This document shows, in pieces, positions 1 to 64,000 of a stretch of 64,000 nt of DNA; the stretch's first letter is position 1; each line of letters starts with the position of its first letter. The position numbers and the translations under genes were made by a program. The notes under the pieces were generated by a model, which made no database searches, had not been told where the DNA came from, and worked only from the letters and a program-made list of their open reading frames with translations. Where the stretch lies: assembly GCA_029571215.1 (NCBI GenBank), contig JAKPTE010000040.1, positions 62,001 through 126,000 of the forward strand, in the 5' to 3' direction. This stretch comes from Bacteroidota bacterium (GTDB lineage: Bacteria > Bacteroidota > Bacteroidia > Bacteroidales > JAAYUG01).

Positions 1-1
1 T

Positions 2-1540
2 CCGGTATACCCCACCATCAGCAGGGAAGAATATCAATATATTCTGGAGCACTGCGAACCAAAGATCATTGTGGTTTCCGACAAATCGCTGTACGAAAAA
101 ATTCGCTCTATTGCCGAAACCCTCCTTCCTGGAACAACCATCTATACATTCAATGATGTTCCCGGGGCCCTGAATTTTAATGAAATTATCCGGCTGGGAG
201 AATCATCGGAGGCAGAAAACCTGCCAAAGGTTCAGGAAATGAAAAAATCCATTTCGCCCGATGACCTGCTCACCATCATCTATACAAGCGGAACAACAGG
301 TAATCCAAAAGGAGTGATGCTGTCACACCGGAATGTTGTCACCAATGCTAAGGGTGCCCGTAACATTCACTGGTTCAACGATCAGCACAGGATGCTCAGT
401 TTTCTTCCCATCTGCCACATTTTCGAACGCACCATCAACTATCATGTCCAGATGGAAGGGATCGGGATATACTATGCCGAAAACCTGGGTACCATAGCCG
501 ATAACCTGCGTGAAGTCAAACCACAACTCATGATTTCGGTACCACGGCTGATAGAAAAAGTATATGACAAAATCATATCAACAGGCAAATCGCTTCCTTA
601 CATAAAAAAACAGATTTTCTTCTGGGCAGTCAATCTGGGACTGAAATATGATTATGTACTGAAAGGCAATCCTTTTTACCGATTTCAGCTTGCGCTGGCA
701 AGGAAACTGGTATTCAGCAAATGGCAAGCCTCCCTTGGAGGAAACCTCGGACTCATCGTCATAGGTGGTGCAGCCCTTCAGCCCAGACTTTCCCGCATTT
801 TTGGAGCAGCCGGAATACCCTGCGTTGAAGGATATGGCCTTACTGAAAGTTCGCCGGTCATTGCTGCCAACAATCTGCGTACGGGCGAAGTTCGTGTTGG
901 TACTGTGGGACCTGTTTTTGAAAATGTCGAAGTACATATCGCTGAGGATGGCGAGATTCTCACCAAAGGGCCCTGTGTCATGATGGGCTATTACAAGGAT
1001 CCGGAAAAAACCAAGGAAGCCATCGACAGCGAAGGCTGGCTTCACACGGGCGATATCGGTATCCTGGTGGAAGGAAAGTACCTCAAGATTACCGACAGAA
1101 AAAAGGAAATCTTCAAACTATCCAGCGGCAAATACATTGCCCCCCAGGCTATTGAAAACATGCTTAAGGAATCGATGTTCATTGAGCAGGCCATGGTAAT
1201 CGGTGAAAACCAGAAATTCGCCAGCGCCCTGATTGCTCCCAACTTTTCCTTTCTCCACAATTGGGCCTTTCTGCATCATGTCGATTTCCAGGACAACAAA
1301 GATCTGATCAGTAATCCCCAGGTGATCGCCAGATACCAGAAGGAAATTACCCGCTTTAATAAGCAGTTGGGCGAGCACGAACGCATTAAACGTTTCAGAC
1401 TCGTAGCTGATGAATGGTCTCCTCAAACAGGAGAATTATCTCCTACCCTCAAACTGAAACGAAGGGTATTGCTTGAAAAATACAGCAACCTGATAGACGA
1501 AATTTTCAGTGTTGACAAGGATGATATTCTGGATGCCTGA
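2..1540 (+). CDS. Long-chain fatty acid--CoA ligase / AMP-dependent synthetase, 5'-truncated by the window edge
   Basis: ORF stays open in frame to base 2 upstream of the listed GTG. AMP-binding motif IIYTSGTTGNPKGVMLSH, plus GYGLTES and GWLHTGDIG motifs. Confidence 0.93.
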   Translation, partial: PVYPTISREEYQYILEHCEPKIIVVSDKSLYEKIRSIAETLLPGTTIYTFNDVPGALNFNEIIRLGESSEAENLPKVQEMKKSISPDDLLTIIYTSGTTGNPKGVMLSHRNVVTNAKGARNIHWFNDQHRMLSFLPICHIFERTINYHVQMEGIGIYYAENLGTIADNLREVKPQLMISVPRLIEKVYDKIISTGKSLPYIKKQIFFWAVNLGLKYDYVLKGNPFYRFQLALARKLVFSKWQASLGGNLGLIVIGGAALQPRLSRIFGAAGIPCVEGYGLTESSPVIAANNLRTGEVRVGTVGPVFENVEVHIAEDGEILTKGPCVMMGYYKDPEKTKEAIDSEGWLHTGDIGILVEGKYLKITDRKKEIFKLSSGKYIAPQAIENMLKESMFIEQAMVIGENQKFASALIAPNFSFLHNWAFLHHVDFQDNKDLISNPQVIARYQKEITRFNKQLGEHERIKRFRLVADEWSPQTGELSPTLKLKRRVLLEKYSNLIDEIFSVDKDDILDA

Positions 1541-1594
1541 CCGTACGGGTATGCTGCACAGTGTTTGATTGCAAACGGAATGCGTGAATCGGGT

Positions 1595-3046
1595 TTATCC
1601 TTGAGGGTTTTTAATGCGCAAAAAATACAGGCCGGCGAATGTCAGCAGGCCGTTCAGGATAAGAAGTTCATACCCGAGCCGATAGGAAGTGAACCAAACT
1701 GAAAGAAGGCGTTCCAGCAACAGACAAATTACCGGTGATGCAATAGCTACCCAGGGTGCCCATGCATCCCTGATTTTCCAGCGGGTCAGTAATCCAAAAG
1801 CAAAAAAGCCCAGAAGCGGACCATAGGTATAACCCGCCACTGTGAAGATGGCGCTGATGACACTCTGGTTGTTAATGGCTCTGAATATCAGGATAATAAC
1901 TAGCAATACCAGCGTAATAAAAATATGTACCCTCTGCCGGATACGTTTCAGTTCCTGTTCTGTTTTTTCCCCGGCGTTCAGGATGTCAACCGTAAAGGAA
2001 GTGGTCAGTGCCGTAAGGGCAGAATCAGCGCTGGAATAGGCCGCCGCAATAATTCCCAGCATAAACATAACGGAAGCAAAGTGAGGAAGATAACCCCCAC
2101 TGACCATCATGGGGAAAAAATCATCCGACAGAGCCGGACGAGGGATACTCTTCCAGTCGGCATACAGATAAAGTAGCGCGCCCAGCGAAAGGAACAGAAG
2201 ATTGACGGGTACCAGGGCAAAACTGTACCAGTACATATTTTTTTGTGCTTCTTTCAGATTCCGGCAGCTCAGGTTCTTCTGCATCATATCCTGATCAAGC
2301 CCTGTCATGGCAATGGCTATAAACGCACCGCTGAAAAACTGCTGAAAAAAGTGTTTTCCAGTCCATTCATCGAAAAAGAATATACGGGAATATTTGCTTT
2401 CTGCAATGGATGTGATTACACCGGAAAAATCGAGGTGCATTTCCCTTGCCACCGCGAGAATACATACAACAACAGCCCCGATAAACAATAAAGCCTGCAG
2501 CATATCAGTCCAGATAATCGTCTTGATGCCTCCCCTGAATGTGTAAAGCAGAATGAGGGCCAGGGTTATCACAACAGTTATCCAGAACGGCACCTGCAGC
2601 CTGCTGAAAATGGTGACCTGAAGAACACTGGCCATGAGATAAAGACGAAAAGCCGAACCAATAGTGCGGGAAATCAGGAAAAAAACTGCACCGGTTTTGT
2701 AACTTCTCTTCCCGAACCGGTGCTCAAGATAACCGTAAATTGACGTCAGATTGAGCCGGTAATAAAGCGGCAGCAGAAAACTGGCAATTATGGCATACCC
2801 CAGCAAATATCCCAGCACCATCTGAAGATACGAAAACTGTGTCGAAGCAACCCAACCCGGTACTGAGACAAAAGTAACCCCCGAAATGGAACTCCCGATC
2901 ATTCCAATGGCAACAACATACCATGGCGATTTACGGTTTCCCAGAAAAAAACCAAAGTTACTTGCCTTTCTTGAGGTAATCCACGCAACCAGCAAAAGAA
3001 GGGCGAAATAAAAAAGTATAACTGCGAATACTTCTGCAGGCGACAT
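1595..3046 (-). CDS. Sodium:solute symporter (SSS family)
   Basis: Multi-TM protein with SSF-like GSSISGVTFVSVPGW and GLDQDMMQKNLSCRN motifs. Confidence 0.88.
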   Translation of the reverse strand: MSPAEVFAVILFYFALLLLVAWITSRKASNFGFFLGNRKSPWYVVAIGMIGSSISGVTFVSVPGWVASTQFSYLQMVLGYLLGYAIIASFLLPLYYRLNLTSIYGYLEHRFGKRSYKTGAVFFLISRTIGSAFRLYLMASVLQVTIFSRLQVPFWITVVITLALILLYTFRGGIKTIIWTDMLQALLFIGAVVVCILAVAREMHLDFSGVITSIAESKYSRIFFFDEWTGKHFFQQFFSGAFIAIAMTGLDQDMMQKNLSCRNLKEAQKNMYWYSFALVPVNLLFLSLGALLYLYADWKSIPRPALSDDFFPMMVSGGYLPHFASVMFMLGIIAAAYSSADSALTALTTSFTVDILNAGEKTEQELKRIRQRVHIFITLVLLVIILIFRAINNQSVISAIFTVAGYTYGPLLGFFAFGLLTRWKIRDAWAPWVAIASPVICLLLERLLSVWFTSYRLGYELLILNGLLTFAGLYFLRIKNPQG

Positions 3047-3134
3047 ATTGACAATAGTATGCCGTGCAAGGATAATAAAAATATCCTTATTCTCTTCCCG
3101 GAAAGAAAATGACTAATTAAACTGAGCCTTGTTG

Positions 3135-3142
3135 TATCTTTG
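3135..3142 (+). promoter_or_regulatory. Bacteroidota-type -7 box TATCTTTG upstream of recR
   Basis: Matches TAnnTTTG and lies 22 bp before the recR ATG. Confidence 0.55.
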
Positions 3143-3164
3143 CTGCCATCATACGGTTTATCCC

Positions 3165-3788
3165 ATGGCACAATACCAGTATCCTTCGGGCATTTTTGAA
3201 CAGGCTGTCAGGGAATTTTCAAAACTCCCCGGAATCGGCACCAAAACTGCGCTCAGACTTGTTCTGCATTTACTGAAACAACCCAAAGAAGACCTGAAAA
3301 CACTTGGCCAGACGCTTATTGACCTGAGTGAAAAGATTCACTACTGCACTTCCTGCAACAATATTTCAGAGGAAGAAATCTGCCCCATTTGTTCCGATGC
3401 CGGCAGAGATCACTCCACTGTCTGCCTGGTTGAAAATGTGAGGGATGTGCTGGCCATTGAAAACACGCGGCAATACCATGGTATCTACCACGTGCTCGGT
3501 TGTATTATTTCTCCTATGGAGGGAATTGGACCTTCCGATATGCAAATCAGCTCTCTCGAAAAAAAGCTTCAACAGGGAATCATTAAAGAAATCATTCTGG
3601 CACTCCCTGCCACTGTTGAAGGCGACACAACCGGATTTTACCTGTACCGCCGTTTTCAGGAATACCATGTAACCATGACAACCCTGGCACGCGGGATCCC
3701 TGCCGGAGGAGATCTGGAATATACCGATGAAGTCACCCTGGCCCGCTCCATTATGAACCGCACACCCTTTCAGGCCGGCAGTCAATAG
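3165..3788 (+). CDS. recR: Recombination protein RecR
   Basis: KLPGIGTKTALRLVLHLL helix-hairpin-helix, C4 zinc finger CTSCNNISEEEICPICSD, Toprim region. Internal ATG at 3165 (MAQYQYPSG) preferred. Confidence 0.95.
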   Translation: MAQYQYPSGIFEQAVREFSKLPGIGTKTALRLVLHLLKQPKEDLKTLGQTLIDLSEKIHYCTSCNNISEEEICPICSDAGRDHSTVCLVENVRDVLAIENTRQYHGIYHVLGCIISPMEGIGPSDMQISSLEKKLQQGIIKEIILALPATVEGDTTGFYLYRRFQEYHVTMTTLARGIPAGGDLEYTDEVTLARSIMNRTPFQAGSQ

Positions 3789-3857
3789 GGTCTCTCTTCT
3801 GCCCGGCTTCCTTTCAGCAAATCTGCTCTTCGCGGCATGCTGTACAACATATTTATC

Positions 3858-3865
3858 TATCTTTG
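3858..3865 (+). promoter_or_regulatory. Bacteroidota-type -7 box TATCTTTG upstream of lysA
   Basis: Matches TAnnTTTG, 37 bp upstream of the lysA ATG. Confidence 0.55.
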
Positions 3866-3902
3866 CCCCTGATGATTCATAAACCTTAATATACATTAGC
3901 CA

Positions 3903-5183
3903 ATGTCACTCGAACTGGTGAACAACCGATACGAACTTGACGGGATCCCTGCTACGGAATTGTGCAAAAAATACGGAACCCCATTGTTTGTTTACGATAC
4001 ATCCATAATGGAACGGCAGTACAATGCACTGACCGAAGCCTTCAAAACCTGCCCTCTTCGCATTCATTATGCATGCAAAGCGCTGAGCAACCTGAATGTC
4101 TTACGGTTTTTCTCAAGGCTGGGAGCTGGTCTTGACGCAGTTTCCCTTCAGGAAGTTGAATTGGGCATCATGGCGGGATTTGCTCCCCAGGACATCATGT
4201 TTACTCCCAACGGCGTGTCGTTCGACGAAATCAAATCAGCGGTTGAAAAAGGGGTACGCGTTAACATTGATAACCTGTCCATACTGGAACAATTCGGAGA
4301 TGCTTACGGTTCCAACGTTCCCGTAGGAATCAGAATCAATCCTCACATTATGGCAGGCGGACACGATAAAATATCCACCGGCCACATAGATTCGAAATTT
4401 GGCATTTCCGTTCATCAGATTGCTCATGTGCACCGTATCGTGGATGCTTACTCCATCAGAATACACGGCATTCACATGCATACCGGATCGGATATTCTTG
4501 ATCCGGATGTATTCATGAGAGGAGCTGAAATCCTGCTCGAAACAGCACGCCAGTTTCCCGATCTGGAATATATAGACTTTGGAAGTGGTTTTAAGGTTCC
4601 CTATAAACCCGACGACTATTATACTGATATCCAGTCATTCGGCCATGTACTTTCCAGGCGCTTTCGGCAATTCAGCAAAGAATACGGCCGAAAACTCGAA
4701 CTGATTTTTGAACCTGGAAAATTTCTCGTCAGTGAAGCCGGATTCTTTTTAGTTAAAGTGAACGTAATCAAGCAGACCACCTCCACTGTTTTTGCAGGTG
4801 TTGATTCAGGGTTCAACCACCTGATCCGCCCAATGTTTTATGATGCCTATCATCATATCCTCAACATTTCGCGTCCGCAGAAAAAACCGCGCCTTTACAC
4901 CGTGGTAGGTTATATATGCGAAACCGATACCTTTGCCTGGAACCGGCGCATTCCGGAAATTCACGAAGGAGATATTCTTTGCTTCCTCAATGCAGGAGCA
5001 TACTGCTACAGCATGTCTTCCAATTACAACAGCAGGCTTAGACCAGCCGAGGTATTGCTTTATCAGGGTAAAGATTACCTCATTACCCACAGGGAAACCC
5101 TCGATGACTTAATCAGAAATCAGATCCTTTATACATTCGACCCCAGCGAAAACGTGCTGAAAAAAGAGGGAAAAACCGAATAA
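3903..5183 (+). CDS. lysA: Diaminopimelate decarboxylase
   Basis: PLP fold-III motifs: HYACKALSN, HMHTGSDI, EPGKFLVSEAG, NAGAYCYSM. Confidence 0.93.
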   Translation: MSLELVNNRYELDGIPATELCKKYGTPLFVYDTSIMERQYNALTEAFKTCPLRIHYACKALSNLNVLRFFSRLGAGLDAVSLQEVELGIMAGFAPQDIMFTPNGVSFDEIKSAVEKGVRVNIDNLSILEQFGDAYGSNVPVGIRINPHIMAGGHDKISTGHIDSKFGISVHQIAHVHRIVDAYSIRIHGIHMHTGSDILDPDVFMRGAEILLETARQFPDLEYIDFGSGFKVPYKPDDYYTDIQSFGHVLSRRFRQFSKEYGRKLELIFEPGKFLVSEAGFFLVKVNVIKQTTSTVFAGVDSGFNHLIRPMFYDAYHHILNISRPQKKPRLYTVVGYICETDTFAWNRRIPEIHEGDILCFLNAGAYCYSMSSNYNSRLRPAEVLLYQGKDYLITHRETLDDLIRNQILYTFDPSENVLKKEGKTE

Positions 5184-5269
5184 ATACGACCCATGCCCAA
5201 TTGAAATGTGAAGTACAGCAGAAAAGTGCAGCAACTTTTTTTTTCGTACCTTCACCTGTCTAAACCACA

Positions 5270-7243
5270 TTGCAGGCAGTGACCGATATTTCTGTTATCA
5301 TTGTCAATTATAATGTTCGGCATTTTCTGGAGCAATGCCTTAATTCGGTGTTAAAAGCATCGCATTCCCTGATTACGGAAATTATCGTTGTTGACAATGC
5401 CTCGGTCGATGACTCATGCCACATGGTAAAGGTTAAATTTCCTATGGTGCGGCTCATTGAAAACAACCTCAACGTTGGCTTTTCCCGGGCCAACAACCAA
5501 GGAATAAAAATTGCCACAGGCAGGTACATTCTTTTACTCAATCCCGATACGGTTATTGAAGAAGATACGCTTGAAAAATGCTTCCGGTTTATGGAATCCC
5601 ATCCGAATGCAGGAGCAATGGGCGTCAAAATGATCGATGGGAAAGGAAATTTTCTTCCGGAATCGAAAAGAGGGTTCCCCACCCCAATGGTTTCTTTCTG
5701 GAAAATCATAGGACTCACTTCTCTCTTTCCACGCTCCCGTATTTTTGGCCGATACTACCTTGGACATCTGCCTTCCGACCAGATCCATACAATTGATATT
5801 CTGCCGGGTGCTTTCATGTTCATCCGCAAGAAAGTTCTGGAAAAAACCGGACTTCTTGACGAAGAATTTTTCATGTATGGCGAAGACATTGATCTTTCAT
5901 GGAGAATAAAGCAGGCGGGATATGAGAACTATTATTTTCCCGAAACGACCATTATTCATTATAAGGGCGAAAGCACTAAAAAGGGAAGCCTGAATTATGT
6001 ATATACTTTTTACAATGCCATGATTATTTTCGCCCGGAAGCACTTTTCTTCAGGCAGTTTCCGTTTTTTCTCCCTGCTGATCCACATGGCAATCTGGTTA
6101 AGAGCCGGATTTTCAGCATTACAGCGGATTCTTTTCCGGATCAGTCTTCCGGTGGCTGATGCAGCAGTAATTTATCTCGGGTACCTGCTCATCAGACCTT
6201 TCTGGGAAGAATATAAATTCGGACAGAGAAATTATTACCCACCTGAATATATGCAGGTGGTTGTTCCAGCATACATTCTTGTGTGGTTGGTCGCAGTTTT
6301 CTATTCCGGAGGATACGAACCTCCGGTGCGTTTATGGAGAATTGTTCGGGGAATTCTGGCCGGAAGCCTTTTTATTCTGGTAGTATATGCTCTTCTTCCT
6401 GCTTCGCTCCGGTTCTCCAGGGCGCTTATCCTGCTGGGAACCCTGTGGACTCTTGTTGCTCTTCCTCTTGAAAGAGTTTTTATGCGGTTTGCCGGCTGGA
6501 AAGACAATGCCCTTAGCTTCCCGAAGAAGAAACGGATTGTCATTGCCGGGTCATACAAGGAAGTGCAGCGTGTTGCTTCCCTTCTTAACGAAACAGGATT
6601 ACCATTTGAACTGGCGGGATATGTTGCTGAACACCGGGATGAACATTCCGAAACAGATTATCTGGGAACTACCGATCAGCTGCCCGAGATTATCAGAGTC
6701 CATGCTATTGATGAAATTATTTTTTGTGCCAGGGATATTCCTTCCGCTCAAGTAATTGAAAACATGCTCCGATTGAGCGAAACACGAACTGAATTCAAAA
6801 TAGCTCCTGAGGAAGGCGTTTCTGTCATCGGCAGCAGCAGTATTGACACACCAGGTGCCATCTATACCCTGCACTATAATTTGATTGCTCGTCCCTCGGT
6901 TCGGCGTATCAAAAGACTGATGGATACTGGTGTAGCGTCCCTCCTTCTGGTGTTTTTTCCCGTCATTGCATGGATCATTCCCAGGCCACTGCGCCTGCTG
7001 AGAAATATTTTCCGTGTTTTTTCAGGGAAAAATACATGGGTGGGGTATTTCTCAGGAATCCCCGATTCAACCTATCAGTTACCCCCTCTTCGCCCCGGAA
7101 TCCTCTCCCCTGCCGATCTGTACGATAGCAGCAAACTTTCTGCCGAACTCGCAAACACCCTGAACATAAATTACGCCCGTGATTACCGGATTACCCGTGA
7201 TCTCTATATTATTGCAAAAGCATTCAGAAAACTTGGCCGATAA
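5270..7243 (+). CDS. GT2 glycosyltransferase fused to a membrane and nucleotide-binding region with a degenerate polyprenyl-phosphate sugar-phosphotransferase-like C-terminus
   Basis: N-terminal GT2 (ISVIIVNYNVRHFLEQCL, LLLNPDT, DEEFFMYGEDIDLSWR), TM helices, Rossmann-like KKRIVIAGSYKEVQRVASLL, then KRLMDTGVASLLLVFFPVIAW and LPPLRPGI. TTG start. Confidence 0.82.
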   Translation: MQAVTDISVIIVNYNVRHFLEQCLNSVLKASHSLITEIIVVDNASVDDSCHMVKVKFPMVRLIENNLNVGFSRANNQGIKIATGRYILLLNPDTVIEEDTLEKCFRFMESHPNAGAMGVKMIDGKGNFLPESKRGFPTPMVSFWKIIGLTSLFPRSRIFGRYYLGHLPSDQIHTIDILPGAFMFIRKKVLEKTGLLDEEFFMYGEDIDLSWRIKQAGYENYYFPETTIIHYKGESTKKGSLNYVYTFYNAMIIFARKHFSSGSFRFFSLLIHMAIWLRAGFSALQRILFRISLPVADAAVIYLGYLLIRPFWEEYKFGQRNYYPPEYMQVVVPAYILVWLVAVFYSGGYEPPVRLWRIVRGILAGSLFILVVYALLPASLRFSRALILLGTLWTLVALPLERVFMRFAGWKDNALSFPKKKRIVIAGSYKEVQRVASLLNETGLPFELAGYVAEHRDEHSETDYLGTTDQLPEIIRVHAIDEIIFCARDIPSAQVIENMLRLSETRTEFKIAPEEGVSVIGSSSIDTPGAIYTLHYNLIARPSVRRIKRLMDTGVASLLLVFFPVIAWIIPRPLRLLRNIFRVFSGKNTWVGYFSGIPDSTYQLPPLRPGILSPADLYDSSKLSAELANTLNINYARDYRITRDLYIIAKAFRKLGR

Positions 7244-7251
7244 AATACCCT

Positions 7252-8592
7252 ATGGCAAACCTTAAGGAAATAAAAATCCCTTCCATGGGAGAAGGCGTCA
7301 TTGAGGCTTCCATCATACGCTGGTTGGTAAACGAAGGGAGCATGGTCGAACAGGACACTCCGCTTGTGGAAATTGCTACCGACAAGGTTGATAGTGAAAT
7401 ATTTGCTCCAGGTACTGGAAAAATCCGAAAAATCATTAAAAAGGATGGTGACATTGCACGGGTAGGTGAAACCATTGCCCTTTTCCAACCGGAAGGGTCT
7501 CCTGATGAAGCAGAAATTATAACTCTTCCTCCTGATGAACAGACCACGGAAAAAGAAACGATAATCCTCCCGTCACAGCCGGAACCCCCTCCGGCGGATT
7601 ATGCAGCAGATGAGAAATTTTTCTCTTCAACTGAGCATGGTCCGGGCTTTTATCTCTCTCCCTTCCTGCGCAAGGTAATCCAGGATCTGGGTATCGGATT
7701 GGAATCACTTGCATCCATTAAAGGAACAGGACATGAAGGCAGAATTACCCGCGAAGACCTTTATAATTTCCTGAGAAGCAGGCAGCAGAGCAGTCCTGAT
7801 AATTCGTCAGCAGAAATACCGGCCCGCACGACACCTATACCCAAAGATCGTGAAAAACCTTCTGTAATTACCCCCGGTGACGAAGATACGGAAGTGGTCC
7901 CGATGGACCGCGTTCGTAAAATCATTGCCCGGAATATGGTAAAATCAAAATTTACCGCCCCACATGTAACTTCATTTTATGAAGCTGATCTTACCAGTCT
8001 CGTAAACTGGAGAGAATCCTGCAAAAAAGACTTTGAAACAAAGCATGGTGTACCACTGACATATACTGCTTTGTTCGTGGAAGCGGTCGCCCAGACGCTT
8101 GTCCAATTCCCCGGTATCAATGTCTCAGTTGAAGGTGAGACAATCCTTAAGAAAAAAAATATCAATATTGGCATTGCAACAGCATTACCCGACGGAAACC
8201 TGATTGTACCCGTAATTCATAAGGCCAATCTGCTGAACCTTTCTGGTATCGCCAAACGATTAAATGATCTTGTTACAAGAGCAAGACAGGGCGGACTTCT
8301 TCCGCACGAAACCGGTGGAGGAACATTCACCATCACCAATCTCGGAATGGCAGAAAGTCTGACTGGCACTCCGGTCATCAACCAGCCCGAATCGGCCATT
8401 CTTGCAGTAGGTGCCATCAGAAGAAAGCCGGCAGTTGTTCTCTGGGAAGGCAGGGAATCCGTAGGAATACGCAGCCTTTGTATTTTTGCACTGTCTTACG
8501 ACCACCGGATTATCGACGGAGCCCTGGGAGGAAAATTCCTTCGGGAGGTGGCACGAATGCTCGAAGAAGTTTCACCTGAACGACCTGTTTGA
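7252..8592 (+). CDS. 2-oxo acid dehydrogenase E2 (dihydrolipoyl acyltransferase)
   Basis: Lipoyl domain with EIATDKVDSEI, E3-binding domain (SPFLRKVIQDLGI), catalytic SYDHRIIDGALGGKFL. Confidence 0.93.
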   Translation: MANLKEIKIPSMGEGVIEASIIRWLVNEGSMVEQDTPLVEIATDKVDSEIFAPGTGKIRKIIKKDGDIARVGETIALFQPEGSPDEAEIITLPPDEQTTEKETIILPSQPEPPPADYAADEKFFSSTEHGPGFYLSPFLRKVIQDLGIGLESLASIKGTGHEGRITREDLYNFLRSRQQSSPDNSSAEIPARTTPIPKDREKPSVITPGDEDTEVVPMDRVRKIIARNMVKSKFTAPHVTSFYEADLTSLVNWRESCKKDFETKHGVPLTYTALFVEAVAQTLVQFPGINVSVEGETILKKKNINIGIATALPDGNLIVPVIHKANLLNLSGIAKRLNDLVTRARQGGLLPHETGGGTFTITNLGMAESLTGTPVINQPESAILAVGAIRRKPAVVLWEGRESVGIRSLCIFALSYDHRIIDGALGGKFLREVARMLEEVSPERPV

Positions 8593-8784
8593 TGTATTTG
8601 CCCCAGTTGGATATTCTTTCCTTTCCTGATCGGAAAAGGTAAAAATCTGCAACCACTTCCCTGGTTTTCTCCATTCTTCACTTGGTCTTTTATTTCTTTT
8701 ATTATGTCAAAATAATATCTGAAATCATTGGCAAATACATGAATTAAATTAATTTTAACCGGAGATTTCATCGCCAGGTAAGAT

Positions 8785-11700
8785 ATGAAATATATAACCA
8801 TAGCATCTCTTCTGTTATTCCTGATTTCCGGGAATGTTAATGCACAAAAAGCCGATCAGAGGACGCGAAAACCTGACCCCAAGGAGTCTTTCCTCGAAGC
8901 AGAATCCTACTTTCTTTTTGAAGAATACCAGGAAGCTCTGCCAATTTATATGCGGCTTCTTAAACTATTTCCGGAAAATGATAATCTGAAATACCGTATT
9001 GGCATTTGCTTGCTGAATGACCCGTACCAGAAAGAAGAAAGTATCAGTTATCTTGAACAGGCCATTAAAAACTGTGCCAAAGATTATAAGGAAAACAGCT
9101 TTAAAGAAACGCGGGCACCACTGGATGCATGGTTCTATCTCGGGAAAGCCTATCTTGTCAATAACCGCATCAATGAAGCCATTGAGGCCTATTCGCATTT
9201 TCGGAAAATCCTGGATCCGAAAGTTTATGATGCCAATCTCGTTGATGAACAGATTGAGGCCTGCAAAAACGCCATCAAACTCATGAAGAAGCCCATTGAT
9301 CTTGACTTCATCAACCTGGGAGAGCCCATTAACAGCCGCTTTGCCGAAACCAATCCTGTGGTTACCCATGACGAAACTTCCATGCTGTTTATCCGAAAAC
9401 TTCAGTTCTATGATGCCGTTTTTTATTCCAGAAAGGTAAATGGGCAATGGACTGAACCGGAGAATATTATGTTTGATCTCGGTGTGGATGGGGATATGTA
9501 TCCCTGTTCCCTCTCAGCTGATGGCACTGAGGCGTTCTTCTACAGTAATGACAATTACCTGGGTACCATTTTCACCAGCAAACTGGTAAACGGGAAATGG
9601 ACCAAAGTACGGGCCTTGAACTCCAACATTAATACCAAGTACTGGGAATCCCATGCCTGTATTTCAGCTGATGGAACAACCCTGTATTTCACCAGTAACC
9701 GCAAAGGTGGTTTCGGAGGACTTGACATATACAAATCTGTCCGTACTCCCAACGGAGACTGGGGCCCGCCGGTAAATCTCGGCCCTACCGTCAACACCAG
9801 GTACAATGAAGACACTCCCTTTATCACAGAAGATGGTAAAACATTGTATTTCAGTAGTTACGGCCACCTGAATATGGGAGGGTATGATATAAACTACACT
9901 ACCCTGCTGGACATTGGCTCTTGGGCAGTTCCTGTAAATGCAGGTTATCCCATCAATACTACTGATAATGACCTGTTTTTTGTTCCTGTGAAAAACGGAA
10001 CCTTTGCCTATATATCAAAATATCTGGAAAACAACACCCTGGGACGAGCTGATATTTTTAGGTTTGAAATCTATTCGGGCGTTCATCCCCGAAAATTTAC
10101 CATCAAAGGTATAATTGCTCTTCCCGGAAAGGTGGAAGCGGCTAATCAATCGGCTAACATTTACGCCCTTCAGATCCTTACCAGGGATACTGTTTACAAA
10201 ACCACCGCAAACGCTGCAGGGGAATACAGCATAACCGTTCCGGCCGGTGAGTATGATCTTCTCATTAACATGCCGGGGTATCTTCCTCATATTCAGCGGC
10301 TTCTTGTACCCAAAGATTATAAAGAAGGAGACATCGCACTCTCTTCCCTCCTGAAACTTCCTCCTGAAGAGAAGACCATCGTTCCGGAATCCAAAGTAAC
10401 ATCCGAACCTCCCACAATTTCCGTGCGTCAGAATACATTCACTTTAAAACAGCCCGGCCCTGTTCGCATAATGATAACAACCGACAATGCCCATTCGCTG
10501 GATGTTAATGCCTATGTTGACAATCGTCCCGTCAGGTCGGATCTGATACCTATTGAGAAAAAGCGCTTTGCCTATGTTTATTATCCTGAACCAGGGTTGA
10601 ATATTGTTGTGCTTACTGCCACAGGCGAAAATATGCAGAAGGTCTCCGATACGGTAATCATCAATCTTCAGATGCCTGTTCAGCAGGAGGGTCTTAATAA
10701 AAAACAAAATTACATCCTGGAAGGAAAAAATTTGCTGGACCAGTTGCATAAGTCAGGAACGGAAAACATCAGGAAAGCCCTGCAGAACATTCGTTCTGAA
10801 AAAATGGGAAATCCATCTGCCAGAGAACTTGCCGGATATTTATTCATGCATGCTGATTCCCTTGGCTTTTCACAGGAGGAATTTCTCATCAGCCTGGCCT
10901 ACCTGTCGGCCCATATGCCTCTTGACGAACTCATAAGTCGTTTGCAGGCCAATTCATCCGGTGCGCTCAGGAAAGAACTTCAGCAAATAAATCCTGCTCA
11001 GCTCGGTATAACAGAAGGAACCCAGCTGATAGACTACCTCATTGAACATGCCGCCGAAAAAGGATTTACCAAACAGGATGTCCTTTATTCACTTGCCGCG
11101 GTAGCAGCTTCCGATGTAATGCCGGGACAGCAGTTTATTGACAAGCTTTCAGCCTTCGCATCAGGAGACAATTACACCTTTTTGCACAACCTGCGACTCC
11201 CATCTTCCCTGAACACCATTCCATCCATCACTGATTACTTGTTTAAACAAGCAAAAGCAGGCGGAATTCCTGAGTCCGATCTGCAAATGATTCTCGTAAG
11301 AGCAGCTTCTACTTACCCGATGAACGAATGGCTGGAAAAACTGATCCCCTTTGCAGAGGGGAATCTCCGCAGATTTATTGTATCAGTGCCCTCCCTGGAG
11401 AATAAACTGTATTCCCCGGAACAACTGGTGAGGTACCTCCTCGATCATACCGCTGAAAGAAAATACACTACAGACGATCTGCTGGAAATGTTTACCGCAG
11501 CTGCCATGAGCGAACAAAACAATGTGGCAGCATTCCGTGAAATCCTTCTTCACCATTCCACCAACAGCCTGCATGCCACCATCAGTATCCTCGATCCGGT
11601 AAAATCGGCCATCTATACCAATCAGAGATACGCCGACACACTTCTGCGGTTAGCTCCTTTGAAGGGGTATTCGGAATCGGAATTCCTGAAAATGCTTACT

Positions 11701-13257
11701 TCTGCTGCATTTGAAGGTGATCCAGACGATCATTTGTACCGAATTGCCATGATGCTTTCTGCTGATGAAGCAGGAAAATTTCTCTCTGTTAATCTGGAGA
11801 AACAAGGTATCTCCTCACTGGAGGATCTTTCAAAATTCATGGGTTCAAAGAAAAGTCCCGTCAGGATGAACCCGGCTATGGTCAACCAGACTGTAGCAAC
11901 TTACCTTGCTTCCCGCCAGGTGGAAATGTACCTTAGAAAAATGCTTCCTCTTACAAAAGGGAATTTGCGCTATCAGCTCGAAAAAACCGATCCCTACAAG
12001 CTTGGATTGTCTTCCGTGCCGGAGTTGATTGACCACCTCTTTAAACAAGCTCCGTCAGCAGGTTATAGCGAAGACGAACTATTACAGGCCCTGGAAAAAA
12101 CTGATGACCGGCTGATGCTGGAACGTGCCTGGAATAGGATGGTCTTTCAAGCTAATGATACCCTGGCTGATTTTATCCGTGAAAACCATTACGAAATAAT
12201 TAAAAAATATTCCCGCAGTGAATATTTCAATTATATTACGGAATCACTTCCAGCAGGAAAAACTGATGATATTCGCAAGGTTATTGCCGGGTCCATAACC
12301 GGTACACAGGAGCCCGCCGCTATTTACGACAGAATGCTTTCCCTGAGCACGGGTTCCCTGAAAAATTTGTTGCAACAGGCCCAAACAAAAAAACTCTTCC
12401 TGGCTCCTTCCTTCCCTGAAAATTTCTTTGACAGTAATCGCTGGGGCAAAAGCACCACCGGAAACATGTTTGATCTGTATCTGAAAGCTATTGCTTCATT
12501 GGAGAGTAACCATCTTTTTTCAGAAATGCAGGAACTGGCTGATCCGTCCCTGAAAGGATATTTATCGGCACGTGGGAAAAAGGAACTGACCTTTGATTCA
12601 AGGAACCATCTTCTGGAATCACTTTTCAAAGCCTCATCCGTACAAGAATTTGATAACAGGGATGCCGGAATTCTCATCGGCCGGATTCATGAACGAATGC
12701 TGGCAGAAAACATTCTGGAAAATTTCCGGCATTTTGTGCAACAAGCTAGTGGAACAACAGCCGCACCTCAGGAAGAGGAAATCAAAAATATACGGGATCT
12801 GTTTATCAATATTCTTGAAAACGGAAAGGCATTTGGGCTTTCCCCCGACAAGATACACCAACTTTTCCTTGCATTCCATGATGAAACGGAGCTTGACTGG
12901 TTCAGGGAAAAGCTTTCAGTCTATGCCGAAGGTGCTCTCAAAAACACATTGGACCGCCTGATCCGGTCAGGTCAACCTTTTAAAAATGCCTATGACCTGG
13001 TGGAATGGCTATACACCAATGCACCCGCCAACGGATATTCAAGGGAAGACGTTGTACACCTGCTGGTGCGCATTATCAATGATATGCTGCAGAACCTTCT
13101 GGCCCGCATTACTGACATGGAACGGATGCAGCACAAGACTTTCCCGGTGGTTCCGGTTGCAGGGGCATTGCTCCTGACAGCTCTGATCATTTTTCTCCTT
13201 TTTGCTGAAAGAAAGAGAAGAAAAAAGAAGACGGAAAATTCATCCTCTATCGGATAA
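8785..13257 (+). CDS. PorE-like protein: TPR, PD40 propeller, carboxypeptidase-regulatory-like domain, long helical repeat region, C-terminal TM with basic tail
   Basis: Signal peptide; TPR (EAESYFLFEEYQEALPIYMRLLKLFPEN); PD40 (LYFTSNRKGGFGGLDIYKS); FTIKGIIALPG...YSITVPAGEYDLLINMPGY; repeats; VAGALLLTALIIFLLFAERKRRKKK. Confidence 0.85.
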   Translation: MKYITIASLLLFLISGNVNAQKADQRTRKPDPKESFLEAESYFLFEEYQEALPIYMRLLKLFPENDNLKYRIGICLLNDPYQKEESISYLEQAIKNCAKDYKENSFKETRAPLDAWFYLGKAYLVNNRINEAIEAYSHFRKILDPKVYDANLVDEQIEACKNAIKLMKKPIDLDFINLGEPINSRFAETNPVVTHDETSMLFIRKLQFYDAVFYSRKVNGQWTEPENIMFDLGVDGDMYPCSLSADGTEAFFYSNDNYLGTIFTSKLVNGKWTKVRALNSNINTKYWESHACISADGTTLYFTSNRKGGFGGLDIYKSVRTPNGDWGPPVNLGPTVNTRYNEDTPFITEDGKTLYFSSYGHLNMGGYDINYTTLLDIGSWAVPVNAGYPINTTDNDLFFVPVKNGTFAYISKYLENNTLGRADIFRFEIYSGVHPRKFTIKGIIALPGKVEAANQSANIYALQILTRDTVYKTTANAAGEYSITVPAGEYDLLINMPGYLPHIQRLLVPKDYKEGDIALSSLLKLPPEEKTIVPESKVTSEPPTISVRQNTFTLKQPGPVRIMITTDNAHSLDVNAYVDNRPVRSDLIPIEKKRFAYVYYPEPGLNIVVLTATGENMQKVSDTVIINLQMPVQQEGLNKKQNYILEGKNLLDQLHKSGTENIRKALQNIRSEKMGNPSARELAGYLFMHADSLGFSQEEFLISLAYLSAHMPLDELISRLQANSSGALRKELQQINPAQLGITEGTQLIDYLIEHAAEKGFTKQDVLYSLAAVAASDVMPGQQFIDKLSAFASGDNYTFLHNLRLPSSLNTIPSITDYLFKQAKAGGIPESDLQMILVRAASTYPMNEWLEKLIPFAEGNLRRFIVSVPSLENKLYSPEQLVRYLLDHTAERKYTTDDLLEMFTAAAMSEQNNVAAFREILLHHSTNSLHATISILDPVKSAIYTNQRYADTLLRLAPLKGYSESEFLKMLTSAAFEGDPDDHLYRIAMMLSADEAGKFLSVNLEKQGISSLEDLSKFMGSKKSPVRMNPAMVNQTVATYLASRQVEMYLRKMLPLTKGNLRYQLEKTDPYKLGLSSVPELIDHLFKQAPSAGYSEDELLQALEKTDDRLMLERAWNRMVFQANDTLADFIRENHYEIIKKYSRSEYFNYITESLPAGKTDDIRKVIAGSITGTQEPAAIYDRMLSLSTGSLKNLLQQAQTKKLFLAPSFPENFFDSNRWGKSTTGNMFDLYLKAIASLESNHLFSEMQELADPSLKGYLSARGKKELTFDSRNHLLESLFKASSVQEFDNRDAGILIGRIHERMLAENILENFRHFVQQASGTTAAPQEEEIKNIRDLFINILENGKAFGLSPDKIHQLFLAFHDETELDWFREKLSVYAEGALKNTLDRLIRSGQPFKNAYDLVEWLYTNAPANGYSREDVVHLLVRIINDMLQNLLARITDMERMQHKTFPVVPVAGALLLTALIIFLLFAERKRRKKKTENSSSIG
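10750..13130 (+). repeat. Protein-level degenerate helical repeat array, period about 66 aa
   Basis: Recurring register such as AGYLFMHADSLGFSQEEFLISL / IDYLIEHAAEKGFTKQDVLYSL / TDYLFKQAKAGGIPESDLQMIL / VRYLLDHTAERKYTTDDLLEMF / IDHLFKQAPSAGYSEDELLQAL / VEWLYTNAPANGYSREDVVHLL. Confidence 0.75.
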
Positions 13258-13377
13258 GTGAAATTTTATTTTTAAATTTGCTTTACCTGCCGGAAGAACT
13301 GGGTAGTATTCAGATGGTTAGTAATTTGTATCCTTCCGGAAGTACCTGTTTCTTTAATTTTTTCAAATTAACGTCTC

Positions 13378-15198
13378 ATGAGGAAACAAATTTCCGGTAT
13401 CTTTTTCTTCCTTTTACTTGTTACATTGGAAGCTTTTCCGCAAGCTGCCGGCGAAGCCCTGCAGGAAGTATTCAATGATGCTGAGTATTTTTTTATGCAG
13501 GAGTTTTACGCTGATGCCCTTCCCGAGTACATGAAAGTCTATAAAAGAGGTTTCGCCGATAACGCAAGTATTAACTACAGAATCGGAATCTGCTACCTGA
13601 ATATTCCCGGACAGAAAAAGGAAGCTATTCCTTATCTGCAGAAAGCATCGCAAAATCTTACTCCTTCTTATAAGGAAGGTAACATAAAAGAAAACAGAGC
13701 TCCGTACGACGTATTCTTATACCTTGGCAATGCATATCGCATTGACAATCAACTTGATAATGCCATCAAGGCCTACGAAAAGTACCTGGAACTCATGAAA
13801 AATGTGTCGAATGAAATGACACAATTTGCCCTTCAGGAGATTAATGCCTGTAAAAATGCTACCGAGATGCAAAAGCATCCTGTTCCGGTTTCGAAAGTCA
13901 ACCTCGGGAAACCGGTAAATTCTGCAGAAGCCAATTATAAACCTGTTGTTTCACAGGACGAATCGGTACTTATTTATGTAAACAGGCTGAAATTTTATGA
14001 TGCCATTTACATGAGCCGGAAAATTAATGGAAAGTGGTCGGCTCCTGAAAACATTACAGAACAGTTGCAATCGGACGGAGATCAGTACCCGTGCTTTCTT
14101 ACACCCGACGGAACGCAACTCTTTCTGACCAAAGAAGACCAGTTTAACAGCGACATTTATACAAGTGCCTTTTCCAAAAACCAATGGAACAAATCCAGGC
14201 CGGTTGGAAAAACTATCAATTCCAAGTTCTGGGAATCACATGCCAGTGTAACAGCCGATGGCAACCATATATATTTTGCCAGTAACAGGAACGGAGGTCT
14301 AGGAGGAATGGACATTTATCGTTCCGACAAGCTACCCAATGGCGACTGGGGGCCTCCCGTTAATCTCGGACCGGTAATAAATACTTCGCTCAACGAAGAT
14401 TGTCCTTTTATTACTCCTGACGGGAAGAAACTTTTCTTCAGTTCACAGGGTCACTCTACAATGGGAGGATTCGATATCTTCTGTTCCAGTCTGAAAGAAG
14501 ACGGCACATGGGATGAACCGCAAAATCTCGGCTATCCTCTGAATACCACCGACGATGATTTGTTCTTTTATCCCGTTCAGGATGGCAAGGCCGGTTATAT
14601 GGCCCTCTACGAAGAAGGAGGACTGGGTGATGATGATATTTACCGGATCGAATTCGTGCCAGAAACAAAAGAAGAAAAAGTGCCGCAGATAGTTCCTGCC
14701 GAAACTGAAAAAGCCGTTGTTCCTCCTCTGGATACCACACAAAAACCCGAAAAACCGCCCGTTGTTCCCCCACCTGCCCTGCCGGAAAAAATTACGGTGC
14801 ATCCCATCCTGTTCGGATTTAACCAGGCATTGCTCACTGCAGAAGCCAGGAACGTACTGGACCTGCTTGTAAGAGCCCTTCAGTTAAACAATGACCTGCG
14901 TGTGGAGATTATTGGCCATACAGATGCCATTGGATCGGATGAATACAATATGAACCTCGGAAAAAAGAGAGCCGAAATGGTTAAGCTATACCTGACCAAC
15001 CGGCACATAGCTCCGTCGAGAATTACCACTTCCTCCATGGGCGAACGTAATCCGGTTGCTATCAATAAAAATCCTGATGGATCAGATAATCCCGAAGGCA
15101 GAAAATACAACCGCAGGGCTGATTTCAAGATCATTGCCGGGGATAATGGCCTGCTCATCATCGAACCATTGCAGATTCCGGCTTCACTCAAAAAGTGA
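13378..15198 (+). CDS. PorE-like protein: TPR, PD40 propeller, OmpA-family C-terminal domain
   Basis: TPR and PD40 region parallel to the neighbours; C-terminal VEIIGHTDAIGSDEYNMNLGKKRAEMVKLYL is a typical OmpA peptidoglycan-binding motif. Confidence 0.87.
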   Translation: MRKQISGIFFFLLLVTLEAFPQAAGEALQEVFNDAEYFFMQEFYADALPEYMKVYKRGFADNASINYRIGICYLNIPGQKKEAIPYLQKASQNLTPSYKEGNIKENRAPYDVFLYLGNAYRIDNQLDNAIKAYEKYLELMKNVSNEMTQFALQEINACKNATEMQKHPVPVSKVNLGKPVNSAEANYKPVVSQDESVLIYVNRLKFYDAIYMSRKINGKWSAPENITEQLQSDGDQYPCFLTPDGTQLFLTKEDQFNSDIYTSAFSKNQWNKSRPVGKTINSKFWESHASVTADGNHIYFASNRNGGLGGMDIYRSDKLPNGDWGPPVNLGPVINTSLNEDCPFITPDGKKLFFSSQGHSTMGGFDIFCSSLKEDGTWDEPQNLGYPLNTTDDDLFFYPVQDGKAGYMALYEEGGLGDDDIYRIEFVPETKEEKVPQIVPAETEKAVVPPLDTTQKPEKPPVVPPPALPEKITVHPILFGFNQALLTAEARNVLDLLVRALQLNNDLRVEIIGHTDAIGSDEYNMNLGKKRAEMVKLYLTNRHIAPSRITTSSMGERNPVAINKNPDGSDNPEGRKYNRRADFKIIAGDNGLLIIEPLQIPASLKK

Positions 15199-15327
15199 GC
15201 GGTTACTGATTTAACAGACTTCTTGTCCATACGTTGGATTCAATCTGAAGGTCTTTTCTTTTTTGGCTTGTAATTTCATATCATTTTGTTAATTTTGGTC
15301 AATACTGACATTTTCAATTCAGGAGCT

Positions 15328-16659
15328 ATGAAGAAAAGATTACCTGCAATGTCCCTGGTTCAGGGATCGCTTGTTCTCCTGATGCTTCTTCTGGTTTCGA
15401 CATACCAGCTTAAAAGCCAGACCCTTGCAGAAAGAAAGGAACTTTTCAGCAACGGAATGTTCTTCTTTGAATCAGAGGACTACAAAGAAGCTGTTTACTA
15501 TTTTCTGAAATTGCATGATTATAATCCTAAAAACGGAAACATCAATTACCACATCGGCATGTGCTACCTGAATATGCCCGGAGAAGAATACAAAGCTATA
15601 CCGTATTTTGAACAAGCATTGGAAAAAGCTACCATTCAATACAAGAAAAGCACATTTGAAGAATCGAAAGCCCCGTTTCATACTTATTTTTATCTTGCAC
15701 AGGCATACCGTATCAACAACCAGCTTGATAAGGCCCTCGAAATGCTTGATAAATTTACCTCTTCACGATATTTTGAAGGAAACTACAACGTGGGCGTTGT
15801 GAATGCCGAAATTGAGGCCTGCAAACGAGCCAAGGTTATACAGGACAAACCTATAGAGATCGAACTCACTAACCTCGGAGAACCTATTAATACGCCGTCC
15901 AACAACTACGACCCAGTTCTTACACCCGATGAATCGGTGATCATTTATATGACAAGCCTGAAATTCTACAATGCCATTTTTATGTCACGAAAAGTTGACG
16001 GAAAATGGACAGAACCGGAAAACATCACACCTCAGGTAGGCTCTGACGGCGAATCCTATCCGACCTGCATCTCTGCCGATGGCAGGGAACTCTACCTGGT
16101 AAAAAAAATCAAAAACAGCAGCCATATCTATGTGAGCCACTGGGAAAATGATAAATGGTCGATCATGCAACCCCTTAACAGCAATATAAATTCTTCTAAG
16201 TCGGAGATTTACGCCTGTCTCTCTCCTGATGGAAAATATCTCTATTTTTCCAGCAACAGACGGGGCGGGCTGGGTGGTTTTGATATCTGGCGCTCGGAAA
16301 AAATAAACGGAGACTGGGGCAAAGCAGAAAACCTCGGCCCAAATATCAATACAAAATCGGATGAAATTGCCCCCTTTCTTTCAGCCACCGGTCGCGTGCT
16401 CTTTTTTGCTTCTCAGGCACACCAGAATATGGGAGGATTTGATATCTTTTACTCCAAACTTGATAACCAAAATAAATGGTCACCCGCAATCAACATTGGC
16501 TTCCCGATCAATACCACCGGTGATAATAAATTCTATTTTCCTGTCGGAAACGGAACATCCGGGTATATTACCCGAAAAAAAGACGATTCGGATATGATGG
16601 ATATTTTCCGTGTAACTATTCTGAGCGGTGATCAATTAAAAGACCTCCAGAACCAATAA
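15328..16659 (+). CDS. PorE-like protein: TPR and PD40 propeller only
   Basis: FFFESEDYKEAVYYFLKLHDYNPKNGNINYHIGMCYLN and YFSSNRRGGLGGFDIWRS are parallel to the two upstream genes; no OmpA domain. Start at MKKRLP. Confidence 0.83.
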   Translation: MKKRLPAMSLVQGSLVLLMLLLVSTYQLKSQTLAERKELFSNGMFFFESEDYKEAVYYFLKLHDYNPKNGNINYHIGMCYLNMPGEEYKAIPYFEQALEKATIQYKKSTFEESKAPFHTYFYLAQAYRINNQLDKALEMLDKFTSSRYFEGNYNVGVVNAEIEACKRAKVIQDKPIEIELTNLGEPINTPSNNYDPVLTPDESVIIYMTSLKFYNAIFMSRKVDGKWTEPENITPQVGSDGESYPTCISADGRELYLVKKIKNSSHIYVSHWENDKWSIMQPLNSNINSSKSEIYACLSPDGKYLYFSSNRRGGLGGFDIWRSEKINGDWGKAENLGPNINTKSDEIAPFLSATGRVLFFASQAHQNMGGFDIFYSKLDNQNKWSPAINIGFPINTTGDNKFYFPVGNGTSGYITRKKDDSDMMDIFRVTILSGDQLKDLQNQ

Positions 16660-16664
16660 TTGCT

Positions 16665-17228
16665 GTGGCAACCCAACCGTTTCTCCTGTCAGACCAACTG
16701 GCCAATGATGTGATCCGTTTACGCGCACCCGAACCTTCGGATCTGGATGTTTTGTATTTATGGGAAAACAACCCCTCTACCTGGAAAGTCTCGAACACCA
16801 TTGTTCCGGTATCAAAATATATACTTAAGCAGTTCATCGATAATGCATCCAAAGACCTGTTCGAAGTGCATCAGCTCCGGCTTATCATTGAAACAACTAA
16901 AGAGAAGAAGCCGGTAGGAACTGTTGAACTTTACGATTTTGACCCTTTTCACTTGCGGGCCGGTATAGGCATTCTGATAGGTGATCTTTCAGAAAGAAGA
17001 AAAGGGTATGCGGAAAATGCCCTTAGGGTTCTTATAGCCTATGCATTTGATATTCTATGTCTTCATCAGATTTACTGCAATATTGCCCTTTCAAACGAAT
17101 CAAGCCTGAAGCTTTTTACCAAAACCGGTTTTAGCATTGTTGGCATTAGAAAGGAATGGAACCGCAATGCCGACGGATGGGAAGACGAGTATTTCCTGCA
17201 ACTGATCAATCAGAAACAGATTCACTGA
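16665..17228 (+). CDS. GNAT-family N-acetyltransferase (RimJ/RimL-like)
   Basis: IRLRAPEPSDLDVLYLWENN, GIGILIGDLSERRKGYAENALRVLIAYAF. GTG start. Confidence 0.85.
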   Translation: MATQPFLLSDQLANDVIRLRAPEPSDLDVLYLWENNPSTWKVSNTIVPVSKYILKQFIDNASKDLFEVHQLRLIIETTKEKKPVGTVELYDFDPFHLRAGIGILIGDLSERRKGYAENALRVLIAYAFDILCLHQIYCNIALSNESSLKLFTKTGFSIVGIRKEWNRNADGWEDEYFLQLINQKQIH

Positions 17229-17667
17229 TTGCTTTCCAATCAGGAATATCCTGAAGAAAGACCCAGGACCGGGAGCGGTAATCCATTTTGCAGCAATAGT
17301 GCCTTTCTCCATTTGTTGCGATTACATAGTCTGCTTTCAGCATCTGGTTATAACGCGCAATCTGTTCAAAGCTTTCCTTACCTATCGGCACATCCGGTGC
17401 CTTACATTCAATAATCACGGCCGGACTTCCGTCTTTTCTGAAAAATACCGCATCAAAACGCCACATTGATTTCCCAAGCATCAGATTCGATTCAACCCGC
17501 AGCAATGATACCGGGTACCCTTTCTCGACTGTCAGCCAGGTTAGAAAATTCTGCCGCACCCATTCCTCCGGAGTCAGTATAACATACTTTTTACGAAACC
17601 GGTCAAAAATCCATCTTTTCCCGTCTTTCTGACGGAACCTGAACTGATAGTCCGAAAAGCTTTTCAT
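17206..17667 (-). CDS. Stand-alone HsdR N-terminal-like (PD-(D/E)XK) domain protein
   Basis: LTPEEWVRQNFLTWL...RFDAVFFRKDGSPAVIIECKAPDVPIGKESFEQIARYNQML resembles the type I restriction R subunit N-terminal domain. Start at MKSF assumed. Confidence 0.75.
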   Translation of the reverse strand: MKSFSDYQFRFRQKDGKRWIFDRFRKKYVILTPEEWVRQNFLTWLTVEKGYPVSLLRVESNLMLGKSMWRFDAVFFRKDGSPAVIIECKAPDVPIGKESFEQIARYNQMLKADYVIATNGERHYCCKMDYRSRSWVFLQDIPDWKAISESVSD

Positions 17668-17707
17668 ATCCATTAATGTAAAAGTAAAAAACCTGCACAA
17701 TATTCCT

Positions 17708-17715
17708 TACTTTTG
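17708..17715 (+). promoter_or_regulatory. Bacteroidota-type -7 box TACTTTTG upstream of holA
   Basis: TAnnTTTG match 29 bp upstream of the holA ATG, in the divergent intergenic gap. Confidence 0.55.
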
Positions 17716-17744
17716 CATTCTGCTGAAATGCTGAGGAAAAGAAT

Positions 17745-18761
17745 ATGGCGATCAGAAAAACAGGTCCAACATACGAGGAGATCATGAACGAACTCCATAA
17801 TAAAATTTACAGACCTGTTTATTTTCTTCAGGGGGATGAACCCTGGTTCATCGATCAGATAACGGATTACCTGCAGAACATGGTTCTTGATGAAGCACAG
17901 AAAGCATTTAACCTTTTTGTTTTCTATGGCCGGGATACCGATATGGCAACCATTATCAATACAGCCCGCAGGTATCCGATGATGTCGAATTATCTGCTGG
18001 TCATCGTAAAAGAAGCTCAGGCGCTCAAAAGCATTGATGAACTTACCCATTATCTCAAAACACCTCTTTCCTCTACTATTCTGGTCATTAATTACAAATA
18101 CAAATCACTCGACAAAAGAACATCGCTCTACAAGCTGCTCAGCGAAAAAGGATATATAGCCGATTTCCCAAAGCTCTATGAAGACAGAATTCCGAAATGG
18201 ATCGTACAGTATCTGAATTCCCGGAAAGCATCCATTGATCCCGATGCCGCAGTGTTGCTGACTGAATATGTCGGCGACGATTTGTCAAAAATTGTCAACG
18301 AACTCGAAAAACTCCTCATTGTTTTGCCCGAAAATAAAAGGACAATAACCACATCCCTGATTGAGAAGTACATTGGCATCAGCAAAGAGTTCAATGCATT
18401 CGAACTCAACAAAGCCCTGGCTCTCAAACAGGTTGTAAAGGCATACCGTATCGGTAAATACCTTGCTGACAATAAGCTTCTGGTTGTGGCTATCCCTTCA
18501 ATGTACAGTCTGTTTTCCAAAATACTGCTTTTTCATTCCCTCCCCGATAAATCAGATAAAAATATCGTAGCAGCAGCACTGCGCATTAATCCTTTCTTTG
18601 TTGAGGAATACCGCCAGGCAGCCCGGAATTATTCTCCTTCCAAAGCACGCAATATCATTGCTCTTTTGCGCGAGTACGACCTTAAATCAAAAGGCATGGG
18701 AAATGTCTCGGCCGAACCCACTGATCTGATGAAAGAACTTCTTTTTAAAATTCTCCATTAA
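17745..18761 (+). CDS. holA: DNA polymerase III delta subunit
   Basis: YFLQGDEPWFIDQITDYL, YIADFPKLYEDRIPKWI, ELEKLLIVLPENKRTITTSLIEKYIGISKEFNAFEL. Confidence 0.88.
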   Translation: MAIRKTGPTYEEIMNELHNKIYRPVYFLQGDEPWFIDQITDYLQNMVLDEAQKAFNLFVFYGRDTDMATIINTARRYPMMSNYLLVIVKEAQALKSIDELTHYLKTPLSSTILVINYKYKSLDKRTSLYKLLSEKGYIADFPKLYEDRIPKWIVQYLNSRKASIDPDAAVLLTEYVGDDLSKIVNELEKLLIVLPENKRTITTSLIEKYIGISKEFNAFELNKALALKQVVKAYRIGKYLADNKLLVVAIPSMYSLFSKILLFHSLPDKSDKNIVAAALRINPFFVEEYRQAARNYSPSKARNIIALLREYDLKSKGMGNVSAEPTDLMKELLFKILH

Positions 18762-18770
18762 CCGACAGTT

Positions 18771-19394
18771 ATGACAATCATCCTTATTATAATCACTACC
18801 GTTGTTTCAGTCTACGTTTTTCAAAATCCCGGGCTATTCAACAAACTGCAGCTTAGCCCGTTCATGGTAGTGTACAGACGTCAGTGGTACCGGTTATTTT
18901 CCCATGGTTTTATCCATGCCGACTGGATTCATCTTATCGTTAATATGATTGTGCTGTATTCTTTCGGAACAGTTGCCGAATCAGTATTTGATGAATTGTC
19001 CGTCCAGGGAATCATTTCCCACCCGAAACTCATCTTTATCCTGATGTACATCAGCTCTGTTGCTATTTCCTCCCTCTTTACCCTTATCAAAGAAAAAGAC
19101 AATATTTCCTATGCTTCCGTAGGAGCATCCGGAGCTGTTTCAACCGTTGTATTTCTTACCATCTTCTTTTTCCCGATTCAGAAAATTTATTTCTACGCCA
19201 TCATTCCTATGCCGGGTATACTTTTCGGTATTCTTTATCTGATTTACTCCCAGTATATGAGCATGCGCAGCAACGACAACATCAATCACGATGCCCACTT
19301 TATTGGCGCCCTGTATGGCCTCGTTTTCCCATTGTTTATAGAACCTGATCTGATCTTCCATTTCGCTGATCAGATCCGTAAAGGATTAAACTAA
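18771..19394 (+). CDS. Rhomboid-family intramembrane serine protease
   Basis: RQWYRLFSHGFIHADWIHLIVNMIVLYSFG, catalytic-type GASGAVS, C-terminal HDAHFIGALYG. Confidence 0.9.
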   Translation: MTIILIIITTVVSVYVFQNPGLFNKLQLSPFMVVYRRQWYRLFSHGFIHADWIHLIVNMIVLYSFGTVAESVFDELSVQGIISHPKLIFILMYISSVAISSLFTLIKEKDNISYASVGASGAVSTVVFLTIFFFPIQKIYFYAIIPMPGILFGILYLIYSQYMSMRSNDNINHDAHFIGALYGLVFPLFIEPDLIFHFADQIRKGLN

Positions 19395-19891
19395 TGGATA
19401 CCCGTTCCACCAGGGCTGTCTTCCTTGATCGCGACGGGGTAATCAATTCCGACCAGGATTTGTATTATGTTACTCATCCCGATCAGTTTGTGCTCAATGA
19501 AGGCATAGGGGAATTCCTGAAGAAACTCCAGGATGCAGGCTATTTGCTGATCATCATAACCAACCAGGGAGGCATTGCCAAAGGACTTTATTCCCACCAG
19601 ACTCTCGCGGAGATTCATAAGAAAATGCTGCAACAGTTAAGCTCGTACGGAGTAAATATTGCGGAAATATATTATTGCCCCCATCATCCCGACTATGGGA
19701 AATGCCTGTGCCGCAAACCGGAGAGCCTTCTTATTGAAAAAGCCCTTGCCCGTTTTCATATCAACCCGCAGCAATCTTTTTTCATCGGAGACCGTGAAAG
19801 TGACATACAGGCTGCCATTAAGGCAGGAATTCAGCCTGTGAGAACCGAACCAAATGAAAACCTCATGAAATATCTGCAGATTCTGCTCTAA
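19394..19891 (+). CDS. gmhB: HAD-IIIA phosphatase, D-glycero-beta-D-manno-heptose 1,7-bisphosphate 7-phosphatase-like
   Basis: AVFLDRDGVIN, YCPHHPDYGKCLCRKPE (zinc-binding loop), FIGDRESDIQAA. Overlaps the rhomboid stop (TAATG). Confidence 0.82.
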   Translation: MDTRSTRAVFLDRDGVINSDQDLYYVTHPDQFVLNEGIGEFLKKLQDAGYLLIIITNQGGIAKGLYSHQTLAEIHKKMLQQLSSYGVNIAEIYYCPHHPDYGKCLCRKPESLLIEKALARFHINPQQSFFIGDRESDIQAAIKAGIQPVRTEPNENLMKYLQILL

Positions 19892-19905
19892 CTGCAGAGG
19901 AGAAA

Positions 19906-20502
19906 CTAATTCAATCCCGGATTTTCGGGAGTGTTAATCCAGATTCTGTATTTTTCGCCGAGCTTCTCAAGAGTTTTCTTCCAGACGCTTTCGGAAGTAT
20001 ATTTCATTACCATCTCGGGTTTGATATCGGCCACAACCCAGGCATTTTGTTCGAGCTCCCCTTCCAGTTGCTTTGGTTTCCATCCCGAATAACCTACAAA
20101 AAACCGAATCTGGCTTCCGGTGCAGGCTCCCGTTAAAACAAGTTCCTTCAGGACATCAAAATCCCCACCCCAGTAAATACCTTCCAGCACAGGAATGCTG
20201 TTGGGAATCAGATCACCCAGTGTGTGGATGTAATGAACGGTATTGGTTTGGACAGGCCCCCCGATGGAAACACTGGCATCGATTGAAGGAAACCCTTCAA
20301 TTATGTCCGGAACCGCAATATCAATTGGCTTGTTGAGTACGAATCCCACCGTACCTTCCTTCCCGTGTTCAGTAAGTAAAACAACTGAACGTTTGAAATA
20401 ATTGTCGTTCAGAAAAGGCTCAGCGATGAGAATTCTGCCTTTCTGTGGCTGAAGGGTGCTTCCCTCGATCCGGAAAAAATCAATGTTGAGATTCTTTGCC
20501 AT
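19906..20502 (-). CDS. YqgE/AlgH family protein
   Basis: QPQKGRILIAEPFLNDNYFKRSVVLLTEHGKEGTVGFVLNKP, FVGYSGWKPKQLEGELEQNAW. Confidence 0.92.
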   Translation of the reverse strand: MAKNLNIDFFRIEGSTLQPQKGRILIAEPFLNDNYFKRSVVLLTEHGKEGTVGFVLNKPIDIAVPDIIEGFPSIDASVSIGGPVQTNTVHYIHTLGDLIPNSIPVLEGIYWGGDFDVLKELVLTGACTGSQIRFFVGYSGWKPKQLEGELEQNAWVVADIKPEMVMKYTSESVWKKTLEKLGEKYRIWINTPENPGLN

Positions 20503-20575
20503 ATTCGGTTCCCCCCAAAAAACATTCTGCAAAAATCGTACCTTAAAATTAACGTAACACCGAACCAAAATCGTA

Positions 20576-23065
20576 TCAGGATAACTGAGGAAAACGCTGT
20601 GGATAAAGATGGTGCATCATCCTGTAGATAGCATCGAATACATCTTCAGCATTCGGGTTTGAAAAATAATCCCCGTCGGATGAATAGGCAGGACGGTGCT
20701 CCCTGGCTGTAATCAAAACAGGTTCATGATCGAGCCATTCGAAACCACCATTGCTGTATAAAACCTTGTCGGCCATATACGCAGTAGCCCCTCCGGGTAC
20801 ATCTTCATCCAAAAATACAACCCGGTTGGTTTTTTGCAGAGATTTCAGCACCATCCCGGGAAGGTCAAAAGGGATAAGGGTTTGTATGTCGATAACTTCA
20901 GTGTCAATTCCCTTTTCCGAAAGTTGTTTGGCTGCATCCATGGCAATTCTTACGCAGGCTCCGTAAGTCACCAGGGTAACATCCCTGCCTTCACGAAGTA
21001 TTTCAGGTACGCCAAGTGGAATTCTGTATTTACCCGGATTGACAGGTCTGGGTTCTTTCAGACGGTATGCGTTCAGTGGCTCCACGATCAATGCCGGACC
21101 GTCCGCTTCGAGAAGGGTATTGTAAAAACCGGCAGCTTGCGTCAGATTACGGGGTACACAAACATAAATCCCCCGGACGCTGTTGATGATCATGCTCATA
21201 GGAGAGCCGGAATGCCATATGCCTTCCAGCCTGTGACCCCGTGTACGTATAATCAGAGGCGCTGACTGCCCACCCGCCGTTCTCCATCGCAGACTTGCCA
21301 GATCGTCACTCAGAGTTTGCAGACAATACAAAATATAATCGAAATATTGAATTTCAGCTATGGGTCGTAATCCACGCATGGCCATCCCTATACCCTGCCC
21401 GATGATGGTAGCCTCACGGATCCCGGTATCAGTAATACGCAACGGGCCATATTTTGCCTGCAACCCCTCCAGACACTGGTTTACATCACCCAGGGTGCCT
21501 GTATCCTCACCAAAGGTAACCAGTAAGGGATTGGCAGCAAACAGGGCATCAAAATTCTCTTTAAGAATTTCCCTTCCGGCAAGATAGGCAGGAGGATCAT
21601 CGTACACCGGGGCAACAGGTTCAACAAAAAGAGCAGACCGACGGGTTTCGTTGTACAAATGGCTCTGGTACCGATCTGCCATTATCCTTGACATTTGCGA
21701 AATCCATTCCTGCAGTTTTTCCTGTAATTCACGCCGGGTAGGACAATCCGGGCAGATATACCGCAGAATCCTTCGTGCTGAACTATAACTGTCGCGGAAA
21801 AGAGGACTTTCAATTTTTCGCAGTTCACCTGCAATAAGAGAAATCTTGTCAATGTGCTCCCGGCGACAGACACAACCTTTCCTTTCAACAATCTGCAGCA
21901 GACGCTCCCTTTCTTCCAGAATCGGCCTCTGATAAGCTTCCCATGCCGTATCCCTGGCTTTTCTGGCACGCATCTCTGCTTCCGTTTCAATCCGGTCAAG
22001 CTCCTGTCGGCTGGCGATGCGCGTGGTAAGAATCCACTGCCGCATTCTTCCGATAGGATCAAAATCCGCCTCAAATTTCAGCCTTTCCGGTGGCTTATAC
22101 CGCTCATGCGACCCGGATGTGGAATGCCCCAGAGGCTGGGTCATCTCCTGAATATGAAAAAGCACCGGAACATGATGATCCCTGCACAGCCTGATTCCTT
22201 CTTCAAACAACCGGCATAAACCCGGATAATCCCATCCTTTTCCCCTGTAAATAGCAATCCCGGGATGATCGGCATCCGCCTCAAAGCCTTTCAACAGTTC
22301 CGATATACTGCCTTTGGTGGTTTGTATACCTACAGGAACCGAGATCCCATATCCGTCATCCCATACAGCAATAGCAAGTGGCACCTGCAGTACACCCGCC
22401 GCATTCATCATTTCAAAAAAAAGACCCTCACTGGTGGCTGCATCACCAATAGTTCCGAAAGCTACTTCGTTCCCTTTCCTTGAAAGCTGAGTATAAGGAT
22501 GCAACTGGACATTCTGACGGAAAAGTTTGGAAGCATATGCGAGGCCGAGAAGACGGGGCAACTGACCAGATGTCGGAGAAAGATCAGCAGCCGAAATCTT
22601 CAAGGAGGTAAGATCTTTCCAGCTTCCGTCGGGATTGATATACCGGGTGGCAAAATGGCAAACCATCGACCGCCCCCCGTTATCAGGATTGTGATCAAGG
22701 TCCGTATCGCCATATAACTGGGCAAAGAAAGTCTCTGGTGTTGTAAGCCCCGCAGCCAGCATAAAGGTTTGATCACGATAATAACCTGAACGCCAGTCAC
22801 CTTCTCTGAACTGGTGCGCCATTGCTATCTGAGCTATTTCCTTCCCGTCGCCAAATATTCCAAATTTAGCCTTCCCCGACAAAACTTCCTTTCTGCCAAG
22901 AATGCTCATTTGCCGGCTCAAGCAGGCAGTATAGTAGTCGTCAAGTACCCTTTTTCTGAATTCAGGAAAGCTTATTTTACTGAGAGAATCTGTCACCTTG
23001 GTAAACGCATTGACCAAATAAAAATACAACCTTTTTTCAATTCCTTCACATCTTTCCCGATGCAA
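20576..23065 (-). CDS. Fused alpha-beta E1 2-oxo acid dehydrogenase (branched-chain/pyruvate type)
   Basis: E1-alpha TPP motif FGTIGDAATSEGLFFEMMNAAGV...DGYGISV fused to E1-beta (LLVTFGEDTGTLGDV, DTGIREATIIGQGIGMAM, VTYGACV). Confidence 0.9.
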   Translation of the reverse strand: MHRERCEGIEKRLYFYLVNAFTKVTDSLSKISFPEFRKRVLDDYYTACLSRQMSILGRKEVLSGKAKFGIFGDGKEIAQIAMAHQFREGDWRSGYYRDQTFMLAAGLTTPETFFAQLYGDTDLDHNPDNGGRSMVCHFATRYINPDGSWKDLTSLKISAADLSPTSGQLPRLLGLAYASKLFRQNVQLHPYTQLSRKGNEVAFGTIGDAATSEGLFFEMMNAAGVLQVPLAIAVWDDGYGISVPVGIQTTKGSISELLKGFEADADHPGIAIYRGKGWDYPGLCRLFEEGIRLCRDHHVPVLFHIQEMTQPLGHSTSGSHERYKPPERLKFEADFDPIGRMRQWILTTRIASRQELDRIETEAEMRARKARDTAWEAYQRPILEERERLLQIVERKGCVCRREHIDKISLIAGELRKIESPLFRDSYSSARRILRYICPDCPTRRELQEKLQEWISQMSRIMADRYQSHLYNETRRSALFVEPVAPVYDDPPAYLAGREILKENFDALFAANPLLVTFGEDTGTLGDVNQCLEGLQAKYGPLRITDTGIREATIIGQGIGMAMRGLRPIAEIQYFDYILYCLQTLSDDLASLRWRTAGGQSAPLIIRTRGHRLEGIWHSGSPMSMIINSVRGIYVCVPRNLTQAAGFYNTLLEADGPALIVEPLNAYRLKEPRPVNPGKYRIPLGVPEILREGRDVTLVTYGACVRIAMDAAKQLSEKGIDTEVIDIQTLIPFDLPGMVLKSLQKTNRVVFLDEDVPGGATAYMADKVLYSNGGFEWLDHEPVLITAREHRPAYSSDGDYFSNPNAEDVFDAIYRMMHHLYPQRFPQLS

Positions 23066-23123
23066 ACAATCCGCGGCAAATTTTGTTCCGGTTCCTGTTT
23101 ATGGGCAGGTTAAAAAAAAGCAT

Positions 23124-23131
23124 TACTTTTG
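23124..23131 (+). promoter_or_regulatory. Bacteroidota-type -7 box TACTTTTG
   Basis: TAnnTTTG match 18 bp upstream of the ATG at 23150. Confidence 0.5.
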
Positions 23132-23149
23132 CCCAATATTTTCCGTTGT

Positions 23150-23371
23150 ATGGCAAAAGTACTTATTCCTGCGTTGGTTATTGTTTTGCTGGCCATGGTC
23201 GGACTTGGTCTTTCCTTTCTCATGAACCGTGTGCATTTCTACCGTCACTCCCATGTCGAATCGAACCCGCACCTTCGCAGGCAAGGAATAACATGCGCAA
23301 AACAGGAAGAAATTGCCTGCCACAAAGGGACTTCCGGATGTGCTGGATGTGGCCTGAATCAGATTCTATAA
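23150..23371 (+). CDS. Small single-TM protein with Cys-rich tail
   Basis: MAKVLIPALVIVLLAMVGLGLSFLMNRV then GITCAKQEEIACHKGTSGCAGCGL (four Cys); promoter box upstream. Confidence 0.72.
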   Translation: MAKVLIPALVIVLLAMVGLGLSFLMNRVHFYRHSHVESNPHLRRQGITCAKQEEIACHKGTSGCAGCGLNQIL

Positions 23372-23453
23372 TTTTTTCTTTTCTTTGAATTGAAATATAT
23401 TTGTTTTATATTTACATACTTTTATATCTTTTTATCTTTAATGCGAAACAAAT

Positions 23454-23672
23454 ATGAATTCACCACTTATAACTTTGCTGATAGTAGCCTTCCTTATTTT
23501 GGCTCTTGCTTTGCTTCTCCTCTCGGTTCGCCTGTTTTTCAGGAAAGATACTGCGATTGAAAGCAGCTGTTGCAGTAGCGGAAAAGTATCCGGAGTGAGG
23601 AAAAGTGAACGCCAGGTGACCATGGAAACAGGTACCTGCGGAGGCGGACCCCTTTGCTGCAAAACTATGTGA
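23454..23672 (+). CDS. Small single-TM protein with Cys-rich tail
   Basis: MNSPLITLLIVAFLILALALLLLSVRLFFRKD then SSCCSSGK...TCGGGPLCCKTM. Confidence 0.65.
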   Translation: MNSPLITLLIVAFLILALALLLLSVRLFFRKDTAIESSCCSSGKVSGVRKSERQVTMETGTCGGGPLCCKTM

Positions 23673-24124
23673 GGAACACAGCTACCATAATGAATATAAA
23701 TTGAAGAAAGGCACAAAACCTTAGTATGAACAGATTGCCCTCCGTGCCTTAACACTTCCTATACTCCAACCCCGAAAAGACCTCCTGGTTTACAATGAAC
23801 AGTAAAATGTATAACCAGAAATCAGATACTGTTCATGTTCGGCAGATCATTTCGTGTTCCTTATTCCGGCTAATTGTTTGATATTGATTGTGACAATATT
23901 TTTGTTTTGGTTGGTTTTCGTACAGCACAATAGTCCTCTGTGGCAAATCTACGGCCATTTGAGGTTAAAACACACCCGCCACCTATAGCCTTTGCCCGAC
24001 GAACATCACTGCCCATTCAGGAAATGCAGTAGTATGTTTGCATCAGATCCCCCGGCTCATAACCATATCTCATTTTTCCGTAGAATTTCCGTTTTATTGG
24101 TCTTGGGTTCAATGGAAGTTTTAT

Positions 24125-24132
24125 TATTTTTG
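24125..24132 (+). promoter_or_regulatory. Bacteroidota-type -7 box TATTTTTG upstream of the bTHX gene
   Basis: TAnnTTTG match 29 bp upstream of the ATG. Confidence 0.5.
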
Positions 24133-24161
24133 CGCCGCAATGAACAGTAAATAAAAATTGT

Positions 24162-24284
24162 ATGGGAAAAGGAGATAAACGCTCTCGCCGCGGAAAAATC
24201 GTAAAAGGCACCTCGGGTGTCAGAAGGCTTTCGAAAAGAAATGTTGCCCGTAAGAAGGCGGCTAAACTGAAGGAACAGAAGTAA
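24162..24284 (+). CDS. bTHX-family small ribosomal subunit protein, 40 aa
   Basis: Hand translation: MGKGDKRSRRGKIVKGTSGVRRLSKRNVARKKAAKLKEQK*. The MGKGDxRxRRGKI opening is characteristic of THX. Missing from the ORF track because of its length. Confidence 0.85.
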   Translation: MGKGDKRSRRGKIVKGTSGVRRLSKRNVARKKAAKLKEQK

Positions 24285-24422
24285 TTTCTTTATTTCAGGG
24301 AATTTCCGGTTTCTCAATTCTTGCTTCGCTGCTATAAAAACAGCTTAATTAAAAGAGCAATCCGGAAATTGCCTGTTTTTGCATTTCCGGATATCAGATT
24401 TCCCCGCCACAGATAGGTATTT

Positions 24423-25397
24423 CTATTTGCCTCCATACCAGAAGGCCCTGTTCCATCGATGCTTCCGGAGTTTTTCCATCAGGGATGGTTCGATGTCGGG
24501 CATATCGGACACAGCAGTATTTTCTTCCGCTTGCCACACATTTCTGATTCCGGGTATTACAGTACTAACTGCCGCATGAGAGAGGGAAAATTTCAAGGCA
24601 ATCCGGGGCAACGACCAACCGGTACCTTCAAGATCACGTTCAATACGTCGGGCACGTTCAACTGCCCTTTGAAGCCGGTCTCCGGCAAAATACCTGCTCC
24701 GGAAATCATCTTCACTGAACCGTGTATTTTCGTTGTACTTCCCCCCCAGAACTCCCTCATCAAAAGGCACCCTGACGATCACACCAACACCTTTTGATTC
24801 GGCCACAGGCAAAAATTCTGCCGCTGGTTCCTGTTCGAAAATATTATAGATTACTTGTACCGCATCCAGCCAGCCCTCCTGCATAAGCCCCACAAGCGAA
24901 TTCTGGTCATGTTCCGGCGTAGAAATACCCACCATTCTGATTAATCCTTCTTCCTTCATTTTATGAAGAACACGGAGTGGTTTTGGATCACGGTTCCATG
25001 CTCTGGTCCAAGTGTGCAAGAGAAGAATGTCGACTGTTTCGACTCCGAGATTTTTTAAACGTTCTTCAACATTCTCCCGTAGGTATTTTTCAGGATATCT
25101 TTCCTCTGCTTTATCGTAAGGAGAAGGAGGCCAGTCACCCGGTAGCGGAGGAGTCTTGGTAGAGATATAAATTCGTTCTTTTCTTTCCCTGAGAACCTGT
25201 CCGATAATTCTTTCGCTCCGCCCGTTCCCATATCCCGCTGCGGTATCAATAAAATTCACTCCCAGGTCGATAGCGCGATGCAAAGCAGCCAATGAATCGG
25301 CATCCTGCTGAGGGCCCCAGCTGCCGCCAATAGCCCAGCCTCCGAAACCAATTTCAGAAACCTGGATTCCTGATTTGCCAAAAGAACGGTATTTCAT
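24423..25397 (-). CDS. Aldo/keto reductase
   Basis: MKYRSFGKSGIQVSEIGFGGWAIGG, NFIDTAAGYGNGRSERIIGQVL, STKTPP. Confidence 0.93.
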   Translation of the reverse strand: MKYRSFGKSGIQVSEIGFGGWAIGGSWGPQQDADSLAALHRAIDLGVNFIDTAAGYGNGRSERIIGQVLRERKERIYISTKTPPLPGDWPPSPYDKAEERYPEKYLRENVEERLKNLGVETVDILLLHTWTRAWNRDPKPLRVLHKMKEEGLIRMVGISTPEHDQNSLVGLMQEGWLDAVQVIYNIFEQEPAAEFLPVAESKGVGVIVRVPFDEGVLGGKYNENTRFSEDDFRSRYFAGDRLQRAVERARRIERDLEGTGWSLPRIALKFSLSHAAVSTVIPGIRNVWQAEENTAVSDMPDIEPSLMEKLRKHRWNRAFWYGGK

Positions 25398-25423
25398 AGG
25401 GCATGTAAATTAAAAGGTTATCG

Positions 25424-26467
25424 TTATTCTTCCAGCGGGAAACGGGCACTATGCCAGATTCTGAAATTTCCGGCCGAATCGCTGTAAATCAAATAACCCA
25501 GAAGGTCTTTCCGTTTCTCAAGAAACTGTATGCTCCGGTCCAGGCCCATCACCATGCAGGCTGTGGCATAGGCATCTGCTGTAATTCCATCGGCAGCGAT
25601 TATGGAAACGCTTAGCAGATTGCTCATAACCGGATAGCCAGTGGATGGGTCGATTTCATGGGCATAACGTACTCCGTTTATTACATGAAATTTTCGGTAA
25701 TTGCCTGAGGTAGCAAGCGCTGCATTCCTCAGGGGAACAATAGCCTGCAGTTCATATCCCGGAACATAGTTGCCCGTTATTGGCTTATCGATACCTATTC
25801 TCCATGTCCGTCCACCCGGATTTTTCCCATGAGCTCGTACCTCTCCCCCAATTTCAACCATATAATTTTTTATACCGAGTTTTTCAAAATAGCGGGCAAC
25901 AATATCACAGGTATATCCCTGGGCTATTGCATTTACATCAATGAAAATCCGCGGGTCATCTTTTACTATTCTCCCATTGGTGAGCCGAACTTTTTTAAAG
26001 CCTACTATCTGTAACAGACTGTCAATGCGTGAACTGTCGATGCGTGGAACGGTATCCTTTCCGAAACCCCATGCATTGACCAGTGGCCCGACTGTTATAT
26101 CAAAAGCACCATCGGTGGCTTGAGAAACCTCCATGGCTTTATTGAATACTTCCGTAAAAAGATAATCCGCAATGGCAGAAGAATCATTATTGTTGATCCG
26201 GCTGATCAAAGATTGTGGACGGTAAATGGAAAGACTCTGCTCAAAGATTTCCAGAATTGAATCAACCTGGCTGGTCAGATTTCTTCCATGAGGATCATAA
26301 TAAGTTATATGATAGGTTGTTCCCTGGGTATATCCTTCCAGAAAACGGTATTCACGGCCATGTTGGCAACTTGTAAGAAAAACGAACAGTATAACGATGG
26401 AAAACCATCGGTTTCTCCAGGAATTCCTTTTCGTTCTTCTTTCAACCTCCGAAATCATCAAACGCAA
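25424..26467 (-). CDS. apbE: FAD:protein FMN transferase (ApbE family), lipoprotein-like
   Basis: Lipobox-like [61 protein letters not shown]. Overlaps nqrF. Confidence 0.92.
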
Positions 26468-27695
26468 TCATTTCGTCAGGAACACCAAGATCATACAGCA
26501 TTTTCAGCACCGCATCAATCATCATGGGAGGTCCGCAAAGATAATACTCCACATCCTCAGGTTCAGGATGTTTGCTCAGGTATTCATTGAACAGAACCTG
26601 ATGGATGAAACCGGTATAGCCTGTCCAGTTGTCTTCCGGCTTGGGTTCGGAAAGAGCAAGGTTGAAGGTGAAGTTTGGAAATGCTTTCTCAATTTCCCTG
26701 AATTCTTCTTCATAAAACACTTCCCGTTTTGATCGTGCCCCATACCAGTAGGAAACCTTGCGAGTTGTTTTCTCGGTGTGGAATAGGTGGAAAATATGGG
26801 AACGAAGAGGAGCCATTCCGGCGCCTCCTCCGATATAGATCATTTCACGGTTTGTATTTTTAATAAAGAACTCACCGTAGGGACCGGAAATCATGACCTT
26901 ATCACCCGGTTTTCTCGAAAAAATATAGCTGGAACAAACACCGGGATTCACCTTCATAAACGTTCCTCTGGCACGATCCCACGGCGGAGTTGCAATCCGA
27001 ACATTCAGTTTGATAATATTTCCTTCGGCCGGATGATTTGCCATGGAGTAGGCTCTGAAGGTTTCTTCCGTATTTTTCATCTTCAGCGACCACATGTCAT
27101 ACTTATCCCATTCGTCGCGGAATTCTTCCTCCACATAAATATCTTTGGCAAAATCAACCTCAATTTTCGGTACATCAATCTGAATATACCCGCCCGGCTT
27201 GAATTTCAGTTGTTCCCCTTCCGGAAGTTTTACCACAAACTCCTTAATGAATGTAGCCACATTTCTGTTGGAAACAACTTCGCATTCCCACTTTTTGATA
27301 CCAAGAACTTCTTCGGGAACAACAATCTCCATATCGCTTCGAACCTTCACCTGACACCCCAGCCGCCAATGCTCATTAATCTGCTTTCGCGTAAAGAATC
27401 CCACTTCGGTAGGTAAAATGGAACCTCCTCCTTCCAGTACCTGGCATTTGCACAAACCACAGGTTCCACCCCCACCACAGGCAGAAGGAAGAAACAGCTT
27501 CTGCTGGGAAAGGGTAGCCAAAAGGCTGTTTCCTGCATTTACTACCAGTTCCTTTTCACCATTTATGCGGATTTTGACAGGTCCTGATGCTGTTAGCTTT
27601 GATTTGGCATATAACAGAATACTTACAAGAAGCAGAATGATACTCAGAAAGACAATCAGGCTCAGTACAATAAGTTGCGTTAAACCCATATGCAA
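26442..27695 (-). CDS. nqrF: Na+-translocating NADH:quinone reductase subunit F
   Basis: 2Fe-2S motif [14 protein letters not shown], flavin/NADH domain with [10 protein letters not shown] and [15 protein letters not shown]. Confidence 0.96.
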
Positions 27696-27710
27696 TGAAT
27701 TATCGTTCGG

Positions 27711-28328
27711 TTAAAGTTTGATCCCCATGAAACCCATAAAAGCAATTGCCAGCAAGCCGGTCATGATAAAAGCAATCCCAAGTCCTTTCAGCGGAGCAGG
27801 TATTTGTGAATAACGTGTCTTTTCGCGGATGGCAGCCAGCACCATAATAGCCAGCGCCCACCCCGTTCCGGCCCCCAGACCATAAACAGTGGCTTCGACA
27901 ACTGATCCGTACTCACGCTCCTGCATAAAGAGTGAACCACCAAGAATGGCACAGTTTACCGCAATCAGGGGAAGAAAAATTCCAAGGGCATTGTACAAAG
28001 CCGGGAAAAACTTCTCTACCACCATCTCGATCAGTTGAACCATTGCGGCAATCACGGCAATGAACAACAAAAAACTCAAATAACCCAGGTCAACATTGGC
28101 AAAGGATTCACCCAACCAATGCAGGGCACCTTTTTTCAATAGATAATTATCTATCAGGTAGTTAACAGGCACCGTTATTGTCAGTACAAAAAGAACAGCA
28201 ATACCAAGGCCCGTAGCTGTTTTCACTGTTTTTGATACCGCCAGATAGGAACACATCCCGAGAAAGTAGGCGAAAATCATGTTCTCGAGAAAGACGTTCC
28301 GGACAAACAGGTCAAAAAGATTTTCCAT
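27711..28328 (-). CDS. nqrE: Na+-NQR subunit E
   Basis: [53 protein letters not shown]. Confidence 0.95.
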
Positions 28329-28356
28329 GAATAATGCTTTTCACTGTTGTTTTTTC

Positions 28357-28977
28357 TTATTTCTCAATCAGCTTCCTGTTAATACTTCGTTGAATCCAGA
28401 TAATAACGCCAACTGTAATCAATGCCATGGGAGGCAGGATCATCAGTCCGTTATTGATATAGCCTGCCGCATACAGGGATTCTGGAATCACACGATACCC
28501 AAAAAGAGTACCCGATCCAAGCAATTCTCTAAAAAATCCAAGTATTATGAGAATCATCCCGTATCCGATTCCGTTTCCGATGCCGTCAATAAAGGAATCC
28601 CAGGGCTTATTGGCCATAGCGAATGCTTCGAGCCGTCCCATAAGGATGCAGTTGGTAATAATCAATCCCACAAAAACCGAGAGTTTTTTGCTCACATCGT
28701 ACATGTATGCTTTGAGAACCTGATCAACAAGAATTACCAGAGTGGCAATAACAACAAGCTGAACAATAATGCGGATTCTCGGAGGAATCGTATTCCGTAT
28801 GGAGGCAATTATCAGATTCGAAAAACCTGTAACTATGGTAACCGATAAGGCCATTACGATGGCAGGTTTCAACTGGACAGTAACAGCCAGAGCCGAACAG
28901 ATACCCAATACCTGTACCGTAATAGGATTCTCATCATTCAATGGTTTTGTAAGTAATTTCAGATACCTCGAAGCCAT
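28357..28977 (-). CDS. nqrD: Na+-NQR subunit D
   Basis: [46 protein letters not shown]. Confidence 0.95.
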
Positions 28978-28986
28978 ACCCGTAAA

Positions 28987-29712
28987 TTATTTAGGTTGTT
29001 TAAAATAATTCTGATAAACAGAAAGGCACGTATCAAGCATAGCCTGCAGTCCTTTGCTGGTGATGGTACCACCGGAAATGGCATCCACCTTGTTGGGTTC
29101 ATTCTGGGTACCTCCGCCCTTCACAACTTCAATAGAAACAAACTGTCCCTTATCGTTGAAAATTTTCTTTCCCATGAAAGGTTTCTGAAACCAGGGCTGA
29201 TTGATTTCGGCACCCAGACCGGGAGTTTCACCTTTATGATCAAAAACAGCTCCGTACACGGTGTTGAATTCGGGTTGATCGTTTCCTACCGAGGTGTCGC
29301 GTAAAAAGGAAATGTATCCCCAGATAGGACCCCACAACCCCTTGCCGTAAAGAGGTATTACGATAAAAGCACTGTCCCCCTTGCGAGCTTCGTAAATAGC
29401 CAGGTGCCGCTTGTTCCTGGGCAGTTTAAGATCCTCCCGCATATTCAGGGTAAAAGCATCCACTCCACTGACAATTTCTCCTGCCTCATTAACAACTTTT
29501 GTTCCTGTAATATATCGGGAATAAAGTTCTTCCGCATTTTTGGGAGTTGACGGAATATGCAGTGAAGCAAGAATATTTTGTTTCTTTTCAACCTCCACAT
29601 TTTTCTCCTGTGCGGGCTGTAGCGAAACGGCAGCAATCGTGAGAAGCGTTGCCACAATTACCACAATGATAGTGGAATAAATGAATGTATAGGAATTTTT
29701 TTGGACGTCCAT
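28987..29712 (-). CDS. nqrC: Na+-NQR subunit C
   Basis: Single N-terminal TM, GLWGPIWGYISF, flavinylation-type motif DAISGGTITSKG. Confidence 0.94.
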   Translation of the reverse strand: MDVQKNSYTFIYSTIIVVIVATLLTIAAVSLQPAQEKNVEVEKKQNILASLHIPSTPKNAEELYSRYITGTKVVNEAGEIVSGVDAFTLNMREDLKLPRNKRHLAIYEARKGDSAFIVIPLYGKGLWGPIWGYISFLRDTSVGNDQPEFNTVYGAVFDHKGETPGLGAEINQPWFQKPFMGKKIFNDKGQFVSIEVVKGGGTQNEPNKVDAISGGTITSKGLQAMLDTCLSVYQNYFKQPK

Positions 29713-29734
29713 AACCGGAAGATAGTTAAATCAG

Positions 29735-30904
29735 TTAAACTGCTTGTGCTACTCTCTTTAACCGTTTCATACGTCGGTTAACATTTGCTTCTACAATATA
29801 GTGGTCAATAAGGGGAGCGAATACGTTCATGAGAAGAATGGCCAGCATAACCCCTTCAGGGTAGGCCGGGTTAAGAACCCGGATGAGGATAGCCAGTACC
29901 CCGCATAGGAAACCGTAAATCCATTTGCCGGTTTCGGTTTGCGATGCTGTTACAGGATCTGTTGCCATGAATACCGTACCGAAAAGAAATCCTCCGGCTA
30001 TCAATTGCTCCCAGGCCGGAAATCGCATGTAATCATTAACGGCAAAGACATTTAGTGTAAGACCCATCAACAGGCCCCCCAGTACCATAGATAGCATAAT
30101 TTTCCAGCTTCCGATGCCTGTATAAATCAAAATGGCAGCACCAATCAGGATAGCGAGTTTGGAGGTTTCTCCAATGCTTCCCGGTATGAATCCGAAAAAC
30201 AGATCGTGTGCAGAAGGGTTATGACCTGTTGTTCCGGTAGCAAAATTCCCTAAAATAGTGGCACCGGAAAATCCGTCTGCAACATGGGGATTATTTTTCA
30301 ACCCGTACACCCAAACCTTATCTCCCGTCATTTCGCCCGGATAGGCAAAAAACAGGAATGCACGGGCTGTCAGTGCAGGATTAAGAATGTTCATGCCGGT
30401 TCCGCCGAAAACTTCCTTGCCAATTATGACCGCAAAGGCCACCGCCAGGGCAAGAACCCACAAAGGAGTATTGACGGGAATGATCAGAGGTATAAGAAGA
30501 CCTGTTACCAGATATCCTTCGTTTACTTCATGACCGCGCGCTTGGGCAAAGGCAAATTCTATCCCCAAACCCACAACATAGGAAACAACTATCAGAGGTA
30601 ACATCTTCAGAAATCCAAACCAGAAATTCTGCCAGAGTCCCGCATGCACACCTACCGAGAGATGGTATTGATACCCGATGTTCCACATACCAAACAGCAT
30701 TGCCGGTAAAAGTGCTATGATAACTACCGTCATGGTACGTTTCATGTCAATTGCATCCCGAATGTGGCTTCCCTGCGTTGTAACCTTGTCGGGAACAAAG
30801 AGAAAGGTTTCAAAAGCCTCAAATGTGCTTTCCAGTTTCTCAAATCGCCCCCCCTTCTGAAACTGAGGTTTGATCTTGTCGAGATATTTTCTTAGAGCGT
30901 TCAT
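29735..30904 (-). CDS. nqrB: Na+-NQR subunit B
   Basis: GKEVFGGTGMNILNPALTARAFLFFAYP; flavinylation-type motif FSGATILG. Confidence 0.95.
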   Translation of the reverse strand: MNALRKYLDKIKPQFQKGGRFEKLESTFEAFETFLFVPDKVTTQGSHIRDAIDMKRTMTVVIIALLPAMLFGMWNIGYQYHLSVGVHAGLWQNFWFGFLKMLPLIVVSYVVGLGIEFAFAQARGHEVNEGYLVTGLLIPLIIPVNTPLWVLALAVAFAVIIGKEVFGGTGMNILNPALTARAFLFFAYPGEMTGDKVWVYGLKNNPHVADGFSGATILGNFATGTTGHNPSAHDLFFGFIPGSIGETSKLAILIGAAILIYTGIGSWKIMLSMVLGGLLMGLTLNVFAVNDYMRFPAWEQLIAGGFLFGTVFMATDPVTASQTETGKWIYGFLCGVLAILIRVLNPAYPEGVMLAILLMNVFAPLIDHYIVEANVNRRMKRLKRVAQAV

Positions 30905-30932
30905 TACTCTTTATATTTTTTCAGAACAATAA

Positions 30933-32285
30933 TTAACTCATTTCTTTTCTTATCAGATCCAGTCCTTTCCGGATGATTTGCTGAACTTCGGTCTTTGAAG
31001 TACAAACAAATTCACAAAGGGCAAAATCTTCCTCTGATACCTCATAAATACCAAGCTTCTCCATCAAATCGACATCTTCCACAATGATCGCTTTCACCAG
31101 GTGAACCGGATAGATGTCCATAGGAAGAACTTTCTCATATTGCCCTGTCATCACGTAGGCTCTGCGTCCGCCATTCAGATTGGTGTCGATCCTGTACTCT
31201 CTTTTGGGTTGAAGCCACGAAAAGAATGAACGTGACATACTGAATTTGTTCCATCCGGGAAGAGCCCAGCCAAGAAATTCAAAATGCTTTCCTTCAGGAA
31301 TCACCGTTATCTGTGAGTCATAAAATCCGATGTACCCTTCCTGGCCGATGCGGGTTCCCGTAAGAACATTCCCGGAAATATATCGCTTTTCCCCTTCCTT
31401 AACATTTCCTGCCATCAATGGTTTTATACTTGCTCCCAGCATGGTGCGGTAGTAACCCGGATTCAGAATTTCGGAGCCGGTAACCGCAACTGTTCTGGTA
31501 GCATCAAAACGCCCTGTTAGGAACAAACGACCCAGGATTACCACATCCTGTGGATTGACATACCATACAATTTCCCCTTTGTTGATGGGATCAATATGAT
31601 GAATTTGTATTCCGACATTTCCTGCCGGATGGGGGCCCCTGAACCGGGTAATTTTTGCATTGGATATACTATTATAAACTGAATCTTCCGGAAGCGGATC
31701 AGGAACATTCAGATATACACCGCCAGGTGAAAGTTTACTCAGGGCATTGAGACCGGTCTGAAACTCCTGCTGATACTCTTTCAGTACAAACATGTAATCA
31801 GGAGCCAGAGGGGCCGTATCGAAACCGGAAACAAAAACCGACTTTGGCGTATCAGCCGGATTGGCTATGATTCCGTATGGCCTCTGGCGGATAAACGGCC
31901 AGCAGCCTGCCTTCAGAAGATGGCTGATGATCTGTTCCCGCCCCATCGTCAAAGGATCACCTGACGGGAAAGATTCATATTCCTGATTCCCGTCTGCTTC
32001 TACAACCACTTCAAGGATTGCCCTTCGTTCACCACGACGGACCGCATTAACTCTGCCACATACCGGTGAAACGAATAGAATATCAGGATTGCTCTTGTCA
32101 AAAAACAAGGGGGTTCCTGCCTTGACAGAATCACCCGGCTGCACAAGCAGCTTCGGAACTATTCCGTAAAAATCAGGTGGCTTTACAGCATACAACGAGG
32201 CCGGATCAGAAGAGAAAAACCGTTGCTGAGGTTTTCCCATTAGCCTGATATCTAACCCCTTACGCAATTTTACAACATCTGACAT
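30933..32285 (-). CDS. nqrA: Na+-NQR subunit A
   Basis: VKLRKGLDIRLMGKPQQ; GSEILNPGYYRTMLGASIKPLM. Internal start MSDVVKLRKG at 32285 preferred. Confidence 0.94.
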   Translation of the reverse strand: MSDVVKLRKGLDIRLMGKPQQRFFSSDPASLYAVKPPDFYGIVPKLLVQPGDSVKAGTPLFFDKSNPDILFVSPVCGRVNAVRRGERRAILEVVVEADGNQEYESFPSGDPLTMGREQIISHLLKAGCWPFIRQRPYGIIANPADTPKSVFVSGFDTAPLAPDYMFVLKEYQQEFQTGLNALSKLSPGGVYLNVPDPLPEDSVYNSISNAKITRFRGPHPAGNVGIQIHHIDPINKGEIVWYVNPQDVVILGRLFLTGRFDATRTVAVTGSEILNPGYYRTMLGASIKPLMAGNVKEGEKRYISGNVLTGTRIGQEGYIGFYDSQITVIPEGKHFEFLGWALPGWNKFSMSRSFFSWLQPKREYRIDTNLNGGRRAYVMTGQYEKVLPMDIYPVHLVKAIIVEDVDLMEKLGIYEVSEEDFALCEFVCTSKTEVQQIIRKGLDLIRKEMS

Positions 32286-32434
32286 GCAACTACGTTTATT
32301 TTTCAGAAAATATTCAAATTTACAATCTCTGTTTTTATTATAACAACACGGCAAATATATCAACTATTCTCTATATTTATATATTTATATGTAATTCAAA
32401 ATAATTATCACCCAACTATCTGACTTATAATTAC

Positions 32435-33703
32435 ATGAATCATCAATATCTTCATCGCATTCTTTTCTCAACGGTCTGGCTCTTCGTTCTTTCTGCTGAA
32501 GCCCAAAGCCAGCGATTGATCCTTAACGACACCATATACGACGATCAGATTCTTTCCGTTTCTTTCCACAGAGAGGGTTTTCCTTTGAGTATTCCTTTTA
32601 TATATCTTTCATCTGACGAACATCTGGAACTGATATTCGATGATCTTTCTCCGGTTCAGCGCGATTTTTCATGGCAACTTGTTTACTGCAACCGTTTCTG
32701 GGAAGAAGAAAAAATACCGAAGCAGGAATATATGGAAGGATTTCTCGATAACAGGATTTATGACGTGAAAACTTCGTCCAATACCACTGTTTCGTACAGG
32801 AATTTCCGGTTGCTCTTCCCGGCAGAAAACATGCAGATCCTTTTATCGGGAAACTATGTACTCAGGATATATCTAGCAGATCATCCCGAGCAAACTGTCA
32901 TGGAAAAACGGTTCTATGTGACAGAGAATTCTGTTGTTCCGGAAATAGAGTACAGAATGGCAGAGGAGCAATCTGCCGGAAGTCAGAGCTTTGAAATAAG
33001 CTGGGATACCCCGGCACAAAAAAATGTCAATCCCGATAACTTTCACCTTTACGCTTTGCAAAATCTTCGCTGGCAGTTCGAAAAAGAACTTCCAAAAGCA
33101 CGCCCTTCAGGCAAAAAATCCTTTACCTGCTGTCTTCCAGGTGAATGTGTATTTGAAGGAGGCAACGAATATCTGAACTTCGACATCAAAAGCCGACGTT
33201 ACCAATCTCCCCGCATTAAAGAAATGGTATTCAAACCTCCGTATTACCATATTTATATTTACGACGACAAAATGGATCCTTACGGGCCGTATTTTTTCAC
33301 TGAAGACATCAATGGTAACTTTCTGATAGAGAGCAACGAAACGGAAAAAGATCGGAACGAAGCGGATTACGTGTATGTTCATTTTTCGTTAAATACCGGA
33401 CAACCGTTCATTGACGAAGATGTGTACCTCTACGGAGCCTTTACCAACAGAAACCTGACCGACAAATACCGGATGCAGTACAATTTCCGCACCCGGAATT
33501 ACGAAATCAGCCTGTTACTGAAGCAGGGATATTACAATTATGAATACATACTGAAGCAAAAAAAGGGGGCTCCCTCCTATACAATGAACGGGAGTCATGC
33601 CGAGACAGGAAATGAGTACCTTTTTCTGCTGTACTATACTGACGAAACGCGGGCTAACGATCGTCTTATCGGACTTAAAGTATACAATACCCTTCAAAGG
33701 TAA
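32435..33703 (+). CDS. DUF5103 / T9SS Plug-like protein
   Basis: Signal peptide followed by LNDTIYDDQILSVSFHREGFPLSIPFIYLSSDEHLELIFDDLSPVQRDFSWQLVYCNRFWEEEKIPKQEYMEGF, resembling the Bacteroidota DUF5103/Plug family. Confidence 0.83.
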   Translation: MNHQYLHRILFSTVWLFVLSAEAQSQRLILNDTIYDDQILSVSFHREGFPLSIPFIYLSSDEHLELIFDDLSPVQRDFSWQLVYCNRFWEEEKIPKQEYMEGFLDNRIYDVKTSSNTTVSYRNFRLLFPAENMQILLSGNYVLRIYLADHPEQTVMEKRFYVTENSVVPEIEYRMAEEQSAGSQSFEISWDTPAQKNVNPDNFHLYALQNLRWQFEKELPKARPSGKKSFTCCLPGECVFEGGNEYLNFDIKSRRYQSPRIKEMVFKPPYYHIYIYDDKMDPYGPYFFTEDINGNFLIESNETEKDRNEADYVYVHFSLNTGQPFIDEDVYLYGAFTNRNLTDKYRMQYNFRTRNYEISLLLKQGYYNYEYILKQKKGAPSYTMNGSHAETGNEYLFLLYYTDETRANDRLIGLKVYNTLQR

Positions 33704-33729
33704 ATTCTTCCCACCGCCCAGTCATTCTT

Positions 33730-35364
33730 CTATTCTTCTTCCATAAAAGGATAGCGGTAATCGGATGGGGGAAGGAATGTTTCTTTCATGGAACGGGGTG
33801 AAACCCATCGCATCATGTTCATGATGGAACCTGACTTGTCGTTGGTACCAGAACCTCTTGAGCCGCCAAATGGTTGCTGACCCACGACGGCTCCGGTAGG
33901 TTTGTCATTGATGTAAAAATTCCCTGCGGCATGACGCAGCATATCAACGGCCCTGTCAATGGCAGTCCGGTCGGTAGCAAAAATGGATCCTGTAAGACCA
34001 TAGACCGAAGTTTTGTCGCACAGCATCAGGGTTTCCTCGTATTTTTCATCAGGATAAACATACACTGAAAGTACCGGCCCGAAAATTTCCTCGCGCATGG
34101 TCACATAGGAAGGATCATTAACTTCGATTACCGTAGGCTCAATAAAATATCCCTTTGTTTTGTCATACTTGCCACCGGCAATAATTTTTGCCACATCGGC
34201 ATCCTTGCGAGCCCGCTCAACATACGATACAATGGAATCAAATGCGGCTTCGTCGATGACGGCATTGATAAAGTTCCTGAAATCTTCAGTACCTCCCATT
34301 CTGAAGGTTGCCAGGTCGGCCAGCAATCCTTCTTTAATGGCAGGCCAAAGCGATTGGGGAATGTAGGCTCTTGAAGCCGCCGAACATTTTTGCCCCTGGT
34401 ATTCAAAAGCACCCCGGGAAAGGGCTGTAATAACAGGCTTTACCGCCGCCGAAGCATGCACCATTACAAAATCCTTACCTCCTGTTTCTCCGACAATACG
34501 GGGATAGGATTTGTACAAATGGATGTTGTTGCCGATGGTTTTCCATATATTCTGAAACACTGCTGTTGAGCCGGTAAAATGAAACCCGGCAAAATCAGGA
34601 TGAGAAAAAATCACCTTCCCTGCTTCGGGTCCGGATACATAAACCAGATTGATAACCCCGTCAGGTAAACCGGCTTCCTTGAGCACTTCCATAATCACTC
34701 TGGCCGAGTATATCTGGGTATTGGAAGGCTTCCACACAGCAACATTCCCCATCATGGCAGGAGCGGTGGGCAGATTGCCCGCAATGGCAGTAAAATTGAA
34801 CGGAGTAAGGGCAAACACGAACCCTTCAAGAGGCCGGTGTTCCATTCTGTTCCATACACCCTTTGATGAAGAAGGCTGGTTGCTATAAATCTGCGCCATG
34901 TAGTAAACATTAAAGCGCCAGAAATCAATCAGTTCGCAGGCACCATCAATCTCGGCCTGAAAGACATTCTTTGACTGGCCAAGCATGGTGGCGGCATTTA
35001 TTTTGGCACGATAGGGACCAGCAAGAAGCTCCGCCGCTTTCAGAAATATTGCCGCACGGCTTTCCCAGGGCATTTTCTCCCAGGCAGGTTTGGCTTTAAG
35101 CGCCGCATCAATGGCCATTTGCACATGGCGACTATCCCCCTTGTGGTAATACCCCAGCGTATGCCCTATATCATGCGGTGGATGAATCCGAACCAGATTT
35201 CCTGTTCTTACCTCCTCCCCTCCAATGATCATAGGTATTTCAATCTCTTCAGAACGCATGGACGAAATGGCCTTCTTCAGCAAGGAACGTTCTGCAGATC
35301 CGGGTTTGTATTCATATACCGGTTCATTGACCGGTTGCGCAACTTTAAAAAATCCAAATGCCAT
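33730..35364 (-). CDS. pruA: L-glutamate gamma-semialdehyde dehydrogenase
   Basis: ALDH motifs FTGSTAVFQNIW, GETGGKDFVMVH, YQGQKCSAASRAY. Confidence 0.92.
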   Translation of the reverse strand: MAFGFFKVAQPVNEPVYEYKPGSAERSLLKKAISSMRSEEIEIPMIIGGEEVRTGNLVRIHPPHDIGHTLGYYHKGDSRHVQMAIDAALKAKPAWEKMPWESRAAIFLKAAELLAGPYRAKINAATMLGQSKNVFQAEIDGACELIDFWRFNVYYMAQIYSNQPSSSKGVWNRMEHRPLEGFVFALTPFNFTAIAGNLPTAPAMMGNVAVWKPSNTQIYSARVIMEVLKEAGLPDGVINLVYVSGPEAGKVIFSHPDFAGFHFTGSTAVFQNIWKTIGNNIHLYKSYPRIVGETGGKDFVMVHASAAVKPVITALSRGAFEYQGQKCSAASRAYIPQSLWPAIKEGLLADLATFRMGGTEDFRNFINAVIDEAAFDSIVSYVERARKDADVAKIIAGGKYDKTKGYFIEPTVIEVNDPSYVTMREEIFGPVLSVYVYPDEKYEETLMLCDKTSVYGLTGSIFATDRTAIDRAVDMLRHAAGNFYINDKPTGAVVGQQPFGGSRGSGTNDKSGSIMNMMRWVSPRSMKETFLPPSDYRYPFMEEE

Positions 35365-35610
35365 AGCTCGGAAATTTTTTTCTTTTCAAAATTGTATATA
35401 CTCCCGCTAAGAAAGAATGATTTTTCTTCTCCCGAAACATATTTTACAACACATGGATATTTATAACAATTTGTTTTTTAATTACTTAATTATTATGCTC
35501 TCAAATATGTTGGAAAAAACAGTCTAACATTACAATTTAGGGGTAAATCCTGCCGCTGTTTTTTCATTCAGGATGCTGTCAGATGCAGTTCATTCCAAAA
35601 TAGTGTACCT

Positions 35611-37167
35611 ATGAATAATTCTTCTTACGGCGTACCAGCCATTCTCAGAGAACTGGGTATAGAAACAATCCACCACGGGGCCAGCGTGGGAACAAGATTC
35701 ATGGAAGCCCATGGAGAAATCTTACCATCCGTGTCTCCTAATGACGGGACAGTGATAGCCTCTGTAAAACAGGCAAACAGGGAGGACTATGACACGGTGG
35801 TCAGCAAGGCACAGGAAGCTTTCAAACTTTGGCGAAATGTACCTGCTCCTCAGCGGGGAGAAATTGTTCGTCAGATTGGGCTTGCGATAAGGGAAAAGAA
35901 AGAGGCACTTGGAAGGCTGGTTTCCTATGAAATGGGGAAAATACTTCAGGAAGGTTTGGGTGAGGTTCAGGAAATGATTGATATCTGTGACTATGCCACC
36001 GGTCTTTCCCGTATGCTGTATGGAATGACAACCCATTCCGAAAGGAAGAACCATCGTATGTATGAACAATATCATCCATTAGGAGTAGTTGGAGTAATTA
36101 CAGCATTTAACTTCCCTGTGGCCGTGTGGTCATGGAATGCAGCTATAGCCCTTGTATGCGGAGATACGATCGTATGGAAACCTTCCTCTAAGGTGCCTCT
36201 GTGTGCCATTGCCGTGCAGAATATCGTCAGGGAGGTTCTGGTTCGTAACCATCTTCCGGAGGGGATCTGCAATTTGGTAATTGGAAGTTCGAAAGATATA
36301 GGCGACGTAATGCTTTCTGACAGGCGTATTCAACTCATTTCGGCCACCGGATCAACACCCATGGGCAAAAGGGTTGCACGGGTCGTCGGTGAACGACTTG
36401 GCCGCACTATCCTCGAACTGGGAGGAAACAATGCCATCATCATCACGCCCCATGCAAACCTTGAGCTTGCTTTACGGGCAGTCGTTTTCGGGGCACTCGG
36501 AACTGCCGGACAGCGCTGCACCACTACTCGGAGACTCATCATACAACATTCGGTATACGATCAGTTCTGCCAGAGGCTTACACATACCTACCGGCAAATT
36601 GAAAAACGCATAGGACATGCTCTGGATCCTTCCGTACTGGTTGGTCCTTTGATTGATACAGAAGCCGTGGATGTCGTCAAAACTGCGATCGACCGTCTCA
36701 GGAAGGAAGGAGGGAAACTCCTGCTGGGTGGTGAACAACTGGATGGCCCAGCTTTTGCGTCTGGCTGCTATATCAAACCTGCCCTGGCTGAAGTACCCGG
36801 AAATATTCCCGTGGTTAAAGAAGAAACTTTTGGACCTCTTCTTTATCTGATGAAATATGACACACTCGAAGAGGCAATCTTTTTGCAGAACGATGTTCCT
36901 CAGGGTCTTTCATCAGCTATTTTTACCGAAAATCTTATTGAAGCGGAAAAATTTCTTTCGGCAGCAGGCTCCGATTGCGGTATAGCCAATGTCAACATAG
37001 GTACCTCGGGGGCCGAAATAGGCGGTGCCTTTGGTGGAGAAAAAGAAACCGGCGGCGGACGTGAAGCAGGGTCGGACGCATGGAAACAATACATGCGCAG
37101 GCAGACAAATACCATCAATTTCGGTTCGGATCTTCCTCTGGCTCAAGGAATACAGTTTGACCTCTGA
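35611..37167 (+). CDS. Aldehyde dehydrogenase, ALDH7/aminoadipate-semialdehyde dehydrogenase-like
   Basis: SPNDGTVIASVKQANREDYD, TAFNFPVAVWSWNAAIALVCGDTIVWKPS, LELGGNNAIII, GTAGQRCTTTRRL. Confidence 0.9.
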   Translation: MNNSSYGVPAILRELGIETIHHGASVGTRFMEAHGEILPSVSPNDGTVIASVKQANREDYDTVVSKAQEAFKLWRNVPAPQRGEIVRQIGLAIREKKEALGRLVSYEMGKILQEGLGEVQEMIDICDYATGLSRMLYGMTTHSERKNHRMYEQYHPLGVVGVITAFNFPVAVWSWNAAIALVCGDTIVWKPSSKVPLCAIAVQNIVREVLVRNHLPEGICNLVIGSSKDIGDVMLSDRRIQLISATGSTPMGKRVARVVGERLGRTILELGGNNAIIITPHANLELALRAVVFGALGTAGQRCTTTRRLIIQHSVYDQFCQRLTHTYRQIEKRIGHALDPSVLVGPLIDTEAVDVVKTAIDRLRKEGGKLLLGGEQLDGPAFASGCYIKPALAEVPGNIPVVKEETFGPLLYLMKYDTLEEAIFLQNDVPQGLSSAIFTENLIEAEKFLSAAGSDCGIANVNIGTSGAEIGGAFGGEKETGGGREAGSDAWKQYMRRQTNTINFGSDLPLAQGIQFDL

Positions 37168-37348
37168 TTCATCCATTTTCCGGCGAGCATCCCAAAACGT
37201 TATCTACGTCATCCTCCGAAGGAATTAGGTTTATCAGGCCGTAACCGGCTAATTAACTAATCATTTGCAGACTTTCTGGATTGCACTTCCGGAATTATTC
37301 CTTCAACAACCCGTTGAAAACTCATTCTGCATGCGGAAAGATTTATGC

Positions 37349-37356
37349 TAATTTTG
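37349..37356 (+). promoter_or_regulatory. Bacteroidota-type -7 box TAATTTTG
   Basis: TAnnTTTG match 4 bp upstream of the ATG at 37361, implying a very short or absent leader, or a downstream start. Confidence 0.4.
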
Positions 37357-37360
37357 TCGT

Positions 37361-37666
37361 ATGCAAAAAGTCCGTTTTATATTGCAACGTATATTCAGGC
37401 AGCTGAAAAACAAATATGTTGCGGGTGTTTTTCTTTTTGTCATCTGGCTTATGTTTTTTGACCAGAACAACATGATTGATCGTTATAAAACCCGCCGTCA
37501 GCTCGAACGACTAAAGGCTGACAGAGCCTATTACCTTCAGAAGATAGCAGCCGATTCATCCCGGCTGGAAGAGTTGAAATCAGATGCCGATCATCTCGAA
37601 AAGTTTGCCCGGGAACAGTACCTGATGAAAAAAGACAACGAAGATATCTTTATAGTCAAGGAATAA
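37361..37666 (+). CDS. Septum formation initiator family protein (DivIC/FtsB-like)
   Basis: Short N-terminal TM, coiled coil, LEKFAREQYLMKKDNEDIFIVKE ending. Confidence 0.88.
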   Translation: MQKVRFILQRIFRQLKNKYVAGVFLFVIWLMFFDQNNMIDRYKTRRQLERLKADRAYYLQKIAADSSRLEELKSDADHLEKFAREQYLMKKDNEDIFIVKE

Positions 37667-38939
37667 CAGAACGGTAACCACTTCTGTCAGCTGTCCTGAA
37701 AAGAAAAAGCAATTCACCGGCAGTTGGCTTCCTGCCAATCGGGTAGCTTCCATCGCACATCATCAACTCAAGGGCTGCTTCTGCTACTTCCAATTTATTA
37801 TAGAAAGTTTCATGAGTAGCATTCAGGAATTTAATAACCCGAAACACATTGAACCACCTGAAAAAACGTCTGGTAAATGAAGCTTCGTTTGCAGCATTTT
37901 TTCTGCATTCATCAACAACTTCATCAAAATCGGCCATGGTCAGAAATTCTATTACAGGAGCCGGCAGGTCGTGGTAAATTTTTCCGGTTGTTTCTTTTGC
38001 TGACTGGTACAAAACGGGGACCCGGTCAAACAAAGCCTTTAGATCTCTGAATGCATCGAAATGATACGTCAACCAGCGGGGTTGTCCGTTAAGAAGCATT
38101 TTGCGCACTGCCGCTCCGGTGCCGAAAGGAACCCTGTCGCTCGGCCTGGGTGAAAGATGAATACAAGTGCCGGTGATTTCTCCATAATTTCCAAGCGGGA
38201 TGACTTTGTGGAGAAAATAAAAGTCTTCGCCTGCCTTTCGTTTGTTCATTCCTCCCTGGGCTGTATATACTCCAGCCCTCACTGCAAAGGATGAACCAAG
38301 AGTCTGATAGGCATGGGGATGGCCCGCATACCGCAATGCCCTCACAAAATACCGCAGATGCAATTCATAGCGGATTATGGATTCGGTGATATCCTGCCCG
38401 ATTCCTTCGCCGGTAAGATCATGTTCAAAATAAACAGACGCCCCGGGCGTATCAGGATGCAGGTCGAAGAAGGTCAGAAGTTCGCCGAATAAGTTTGCCT
38501 CGCACCATGCATCAGCATCAAAGGAAACGATGATTCCTTCAGGACGGTTTACCGATCTGAGCCGCGCTGCCGCCAAATCCATTCCTATTTTTCGTGCCAG
38601 ACCCACCCCTGCCTCACGCAAGGGCATATCAGGAAAACAAACAACATGAACAGGCATACCCGGCCTGCCAGCATTCCGAACAAACTGCAACAACAATTTT
38701 TCTGTTTTGATTGTCTGTTCACGGATTTCTTCAGAATCTCCCGCGGAAGAATTCAGCACGACAATAATTTCAACCTCACCGGGTTGGCTATATGCATGAA
38801 GAAGAGAACCTACTGCTTTAAATAAGAGTTCTTCCCTGTAAGAGGGAAGAACAACAACACAGCGAAGCTCATTTACCGGAGGTACAGAAAGCGAATCCGA
38901 AATGCGATGCTTTTGAAAATAAGCATCGGCAAATTTCAT
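37656..38939 (-). CDS. GT2-like glycosyltransferase family protein
   Basis: CVVVLPSYREELLFKAVGSLLHAYSQPGEVEIIVVLNSS; IIVSFDADAWCEANLFGELL. Confidence 0.78.
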   Translation of the reverse strand: MKFADAYFQKHRISDSLSVPPVNELRCVVVLPSYREELLFKAVGSLLHAYSQPGEVEIIVVLNSSAGDSEEIREQTIKTEKLLLQFVRNAGRPGMPVHVVCFPDMPLREAGVGLARKIGMDLAAARLRSVNRPEGIIVSFDADAWCEANLFGELLTFFDLHPDTPGASVYFEHDLTGEGIGQDITESIIRYELHLRYFVRALRYAGHPHAYQTLGSSFAVRAGVYTAQGGMNKRKAGEDFYFLHKVIPLGNYGEITGTCIHLSPRPSDRVPFGTGAAVRKMLLNGQPRWLTYHFDAFRDLKALFDRVPVLYQSAKETTGKIYHDLPAPVIEFLTMADFDEVVDECRKNAANEASFTRRFFRWFNVFRVIKFLNATHETFYNKLEVAEAALELMMCDGSYPIGRKPTAGELLFLFRTADRSGYRSVIP

Positions 38940-38949
38940 AGTGTGAAAC

Positions 38950-39564
38950 TTATTTTTTATCCTTTTCAGCCTTGTATTTCTCGTTCATCTTCCGGATTAC
39001 ATCCCAGGTAATGTCCAGACTCTTTTCGGCATAAAGCAGTCCGCCACCATAGGAATCAGAAAGAATGTAGGCATATCTGTGCTCCTTGTTGTACTCTTTC
39101 AGAAACTCAACAATATCCTCATATAGCTTACGGTTCATCACCTGCATTTCCTCGTTGAGCTGCTGGTTATATTCCATTTGAAGCTGCTGAAAATTTTGTC
39201 CCTCAGCATTCAGTTGCTGTTCAATTTCCTGCATTTCCGACCTGAGCAAAAGCCCTTTCTGCACTTTTGACTGATAATCGTTGATTTTTTTCTGCAGCTG
39301 CACCTGTTTTGTACTCAGTTCGTTCTCGTACCGCTGCTGCTTGTCGGTAATCTGTTTTCTCAGTTCAAAAAAACGGTCATAATTGTTCAGCAAGGTATCG
39401 GTATTGATGTAAGCTATTCTGATAGAAACATCACCTGACAAGGAATCATGACCCTGTGCCATAAATCCGTTCCCGTGCTTTTTCCCGGAGGTGAAAAACA
39501 ATATGTACAGCACAACAACAGCAACAATGAGAATTCCGTTAATTACAACAGACCACTTTTTCAT
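38950..39564 (-). CDS. OmpH/Skp-family periplasmic chaperone-like protein
   Basis: N-terminal TM; IAYINTDTLLNNYDRFFELRKQI; Gln/Glu-rich coiled coil; YILSDSYGGGLLYAEKSLDIT. Confidence 0.85.
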   Translation of the reverse strand: MKKWSVVINGILIVAVVVLYILFFTSGKKHGNGFMAQGHDSLSGDVSIRIAYINTDTLLNNYDRFFELRKQITDKQQRYENELSTKQVQLQKKINDYQSKVQKGLLLRSEMQEIEQQLNAEGQNFQQLQMEYNQQLNEEMQVMNRKLYEDIVEFLKEYNKEHRYAYILSDSYGGGLLYAEKSLDITWDVIRKMNEKYKAEKDKK

Positions 39565-39679
39565 AGGGTTTTTGATTTTTCCGTCGGGGAAACATAAAAC
39601 ATTTCCCTGACGTGGTTAACAATTAAAATTTTGCCAAAAATATACCGGATAAATGAAAAAGCAAAACAAAATCGCACGA

Positions 39680-40678
39680 TTAGAATTCCGGACACGGAAT
39701 AGCGTGTATTTTTTTCTTCCGGTTGGTCTGAAAATCAAAACTCATTGAAATTTCATGAGCTCCGTGGGTTGAAGAAACGAGATTCGATATAGTGAAGTCG
39801 TAGCTGTATCCGATGCTGAGCCCCTTCATTTTGAAACCAACAAGCATAGCCAGCGCGTCACCTCTTTCCGAATTGAAAGGAGGAATGCCCCTATACCAGA
39901 AGCCAAGTACCAATGGCACCTTATTCCAGTACAAACCAATATCGAGCTGCTTTTTGTTCTGCTGCAGCCTGAACAGATATGCAAGGGAAACAGTTTCATC
40001 GATGGGTTTCAGCAGTTTTCCCTGCCGTATGATCTGAAATCCTCCGAAAAAGGAAAACTTCATGGGAACAACAGCTTTGTTGGCATAAAACGACTGGTCG
40101 GGCCGGAAAAGATGGTCCACAGCAGCTCCTGCCCATACAGAATTTGAATAAACCAGCACAGAGGTAGATGCATCAAAAGCACCTATGTTTTCCTGAGCGG
40201 GGGGGTCTTCAAATGTTGTACCGTTACCGGTGACAAGCTGGTCATAAAAACGCAGACGGTAAAAATCGATACCGTACATGGAATAGAGAAAATGCAGGCC
40301 GGGACGCACATGCCATTCTTCAAATATCTGAAAATCATATGAATAAAGCACTCCTGCATTTGTCATGCCTAGTCTTCCGCTTCCAGCCATATCACGCAGA
40401 ACCAACACACCCAATCCGCTATTGAAATTCGGAAAGAAATATTCGTACGAAAAAGACATGGTATTGAACCCTCCGGGTATGCCTGCCCACTGGTTACGAT
40501 ACATGCTGACAATGCGCTGTTGCTTTGTTGATCCTGCAAACGACGGGGCCAGGTACAGTTTGTTGGCAAAAAACTGGGTAAACTGTGGATCCTGGGCCAA
40601 TAGGGTTCCCGCCAGGCACAAGACGGCTCCGGCAAGAAACAACTTTTTTATGGTACTTCGCAGGTTCATTGTGTTCAT
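39680..40678 (-). CDS. PorP/SprF-family T9SS outer membrane protein
   Basis: DPQFTQFFANKLYLAPSFAGSTKQQRIVSMYRNQWAGIPGGFNTMSFSYEYFF is typical of PorP/SprF; C-terminal GLSIGYSYDFTISNL. Start at MNTMNLRS assumed. Confidence 0.92.
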   Translation of the reverse strand: MNTMNLRSTIKKLFLAGAVLCLAGTLLAQDPQFTQFFANKLYLAPSFAGSTKQQRIVSMYRNQWAGIPGGFNTMSFSYEYFFPNFNSGLGVLVLRDMAGSGRLGMTNAGVLYSYDFQIFEEWHVRPGLHFLYSMYGIDFYRLRFYDQLVTGNGTTFEDPPAQENIGAFDASTSVLVYSNSVWAGAAVDHLFRPDQSFYANKAVVPMKFSFFGGFQIIRQGKLLKPIDETVSLAYLFRLQQNKKQLDIGLYWNKVPLVLGFWYRGIPPFNSERGDALAMLVGFKMKGLSIGYSYDFTISNLVSSTHGAHEISMSFDFQTNRKKKIHAIPCPEF

Positions 40679-40795
40679 CATCATTCTCCGTCTACCGGGA
40701 ATCAAAGAACAGGTCAAATGTACCCAATTCTCCATTCTCTTTATATTCAATTTATTTTCAATCAGTTCATAAACCTATCATTTTATCAACAGGTT

Positions 40796-43700
40796 TCATT
40801 TTTTGTGAAGCAGGGTTACATCCCCAGAAAGCAGAAAATTCCGCCCGTTGATAAACTTTCCTGAGGCTTTCCACACATAAACATCCTGTTTGCAGAGTTT
40901 CCCCTTATAGTATCCATCCCATCCCACATTGATATCCTTTGTTTCGAAAATTTTCTCACCCCAGCGGGTATAGATCTCCATTCTGAATTCGGCAACATTT
41001 CTGTGCTTTGGGTGAAAAACGTCGTTGATATTTGCCCAGGGCAGATTGCTGTAATCCCCTCCCGAAGGGCCATTCAGATTGGGTGTGAAGGCATTCGGAA
41101 ATTCAAGAATGCCGGATTCCTCAACGGTTACATAACGCTCTCTCAGCAAGGTATCGGGACAATTATGTTCTGTGAGTACAATTAACCTGATATCATAACT
41201 TCCCGGCTGAACATACTGATGCTGGGGTTGCTGTTCCACGGAGGTAGTTCCGTCACCAAAATCCCACCACCAGGCAACAGCATATTTTGATTTATCGATG
41301 ACCGTAATTTTGTCATCCGGCAGCATGACAAGACGCGGACTTACATCAAAATCGGCAACAGGCAGCGGATATACATTCACCAGGGCAAAGGCGTACGCCA
41401 CTCCCCCGTCGCCAACAGCCTTCAGACTTACCTGGTATATGCCGGCATGCTGATAGGTATGAACGGGTTGCTGACCAGTTCCGACTGACCCGTCTCCAAA
41501 ATCCCAGATAAAGGAATCAGGATACGCATACAGGCACTGCATGGCAAAAGTCACTTCCAGCGGTTCGCATCCGGCGGCATCCTGCGTCAGGATTTCAGGT
41601 ACCGGAACATGCGGCAGGATCCTGATGGGATGGATGATGGTGTCGGCACATTGAGGATGCTGTGCATTTGTTGCAATGAGGGTAATGTAAAACCGGTTTT
41701 CATCACTATTGGGACCCCATGCTGTATACGTCTTCTGAAAAGAAGGTGCCGGTGTAACGGATGAGGTTCCGTCTCCAAAATCCCATTGATAATCCCACAC
41801 CGTCTGATGGTTGGAAAGATTGGCAATTGAAATCACCGGTTCCGGTTCATATATCTGATGCGGAGGTGTGGCCAGAAACTCCGCTTCAGGCTGGGCAAAC
41901 ACCGTTACCTGATGCCGTACCGAATCCCGGCAATTATAAACAGAAGAAGCCTTCATCCATACATCAAATGTTGTATCGACAGATGCAGGGTTGACGAACC
42001 TTTTTACCGGATTTATCAGCGAAGAAACTGAACCGTCGCCAAAGTCCCAATGGAAATCTGTCGCATGAACCGATTGATTGGTAAACCCTGCAACAAAAGG
42101 ACTGCAGCCTGAACTGTCGTAGGTGAATTCTGCGAAAACCTGAGGATAAACACTCACCGTGAGATTACTTGAATCAACACAATTTCTGTTGGTCTGCACT
42201 CTCAAATACAGATTATAGTTCTGAATTGTGTCGGCAACATTATAATAGATATGCGATAACCCGGATTGGACAAAGGTCGTATCACGCTGACCATCGCCAA
42301 AATCCCAGAAAAAGGAAGCATTGGTTGTGTAGGAATTATTCTGAATGGCAATATTGAACGGAGGACAGTCGATGGTTCGGTCTACAGTAAAAATGGCCCG
42401 CGGTTTATGGTACACATATACCGTTTTTTCAATCGAATCCTGGCAGAAGTACTCTGAGGTTGCAATGAGCTTGACCGTGCGGATAATATCAAAATCATTA
42501 TAGTTGTAAAAAATTTTTGCCGGATGTTCCAGGGTTGAAGTAGTCTGATCCCCAAAATCCCATGTATAAAAGCCGTTGTTTCCAAGGGGGGAGGAACCTC
42601 TAAGGGAAGTATTGACAAATTGCACTTCCAGTGGGCTGCATCCGGCAGAATCATAAGTAAAAGCAGCCGTAACCTTGGGATAAACCGTTATAGGACGTAC
42701 CACCGAATCGGTGCATCCGTGTACATTGTTCACCCGAAGAAGTGCATTATAAACAATAGGATTATCGTTCGGGTTGGCGTAGGGATGATCGAAAAACGGT
42801 GAGGTATCATTGGAATCAACCGAGCCGTTTCCATCGAAATCCCAGAATACCTGATTGATTCCTCCCAGTGATGTATTTTCAAAGCGCAGGGGGAATCCCG
42901 AACAGACATCCTGGTCATTCATTTTGAAATCTGCATCAATATAGGAATATACCGTAATGTCCAGCGTAGTATCATCCGAACAACCATACTGTGAAACAGC
43001 ATGAAGCCTTATAGTGTAGATCTGATCCGATGCGTTATAATGTATATAGGTGTACTGTGGATTCGTCAGTTCCGAACTGGCTCCGTTACCAAACTCCCAA
43101 TAATATACCTGGGCCACTGGTGCGTTGGACTGATTGGTCAATGCTACTGTAAGCGGATCGCATCCTTCGGTGACATCGGCCTCAAATGCTGCCCGCACCT
43201 CAGGATAAACCGTAATTGTTCTTTCTAACGAATCAGCACATCCGTGTGGATTCTGCACCCGGAGTTTCAGCAAATGAACCTGCGGTGCAAGAGTCTGGTT
43301 TACATAAGTATGGGCAGGAGCAGGAACACCCGAAACCGGTGACCCGTCTCCAAAATTCCATTGATACTGCGATATTCCTCCGGCTGAAGAATTGCTAATG
43401 GCAACAGCAAAGGGTGAACAGGACGCGTTTGTATCTACCGTAAAAGCTGCTTTAACGAATGAATAAACCATAATGTCAGCCCAGGAAGTGTCAGTGCATT
43501 GATTGGCAGAGCTTGCTATAAGCCTTACCCTGTAAGTAGTATCCACAGAAGATGAATTTTCAAAAACATGAAGAGGGTTTACGGCACCTGAAGTTGCCCC
43601 GTTGCCAAAATCCCACTGAAAGGAAGAAGCCACAGGAATGTTGGAAGTATTGGAAAAACTTACGGTAAGCGGAGTGCATCCGGCCAGTACCGAGGGAGTA

Positions 43701-46700
43701 AATGCTGAAATAACGCGTGGAAACACTCTGACAGGTCGTATAAGAGTATCGGTGCAACCGGCATGATTCCGTACAACAAGACGAAGGTTATAGATTTGAG
43801 TGACAGCCCCCGGGTTGGAGTATGTGTGATTGAGTAGGGCTGAATTACTGTTGCTCAAGGGTGATCCGTCACCAAAATTCCATTCAAAGCTGCTGATTCC
43901 CGGCATAACAGATGACTGATTACTTATAGTAACCGGATAGGTAACGCATCCCTCATCCCGGTCAATGGTAAATTGAGCATCAATAAAAGGATAAACGGTA
44001 ACGACGGAAGAAAACGTATCACGGCAGAAATCGGAAGAGGTTACTATAAGTTGTACAGTAAAGGTCGTATCATTTCCTCCGGCATTCTGGAAAACTGTCA
44101 CAGGGTCGGGAGTGCTGGAGGTACTACCCTGACCGAAATTCCAGTTCCATGTAACCACAGCGTTGTTTGCGGGTCGCGTAAAATGCACCGTCAAAGGATT
44201 ACATCCCTGAACAACGTCCTGGGTAAACTGAGCCGAAACTTCTGGATAAACCGTAATTTGCCTGATCAGTGTATCGGTACAACCCTGCTGGTTGGTAACC
44301 ACCAGCCGAAGCTGACGTATCTGCACCAGACCGGTTGTATTCGTATACGTATGCGTCAGAAACGGAGCGGAGGAATTGCTGGTACCCCCATCGCCAAAAT
44401 CCCATTCATAGCTGATAATGGAGCTTCCTCCAACGGCCATGTTCTGAATAGTAACCTGGAGGGGAGAACATCCCTTGTCAGGTTGTACGGTAAAATCGGC
44501 TTTAATGAACGGCCTCACCGTGATCTGGGCAAAAGCGGTATCAGCACAATAGTAGAAAGAAGTAGCAATTAGCCGGATATTTCTGACACTGTCGGCTGGT
44601 CCGTAATTCTCATAGGTATGCACGGGCGAAACTGCCGAGGAAGAAGTATTGTCACCAAAGCTCCACTGGTAAGAATTGGCACGAACGGATGTATTGGTAA
44701 AGGCTACAGTAAAAGGCGTACAGCCGATATTCCCGGGTGCAAGACTGAAGCCTGCCGTTACTTCGGGATTTATTGTGAAGGAACGGACCAGGGTATCTCT
44801 GCATCCGTAAGAATTTTCGACAATCAGACGAATGTTCCGCTGCAGGGCAACGGGTCCGTTATTGGTGTAGGTATGCCTTAGTATAGTATCGGCCACCTTG
44901 CTTTCTGAGGAAGGATAGGAAAATACCGTTCCATCACCTAAATCCCAGTAATAGGTTTTCACTCCGTACGATTGATCCCTGATATTCAGGGTATAAGGAG
45001 CACATGCTTGCGTGGTATCAATGTTAAAACGGGCTTCCAACGGGCGGGCAACATCAATTTGGTACCTTACCGTATCGCTGAGACCGCAAGCGCCTGAAAC
45101 GGTGGCAGTATAAATAATGGATGAGTCAGGACGCGCCACGGGAACCGGGCTGTAAATATCAGAAAGATACTTATGCGGCAGCCAGTCGTATGCCGTTCCT
45201 CCATGAGCTACAAGCTGTACAGTATCTCCGTAACAGATTCTTTTGTATTTGGTTCCATCGGGGGAAATAAATCCTTCGAACCGCACGGAATTGAATTCAG
45301 AAAGCCAGGCATTTCTTGCTCCCCCAAGGTTGCTTGACGAGGACCATACACCGTTCATAATGCCGATGTGAAAAAGATCCTGAGTATTGGAAATGATGGT
45401 TCTGGTACCAAAAGGAATGGTTGATAATGGAACCGAAAGATTACGCAGGTAGGCCCAGTCCGTTCCGGGAATATCGGTAAACTGTGATGTTTCGAGAAGA
45501 GTAGAAGGCAAGCCGTTCAGAAGGAAGGAGTCCTTGCCGGTCTTCCGTACAAGGATATTCAGCTGAAGTGCACCGGTATTGGATGGCCTGCTGAATCCTA
45601 CCTGGGAGGAACCGGTACATTTATCGGTGGGCGGTAAAAGGGCATCCCCGAGTTCGTTTCCAACTCCGGTAACCTGATAACAATAAAAGGACTGGTTAGG
45701 GGAAGACACCACAGCAATATCGGTACTCATGGGATACACAAATGTTTCTCCCGCATTGATGGTAGCTACAAACACCCCGTTTACATAAAGGGATGTGTTG
45801 TTTGCTACCCCCAGGATATACAGTCTTTCCTGAACTACCGGATTGGCAGGCGGCGGGTTGTAATAATTGGAAGCCAGGCTGCCTGACTGCAACTGACCAC
45901 GAAAGGCAATATATTGCCTGCCAAGCATGGTTACCGGTACAATCTGATCGCCCAGAAGGTCACATTGTACCGGATTCAGCGTGTTGCCAACCAGGCTTTT
46001 TACGGCATCGTCCTTCACGGTAACAGCAATCTTTTTCCCTCCCTGTGCAACAATTCTGAGTCCGGCAAGATGATCGTCAGCGGAACGACCATACACATCA
46101 TTGGCCAGCTTGGGAGTTACCTCAAGATTGTGCAACCAGGCCGGTATTCCGGTAAATGTTTCACCCCGCATAAAGGGCCCAAGAATGACATGGCCTGAAA
46201 GAGGAGGTCCTCCACCATTATACAAACCTTTACCTGCCGGAATATAAAGGTCAATCGTCGTATTGTCTTCCGTAAATACTATATCAAAAGCCGAATATCC
46301 CTGGGTGGTCCATGTACTTTCATTCCAGTTCATCATATCGGTCTGAAAGGGGGTGTAGAAATCACTGCCCAGAGCATTGCGTCCGAAAAGGGTAAAGGTT
46401 TCCGGATTGTTGGCTTTGTTCGATTCGAAAGTAACATTTATGTAATTGTCGGACACGATATGAAGCCCTTTATTGTTTTTGCCACCGGGTTTCCATGTAT
46501 TCTGAATAATTCCGAGCCGGGCTGTCAGATCAACAAACTGTGTCGTAAAAGCCGGTATGGTAATCTGTATGGGTGTAAATAAAGGTTCCTTGGGCATGTC
46601 AATCGTTATATGTGCCGGAAGGTCGTGGGTGGTAATATTCAGGAAAGTCTGCGGTGCGCCGGCTGAAGGATAGTCCTGGGTTATAACAGGAACAACAAAC

Positions 46701-46783
46701 CAGAAATCCCTGTCAACCTGTGCTTTTGCTAAGCCCAGCACAGACAGAAAAACCGAAATCAGTATAATCCTCTTCATCCACAT
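40796..46783 (-). CDS. Giant T9SS substrate (1995 aa): IgGFc-binding-like head, about 15 PKD domains, gliding-motility-type C-terminal domain
   Basis: Signal peptide; DRDFWFVVPVITQDY and AFDIVFTEDNTTIDLYIP; repeated WDFGDG; C-terminal PNAFTPNLNGPSGG...YTRWGEKIFETKDINVGWDGYYKGKLCKQDVYVWKASGKF. Confidence 0.9.
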   Translation of the reverse strand: MWMKRIILISVFLSVLGLAKAQVDRDFWFVVPVITQDYPSAGAPQTFLNITTHDLPAHITIDMPKEPLFTPIQITIPAFTTQFVDLTARLGIIQNTWKPGGKNNKGLHIVSDNYINVTFESNKANNPETFTLFGRNALGSDFYTPFQTDMMNWNESTWTTQGYSAFDIVFTEDNTTIDLYIPAGKGLYNGGGPPLSGHVILGPFMRGETFTGIPAWLHNLEVTPKLANDVYGRSADDHLAGLRIVAQGGKKIAVTVKDDAVKSLVGNTLNPVQCDLLGDQIVPVTMLGRQYIAFRGQLQSGSLASNYYNPPPANPVVQERLYILGVANNTSLYVNGVFVATINAGETFVYPMSTDIAVVSSPNQSFYCYQVTGVGNELGDALLPPTDKCTGSSQVGFSRPSNTGALQLNILVRKTGKDSFLLNGLPSTLLETSQFTDIPGTDWAYLRNLSVPLSTIPFGTRTIISNTQDLFHIGIMNGVWSSSSNLGGARNAWLSEFNSVRFEGFISPDGTKYKRICYGDTVQLVAHGGTAYDWLPHKYLSDIYSPVPVARPDSSIIYTATVSGACGLSDTVRYQIDVARPLEARFNIDTTQACAPYTLNIRDQSYGVKTYYWDLGDGTVFSYPSSESKVADTILRHTYTNNGPVALQRNIRLIVENSYGCRDTLVRSFTINPEVTAGFSLAPGNIGCTPFTVAFTNTSVRANSYQWSFGDNTSSSAVSPVHTYENYGPADSVRNIRLIATSFYYCADTAFAQITVRPFIKADFTVQPDKGCSPLQVTIQNMAVGGSSIISYEWDFGDGGTSNSSAPFLTHTYTNTTGLVQIRQLRLVVTNQQGCTDTLIRQITVYPEVSAQFTQDVVQGCNPLTVHFTRPANNAVVTWNWNFGQGSTSSTPDPVTVFQNAGGNDTTFTVQLIVTSSDFCRDTFSSVVTVYPFIDAQFTIDRDEGCVTYPVTISNQSSVMPGISSFEWNFGDGSPLSNSNSALLNHTYSNPGAVTQIYNLRLVVRNHAGCTDTLIRPVRVFPRVISAFTPSVLAGCTPLTVSFSNTSNIPVASSFQWDFGNGATSGAVNPLHVFENSSSVDTTYRVRLIASSANQCTDTSWADIMVYSFVKAAFTVDTNASCSPFAVAISNSSAGGISQYQWNFGDGSPVSGVPAPAHTYVNQTLAPQVHLLKLRVQNPHGCADSLERTITVYPEVRAAFEADVTEGCDPLTVALTNQSNAPVAQVYYWEFGNGASSELTNPQYTYIHYNASDQIYTIRLHAVSQYGCSDDTTLDITVYSYIDADFKMNDQDVCSGFPLRFENTSLGGINQVFWDFDGNGSVDSNDTSPFFDHPYANPNDNPIVYNALLRVNNVHGCTDSVVRPITVYPKVTAAFTYDSAGCSPLEVQFVNTSLRGSSPLGNNGFYTWDFGDQTTSTLEHPAKIFYNYNDFDIIRTVKLIATSEYFCQDSIEKTVYVYHKPRAIFTVDRTIDCPPFNIAIQNNSYTTNASFFWDFGDGQRDTTFVQSGLSHIYYNVADTIQNYNLYLRVQTNRNCVDSSNLTVSVYPQVFAEFTYDSSGCSPFVAGFTNQSVHATDFHWDFGDGSVSSLINPVKRFVNPASVDTTFDVWMKASSVYNCRDSVRHQVTVFAQPEAEFLATPPHQIYEPEPVISIANLSNHQTVWDYQWDFGDGTSSVTPAPSFQKTYTAWGPNSDENRFYITLIATNAQHPQCADTIIHPIRILPHVPVPEILTQDAAGCEPLEVTFAMQCLYAYPDSFIWDFGDGSVGTGQQPVHTYQHAGIYQVSLKAVGDGGVAYAFALVNVYPLPVADFDVSPRLVMLPDDKITVIDKSKYAVAWWWDFGDGTTSVEQQPQHQYVQPGSYDIRLIVLTEHNCPDTLLRERYVTVEESGILEFPNAFTPNLNGPSGGDYSNLPWANINDVFHPKHRNVAEFRMEIYTRWGEKIFETKDINVGWDGYYKGKLCKQDVYVWKASGKFINGRNFLLSGDVTLLHKK
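41113..45050 (-). repeat. Array of about 15 PKD domains (protein level) in the 1995-aa protein
   Basis: Hand parsing gives successive units with WxFGDG cores and ITVYPxV/I boundaries. Confidence 0.87.
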
Positions 46784-46793
46784 AATTGCCCGC

Positions 46794-49700
46794 CTAGTCT
46801 TTTTTGTGCAGAAGCGTTACATCTCCGGCTTTCATAAACTCCCTGCCGTTCCAGAATTTTCCTTTTGCCTTCCATACATAAACATCCTGTTTGCACAGCT
46901 TACCCTTGTAATAGCCGTCCCATCCTATTGTAACATCGTCGCACTCAAATATCTTTTCGCCCCAACGCGTATAGATTTCAAGATGGTATTCTTTGACACC
47001 GGCATATTTAGGATGGAAAATGTCGTTGATATTCTGATCGGTAAGATTGGCATAATGCCCATCCGAAGGTCCGGCCATATTGGGGGTAAAAGCATTCGGA
47101 AACTCGATCATGCCTTCCCCTTCCACGCTTACAATTTCAGGCTTGGTGATGGAATCGACGCACCCATATTCCGACCAGACCGTTTGTTTAATGGTGAACT
47201 TGCCCAGCTTTTTGTAGAGGTGCTCCGGATCTTTTTCGGTTGAAATGCCTCCATCGCCGAAATCCCACAGATAGGAAACCGCAAGCTGGGATTTATTAAA
47301 GCCTTTCACTACCGCATCAGGCAGAAGCGCTACCCGCGGAGCCACATCAAACTCAGCTACCGGTGTTGGGTGCACTACGACAGTTTTGTATGCAGTGTTT
47401 TTTCCGCCGTCGCCGGTAACGGTAACCTGCACCGTATAGGTTCCGGCATGCTGGTACACATGCACCGGTTCCACTTCCCTCGAGAATGTACCATCTCCGA
47501 AATCCCAGTAGAATGAATCCGTATAGGCATATTGGTAAACCGTTTTGAATCCAACTTCATATGGTTCGCAACCGTTGGGGTTGTTGTTGGTAATTTGAAT
47601 TTCCGGAAGCGGCGGCATGATGCGGATTATGTGCGAAACGGTATCAGCGCATTGCGGATGGAGGGGGTTATACGCCCGCATCGTTATGTTGAATTCGTTG
47701 TTACGTTCATTTCTTCCCCATGTCTGGTAAGTTTTTACAAACTGGGGGGATTTATCGGTTGAAGTAGTTCCGTCATCAAAGTTCCAGGCATAGTTCCAGG
47801 CCGACTGCCAATTAGAATAGTTGGTAATCTGGACCTGAGGAAATGGCCTGAACACCTGGAAAACAGGAGAAGGATCAAACTCAGCTGCTGGTTGACCATA
47901 AACGGTCACGCTTTTAACCAGGGTATCAGAACAATTGTAAACGGAGGTAGCAATAAGTCGGGCAAAGACCGACAGGTCATTTGCTCCGGTATTAACAAAC
48001 CGTATGGAAGGGTGATCGGCAACAGAAACCTTGCCATCGCCAAATTCCCATTTGTAGAAGTTTGCATTGAGCGAACGATTGGTAAAATTAGCCACCAGCG
48101 GCGAGCAACCAGCTGCATCATAATCGAAGGCAGCCGTAACCTTTGGATAAACACTCACCGTAAGGGAAGCCTCATCATCGCATCCGTGATTGCTCACAGC
48201 TCTCAGGTTCAGAAGGTATTCGGCCACATTGATCCCGCTGTTGGTGTAACGATGCACAAACGGTGCCTTCGAAGAAGTGTTCTCCTGCTGTCCGTCGCCA
48301 AAGTCCCAGTAATAAGTTGCATTGCTGGTTACCGAATTATTGGTGATCTGAATATCAAAAGGAGGGCAGGAAATCGTCCTGTCTACAGCAAAAAGCGCTT
48401 TAGGACGATGGTAAATCTGCACATTTTTAGTTACCGAATCCCGGCACTGATAAAGCGAACTTGCCACCAGTTTTACCTGACGGACAATGTCAGTGGATCC
48501 GTAATTGAAATAAGTTTTGACAGGATCCAGATCCCCTGATGTGCTTCCGTCGCCGAAATACCAATCATAATTTCCGTTTGATCCCAATAAAGCATTTCCG
48601 TTAAGGGTCTGGTTGGTGAAATGTACTTCAAGAGGATGACAGCCGGTTGAATCCATGGTAAACCGGGCTGTAATCTTCGGATATACCGTTATCTGACGGA
48701 TCAGTGTATCAAAACACGTATGGGAATTCTTCACGATCAGACGCAATGGTAAAACCAGCGGGTCGGGAGTATAATTGGTGAAAGGCTGGCTAAAACTGGC
48801 GTCAGGCCGGTTCGAATCGTTGGTACCGTCACCGTTAAAGTCCCAGAAGTACTGAACAACTCCTCCACGGGATGTATTGGTAATGGCAACCGATTCGTGG
48901 GAACAAATTTGAGGATTGGCCACTTTGAAATCAGCCTCAATGTGTGCGTAGGCAGTAACTGGGACAACCGTATCGTCGGTACAGCCATGCACAGAAGTTG
49001 CCTGCAGCCGCACCAGCCAGATACTGTCGGCCGGTCCGTCATTATCAAACACATACACCGGATCCCTTAAGGGAGAAGTCCCTTTGTTGCCGAATGTCCA
49101 GCTGTAAACCGATGCCACCGGTTCGTTTGATGTGTTGGTGAATGATACTTTCAGTGGCTCACACCCCTGAAGCCTGTCGGCCGAAAACGAGGCCCGCACT
49201 TCAGGAAAAACTGAAACCTGCCGCTCCATTGTGTCGGTACATCCATGGCTGTTCCTAACGACAAGCCGGAGATTCCTTATCTGATCAGCCAGGGATTTGT
49301 TGATATAAGTATGGGTGGGATTGGGTAGCGTGCTGGTAGTTCCGTCCCTGAAATCCCAGAACCAGGAGGTAATTCCGCCGGAGGAGGTATTGGTGATCTG
49401 AACCGGAAAAGGAGAACAGTTGTTTGCCCTGTCAAGGGTAAAATCGGCATTGATATGAGAATAAACAGTAATTACCATCCTCTGGGTGTCGCGACACAAA
49501 TAATCGGAAGTGGCTACCATCTGCACGCTGAATGTTGTGTCTTTGCTCAGAAAATGCTCAAAACGGTGAACAGGACTTGCTGCGTCAGAGGATATTCCGT
49601 CACCAAAAGTCCAGTTGAAACTGCTGGCCACAGGAACATTGGAGGTGTTTGTAAAATGAACATCCAGAGGGTTGCAACCGCTTACGCGATCGGCCGTAAA

Positions 49701-52700
49701 GCCAGCCGTAATTTTGGGATATATTTTTACCGGTCGTATAAGAGTATCCTGGCAGCCTCCCAGGTTGTTCACAATCAGCCTGAGATTGTATTGCACCAAA
49801 TTGGTGGTATTATTCTGGTATGTATGCTGGTAAACCGGTAAAGGTTGGTTCGTCGAGGAACCGTCACCGAAATCCCAGTTATAGTTGCTGATTCCCGGGT
49901 ATTTCCCAAACGAATTGTTGGTAATGATCACCGGCATGGGAGCGCATCCTTCTCCTTTACTTACTGTAAACTCAGCTTTTATGTTGGGGTGCACCGTTAC
50001 CGGAAGGACGGTCGTATCAGTACAGAAATGCTGTGAACTCACCACCAATCGTACATTGTAAACGGTATCAAAGCCTCTGGGACTGTTGTTCAGAAAAACA
50101 TGTGACGGGTTCGCCAGGCTGGAGGATCCTCCATCGCCAAAGTCCCAGAACCAGCTTACGGGAATGTTGTTCGACGGCGGAGTGAAATTCACCGACAACG
50201 GATGACACCCGCTGTTCTTGTCCATGGTAAAAGAAGAAAATACGTCGGGATAAACTTTGATGGTCCTTGTTAGGGTATCGAAGCATCCGTTGCCGCTGCC
50301 GATAACCAACCGCAGGGTTCTTGTCTGGATGGTATCGGTGGTATTGGTGTAGGTATGGGTTATTATCTTTGAGGCATCACTGCTCGTGGATCCGTCGCCG
50401 AAATCCCAGAAAACCGTTTTAATACCGGCACCACCCTGCGAATTGTTGGTTATTGTAACAGTATAAGGGGCACAGATTTCAACCGGACTAACGGTAAAAT
50501 CAGCTTTCAGGTAAGGATAAACATGAATATTTTTATAGGCAGTATCGTAACAGTAGTATTGGGAACGAGCCACCAGACGGGTGCGGTAGGTTTGCTCATT
50601 ATCGGTAAAATTGTTAAAAATGTGAAAAGGCAATGTATCGGACGAAGAAGCTCCGTCACCGAATTCCCATTGGTAGGCATCTGCGTTTTTTGACGCGTTG
50701 GTATAAAGCACCCCCAGCGGATGGCATCCGGTGTCGGGAATGGCGCTCATTTCGGCAGTTACTTCCGGATAAACAATTACAGGTCGAATGAGTGTATCCC
50801 GACATTGATCGGGGTTTTCAACCACCAGCATCAGGCTGCGGGTAACGGCAGGCCTTGTTTTTTGCTGATAGGTATAGTAAAAGACACTATCCCGCACTCC
50901 AAGAGTTGGCGAAATAGCTATAAACGAATATCCGTCACCCATTTTCCAGATAGATTTTTTAACTCCGTACGACTGATCCCTGATTTTAATCCTCAGGGGA
51001 GCACAGCCAAAGGTGGTATCAATATTGAATCTGGCTTCCACCGGATTCGATACCTGGATGGAAATCACCGTAGAATCAATCTGGTCGCAGGCACCTGATA
51101 CATACGCCTTATAGGTAATAGTTTTCGGCGGTTTGGCAACAGGGTATGCAATGGTCGAATCCGAAAGGTAGGTAGAGGGAATCCATTTGTAAAATACCCC
51201 GCCCCTTGCCACAATCTGAGCCGAATTCCCAAAGCATAAACGAATATCCTGCGAACCGGATTCCGTGATAAAAGCCTCCACTTTCAACGGATTGTAATCG
51301 GAAAAATAGCCGTAGCGCGTTCCTGAAGAAGCGCCACCTGAGATACATCCCAGATGGAATACATCTTTAGTGTTGCTGACCATGGTTGAAACATTCCTCG
51401 GAATAACGGCTTCCGAAATTGGCCCGATACGGGCGTAAGCCCATTGGGTTCCAGGCACATCAATAAATTTGGTCGAATCGAGCAGAGCATTATAGGAACC
51501 ATTGAGCAGAAATCCTCCTTTGGCTTTTTTCCGTACCATAATGTTCAGATAGAACTGTTCTCCCGGATAATGGGAACGGGTGAAACCCACCTGGGTTGAT
51601 CCCGTGCACTGGTCAACAGGAGGAAGCACAGCCTCTCCCATTTCGCACCCCCATCCTGAAATCTGAAGGCAATAAAAGCCGGAATCGGGTGTCCAGATTT
51701 TGACATACTGTTCGGCCGAAGTCAGCTCGTACATATACGATTGACCGGCATTCAGGGTGGCCCTCGGCGTTGCTTCACTGTTGACAAAAATGCGGGTATT
51801 GTTCCGTGTGGCAAGAGCATACACAACTTCCTGATTAACCGGATTAGGAGGCGGAGGATTGTAATAGGTGGTATTCAGATTTCCTACCGAGAGCTGGCCT
51901 TTCATGGCAATATAGGTCTTCCCGACAATGTTGACCGGTACCGTCTGATCACCAGCCAGATCGTAACAGCCTCCTACCAGAGCTTTCATGGAGTCGTCCT
52001 TGAGGGTCACGGCAATCTTTTTTCCGTTGGTGGTAATGCGCACCCCATTCAGATGATCGGCCCCTACACGACCAAAGTACTTGTCCCATGAATAATATCC
52101 TGTCTTTGGGATATAAGGGGCATACTTCCGTATAGCCGGTGCTCCCGAGTAGGACTCACCTCGATGAAATGGTCCCAGAACAACCGTCCCTGTAAGTGGA
52201 GGATTGGAACCGTTGTATATCTGCTTTCCGAGGGGAATTTCGAGAGTAATATATGTATTGTCCTCCGTAAAGGCAATTTCAAAAGCTGAATAGGCCGGTT
52301 CCTGCCAGCTTGACTGGCTCATATTGAACATTCGTTCCTGGAAGGAAACAAAAAACTCCGTACCCAATGCATTCTTACCTTTCAGGGCAAAAATATCGGG
52401 GTTGTTTTGCATGGAACACTCATAATAAACCGTTACCAGATTGTCTGATACAATGTGGATGGCTTTGTTGCTCTTTCCCGGAATTCCATCCTTGTAATCA
52501 TACCGGTTTTCTACCAGAGCAACATAGGCCGAAACATCCAGTTTGTAAGAAGCATGGGCCGGCATCGAAAAATTGAAGACCGGAAATGACGGATTAGCCG
52601 GCATGTCAACCTTTATATTGGCCGGCAGATCGGTTGTAGTGAAATAAAAGAAAATCGGGGTTTCTCCGTTATGGTATTTGGTTATATCCGGCGCAACAAA

Positions 52701-52844
52701 CCAGAATTCACGGTCGGTCTGTGCTAACACATCCAGCGGATGGAACCACATTCCGGCCAGAATGGTCAAAACAGCCCCACTTTTACGAACCAAAAGGCCG
52801 AGTCGCTTAAAATCAGATATTTGGCTATATCCTACCCCTGTCAT
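46794..52844 (-). CDS. Giant T9SS substrate (2016 aa), paralogue of the downstream 1995-aa protein
   Basis: DREFWFVAPDITKYHN, AFEIAFTEDNTYITLEIPLGKQIYNG, about 15 PKD units, C-terminal PNAFTPNMAGPSDG...YTRWGEKIFECDDVTIGWDGYYKGKLCKQDVYVWKAKGKF. Confidence 0.9.
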   Translation of the reverse strand: MTGVGYSQISDFKRLGLLVRKSGAVLTILAGMWFHPLDVLAQTDREFWFVAPDITKYHNGETPIFFYFTTTDLPANIKVDMPANPSFPVFNFSMPAHASYKLDVSAYVALVENRYDYKDGIPGKSNKAIHIVSDNLVTVYYECSMQNNPDIFALKGKNALGTEFFVSFQERMFNMSQSSWQEPAYSAFEIAFTEDNTYITLEIPLGKQIYNGSNPPLTGTVVLGPFHRGESYSGAPAIRKYAPYIPKTGYYSWDKYFGRVGADHLNGVRITTNGKKIAVTLKDDSMKALVGGCYDLAGDQTVPVNIVGKTYIAMKGQLSVGNLNTTYYNPPPPNPVNQEVVYALATRNNTRIFVNSEATPRATLNAGQSYMYELTSAEQYVKIWTPDSGFYCLQISGWGCEMGEAVLPPVDQCTGSTQVGFTRSHYPGEQFYLNIMVRKKAKGGFLLNGSYNALLDSTKFIDVPGTQWAYARIGPISEAVIPRNVSTMVSNTKDVFHLGCISGGASSGTRYGYFSDYNPLKVEAFITESGSQDIRLCFGNSAQIVARGGVFYKWIPSTYLSDSTIAYPVAKPPKTITYKAYVSGACDQIDSTVISIQVSNPVEARFNIDTTFGCAPLRIKIRDQSYGVKKSIWKMGDGYSFIAISPTLGVRDSVFYYTYQQKTRPAVTRSLMLVVENPDQCRDTLIRPVIVYPEVTAEMSAIPDTGCHPLGVLYTNASKNADAYQWEFGDGASSSDTLPFHIFNNFTDNEQTYRTRLVARSQYYCYDTAYKNIHVYPYLKADFTVSPVEICAPYTVTITNNSQGGAGIKTVFWDFGDGSTSSDASKIITHTYTNTTDTIQTRTLRLVIGSGNGCFDTLTRTIKVYPDVFSSFTMDKNSGCHPLSVNFTPPSNNIPVSWFWDFGDGGSSSLANPSHVFLNNSPRGFDTVYNVRLVVSSQHFCTDTTVLPVTVHPNIKAEFTVSKGEGCAPMPVIITNNSFGKYPGISNYNWDFGDGSSTNQPLPVYQHTYQNNTTNLVQYNLRLIVNNLGGCQDTLIRPVKIYPKITAGFTADRVSGCNPLDVHFTNTSNVPVASSFNWTFGDGISSDAASPVHRFEHFLSKDTTFSVQMVATSDYLCRDTQRMVITVYSHINADFTLDRANNCSPFPVQITNTSSGGITSWFWDFRDGTTSTLPNPTHTYINKSLADQIRNLRLVVRNSHGCTDTMERQVSVFPEVRASFSADRLQGCEPLKVSFTNTSNEPVASVYSWTFGNKGTSPLRDPVYVFDNDGPADSIWLVRLQATSVHGCTDDTVVPVTAYAHIEADFKVANPQICSHESVAITNTSRGGVVQYFWDFNGDGTNDSNRPDASFSQPFTNYTPDPLVLPLRLIVKNSHTCFDTLIRQITVYPKITARFTMDSTGCHPLEVHFTNQTLNGNALLGSNGNYDWYFGDGSTSGDLDPVKTYFNYGSTDIVRQVKLVASSLYQCRDSVTKNVQIYHRPKALFAVDRTISCPPFDIQITNNSVTSNATYYWDFGDGQQENTSSKAPFVHRYTNSGINVAEYLLNLRAVSNHGCDDEASLTVSVYPKVTAAFDYDAAGCSPLVANFTNRSLNANFYKWEFGDGKVSVADHPSIRFVNTGANDLSVFARLIATSVYNCSDTLVKSVTVYGQPAAEFDPSPVFQVFRPFPQVQITNYSNWQSAWNYAWNFDDGTTSTDKSPQFVKTYQTWGRNERNNEFNITMRAYNPLHPQCADTVSHIIRIMPPLPEIQITNNNPNGCEPYEVGFKTVYQYAYTDSFYWDFGDGTFSREVEPVHVYQHAGTYTVQVTVTGDGGKNTAYKTVVVHPTPVAEFDVAPRVALLPDAVVKGFNKSQLAVSYLWDFGDGGISTEKDPEHLYKKLGKFTIKQTVWSEYGCVDSITKPEIVSVEGEGMIEFPNAFTPNMAGPSDGHYANLTDQNINDIFHPKYAGVKEYHLEIYTRWGEKIFECDDVTIGWDGYYKGKLCKQDVYVWKAKGKFWNGREFMKAGDVTLLHKKD
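47117..51045 (-). repeat. Array of about 15 PKD domains (protein level) in the 2016-aa protein
   Basis: Same parsing and same unit order as in the downstream paralogue. Confidence 0.87.
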
Positions 52845-53078
52845 CTTATTATCTCATCATTCTCTGCGTTACTTTTACGCAAAAATGGGCAATTTTGTTG
52901 CTGTCTTTCCTGCATTTTGACGTATATCCTGTACCCGTTGACCGGTTCATCCTCTCCATACCACAAACCACCTAATATACATGATTTTGCATTGCAAGGC
53001 AAAGAATTTTTTCAACCATTTATTGTAACTTCGTAGTAATGTTTTCCGTAAACCCAATGAATTTTAAATCCTGCCGCA

Positions 53079-56000
53079 ATGATTAAGAAAATCTTCCTGT
53101 CAGGAATTATTCTTTGTATCCTCGGCATATCGCTCTTCGGCCAGGCTACCTTACTGTTTGAGACATTTGAAAGCGGTACGAAACCCGATGGATGGACCGA
53201 AATCAAACGAAGCGGAGTAACTCTGATTCCATGGGAATACATGCAGGGTGGACGATGGCAGGATCATCCCTATCCCGATACCGCCGCGGCAGGACAAAAA
53301 AATGCGGTTTTCGGATGGCAGAGCTACAACAATGAGGCAACAATGCTGGTAACAAAACCGGTTAACCTGACCGGCAGAACCAAACCTGAACTCCGTTTCT
53401 GGCACGCTCAAGCTACCTGGAGCTGGGGAGGACAAAATTACAGCGACCAATTGAAAGTGTATTACCGGATTGGGAAAAACAGTACCTGGCATCAGCTTGC
53501 CGAGTACCTAGTTGCGGTTGAAAACTGGACATTCCGGCAAATACCGCTGCCTTCAGAAGCAATTACCGATAGCGTTTATATCGGTTTTGAAGGAATCACA
53601 AAATATGGAAACGGAACCTGCATCGATAATGTAACCATTCTTGAAACAGAAATTTCTCCTCTGCGTATTTCCAATGTGGGTATTTCCCAGGCAACAGCAC
53701 AGTTTGTCGCAAGCGGAACTATCAATAATCCTGTGATTAAAATTGTACTGAATGTCATTGGCAACGACGGAACATGCGTTCTGCAGAACCTGAGCATCCG
53801 GTCGAAAAACACCGATGATGACGATATTGCCATAAACGGAGTAAAGCTCTATTACACTGCCGACACTTTCTTTAATGCATCAACCCCTCTTGGAACTCCT
53901 CAGAGTCTGAGCGGAGGAACAGCCTCTTTTACCGGACTGAACAAGGAATTAAAGTTTGGAATGAATACAGTGTGGGTAACATTGGATCTGAAAGAAACAG
54001 CACAGGAAGGACATTTTATTGACCTTCAGATCGATGCAAATGCCATTACCGTCAACGGACAAACTTATCCTGGTTCTGCGGCCGACCCTGCAGGCGCCAG
54101 ACCCATATACCAAAAGATTTTTATTGACGATTTTGAGGCGGATAAGGGATGGCAGCTTACAGGTGACTTTGAACGCGATGTTCCCAAAGGCAAGGGAGGA
54201 GTGGTTATTGACCCAAACTTTACCGGAGGATCACCCGATCCTTCCTTCGCATACAGCGGAACAAAGGTTTTGGGCAATGACCTGAACGGCATAGGAACCT
54301 ATCCTGGAAACTATGAGTTGAACGTTAGCTATGAAGCTATGAACAAGGTTGTCTCTCCGCCCCTCGATCTGAAATACTTCAAAGACGTTAATATCAGCTT
54401 TTACAGGTGGTTTAACATCTATTACCAGGATGATGCCCAGATTCAGGCAGGTACCGACGGAGTGAACTGGTTGAAATTCTATGGGAATGAAATGGACGGG
54501 GGAACAGTTTCAGAAGACCTCTGGAATTTCAGAAATTATCCGCTGCCTCCGGCTATGGCGCGTAAAAACAACCTGAAAGTGCGCTTTACACTCGGTCCAA
54601 CATCTGACAGCCGCAGTTACAGCGGATGGAACATCGACGACTTTCTGGTTATCGGTGACTTTGTCGCTAAAGATGTTGGTGTTGCACGATGGATTTCTCC
54701 TTCAACCGGTTGCGGACTTTCCAGCGCTGAATCGGTAACGGTTGTCGTGAAAAATTACGGGGCTCAGACTGCCAATGCTCCCATCCCTGTCAGTTATTCC
54801 TTTAACGGAGGACAATCATGGGTAACGGAAAACATCAACCAGAACATAGCCCCTGATGACAGCGTAATCTATACTTTTGCACAAAAAGCCGACCTGTCCC
54901 TACCGCAGGTATTTACCTCGGTACATGCCCGCACCACTTACCCGGGAGATGAGGACAGTTCCAACGATCAGACCGATACAATCGTTTATTCGCTTCCCTA
55001 TAGTACTCCTCCCTATTCGGATGATTTTGAACAGGGTATAAGCTTCTGGCGCCCCTACGGTAAGAACTCTACCTGGCAGCATGGTACTCCAAACGGTTTT
55101 ACCCTTAAAACAACAGCTTCCGGTCTCAAGGCATGGAAAACATTCCTCACCAGCTATTACCTCGACGACGATTCTTCCTATCTTGAAAGCCCCTGTTTCA
55201 ATTTCACAGGCATTGAAAAACCTATTGTTGAATTCAAACTCTGGCACGAAACGGAAAAAGATCATGATGGACTGCGACTGGAATACTCAACCGATAACGG
55301 AAGTTCGTGGCACATTGTGCCCAAAGATCCCTACAGCTATCCATGGTACTGGTACAACAGTTCTTTTGTTTCGGCCCTGAATTCACCGGGGTGGGATTCA
55401 ACCAGCAACGGGTGGGTCACCGCACGTCAGTTTCTTCCGGCTGCCTGCGCCAACCAGCCCCTGGTTAAACTCCGTTTCCACTTCGAAAGTGACCTGTTAA
55501 CCACCTACGAAGGGGTTGGTATAGATCTGTTCCGGATTTATGAAGCTCCCATTGACATTGGAGTTTCCTCCTTCAAAGATCTTAACACTGCCTGCCTGAA
55601 CGACAACTCCAATTACCTGAAGGTCTATGTCAAAAACTACGGAAAGGGGACAGTGAAAGCAGGAGAGAAAATCAACCTGAAAGCAAAAGTGAATACCAAT
55701 CCCATCGTATCCGATACCATAACCCTGTCAGCCAATCTTTCCTCCGGCGATTCCGTCCTGTTAACCTTCACCCGGCCTGTCAACCTTGGAGCACCAGGTC
55801 ATTATACGGTGAAAGCATGGACCAACAACGAAACGGACCCGCATTTTTACCAACCGGTCTCCAACGATACAGCCACCAAAATTATCGATATTTACCCCCT
55901 GCCTCTCACAGGTCTTCTGGATACCATGCGCTCCTCGCGACCTGATACCATCGTGCTACGACCACATTCTGACCCCAACTACGATTATTACTGGTATTAC

Positions 56001-58034
56001 AATGGCTCTACCGGGAGCACGCTGCCTGTTCCTGGCAAAGGGAAGTACATTGTGCGGGTAACTGATACCAGAGGAAACGGGTGTGTCAATTATGATACCA
56101 CGGTAGTTGAAAAACTAACCATCAACCTGGCACTTGATTCTATTATTCATCCGGTAAATGCATGTGAACTGGGAACCCAGGAACACGTTACCGTGAGAAT
56201 TTTCAACGCGGGCAACGATACCCTTTCGCCCGGAGATACCATCCATGTTGGATTTAGCTTCGAAGGCGGACCGGTCAATACAGGAAAGAAGATACTTACC
56301 TCCCGCCTCTATCCGGGTAGTTTCACCACCTATACCTTTGCCGGCAACGACCTTGATATGAGCCAGGAACGAACCTACTCTCTAAAAACCTTCCTCTCGT
56401 TCCGATATGACAGCCTGCCGACCAATGATACCCTGCAGCGAAACATCACCGTATTTGGATATCCCACTGTCAATATTGGTCCCGATACGGTAATATATGG
56501 CCTTACGTATCAGCTGGATGCAGGCCCCGGGTATAAAACCTATCTGTGGAACAACGGAGATACTACCCAAACCTACATCGCACGTTTTATGGGAAATCAC
56601 TGGGTAAGAGTAACCGACGTTCACGACTGTCCGGCTTACGACACAGCCTTTATTCATCTTGTTATTCATGACGTTTCTCCGGCAGCTCTCCTGCAGCCGG
56701 TAAACAGTTGTCTGCCACAGGGCACAAAACAAATTCGGATCAGAGTGCAAAACAGCGGCACAGATACCATTTCGGCTGGTGAGAAAATTGCTGTAGCTTA
56801 CCGGATTGACGACGGCCTGTGGATAAATGATACGGTAACACTGTCATCTTCCATGAAACCTGCACAATATGTGGATCATACCTTCACCCCTTCCGAATCG
56901 TTCAATACAATCGGAGTATGGAACATCCAGGCACGTACCCTCATCGCAGGAGATATCAATCCTGAAAATGACACGGCATCGTTCACCGTTCACGTTTGGG
57001 GGAATCCCACAGTAAATCTTGGAAATGACACCACGGTGAAAGCACTGTCATATTTGCTGGATGCTGGAGCCGGACCCAACCGGGCCTATCTGTGGCGCGA
57101 CGGAAGCACCGGGCAGACCTATACCGTTACCCAGTCAGGGTTCTACTACGTGAAAGTGACCGATACCATTTCAGGATGCTTCTCGCGCGATACTGTAGTG
57201 GTTCAGCTGGTTATTGACGATGTGGGAATTGCCGGCTGGATTGGTGATACGGCATTGTGTTCAGCACAGTTTAATGGTATAACGGTTACCATAAAGAATT
57301 TCGGAACGCCGCCCTATCCGGCCAATAAAAAAATTCCGGTTTACTACATACTGAACGGAAACCCCGTGGTTAAAGATACCCTCACCCTGCAGAACACCCT
57401 GGCTCCCTCAGGCACAGTAAACTTCACCATCACAAAATGGCCAGTCAGACCGTCAGGGCCTGCTTCTATTTCCATTTTTACCAGCATGCAGGGAGACCTC
57501 AGGCCGGAAAATGACACCCTGAACCGGCAATTCGCCGTTAATCCAAGTCCGGTAGTCAATCTGGGTGGAACAAACGACACGATTGAATACACTGTTGCCC
57601 CGGTGCTGCTGGATGCAGGCAGTGGATTCGCATCCTACTTCTGGCAGGACGGTTCAACAGAACAGACCTACCCGGTCATCTCCCAGGGCTGGTACTGGGT
57701 AAGGGTTACCAATGAATATGGCTGTCCTGATACCGATTCCGTTTTCCTGCACCTGAACACAGGAATCATCAACCCCGAAGCCCAGCCTGTTCAGTTTGCA
57801 GTTTATCCCAACCCGGCCTCCGATCATCTGTTCTTCAAGGCAGAATTCAGGAAAACAACTACCCTGGAACTGGAATTTCTGGATGTACAGGGCAGAATAA
57901 TCATGAACAGACATCTTTCGGGTGACAAAGCTTACCATGAACTCATCAACCTGAATACTTTTTCTCCGGGTGTTTATATCCTGAAAGTATCCAATGCCGA
58001 CTTTGTAAGAGCAACAAGGATCATTGTCCGTTAA
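53079..58034 (+). CDS. Secreted multidomain protein (1651 aa) with T9SS type A sorting domain
   Basis: Signal peptide; two jelly-roll-like domains ending ...GNGTCIDNVTI and ...YSGWNIDDFLVIG; CARDB/Ig-like repeats; C-terminal YPNPASDHLFFKAEF...LDVQGRI...FSPGVYILKVSNADFVRATRIIVR. Confidence 0.88.
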   Translation: MIKKIFLSGIILCILGISLFGQATLLFETFESGTKPDGWTEIKRSGVTLIPWEYMQGGRWQDHPYPDTAAAGQKNAVFGWQSYNNEATMLVTKPVNLTGRTKPELRFWHAQATWSWGGQNYSDQLKVYYRIGKNSTWHQLAEYLVAVENWTFRQIPLPSEAITDSVYIGFEGITKYGNGTCIDNVTILETEISPLRISNVGISQATAQFVASGTINNPVIKIVLNVIGNDGTCVLQNLSIRSKNTDDDDIAINGVKLYYTADTFFNASTPLGTPQSLSGGTASFTGLNKELKFGMNTVWVTLDLKETAQEGHFIDLQIDANAITVNGQTYPGSAADPAGARPIYQKIFIDDFEADKGWQLTGDFERDVPKGKGGVVIDPNFTGGSPDPSFAYSGTKVLGNDLNGIGTYPGNYELNVSYEAMNKVVSPPLDLKYFKDVNISFYRWFNIYYQDDAQIQAGTDGVNWLKFYGNEMDGGTVSEDLWNFRNYPLPPAMARKNNLKVRFTLGPTSDSRSYSGWNIDDFLVIGDFVAKDVGVARWISPSTGCGLSSAESVTVVVKNYGAQTANAPIPVSYSFNGGQSWVTENINQNIAPDDSVIYTFAQKADLSLPQVFTSVHARTTYPGDEDSSNDQTDTIVYSLPYSTPPYSDDFEQGISFWRPYGKNSTWQHGTPNGFTLKTTASGLKAWKTFLTSYYLDDDSSYLESPCFNFTGIEKPIVEFKLWHETEKDHDGLRLEYSTDNGSSWHIVPKDPYSYPWYWYNSSFVSALNSPGWDSTSNGWVTARQFLPAACANQPLVKLRFHFESDLLTTYEGVGIDLFRIYEAPIDIGVSSFKDLNTACLNDNSNYLKVYVKNYGKGTVKAGEKINLKAKVNTNPIVSDTITLSANLSSGDSVLLTFTRPVNLGAPGHYTVKAWTNNETDPHFYQPVSNDTATKIIDIYPLPLTGLLDTMRSSRPDTIVLRPHSDPNYDYYWYYNGSTGSTLPVPGKGKYIVRVTDTRGNGCVNYDTTVVEKLTINLALDSIIHPVNACELGTQEHVTVRIFNAGNDTLSPGDTIHVGFSFEGGPVNTGKKILTSRLYPGSFTTYTFAGNDLDMSQERTYSLKTFLSFRYDSLPTNDTLQRNITVFGYPTVNIGPDTVIYGLTYQLDAGPGYKTYLWNNGDTTQTYIARFMGNHWVRVTDVHDCPAYDTAFIHLVIHDVSPAALLQPVNSCLPQGTKQIRIRVQNSGTDTISAGEKIAVAYRIDDGLWINDTVTLSSSMKPAQYVDHTFTPSESFNTIGVWNIQARTLIAGDINPENDTASFTVHVWGNPTVNLGNDTTVKALSYLLDAGAGPNRAYLWRDGSTGQTYTVTQSGFYYVKVTDTISGCFSRDTVVVQLVIDDVGIAGWIGDTALCSAQFNGITVTIKNFGTPPYPANKKIPVYYILNGNPVVKDTLTLQNTLAPSGTVNFTITKWPVRPSGPASISIFTSMQGDLRPENDTLNRQFAVNPSPVVNLGGTNDTIEYTVAPVLLDAGSGFASYFWQDGSTEQTYPVISQGWYWVRVTNEYGCPDTDSVFLHLNTGIINPEAQPVQFAVYPNPASDHLFFKAEFRKTTTLELEFLDVQGRIIMNRHLSGDKAYHELINLNTFSPGVYILKVSNADFVRATRIIVR

Positions 58035-58051
58035 AGGAAAGTAAGGAATAT

Positions 58052-58092
58052 CAGTCGGTTGACGCAAAACACCAGCCGACTGATTCTTTTTT
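58052..58092 (+). terminator. Rho-independent terminator
   Basis: CAGTCGGTTG (58052-58061) pairs with CAGCCGACTG (58073-58082), one G-T wobble, followed by ATTCTTTTTTG, just after the 1651-aa CDS. Confidence 0.8.
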
Positions 58093-58202
58093 GTATAAGA
58101 CGGATGCTGTAAATCATTACCTATACTGACAAACGTCATACAAATTTGCACGATGGTCAATATACCTTTGACCCAAATTTACTCTGGTTCAAATTTAAAA
58201 AT

Positions 58203-59114
58203 ATGATTAAGAAATTTATTGCCTGGCTTTTACCATACATGCCAAAAAAACTGGTATGGATTTTCTCCCGCAGGTACATTGCAGGAGAGAAAATTGAAGA
58301 CGCCATCAAAGTGGCAAAAGAACTTAACAACAATGGCATCAAGGTAACCATTGATCTTCTCGGAGAGTATATTACCCGTCTGGAGGAAGCGGAAGAAAAC
58401 CGAAAGGCGTATATCGACATTATTGAGCGCATTACGGCCGAGGGGATTGACGGCAACTTTTCTGTAAAACCATCCATGTTTGGCTTGCTCCTCGACAAGG
58501 AAGTATGTTACCAGAACCTTCGCGATGTGGTAAAAAAAGCAGCCGAAAAAAACAATTTCGTTCGTATTGACATGGAGGATTCGAGCTGCGTTGACAGAGA
58601 ATTTGAACTTTTCCGCAAACTAAAAGCTGAATTCCCCGGTCATGTGGGTATCGTGGTCCAGGCATATTTGAGACGCACCTTAGATGATCTTCACAACCTG
58701 CTTGACCTTCATAATGAACAATATCCGCTGAACTACAGATTGTGTAAAGGAATCTATGTTGAACCGGCAAGTATAGCATTCAAAGGCTATCAGGAAGTAC
58801 GCGACCATTTCGTGGAAGATCTGGATTTTATGCTAAAGAATGGGATTTATGCGGGGATTGCAACACATGATAAATACCTGGTACAAAAGGCCTTTGAGCT
58901 GATCGAAAAATACAATGTTCCCCGTAACCGGTACGAGTTTCAGATGCTCTACGGCGTCACACCCGAATTGCGCAATTCCATTGTAAAGGAAGGACATACA
59001 ATGCGGGTATATGTTCCTTTCGGAAAACACTGGTTTGGTTATTCAACCCGGAGGCTGAAAGAAAACCCGAATATGGTGTGGCACATTATCAAAGCATTGT
59101 TTTACAGGGGGTAA
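58203..59114 (+). CDS. Proline dehydrogenase family protein
   Basis: NNNGIKVTIDLLGEYITRLEEAE; FVRIDMEDSSCVDREFELF; VVQAYLRRTLDDLHNLL; RLCKGIYVEPASIAF. Start at MIKKFIAW. Confidence 0.9.
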   Translation: MIKKFIAWLLPYMPKKLVWIFSRRYIAGEKIEDAIKVAKELNNNGIKVTIDLLGEYITRLEEAEENRKAYIDIIERITAEGIDGNFSVKPSMFGLLLDKEVCYQNLRDVVKKAAEKNNFVRIDMEDSSCVDREFELFRKLKAEFPGHVGIVVQAYLRRTLDDLHNLLDLHNEQYPLNYRLCKGIYVEPASIAFKGYQEVRDHFVEDLDFMLKNGIYAGIATHDKYLVQKAFELIEKYNVPRNRYEFQMLYGVTPELRNSIVKEGHTMRVYVPFGKHWFGYSTRRLKENPNMVWHIIKALFYRG

Positions 59115-59158
59115 TATTTTAGTGCCGCCTTCACCTGTTGAAAAAAGGAAGAGATCGT

Positions 59159-59166
59159 TACTTTTG
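59159..59166 (+). promoter_or_regulatory. Bacteroidota-type -7 box TACTTTTG
   Basis: TAnnTTTG match 13 bp upstream of the ATG at 59180. Confidence 0.5.
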
Positions 59167-59179
59167 CAAAAAAGCAGGT

Positions 59180-59755
59180 ATGAATCTCAGGGATTTAGTT
59201 TTAAAAAACCGCAGTTACCGACGGTTTGACGAATCGTATGCTATCAGCAGGGAAGAACTGGTTTCCTTTGTGGACCTTGCCAGGCACTCTGCTTCGGCAA
59301 GGAATGCACAACCACTCAAATACATCCTTTCATGGACACCTGAACGCAATGCGCTGATATTTCCCTGTCTTGCCTGGGCAGCTTACCTCAAAAACTGGAA
59401 AGGCCCCGATGAAGGAGAGCGCCCATCTGCCTATATCGTTATGCTGGGTGATACGGAAATCTCAAACCAGTATTTTTGCGACCATGGAATTGCTGCACAG
59501 AGCATTCTCCTCGGGGCCACTGAAAAAGGATACGGCGGTTGTATTATCGGATCCGTCAATAAAGAACTTCTGTATAAAAACCTCGGTATTCCTCAGCGCT
59601 ATGAAATCCTCCAGGTAATTGCCCTTGGAAAACCGGCTGAAAATGTGGTAATAGAACCTATGCCCTCTGACGGTGATTATAAATACTGGCGTGATGAACA
59701 GAATGTCCATCACGTGCCAAAGAGAAGCCTTGAGGAACTGATTCTGAACCTCTGA
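59180..59755 (+). CDS. Nitroreductase family protein
   Basis: MNLRDLVLKNRSYRRFDESYAISREELVSFVDLARHSASARNAQPLKYIL; KGYGGCIIGSVNKE. Internal start preferred because it lies downstream of the -7 box. Confidence 0.88.
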   Translation: MNLRDLVLKNRSYRRFDESYAISREELVSFVDLARHSASARNAQPLKYILSWTPERNALIFPCLAWAAYLKNWKGPDEGERPSAYIVMLGDTEISNQYFCDHGIAAQSILLGATEKGYGGCIIGSVNKELLYKNLGIPQRYEILQVIALGKPAENVVIEPMPSDGDYKYWRDEQNVHHVPKRSLEELILNL

Positions 59756-59763
59756 AAATCGCC

Positions 59764-60483
59764 TTATTTGCCCAGATAGTTCTGCAACGCCTGATCCCAG
59801 TTTATGACGTTCCAGAAGGCATCAACATATTCCTTCCGGCGGTTCTGGTATTTCAGATAATAGGCATGTTCCCAGACGTCAATCAACAGCACGGGCCGGC
59901 CGCGTTCAGCAACAACGTCCATTAACGGATTATCCTGATTCGGCGTGGTGATTATTTTAAGCTCCCCACCGTCTGTCACGATCAGCCAGGCCCAACCTGA
60001 ACCAAATACGCTCATCGCCTTTCTGGAAAATTCTTCCTTAAAGGCATCCACCGAACCGAATTTCTTGTTGATGGCTTCCAAGAGTTGGCCTTGCGGAGAT
60101 TTGGACCCACCGGGGGCTATGATTTTAAAAAAGAGATTATGATTGTAATACCCTCCGCCATTATTTCTCACTGCGGCAGGATACTGGGAGATTTTGGCGA
60201 AAATTGCCTCAATATTTTTTTCCTTTATGTTAGCTTCAGCCAGGGCTGTATTGAAATTTTTCGTGTAAGCAGCATGATGCTTTGAATAATGTACTTCCAT
60301 GGTCATCGCATCAATGTAGGGTTCCAGCGCATTGTATGCATACCCGAGGGGTGGTTGTTCAAACTGCACAGTTTGCGCATTGTCAGGATTGTTCGTTGAA
60401 TGTCCGGTTCCAGATGTAAACAGTATGAACACCATCAGTGCTCCTGAGAAAAATACCATATGAATCCATGCTTGCTTTTTCAT
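59764..60483 (-). CDS. Superoxide dismutase (Fe/Mn family), Mn-like signature, with N-terminal signal or membrane anchor
   Basis: HYSKHHAAYTKNFNTAL, NNGGGYYNHNLFF, FGSGWAWLIV...TPNQDNPLM, DVWEHAYYLKYQNRR; N-terminal hydrophobic segment. Confidence 0.92.
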   Translation of the reverse strand: MKKQAWIHMVFFSGALMVFILFTSGTGHSTNNPDNAQTVQFEQPPLGYAYNALEPYIDAMTMEVHYSKHHAAYTKNFNTALAEANIKEKNIEAIFAKISQYPAAVRNNGGGYYNHNLFFKIIAPGGSKSPQGQLLEAINKKFGSVDAFKEEFSRKAMSVFGSGWAWLIVTDGGELKIITTPNQDNPLMDVVAERGRPVLLIDVWEHAYYLKYQNRRKEYVDAFWNVINWDQALQNYLGK

Positions 60484-60570
60484 AAGAACGAAATTTAAAA
60501 TTGTTGACTTCTTTATTTTTAAGTAGACAATTATTTTGGCAAATTGTTCAAAAGGCCGGAATCTTATGCT

Positions 60571-60578
60571 TACCTTTG
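60571..60578 (+). promoter_or_regulatory. Bacteroidota-type -7 box TACCTTTG
   Basis: TAnnTTTG match 17 bp upstream of the candidate ATG at 60596. Confidence 0.45.
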
Positions 60579-60595
60579 CACAAATTCATGGAAGT

Positions 60596-60748
60596 ATGGC
60601 GCTCCGGCAGCGATCCAGACCAGCACCCTGGTGGCGGATTATTCTTATGCTTCTGTTGCTGATAATGGCCTTCTGGTTTCTTTTGCAGCTACGTACCTGC
60701 CGAAACGGAGTGCCCGGGCCGGTTTTCCGTACAGAGAAAAACCGGTAA
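60596..60748 (+). CDS. Candidate small single-TM protein, 50 aa
   Basis: MALRQRSRPAPWWRIILMLLLLIMAFWFLLQLRTCRNGVPGPVFRTEKNR*: basic N-terminus then a clear hydrophobic segment; promoter box upstream. Confidence 0.45.
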   Translation: MALRQRSRPAPWWRIILMLLLLIMAFWFLLQLRTCRNGVPGPVFRTEKNR

Positions 60749-60834
60749 CCATCCCCACCCGAAACATTTGATCCAATTAATACCCTTCATTTGAACATTT
60801 GCAATGGCTGCGGTGTTTTTCAGCAAAAAAAAAC

Positions 60835-61611
60835 ATGGACCTTCAGCTGGCAGGAAAAGTATTCATAGTAACCGGTGCAGGCAGTGGATTTGGAAATGCC
60901 ATTGCCCGGACTTTGGCCAACGAAAGAGCCGAAGTGATTGCCATTTCCAGAACCCCTGATAAGCTGGCTTCACTTCAGAAAATGTACCCAAAACTGATAA
61001 CAACGTTGGCGGGTGATGTAACAGAACCCCGGTTCCTGAAAAAAGTTCTTCCTTTTGTCGGTGAAAGACGGCTGGATGGGATTGTTTTGAACGCCGGCGG
61101 TCCCCCCGTCAAAAAGGCCACCGACTGCAAGCCTACTGATGCCGACAATGCCTACTCCCTCCTTTTCCGGTGGAAAATGGAATGGATCAATGAACTTATT
61201 CCCTTATTCATTCAGCAACAGTATGGAAGAATAGTGAGCATTGAGAGTATTTCAATAAAATATCCTCTTCCATCCCTTGCCTTAAGTACCTCTCTCCGGC
61301 TTGCCATTACGGGATATCTTAAAACCCTTGCCAACGAAACTGCACCGATGGGTATTACTGTCAACATTCTGGCTCCCGGTTACCACGACACTCCCGCATT
61401 GAACCGTATCCTGGAAAATAAGGCTGCAGAAGAAAACATTCCCGTTGACGAAGCCAGAAGGAAGTTGCAGGATTCCGTGCCGGCAAAAAAGCTGGGTGAT
61501 CCGGATCATCTGGCTTCGCTGGCTGCTTTTCTCCTTTCTCCTGTTTCGGAATTTATAACAGGACAGACCTTCAGCATCGACGGGGGTAGTAATCCTTATC
61601 TTTTTGGCTGA
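60835..61611 (+). CDS. Short-chain dehydrogenase/reductase
   Basis: GKVFIVTGAGSGFGNAIARTLANE; LNAGGP; C-terminal FITGQTFSIDGGSNPYLFG. Start at MDLQLAGK. Confidence 0.9.
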   Translation: MDLQLAGKVFIVTGAGSGFGNAIARTLANERAEVIAISRTPDKLASLQKMYPKLITTLAGDVTEPRFLKKVLPFVGERRLDGIVLNAGGPPVKKATDCKPTDADNAYSLLFRWKMEWINELIPLFIQQQYGRIVSIESISIKYPLPSLALSTSLRLAITGYLKTLANETAPMGITVNILAPGYHDTPALNRILENKAAEENIPVDEARRKLQDSVPAKKLGDPDHLASLAAFLLSPVSEFITGQTFSIDGGSNPYLFG

Positions 61612-62667
61612 TCAGAAACACCTTTTTTTCTCGTCCTTAAGGCAGCCGCTTTTGCCTTTAAGGACGCACTGGTAGCATATTTCATTGGAAAGATATCCGC
61701 CTTCGGCGTATTCCTTGATGTTAAGCAGAGTGGTGTCAGCGATGTTGTGCAATGCTTCCCTGGTAAAGAAAGCCTGATGAGAAGTGATGATAACATTATT
61801 GAAAGCCAGAAGTCTTGCAAGGATATCGTCGGTAAGCACAGTCTCGCTTTTGTCTTCAAAAAAGTAATCTCCTTCTTCTTCGTAAACATCGAGCCCGGCG
61901 GATCCTACTTTTCCCGATTTAAGTCCTTCGATGAGGTCGGCTGTACGGATGAGTTTCCCGCGTCCTGTATTGATTATCATTACCCCATCACGCATTTTTG
62001 AAATGGAATCCTTGTTGATCATGTATTCGGTTTCCTTCGTCAGCGGACAATTGAGAGAAATAACGTGCGATTCGCGGTACAGGGTATCCAGATCTACATA
62101 CTCAATGTTTTTTGATTCGGCAAAGGCCTTATCGGGATAAACATCGTAGGCCAGAACCTTCATTCCAAAACCAAGCAGGATGTCAATGAGCACCTTCCCG
62201 ATTTTGCCTGTCCCGATAACTCCTGCAGTTTTTCCATAAAAATCAAAGCCCATCAGGCCTTGCAGAGAAAAGTTGGCTTCCCGGGTCCGGTAATATGCTC
62301 TGTGAATCTTACGGTTCAGCGTCAGCATTAAGGCCACGGTATGTTCTGCAACTGCATGGGGTGAATAGGCCGGTACCCTTACCACATGTACCTTGCCAAA
62401 TGCCGCCTGAAAATCCACATTGTTATAACCTGCACTGCGCAGAGCAATAAGTCCGATACCGAAAGCATGCAGACGCTCAATGACCGGCGCGGTAATTTCA
62501 TCGTTTACAAAGGCACAGACAACATTGTAACCCTCGGCAAGGTTTACCGTTTCTTCTGAAAGGTGGTATTTAAGGTACTTTATTTCATAACCGAAGGCTT
62601 CATTCGCCTTAGTGAAAACTTCCTTGTCGTAAGGCTTTGTATCATAAAAAACAATGCGTGGTACCAT
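61612..62667 (-). CDS. ldhA: D-2-hydroxyacid dehydrogenase (D-lactate dehydrogenase-like)
   Basis: ALRSAGYNNVDFQAA, AVAEHTVALMLTLNRKIHRAYYRTREANFSLQGLMGFDFYGKTAGVIGTGKIG, INTGRGKLI, SHQAFFTREAL. Confidence 0.9.
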   Translation of the reverse strand: MVPRIVFYDTKPYDKEVFTKANEAFGYEIKYLKYHLSEETVNLAEGYNVVCAFVNDEITAPVIERLHAFGIGLIALRSAGYNNVDFQAAFGKVHVVRVPAYSPHAVAEHTVALMLTLNRKIHRAYYRTREANFSLQGLMGFDFYGKTAGVIGTGKIGKVLIDILLGFGMKVLAYDVYPDKAFAESKNIEYVDLDTLYRESHVISLNCPLTKETEYMINKDSISKMRDGVMIINTGRGKLIRTADLIEGLKSGKVGSAGLDVYEEEGDYFFEDKSETVLTDDILARLLAFNNVIITSHQAFFTREALHNIADTTLLNIKEYAEGGYLSNEICYQCVLKGKSGCLKDEKKRCF

Positions 62668-62745
62668 AAAACGTATTTTCCGACAAAAATAACTTATTAT
62701 CCTGAATTAATTGTTCCGGATTTCCTGATCCCCTATTTTTTTATC

Positions 62746-63321
62746 CTAGTACCGTGATGAAACTTTCCCCCAGTCAAGGACTTTCCAGAATGCATTGATA
62801 TATTCCTGCCGGCGGTTCTGGTAATCAAGATAGTAGGCATGTTCCCATACATCGCACGTTAATAGGGGAATAAGTCCTTTCCGTAAGGGATTTCCGGCAT
62901 TGGATTCCTGAACAATGAAGAGCCGGCCCTTGTCGTCCTTAACCAGCCAGGCCCATCCGCTTCCGAAAAGGCTGAGAGCTGATTTGGTAAATTCCTCCCT
63001 AAAGGAATCATAGGAACCAAAATCGCGTTTTATTGCCTCTGCCAGAGAGCCCTGTGGTTCCGATGCTGCCGAGGGAGAAAGCGATTCAAAATAGAAGGTA
63101 TGGTTCCATACTTGTGCCCCGTTGTTGTAAATCGGACCATCGGCCTTCAGAATAATTTCTTCCAGCGACAAGGTTTCGAAAGGTGAGCCGGGAAGGAGGC
63201 CGTTCAGGTTGTTAACATAGGTCTGATGATGCTTCCCGTGATGAAATTCCAGCGTTCGGGCAGAAATAAACGGCTCAAGTGCCTGAAGCGCATAAGGTAA
63301 AGGAGGTAATTCGAAAGCCAT
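62746..63321 (-). CDS. Superoxide dismutase (Fe/Mn family), Fe-like signature, no signal peptide
   Basis: FHHGKHHQTYVNNLN, NNGAQVWNHTFYF, FGSGWAWLVKDDKGRLFIVQESNAGNPLR, DVWEHAYYLDYQNRR. Confidence 0.94.
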   Translation of the reverse strand: MAFELPPLPYALQALEPFISARTLEFHHGKHHQTYVNNLNGLLPGSPFETLSLEEIILKADGPIYNNGAQVWNHTFYFESLSPSAASEPQGSLAEAIKRDFGSYDSFREEFTKSALSLFGSGWAWLVKDDKGRLFIVQESNAGNPLRKGLIPLLTCDVWEHAYYLDYQNRRQEYINAFWKVLDWGKVSSRY

Positions 63322-63536
63322 AGATGTAAGTTTATTTTGGTGAACGATTTAAGAGCATACCAAAGTTATATCATTATTGCGAAAAGGGGAGGGCAGCCAT
63401 ATCTTATTTTTATGCTTAAGGATTCCATGAGCCCATGTTCATAAAATTGTTTAATGTTTTATGTTCCGTTTTTTATACTGATTGCAGGCTAAAGGTTTTG
63501 AGATCTGTTTGGTTAACAATCAGAAAATAAAAAAAA

Positions 63537-63906
63537 ACACAGATCAATCCCACTCAATTCTTTCGTTATTCTGTGGCCATCTTTGGTAAATCAATAAAAC
63601 CACAGATTGCACAGATAGCCACAGATTAAACACAGATAAATACAGTTACCTTTCTGTGAAAAGTCTGTGGCCATCTGTGGTAAATCTATAGAAATACAAA
63701 AAAACCACAAATTACACAGATAGCCACAGATTAAGCACAGATTAATACAGTTTCCTTTCTGTGAAAAGTCTGTGGCCATCCGTGGCCATCTGTGGTTCAA
63801 AGAATACAGAAAACCACAAAGAACATAGAAAAACACTGAGTAATTACGGGAAGCTACAGAATCATTCTGTGTTGAATCTGTGGCCATCTGTGGCCATCTG
63901 TGGTTC
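63537..63906. repeat. Intergenic direct-repeat array of hairpin-forming units (about 105-109 bp) with CCACAGAT / TCTGTGGCCATCTGTGG ends
   Basis: Unit starts CCACA... at 63600, 63705 and 63814, each ending in TCTGTGGCCATC(T/C)GTGG or longer; a degenerate unit precedes at about 63537-63598. Confidence 0.85.
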
Positions 63907-64000
63907 AACATGCCCTAAGCCCACACCCTTTGCCCTGCTTAAACGGAGCAGTCTTTATAGCACATATGTTATACAACATATTTTCATCCTGCGAGATTTT

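Follow-up and report, generated by a model that had tools for sequence, protein, structure and literature searches.

Gene and Domain Organization

The gene under study occupies positions 8785..13257 of the plus strand of the window (the whole 64,000-nucleotide stretch of Bacteroidota DNA that was analyzed), where 1490 codons are open across the entire frame; a promoter scan scored no better than shuffled sequence. The open reading frame, Pfam, comparison with relatives and AlphaFold modeling jointly resolve the 1490-aa product into a signal peptide, TPR region, PD40 beta-propeller, CarboxypepD_reg-like domain (CRD), beta-sandwich, helical repeat array, transmembrane (TM) helix and basic tail, all encoded on the plus strand. 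The signal peptide on which the earlier note's reading depended is present (residues 1-20, 8785..8844, cleavage likely after NVNA), as judged from the sequence, a lipobox scan and the export-signal-like N-termini of relatives, and it is devoid of a lipobox Cys. The TPR region (residues ~33-165, 8881..9279) is supported by Pfam TPR_2, TPR_6 and TPR_14 (mostly sub-gathering) and by family conservation, the propeller (residues ~175-430, 9307..10074) by a PD40 match (3.4e-13) and invariant residues, and the CRD (residues ~437-510, 10093..10314) by a Pfam match below the gathering score (5.3e-6) together with strands in the model. The proposed parallel with the OmpA-bearing neighbor holds, as Pfam recognizes PD40, TPR and CarboxypepD_reg here and the neighbor is a TPR-PD40-OmpA protein.

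Pfam gives no match beyond residue ~511 of the 1490-aa protein (the last ~970 residues). Here, AlphaFold strands and Foldseek matches to Ig/Fn pairs delineate a second, Ig-like beta-sandwich (residues ~544-628, 10414..10668), followed by the repeat array (residues ~655-1450, 10747..13134, period ~66 aa), defined by self-comparison, a repeat profile and models. The earlier note had placed the array right behind the regulatory domain; the repeats are indeed there, but the second beta-sandwich intervenes. The chain ends with a TM helix (residues 1455-1473, 13147..13203), assigned by hydropathy and conservation, and a basic tail, AERKRRKKKTENSSSIG (13204..13254, net charge +5), delimited by comparison of tails across the family.

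The order of TPR, beta-propeller and CarboxypepD_reg is the same in PorE (PG1058) of the type IX secretion system (T9SS), a protein that binds the outer-membrane barrel PorP, possibly via its TPR or propeller domain (PMC9143113). PorE additionally has a lipoprotein signal and a C-terminal OmpA peptidoglycan-binding domain, its C-terminal domain having been crystallized and solved together with a peptidoglycan fragment (PMC7192894). The protein studied here, unlike PorE, lacks both the OmpA domain and the lipobox, and carries instead the second beta-sandwich, helical repeats, C-terminal TM helix and basic tail. Its TPR-PD40 part also matches the CHU_0125 family of OmpA-like outer membrane integrity proteins; deletion of CHU_0125 itself impairs outer membrane integrity, which is lost, and increases vesicles sixfold (PMC5891637); PorE was judged dispensable for outer membrane integrity in P. 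gingivalis (PMC5053529). By NCBIfam, the first 510 residues score 132 bits (2.2e-38) against PorE (NF052230, cut-off 600 bits) and 135 bits (2.4e-39) against the CHU_0125 family (NF053607, cut-off 620 bits). Both identities are ruled out by these scores and by the missing OmpA domain, and that of PorE also by the missing lipobox, although the cut-offs are strict, as a complete TPR-PD40-CRD-OmpA protein of the same genome (L161) fails too (PorE, 254.5 bits).

A Helical Repeat Array of Variable Length

The anticipated ~800 residues of helical repeats are borne out by self-comparison and a repeat HMM, the array extending over 795 aa. Self-comparison is dominated by offsets of 66, 133, 266, 333 and 399 residues, and an iterated profile captures ~57 core positions per unit with an approximate pattern sGNLkxxLxxLdLxxxxIxsxxxLixYLxxxAxxxGYsxxDvxxLL. 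With a repeat HMM derived solely from other families, residues 641-1450 reach 253 bits, and none of 200 shuffles gives a match. Seven units are clear (residues 659-717, 723-776, 792-851, 856-917, 925-981, 1058-1105 and 1380-1437) and two are weak (1001-1023 and 1328-1371); the middle of the array (~1110-1327) is helical in the model, partly at low confidence, and too diverged for clear units.

A match of the repeat to some well-characterized family, which the earlier note had named as a finding that would count against it, was not seen in Pfam or PDB searches: sequence searches of the PDB with repeat profiles yielded no convincing relatives, and known helical repeat families (TPR, HEAT, ARM, others) were not convincingly matched in Pfam or PDB. 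Pfam analysis of 27 arrays produced scattered weak matches (AAA_assoc_2 in 6, EF-hand pairs in 5), which we read as chance. In a 1060-residue AlphaFold model, two beta-sandwiches are followed by helices to the end, the C-terminal one of 31 residues; its confidence (pLDDT 72, pTM 0.30) is low for overall shape and reach, and in Foldseek it gave significant E-values for the Ig-like part only. The first four repeat units modeled alone reached pLDDT 88 and pTM 0.82. Against the PDB, this four-unit model gave a best E-value of 0.12 and a TM-score of 0.25 among the matches listed in Foldseek, and against viral models nothing better. Thus, this protein family adds a helical repeat without a Pfam or PDB match; the fold, unmatched in the PDB and viral models, may exist among predicted cellular structures.

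Family Distribution and Membrane Anchor

A repeat-region search of 60 related genomes recovered one relative within the genus (79% identity), one within the family (24% identity) and four in further families. The repeat profile matched in 29 of 393 genomes of the order and, in a 396-genome sample of the phylum, in the window's own genome only. This distribution underestimates the TM family, because repeat-less members are invisible to the repeat profile. A contig scan with the window's repeat region gave no match, and a search with the family alignment gave 79 loci, with further members in assemblies titled uncultured Bacteroidales or Bacteroidota; its matches in cultured Marinifilum and Labilibaculum do not carry the TM version.

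The C-terminal TM helix with a basic tail, as the earlier note had described it, is a family trait: all 28 of the relatives picked by repeats alone begin with a segment resembling an export signal and end in a single hydrophobic helix with a basic tail; these end types come from regular expressions and hydropathy, not from a topology predictor. By the positive-inside rule, a basic tail lies in the cytoplasm and the remainder of the protein in the periplasm. The family-wide signal peptide, single C-terminal TM helix and positive tail thereby support the predicted inner-membrane anchoring with a periplasmic remainder, and we regard the architecture, along with a topology deduced from sequence, as well supported. 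A wider set of 74 non-redundant TM members, which is no test of TM conservation because it was chosen for the TM helix, spans 583-1494 aa and 0 to 11 detected repeats, zero meaning none detected by a profile that may miss diverged repeats. Repeats are undetectable in 16 of the 74, and the helical arm is thus not essential to the family; these members suggest that the anchor is the constant element and the arm a variable addition to it. Lipobox-like matches occur in 5 of 71 TM members, and the protein from the window has no Cys in residues 1-60.

The same C-terminus admits two other explanations. In gross layout, a C-terminus made of a hydrophobic helix and then basic residues resembles a removable exosortase (PEP-CTERM-like) sorting signal instead of a permanent anchor; but such signals have a conserved motif before the TM helix, none of which was found ahead of it in the 74 members, and the window protein has no NCBIfam sorting-signal match, making this explanation very improbable. 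A signaling or wall-sensing protein, whose repeats would read envelope spacing instead of forming a structural tether, would accord with the variable repeat number and the large periplasmic head. We find such a role improbable, given that tails of TM members, mostly charged at +2 to +9, are predicted to expose just ~4-17 residues to the cytoplasm, without a signaling domain.

Ancestry was assessed on an unrooted FastTree tree of 262 TPR-propeller regions with the C-terminal parts left out. The TM label requires 5 changes on this tree vs. 62.7 in shuffles. One branch (support 72) unites 70 of 71 TM members with three non-TM rows, one masked (L106), one cut by a contig end (L099) and one apparently truly without a TM helix (L137); within it, a narrower branch with support 99 comprises 55 TM members along with the masked row. 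Since TM members group on a tree of N-terminal regions only, the anchor is the mark of a coherent lineage rather than of C-termini acquired by chance here and there. L137 (6424-7986), a 520-aa protein from a sheep omasum assembly, is the one row of the clade whose lack of a TM end has no explanation. Overall, the combination of a TPR-propeller head, helical repeats and a TM helix defines a conserved and apparently undescribed family. The earlier note did not recognize the architecture as described, and it is absent from the open-access papers searched, one of which mentions PorE homologs with C-terminal extensions and shows none (PMC5053529).

Gene Neighborhood and the T9SS

The gene order glycosyltransferase, lipoyl-E2, TM member, OmpA member, short member, GNAT and holA recurs across families, with the TM-member gene keeping its position after the lipoyl-E2 gene. 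The glycosyltransferase gene, found upstream of the TM family in most loci, encodes in the window (5270-7243) a 657-aa protein in which the glycosyltransferase is joined to a CoA_binding_3 segment of the kind usual in sugar-phosphate transferases; the Bac_transf domain is seen as a weak fragment only. Pfam, NCBIfam and a lipobox scan characterize the two paralogs downstream, both on the plus strand: the adjacent one (13378..15198, 606 aa) is a TPR-PD40-OmpA protein of peptidoglycan-binding type without a lipobox, and the third (15286..16659, start probably at ~15328) is a TPR-PD40 protein with no recognized C-terminal anchor. Few proteins of these clusters show a lipobox-like motif, unlike PorE.

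The expected co-occurrence with OmpA-type paralogs extends beyond the window. Among the 59 loci with at least 4 kb of downstream sequence, another TPR-PD40 paralog is present in 53, and one ending in OmpA or SPOR stands alongside in 46; these ends are motif calls, and of three proteins run through Pfam two were SPOR (one sub-threshold) and one OmpA, the latter having been motif-labeled SPOR and possibly carrying both. A fixed partnership with the neighbor is not universal, because in genomes of one family (f38) the TM-member gene has no adjacent paralog. The SPOR-like TPR-PD40 proteins beside a TM member (L084, 16667-18616; L100, 12291-14246; and others) join the propeller to a domain of the septal-wall-binding type.

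An accessory T9SS part, i.e., an inner-membrane-linked PorE variant holding the PorK/N ring or the motor to the envelope, is suggested by the PorE homology and by the presence of the system itself: the genome encodes 20 T9SS CTD proteins over the cut-off (TIGR04183), one of them with its sorting domain in the window (57801-58031, in a 1657-aa open frame), and GldM occurs in 27 of the 29 repeat-bearing genomes. This co-occurrence carries no information, because GldM is present almost throughout the order (357 of 393 genomes, vs. 29 with the repeat, whose distribution does not track it), and the same figures make a core T9SS role less likely. The immediate cluster contains no T9SS gene, and the same genome holds separately both L161 and a PorP-linked PD40 protein (L162), from which the window cluster is thus distinct. 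In the latter locus (L162, 6139-12800), the PD40 protein lies beside an apparent PorP/SprF-like barrel and a large protein whose C-terminus is of gliding type (names given from reading the sequences, not from a family search), the layout of a typical PorP-linked cluster. We therefore consider an accessory T9SS role unlikely. Of the link from the inner membrane to the envelope or T9SS that the earlier note had envisaged, the envelope part would fit the co-clustered OmpA and SPOR paralogs, and the T9SS part is weak.

Proposed Role and Comparison With Tol-Pal

On balance, we favor reading this protein as a PorE-like family member anchored in the inner membrane, which probably ties that membrane statically to the wall or outer membrane; by analogy, its logic would resemble that of Tol-Pal more than that of a T9SS component. 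The protein would be exported via Sec and lose its signal peptide, with the C-terminal helix staying in the inner membrane and the basic tail facing the cytoplasm. The TPR-propeller head would be held out in the periplasm on an alpha-helical solenoid of ~66-aa repeats, variable in number between species, and may dock there on an outer-membrane or wall-bound partner. We infer this tethering function and its partners, the likeliest for the head being a protein like those served by the PorE TPR-propeller, or the co-encoded OmpA/SPOR paralogs. The TM member would thus supply, in part of the order, the inner-membrane end of a paralogous PorE-like set.

The likeness to Tol-Pal (TolA, TolB, Pal, CpoB) is one of outline: TPR, propeller, helical arm, inner-membrane helix and OmpA-domain partners. 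No TolB above the cut-off was found in the window genome, which is 76% complete. In a 2025 analysis, tol-pal loci were not detected in Bacteroidetes, and PorE was proposed as a compact Tol-Pal substitute, read as a CpoB-TolB-Pal fusion possibly relying on a partner similar to TolA/TonB (PMC12204202). The reported absence of tol-pal loci, and the combination of an inner-membrane TM helix, a long helical arm and a TolB-like propeller, could also suit a TolA-like force transducer powered by a motor of the TolQR/ExbBD or GldL type. However, the TM helix of TolA is N-terminal and bears motor-contact residues, whereas here it is C-terminal, with no conserved polar or charged residue in the TM segments of 74 members, which makes an energized role less likely, and the window cluster contains no motor gene. 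The TolA C-terminal domain binds Pal/TolB, whereas this protein ends in the TM helix and tail with no TolA domain III, and the long periplasmic arms, the one studied here being helical by AlphaFold, are alike in kind only, with no homology shown. We accordingly hold a force transducer to be improbable as well.

The static tether that we prefer bears on the question of how inner membrane, wall and outer membrane are coupled in Bacteroidota without a recognizable Tol-Pal. The TM family is a concrete candidate for such coupling, because it is a conserved membrane-anchored paralog beside wall-binding ones. A more far-reaching but doubtful version is that the family may supply the inner-membrane arm so far missing from a Tol-Pal replacement in Bacteroidota, its propeller mounted on a helical ruler of new fold, whose species-specific length would span the periplasm to the OmpA- and SPOR-anchored paralogs.

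Elsewhere in the window (20576-23065), an 829-aa protein matches both 2-oxo acid dehydrogenase E1 alpha and E1 beta within one chain.
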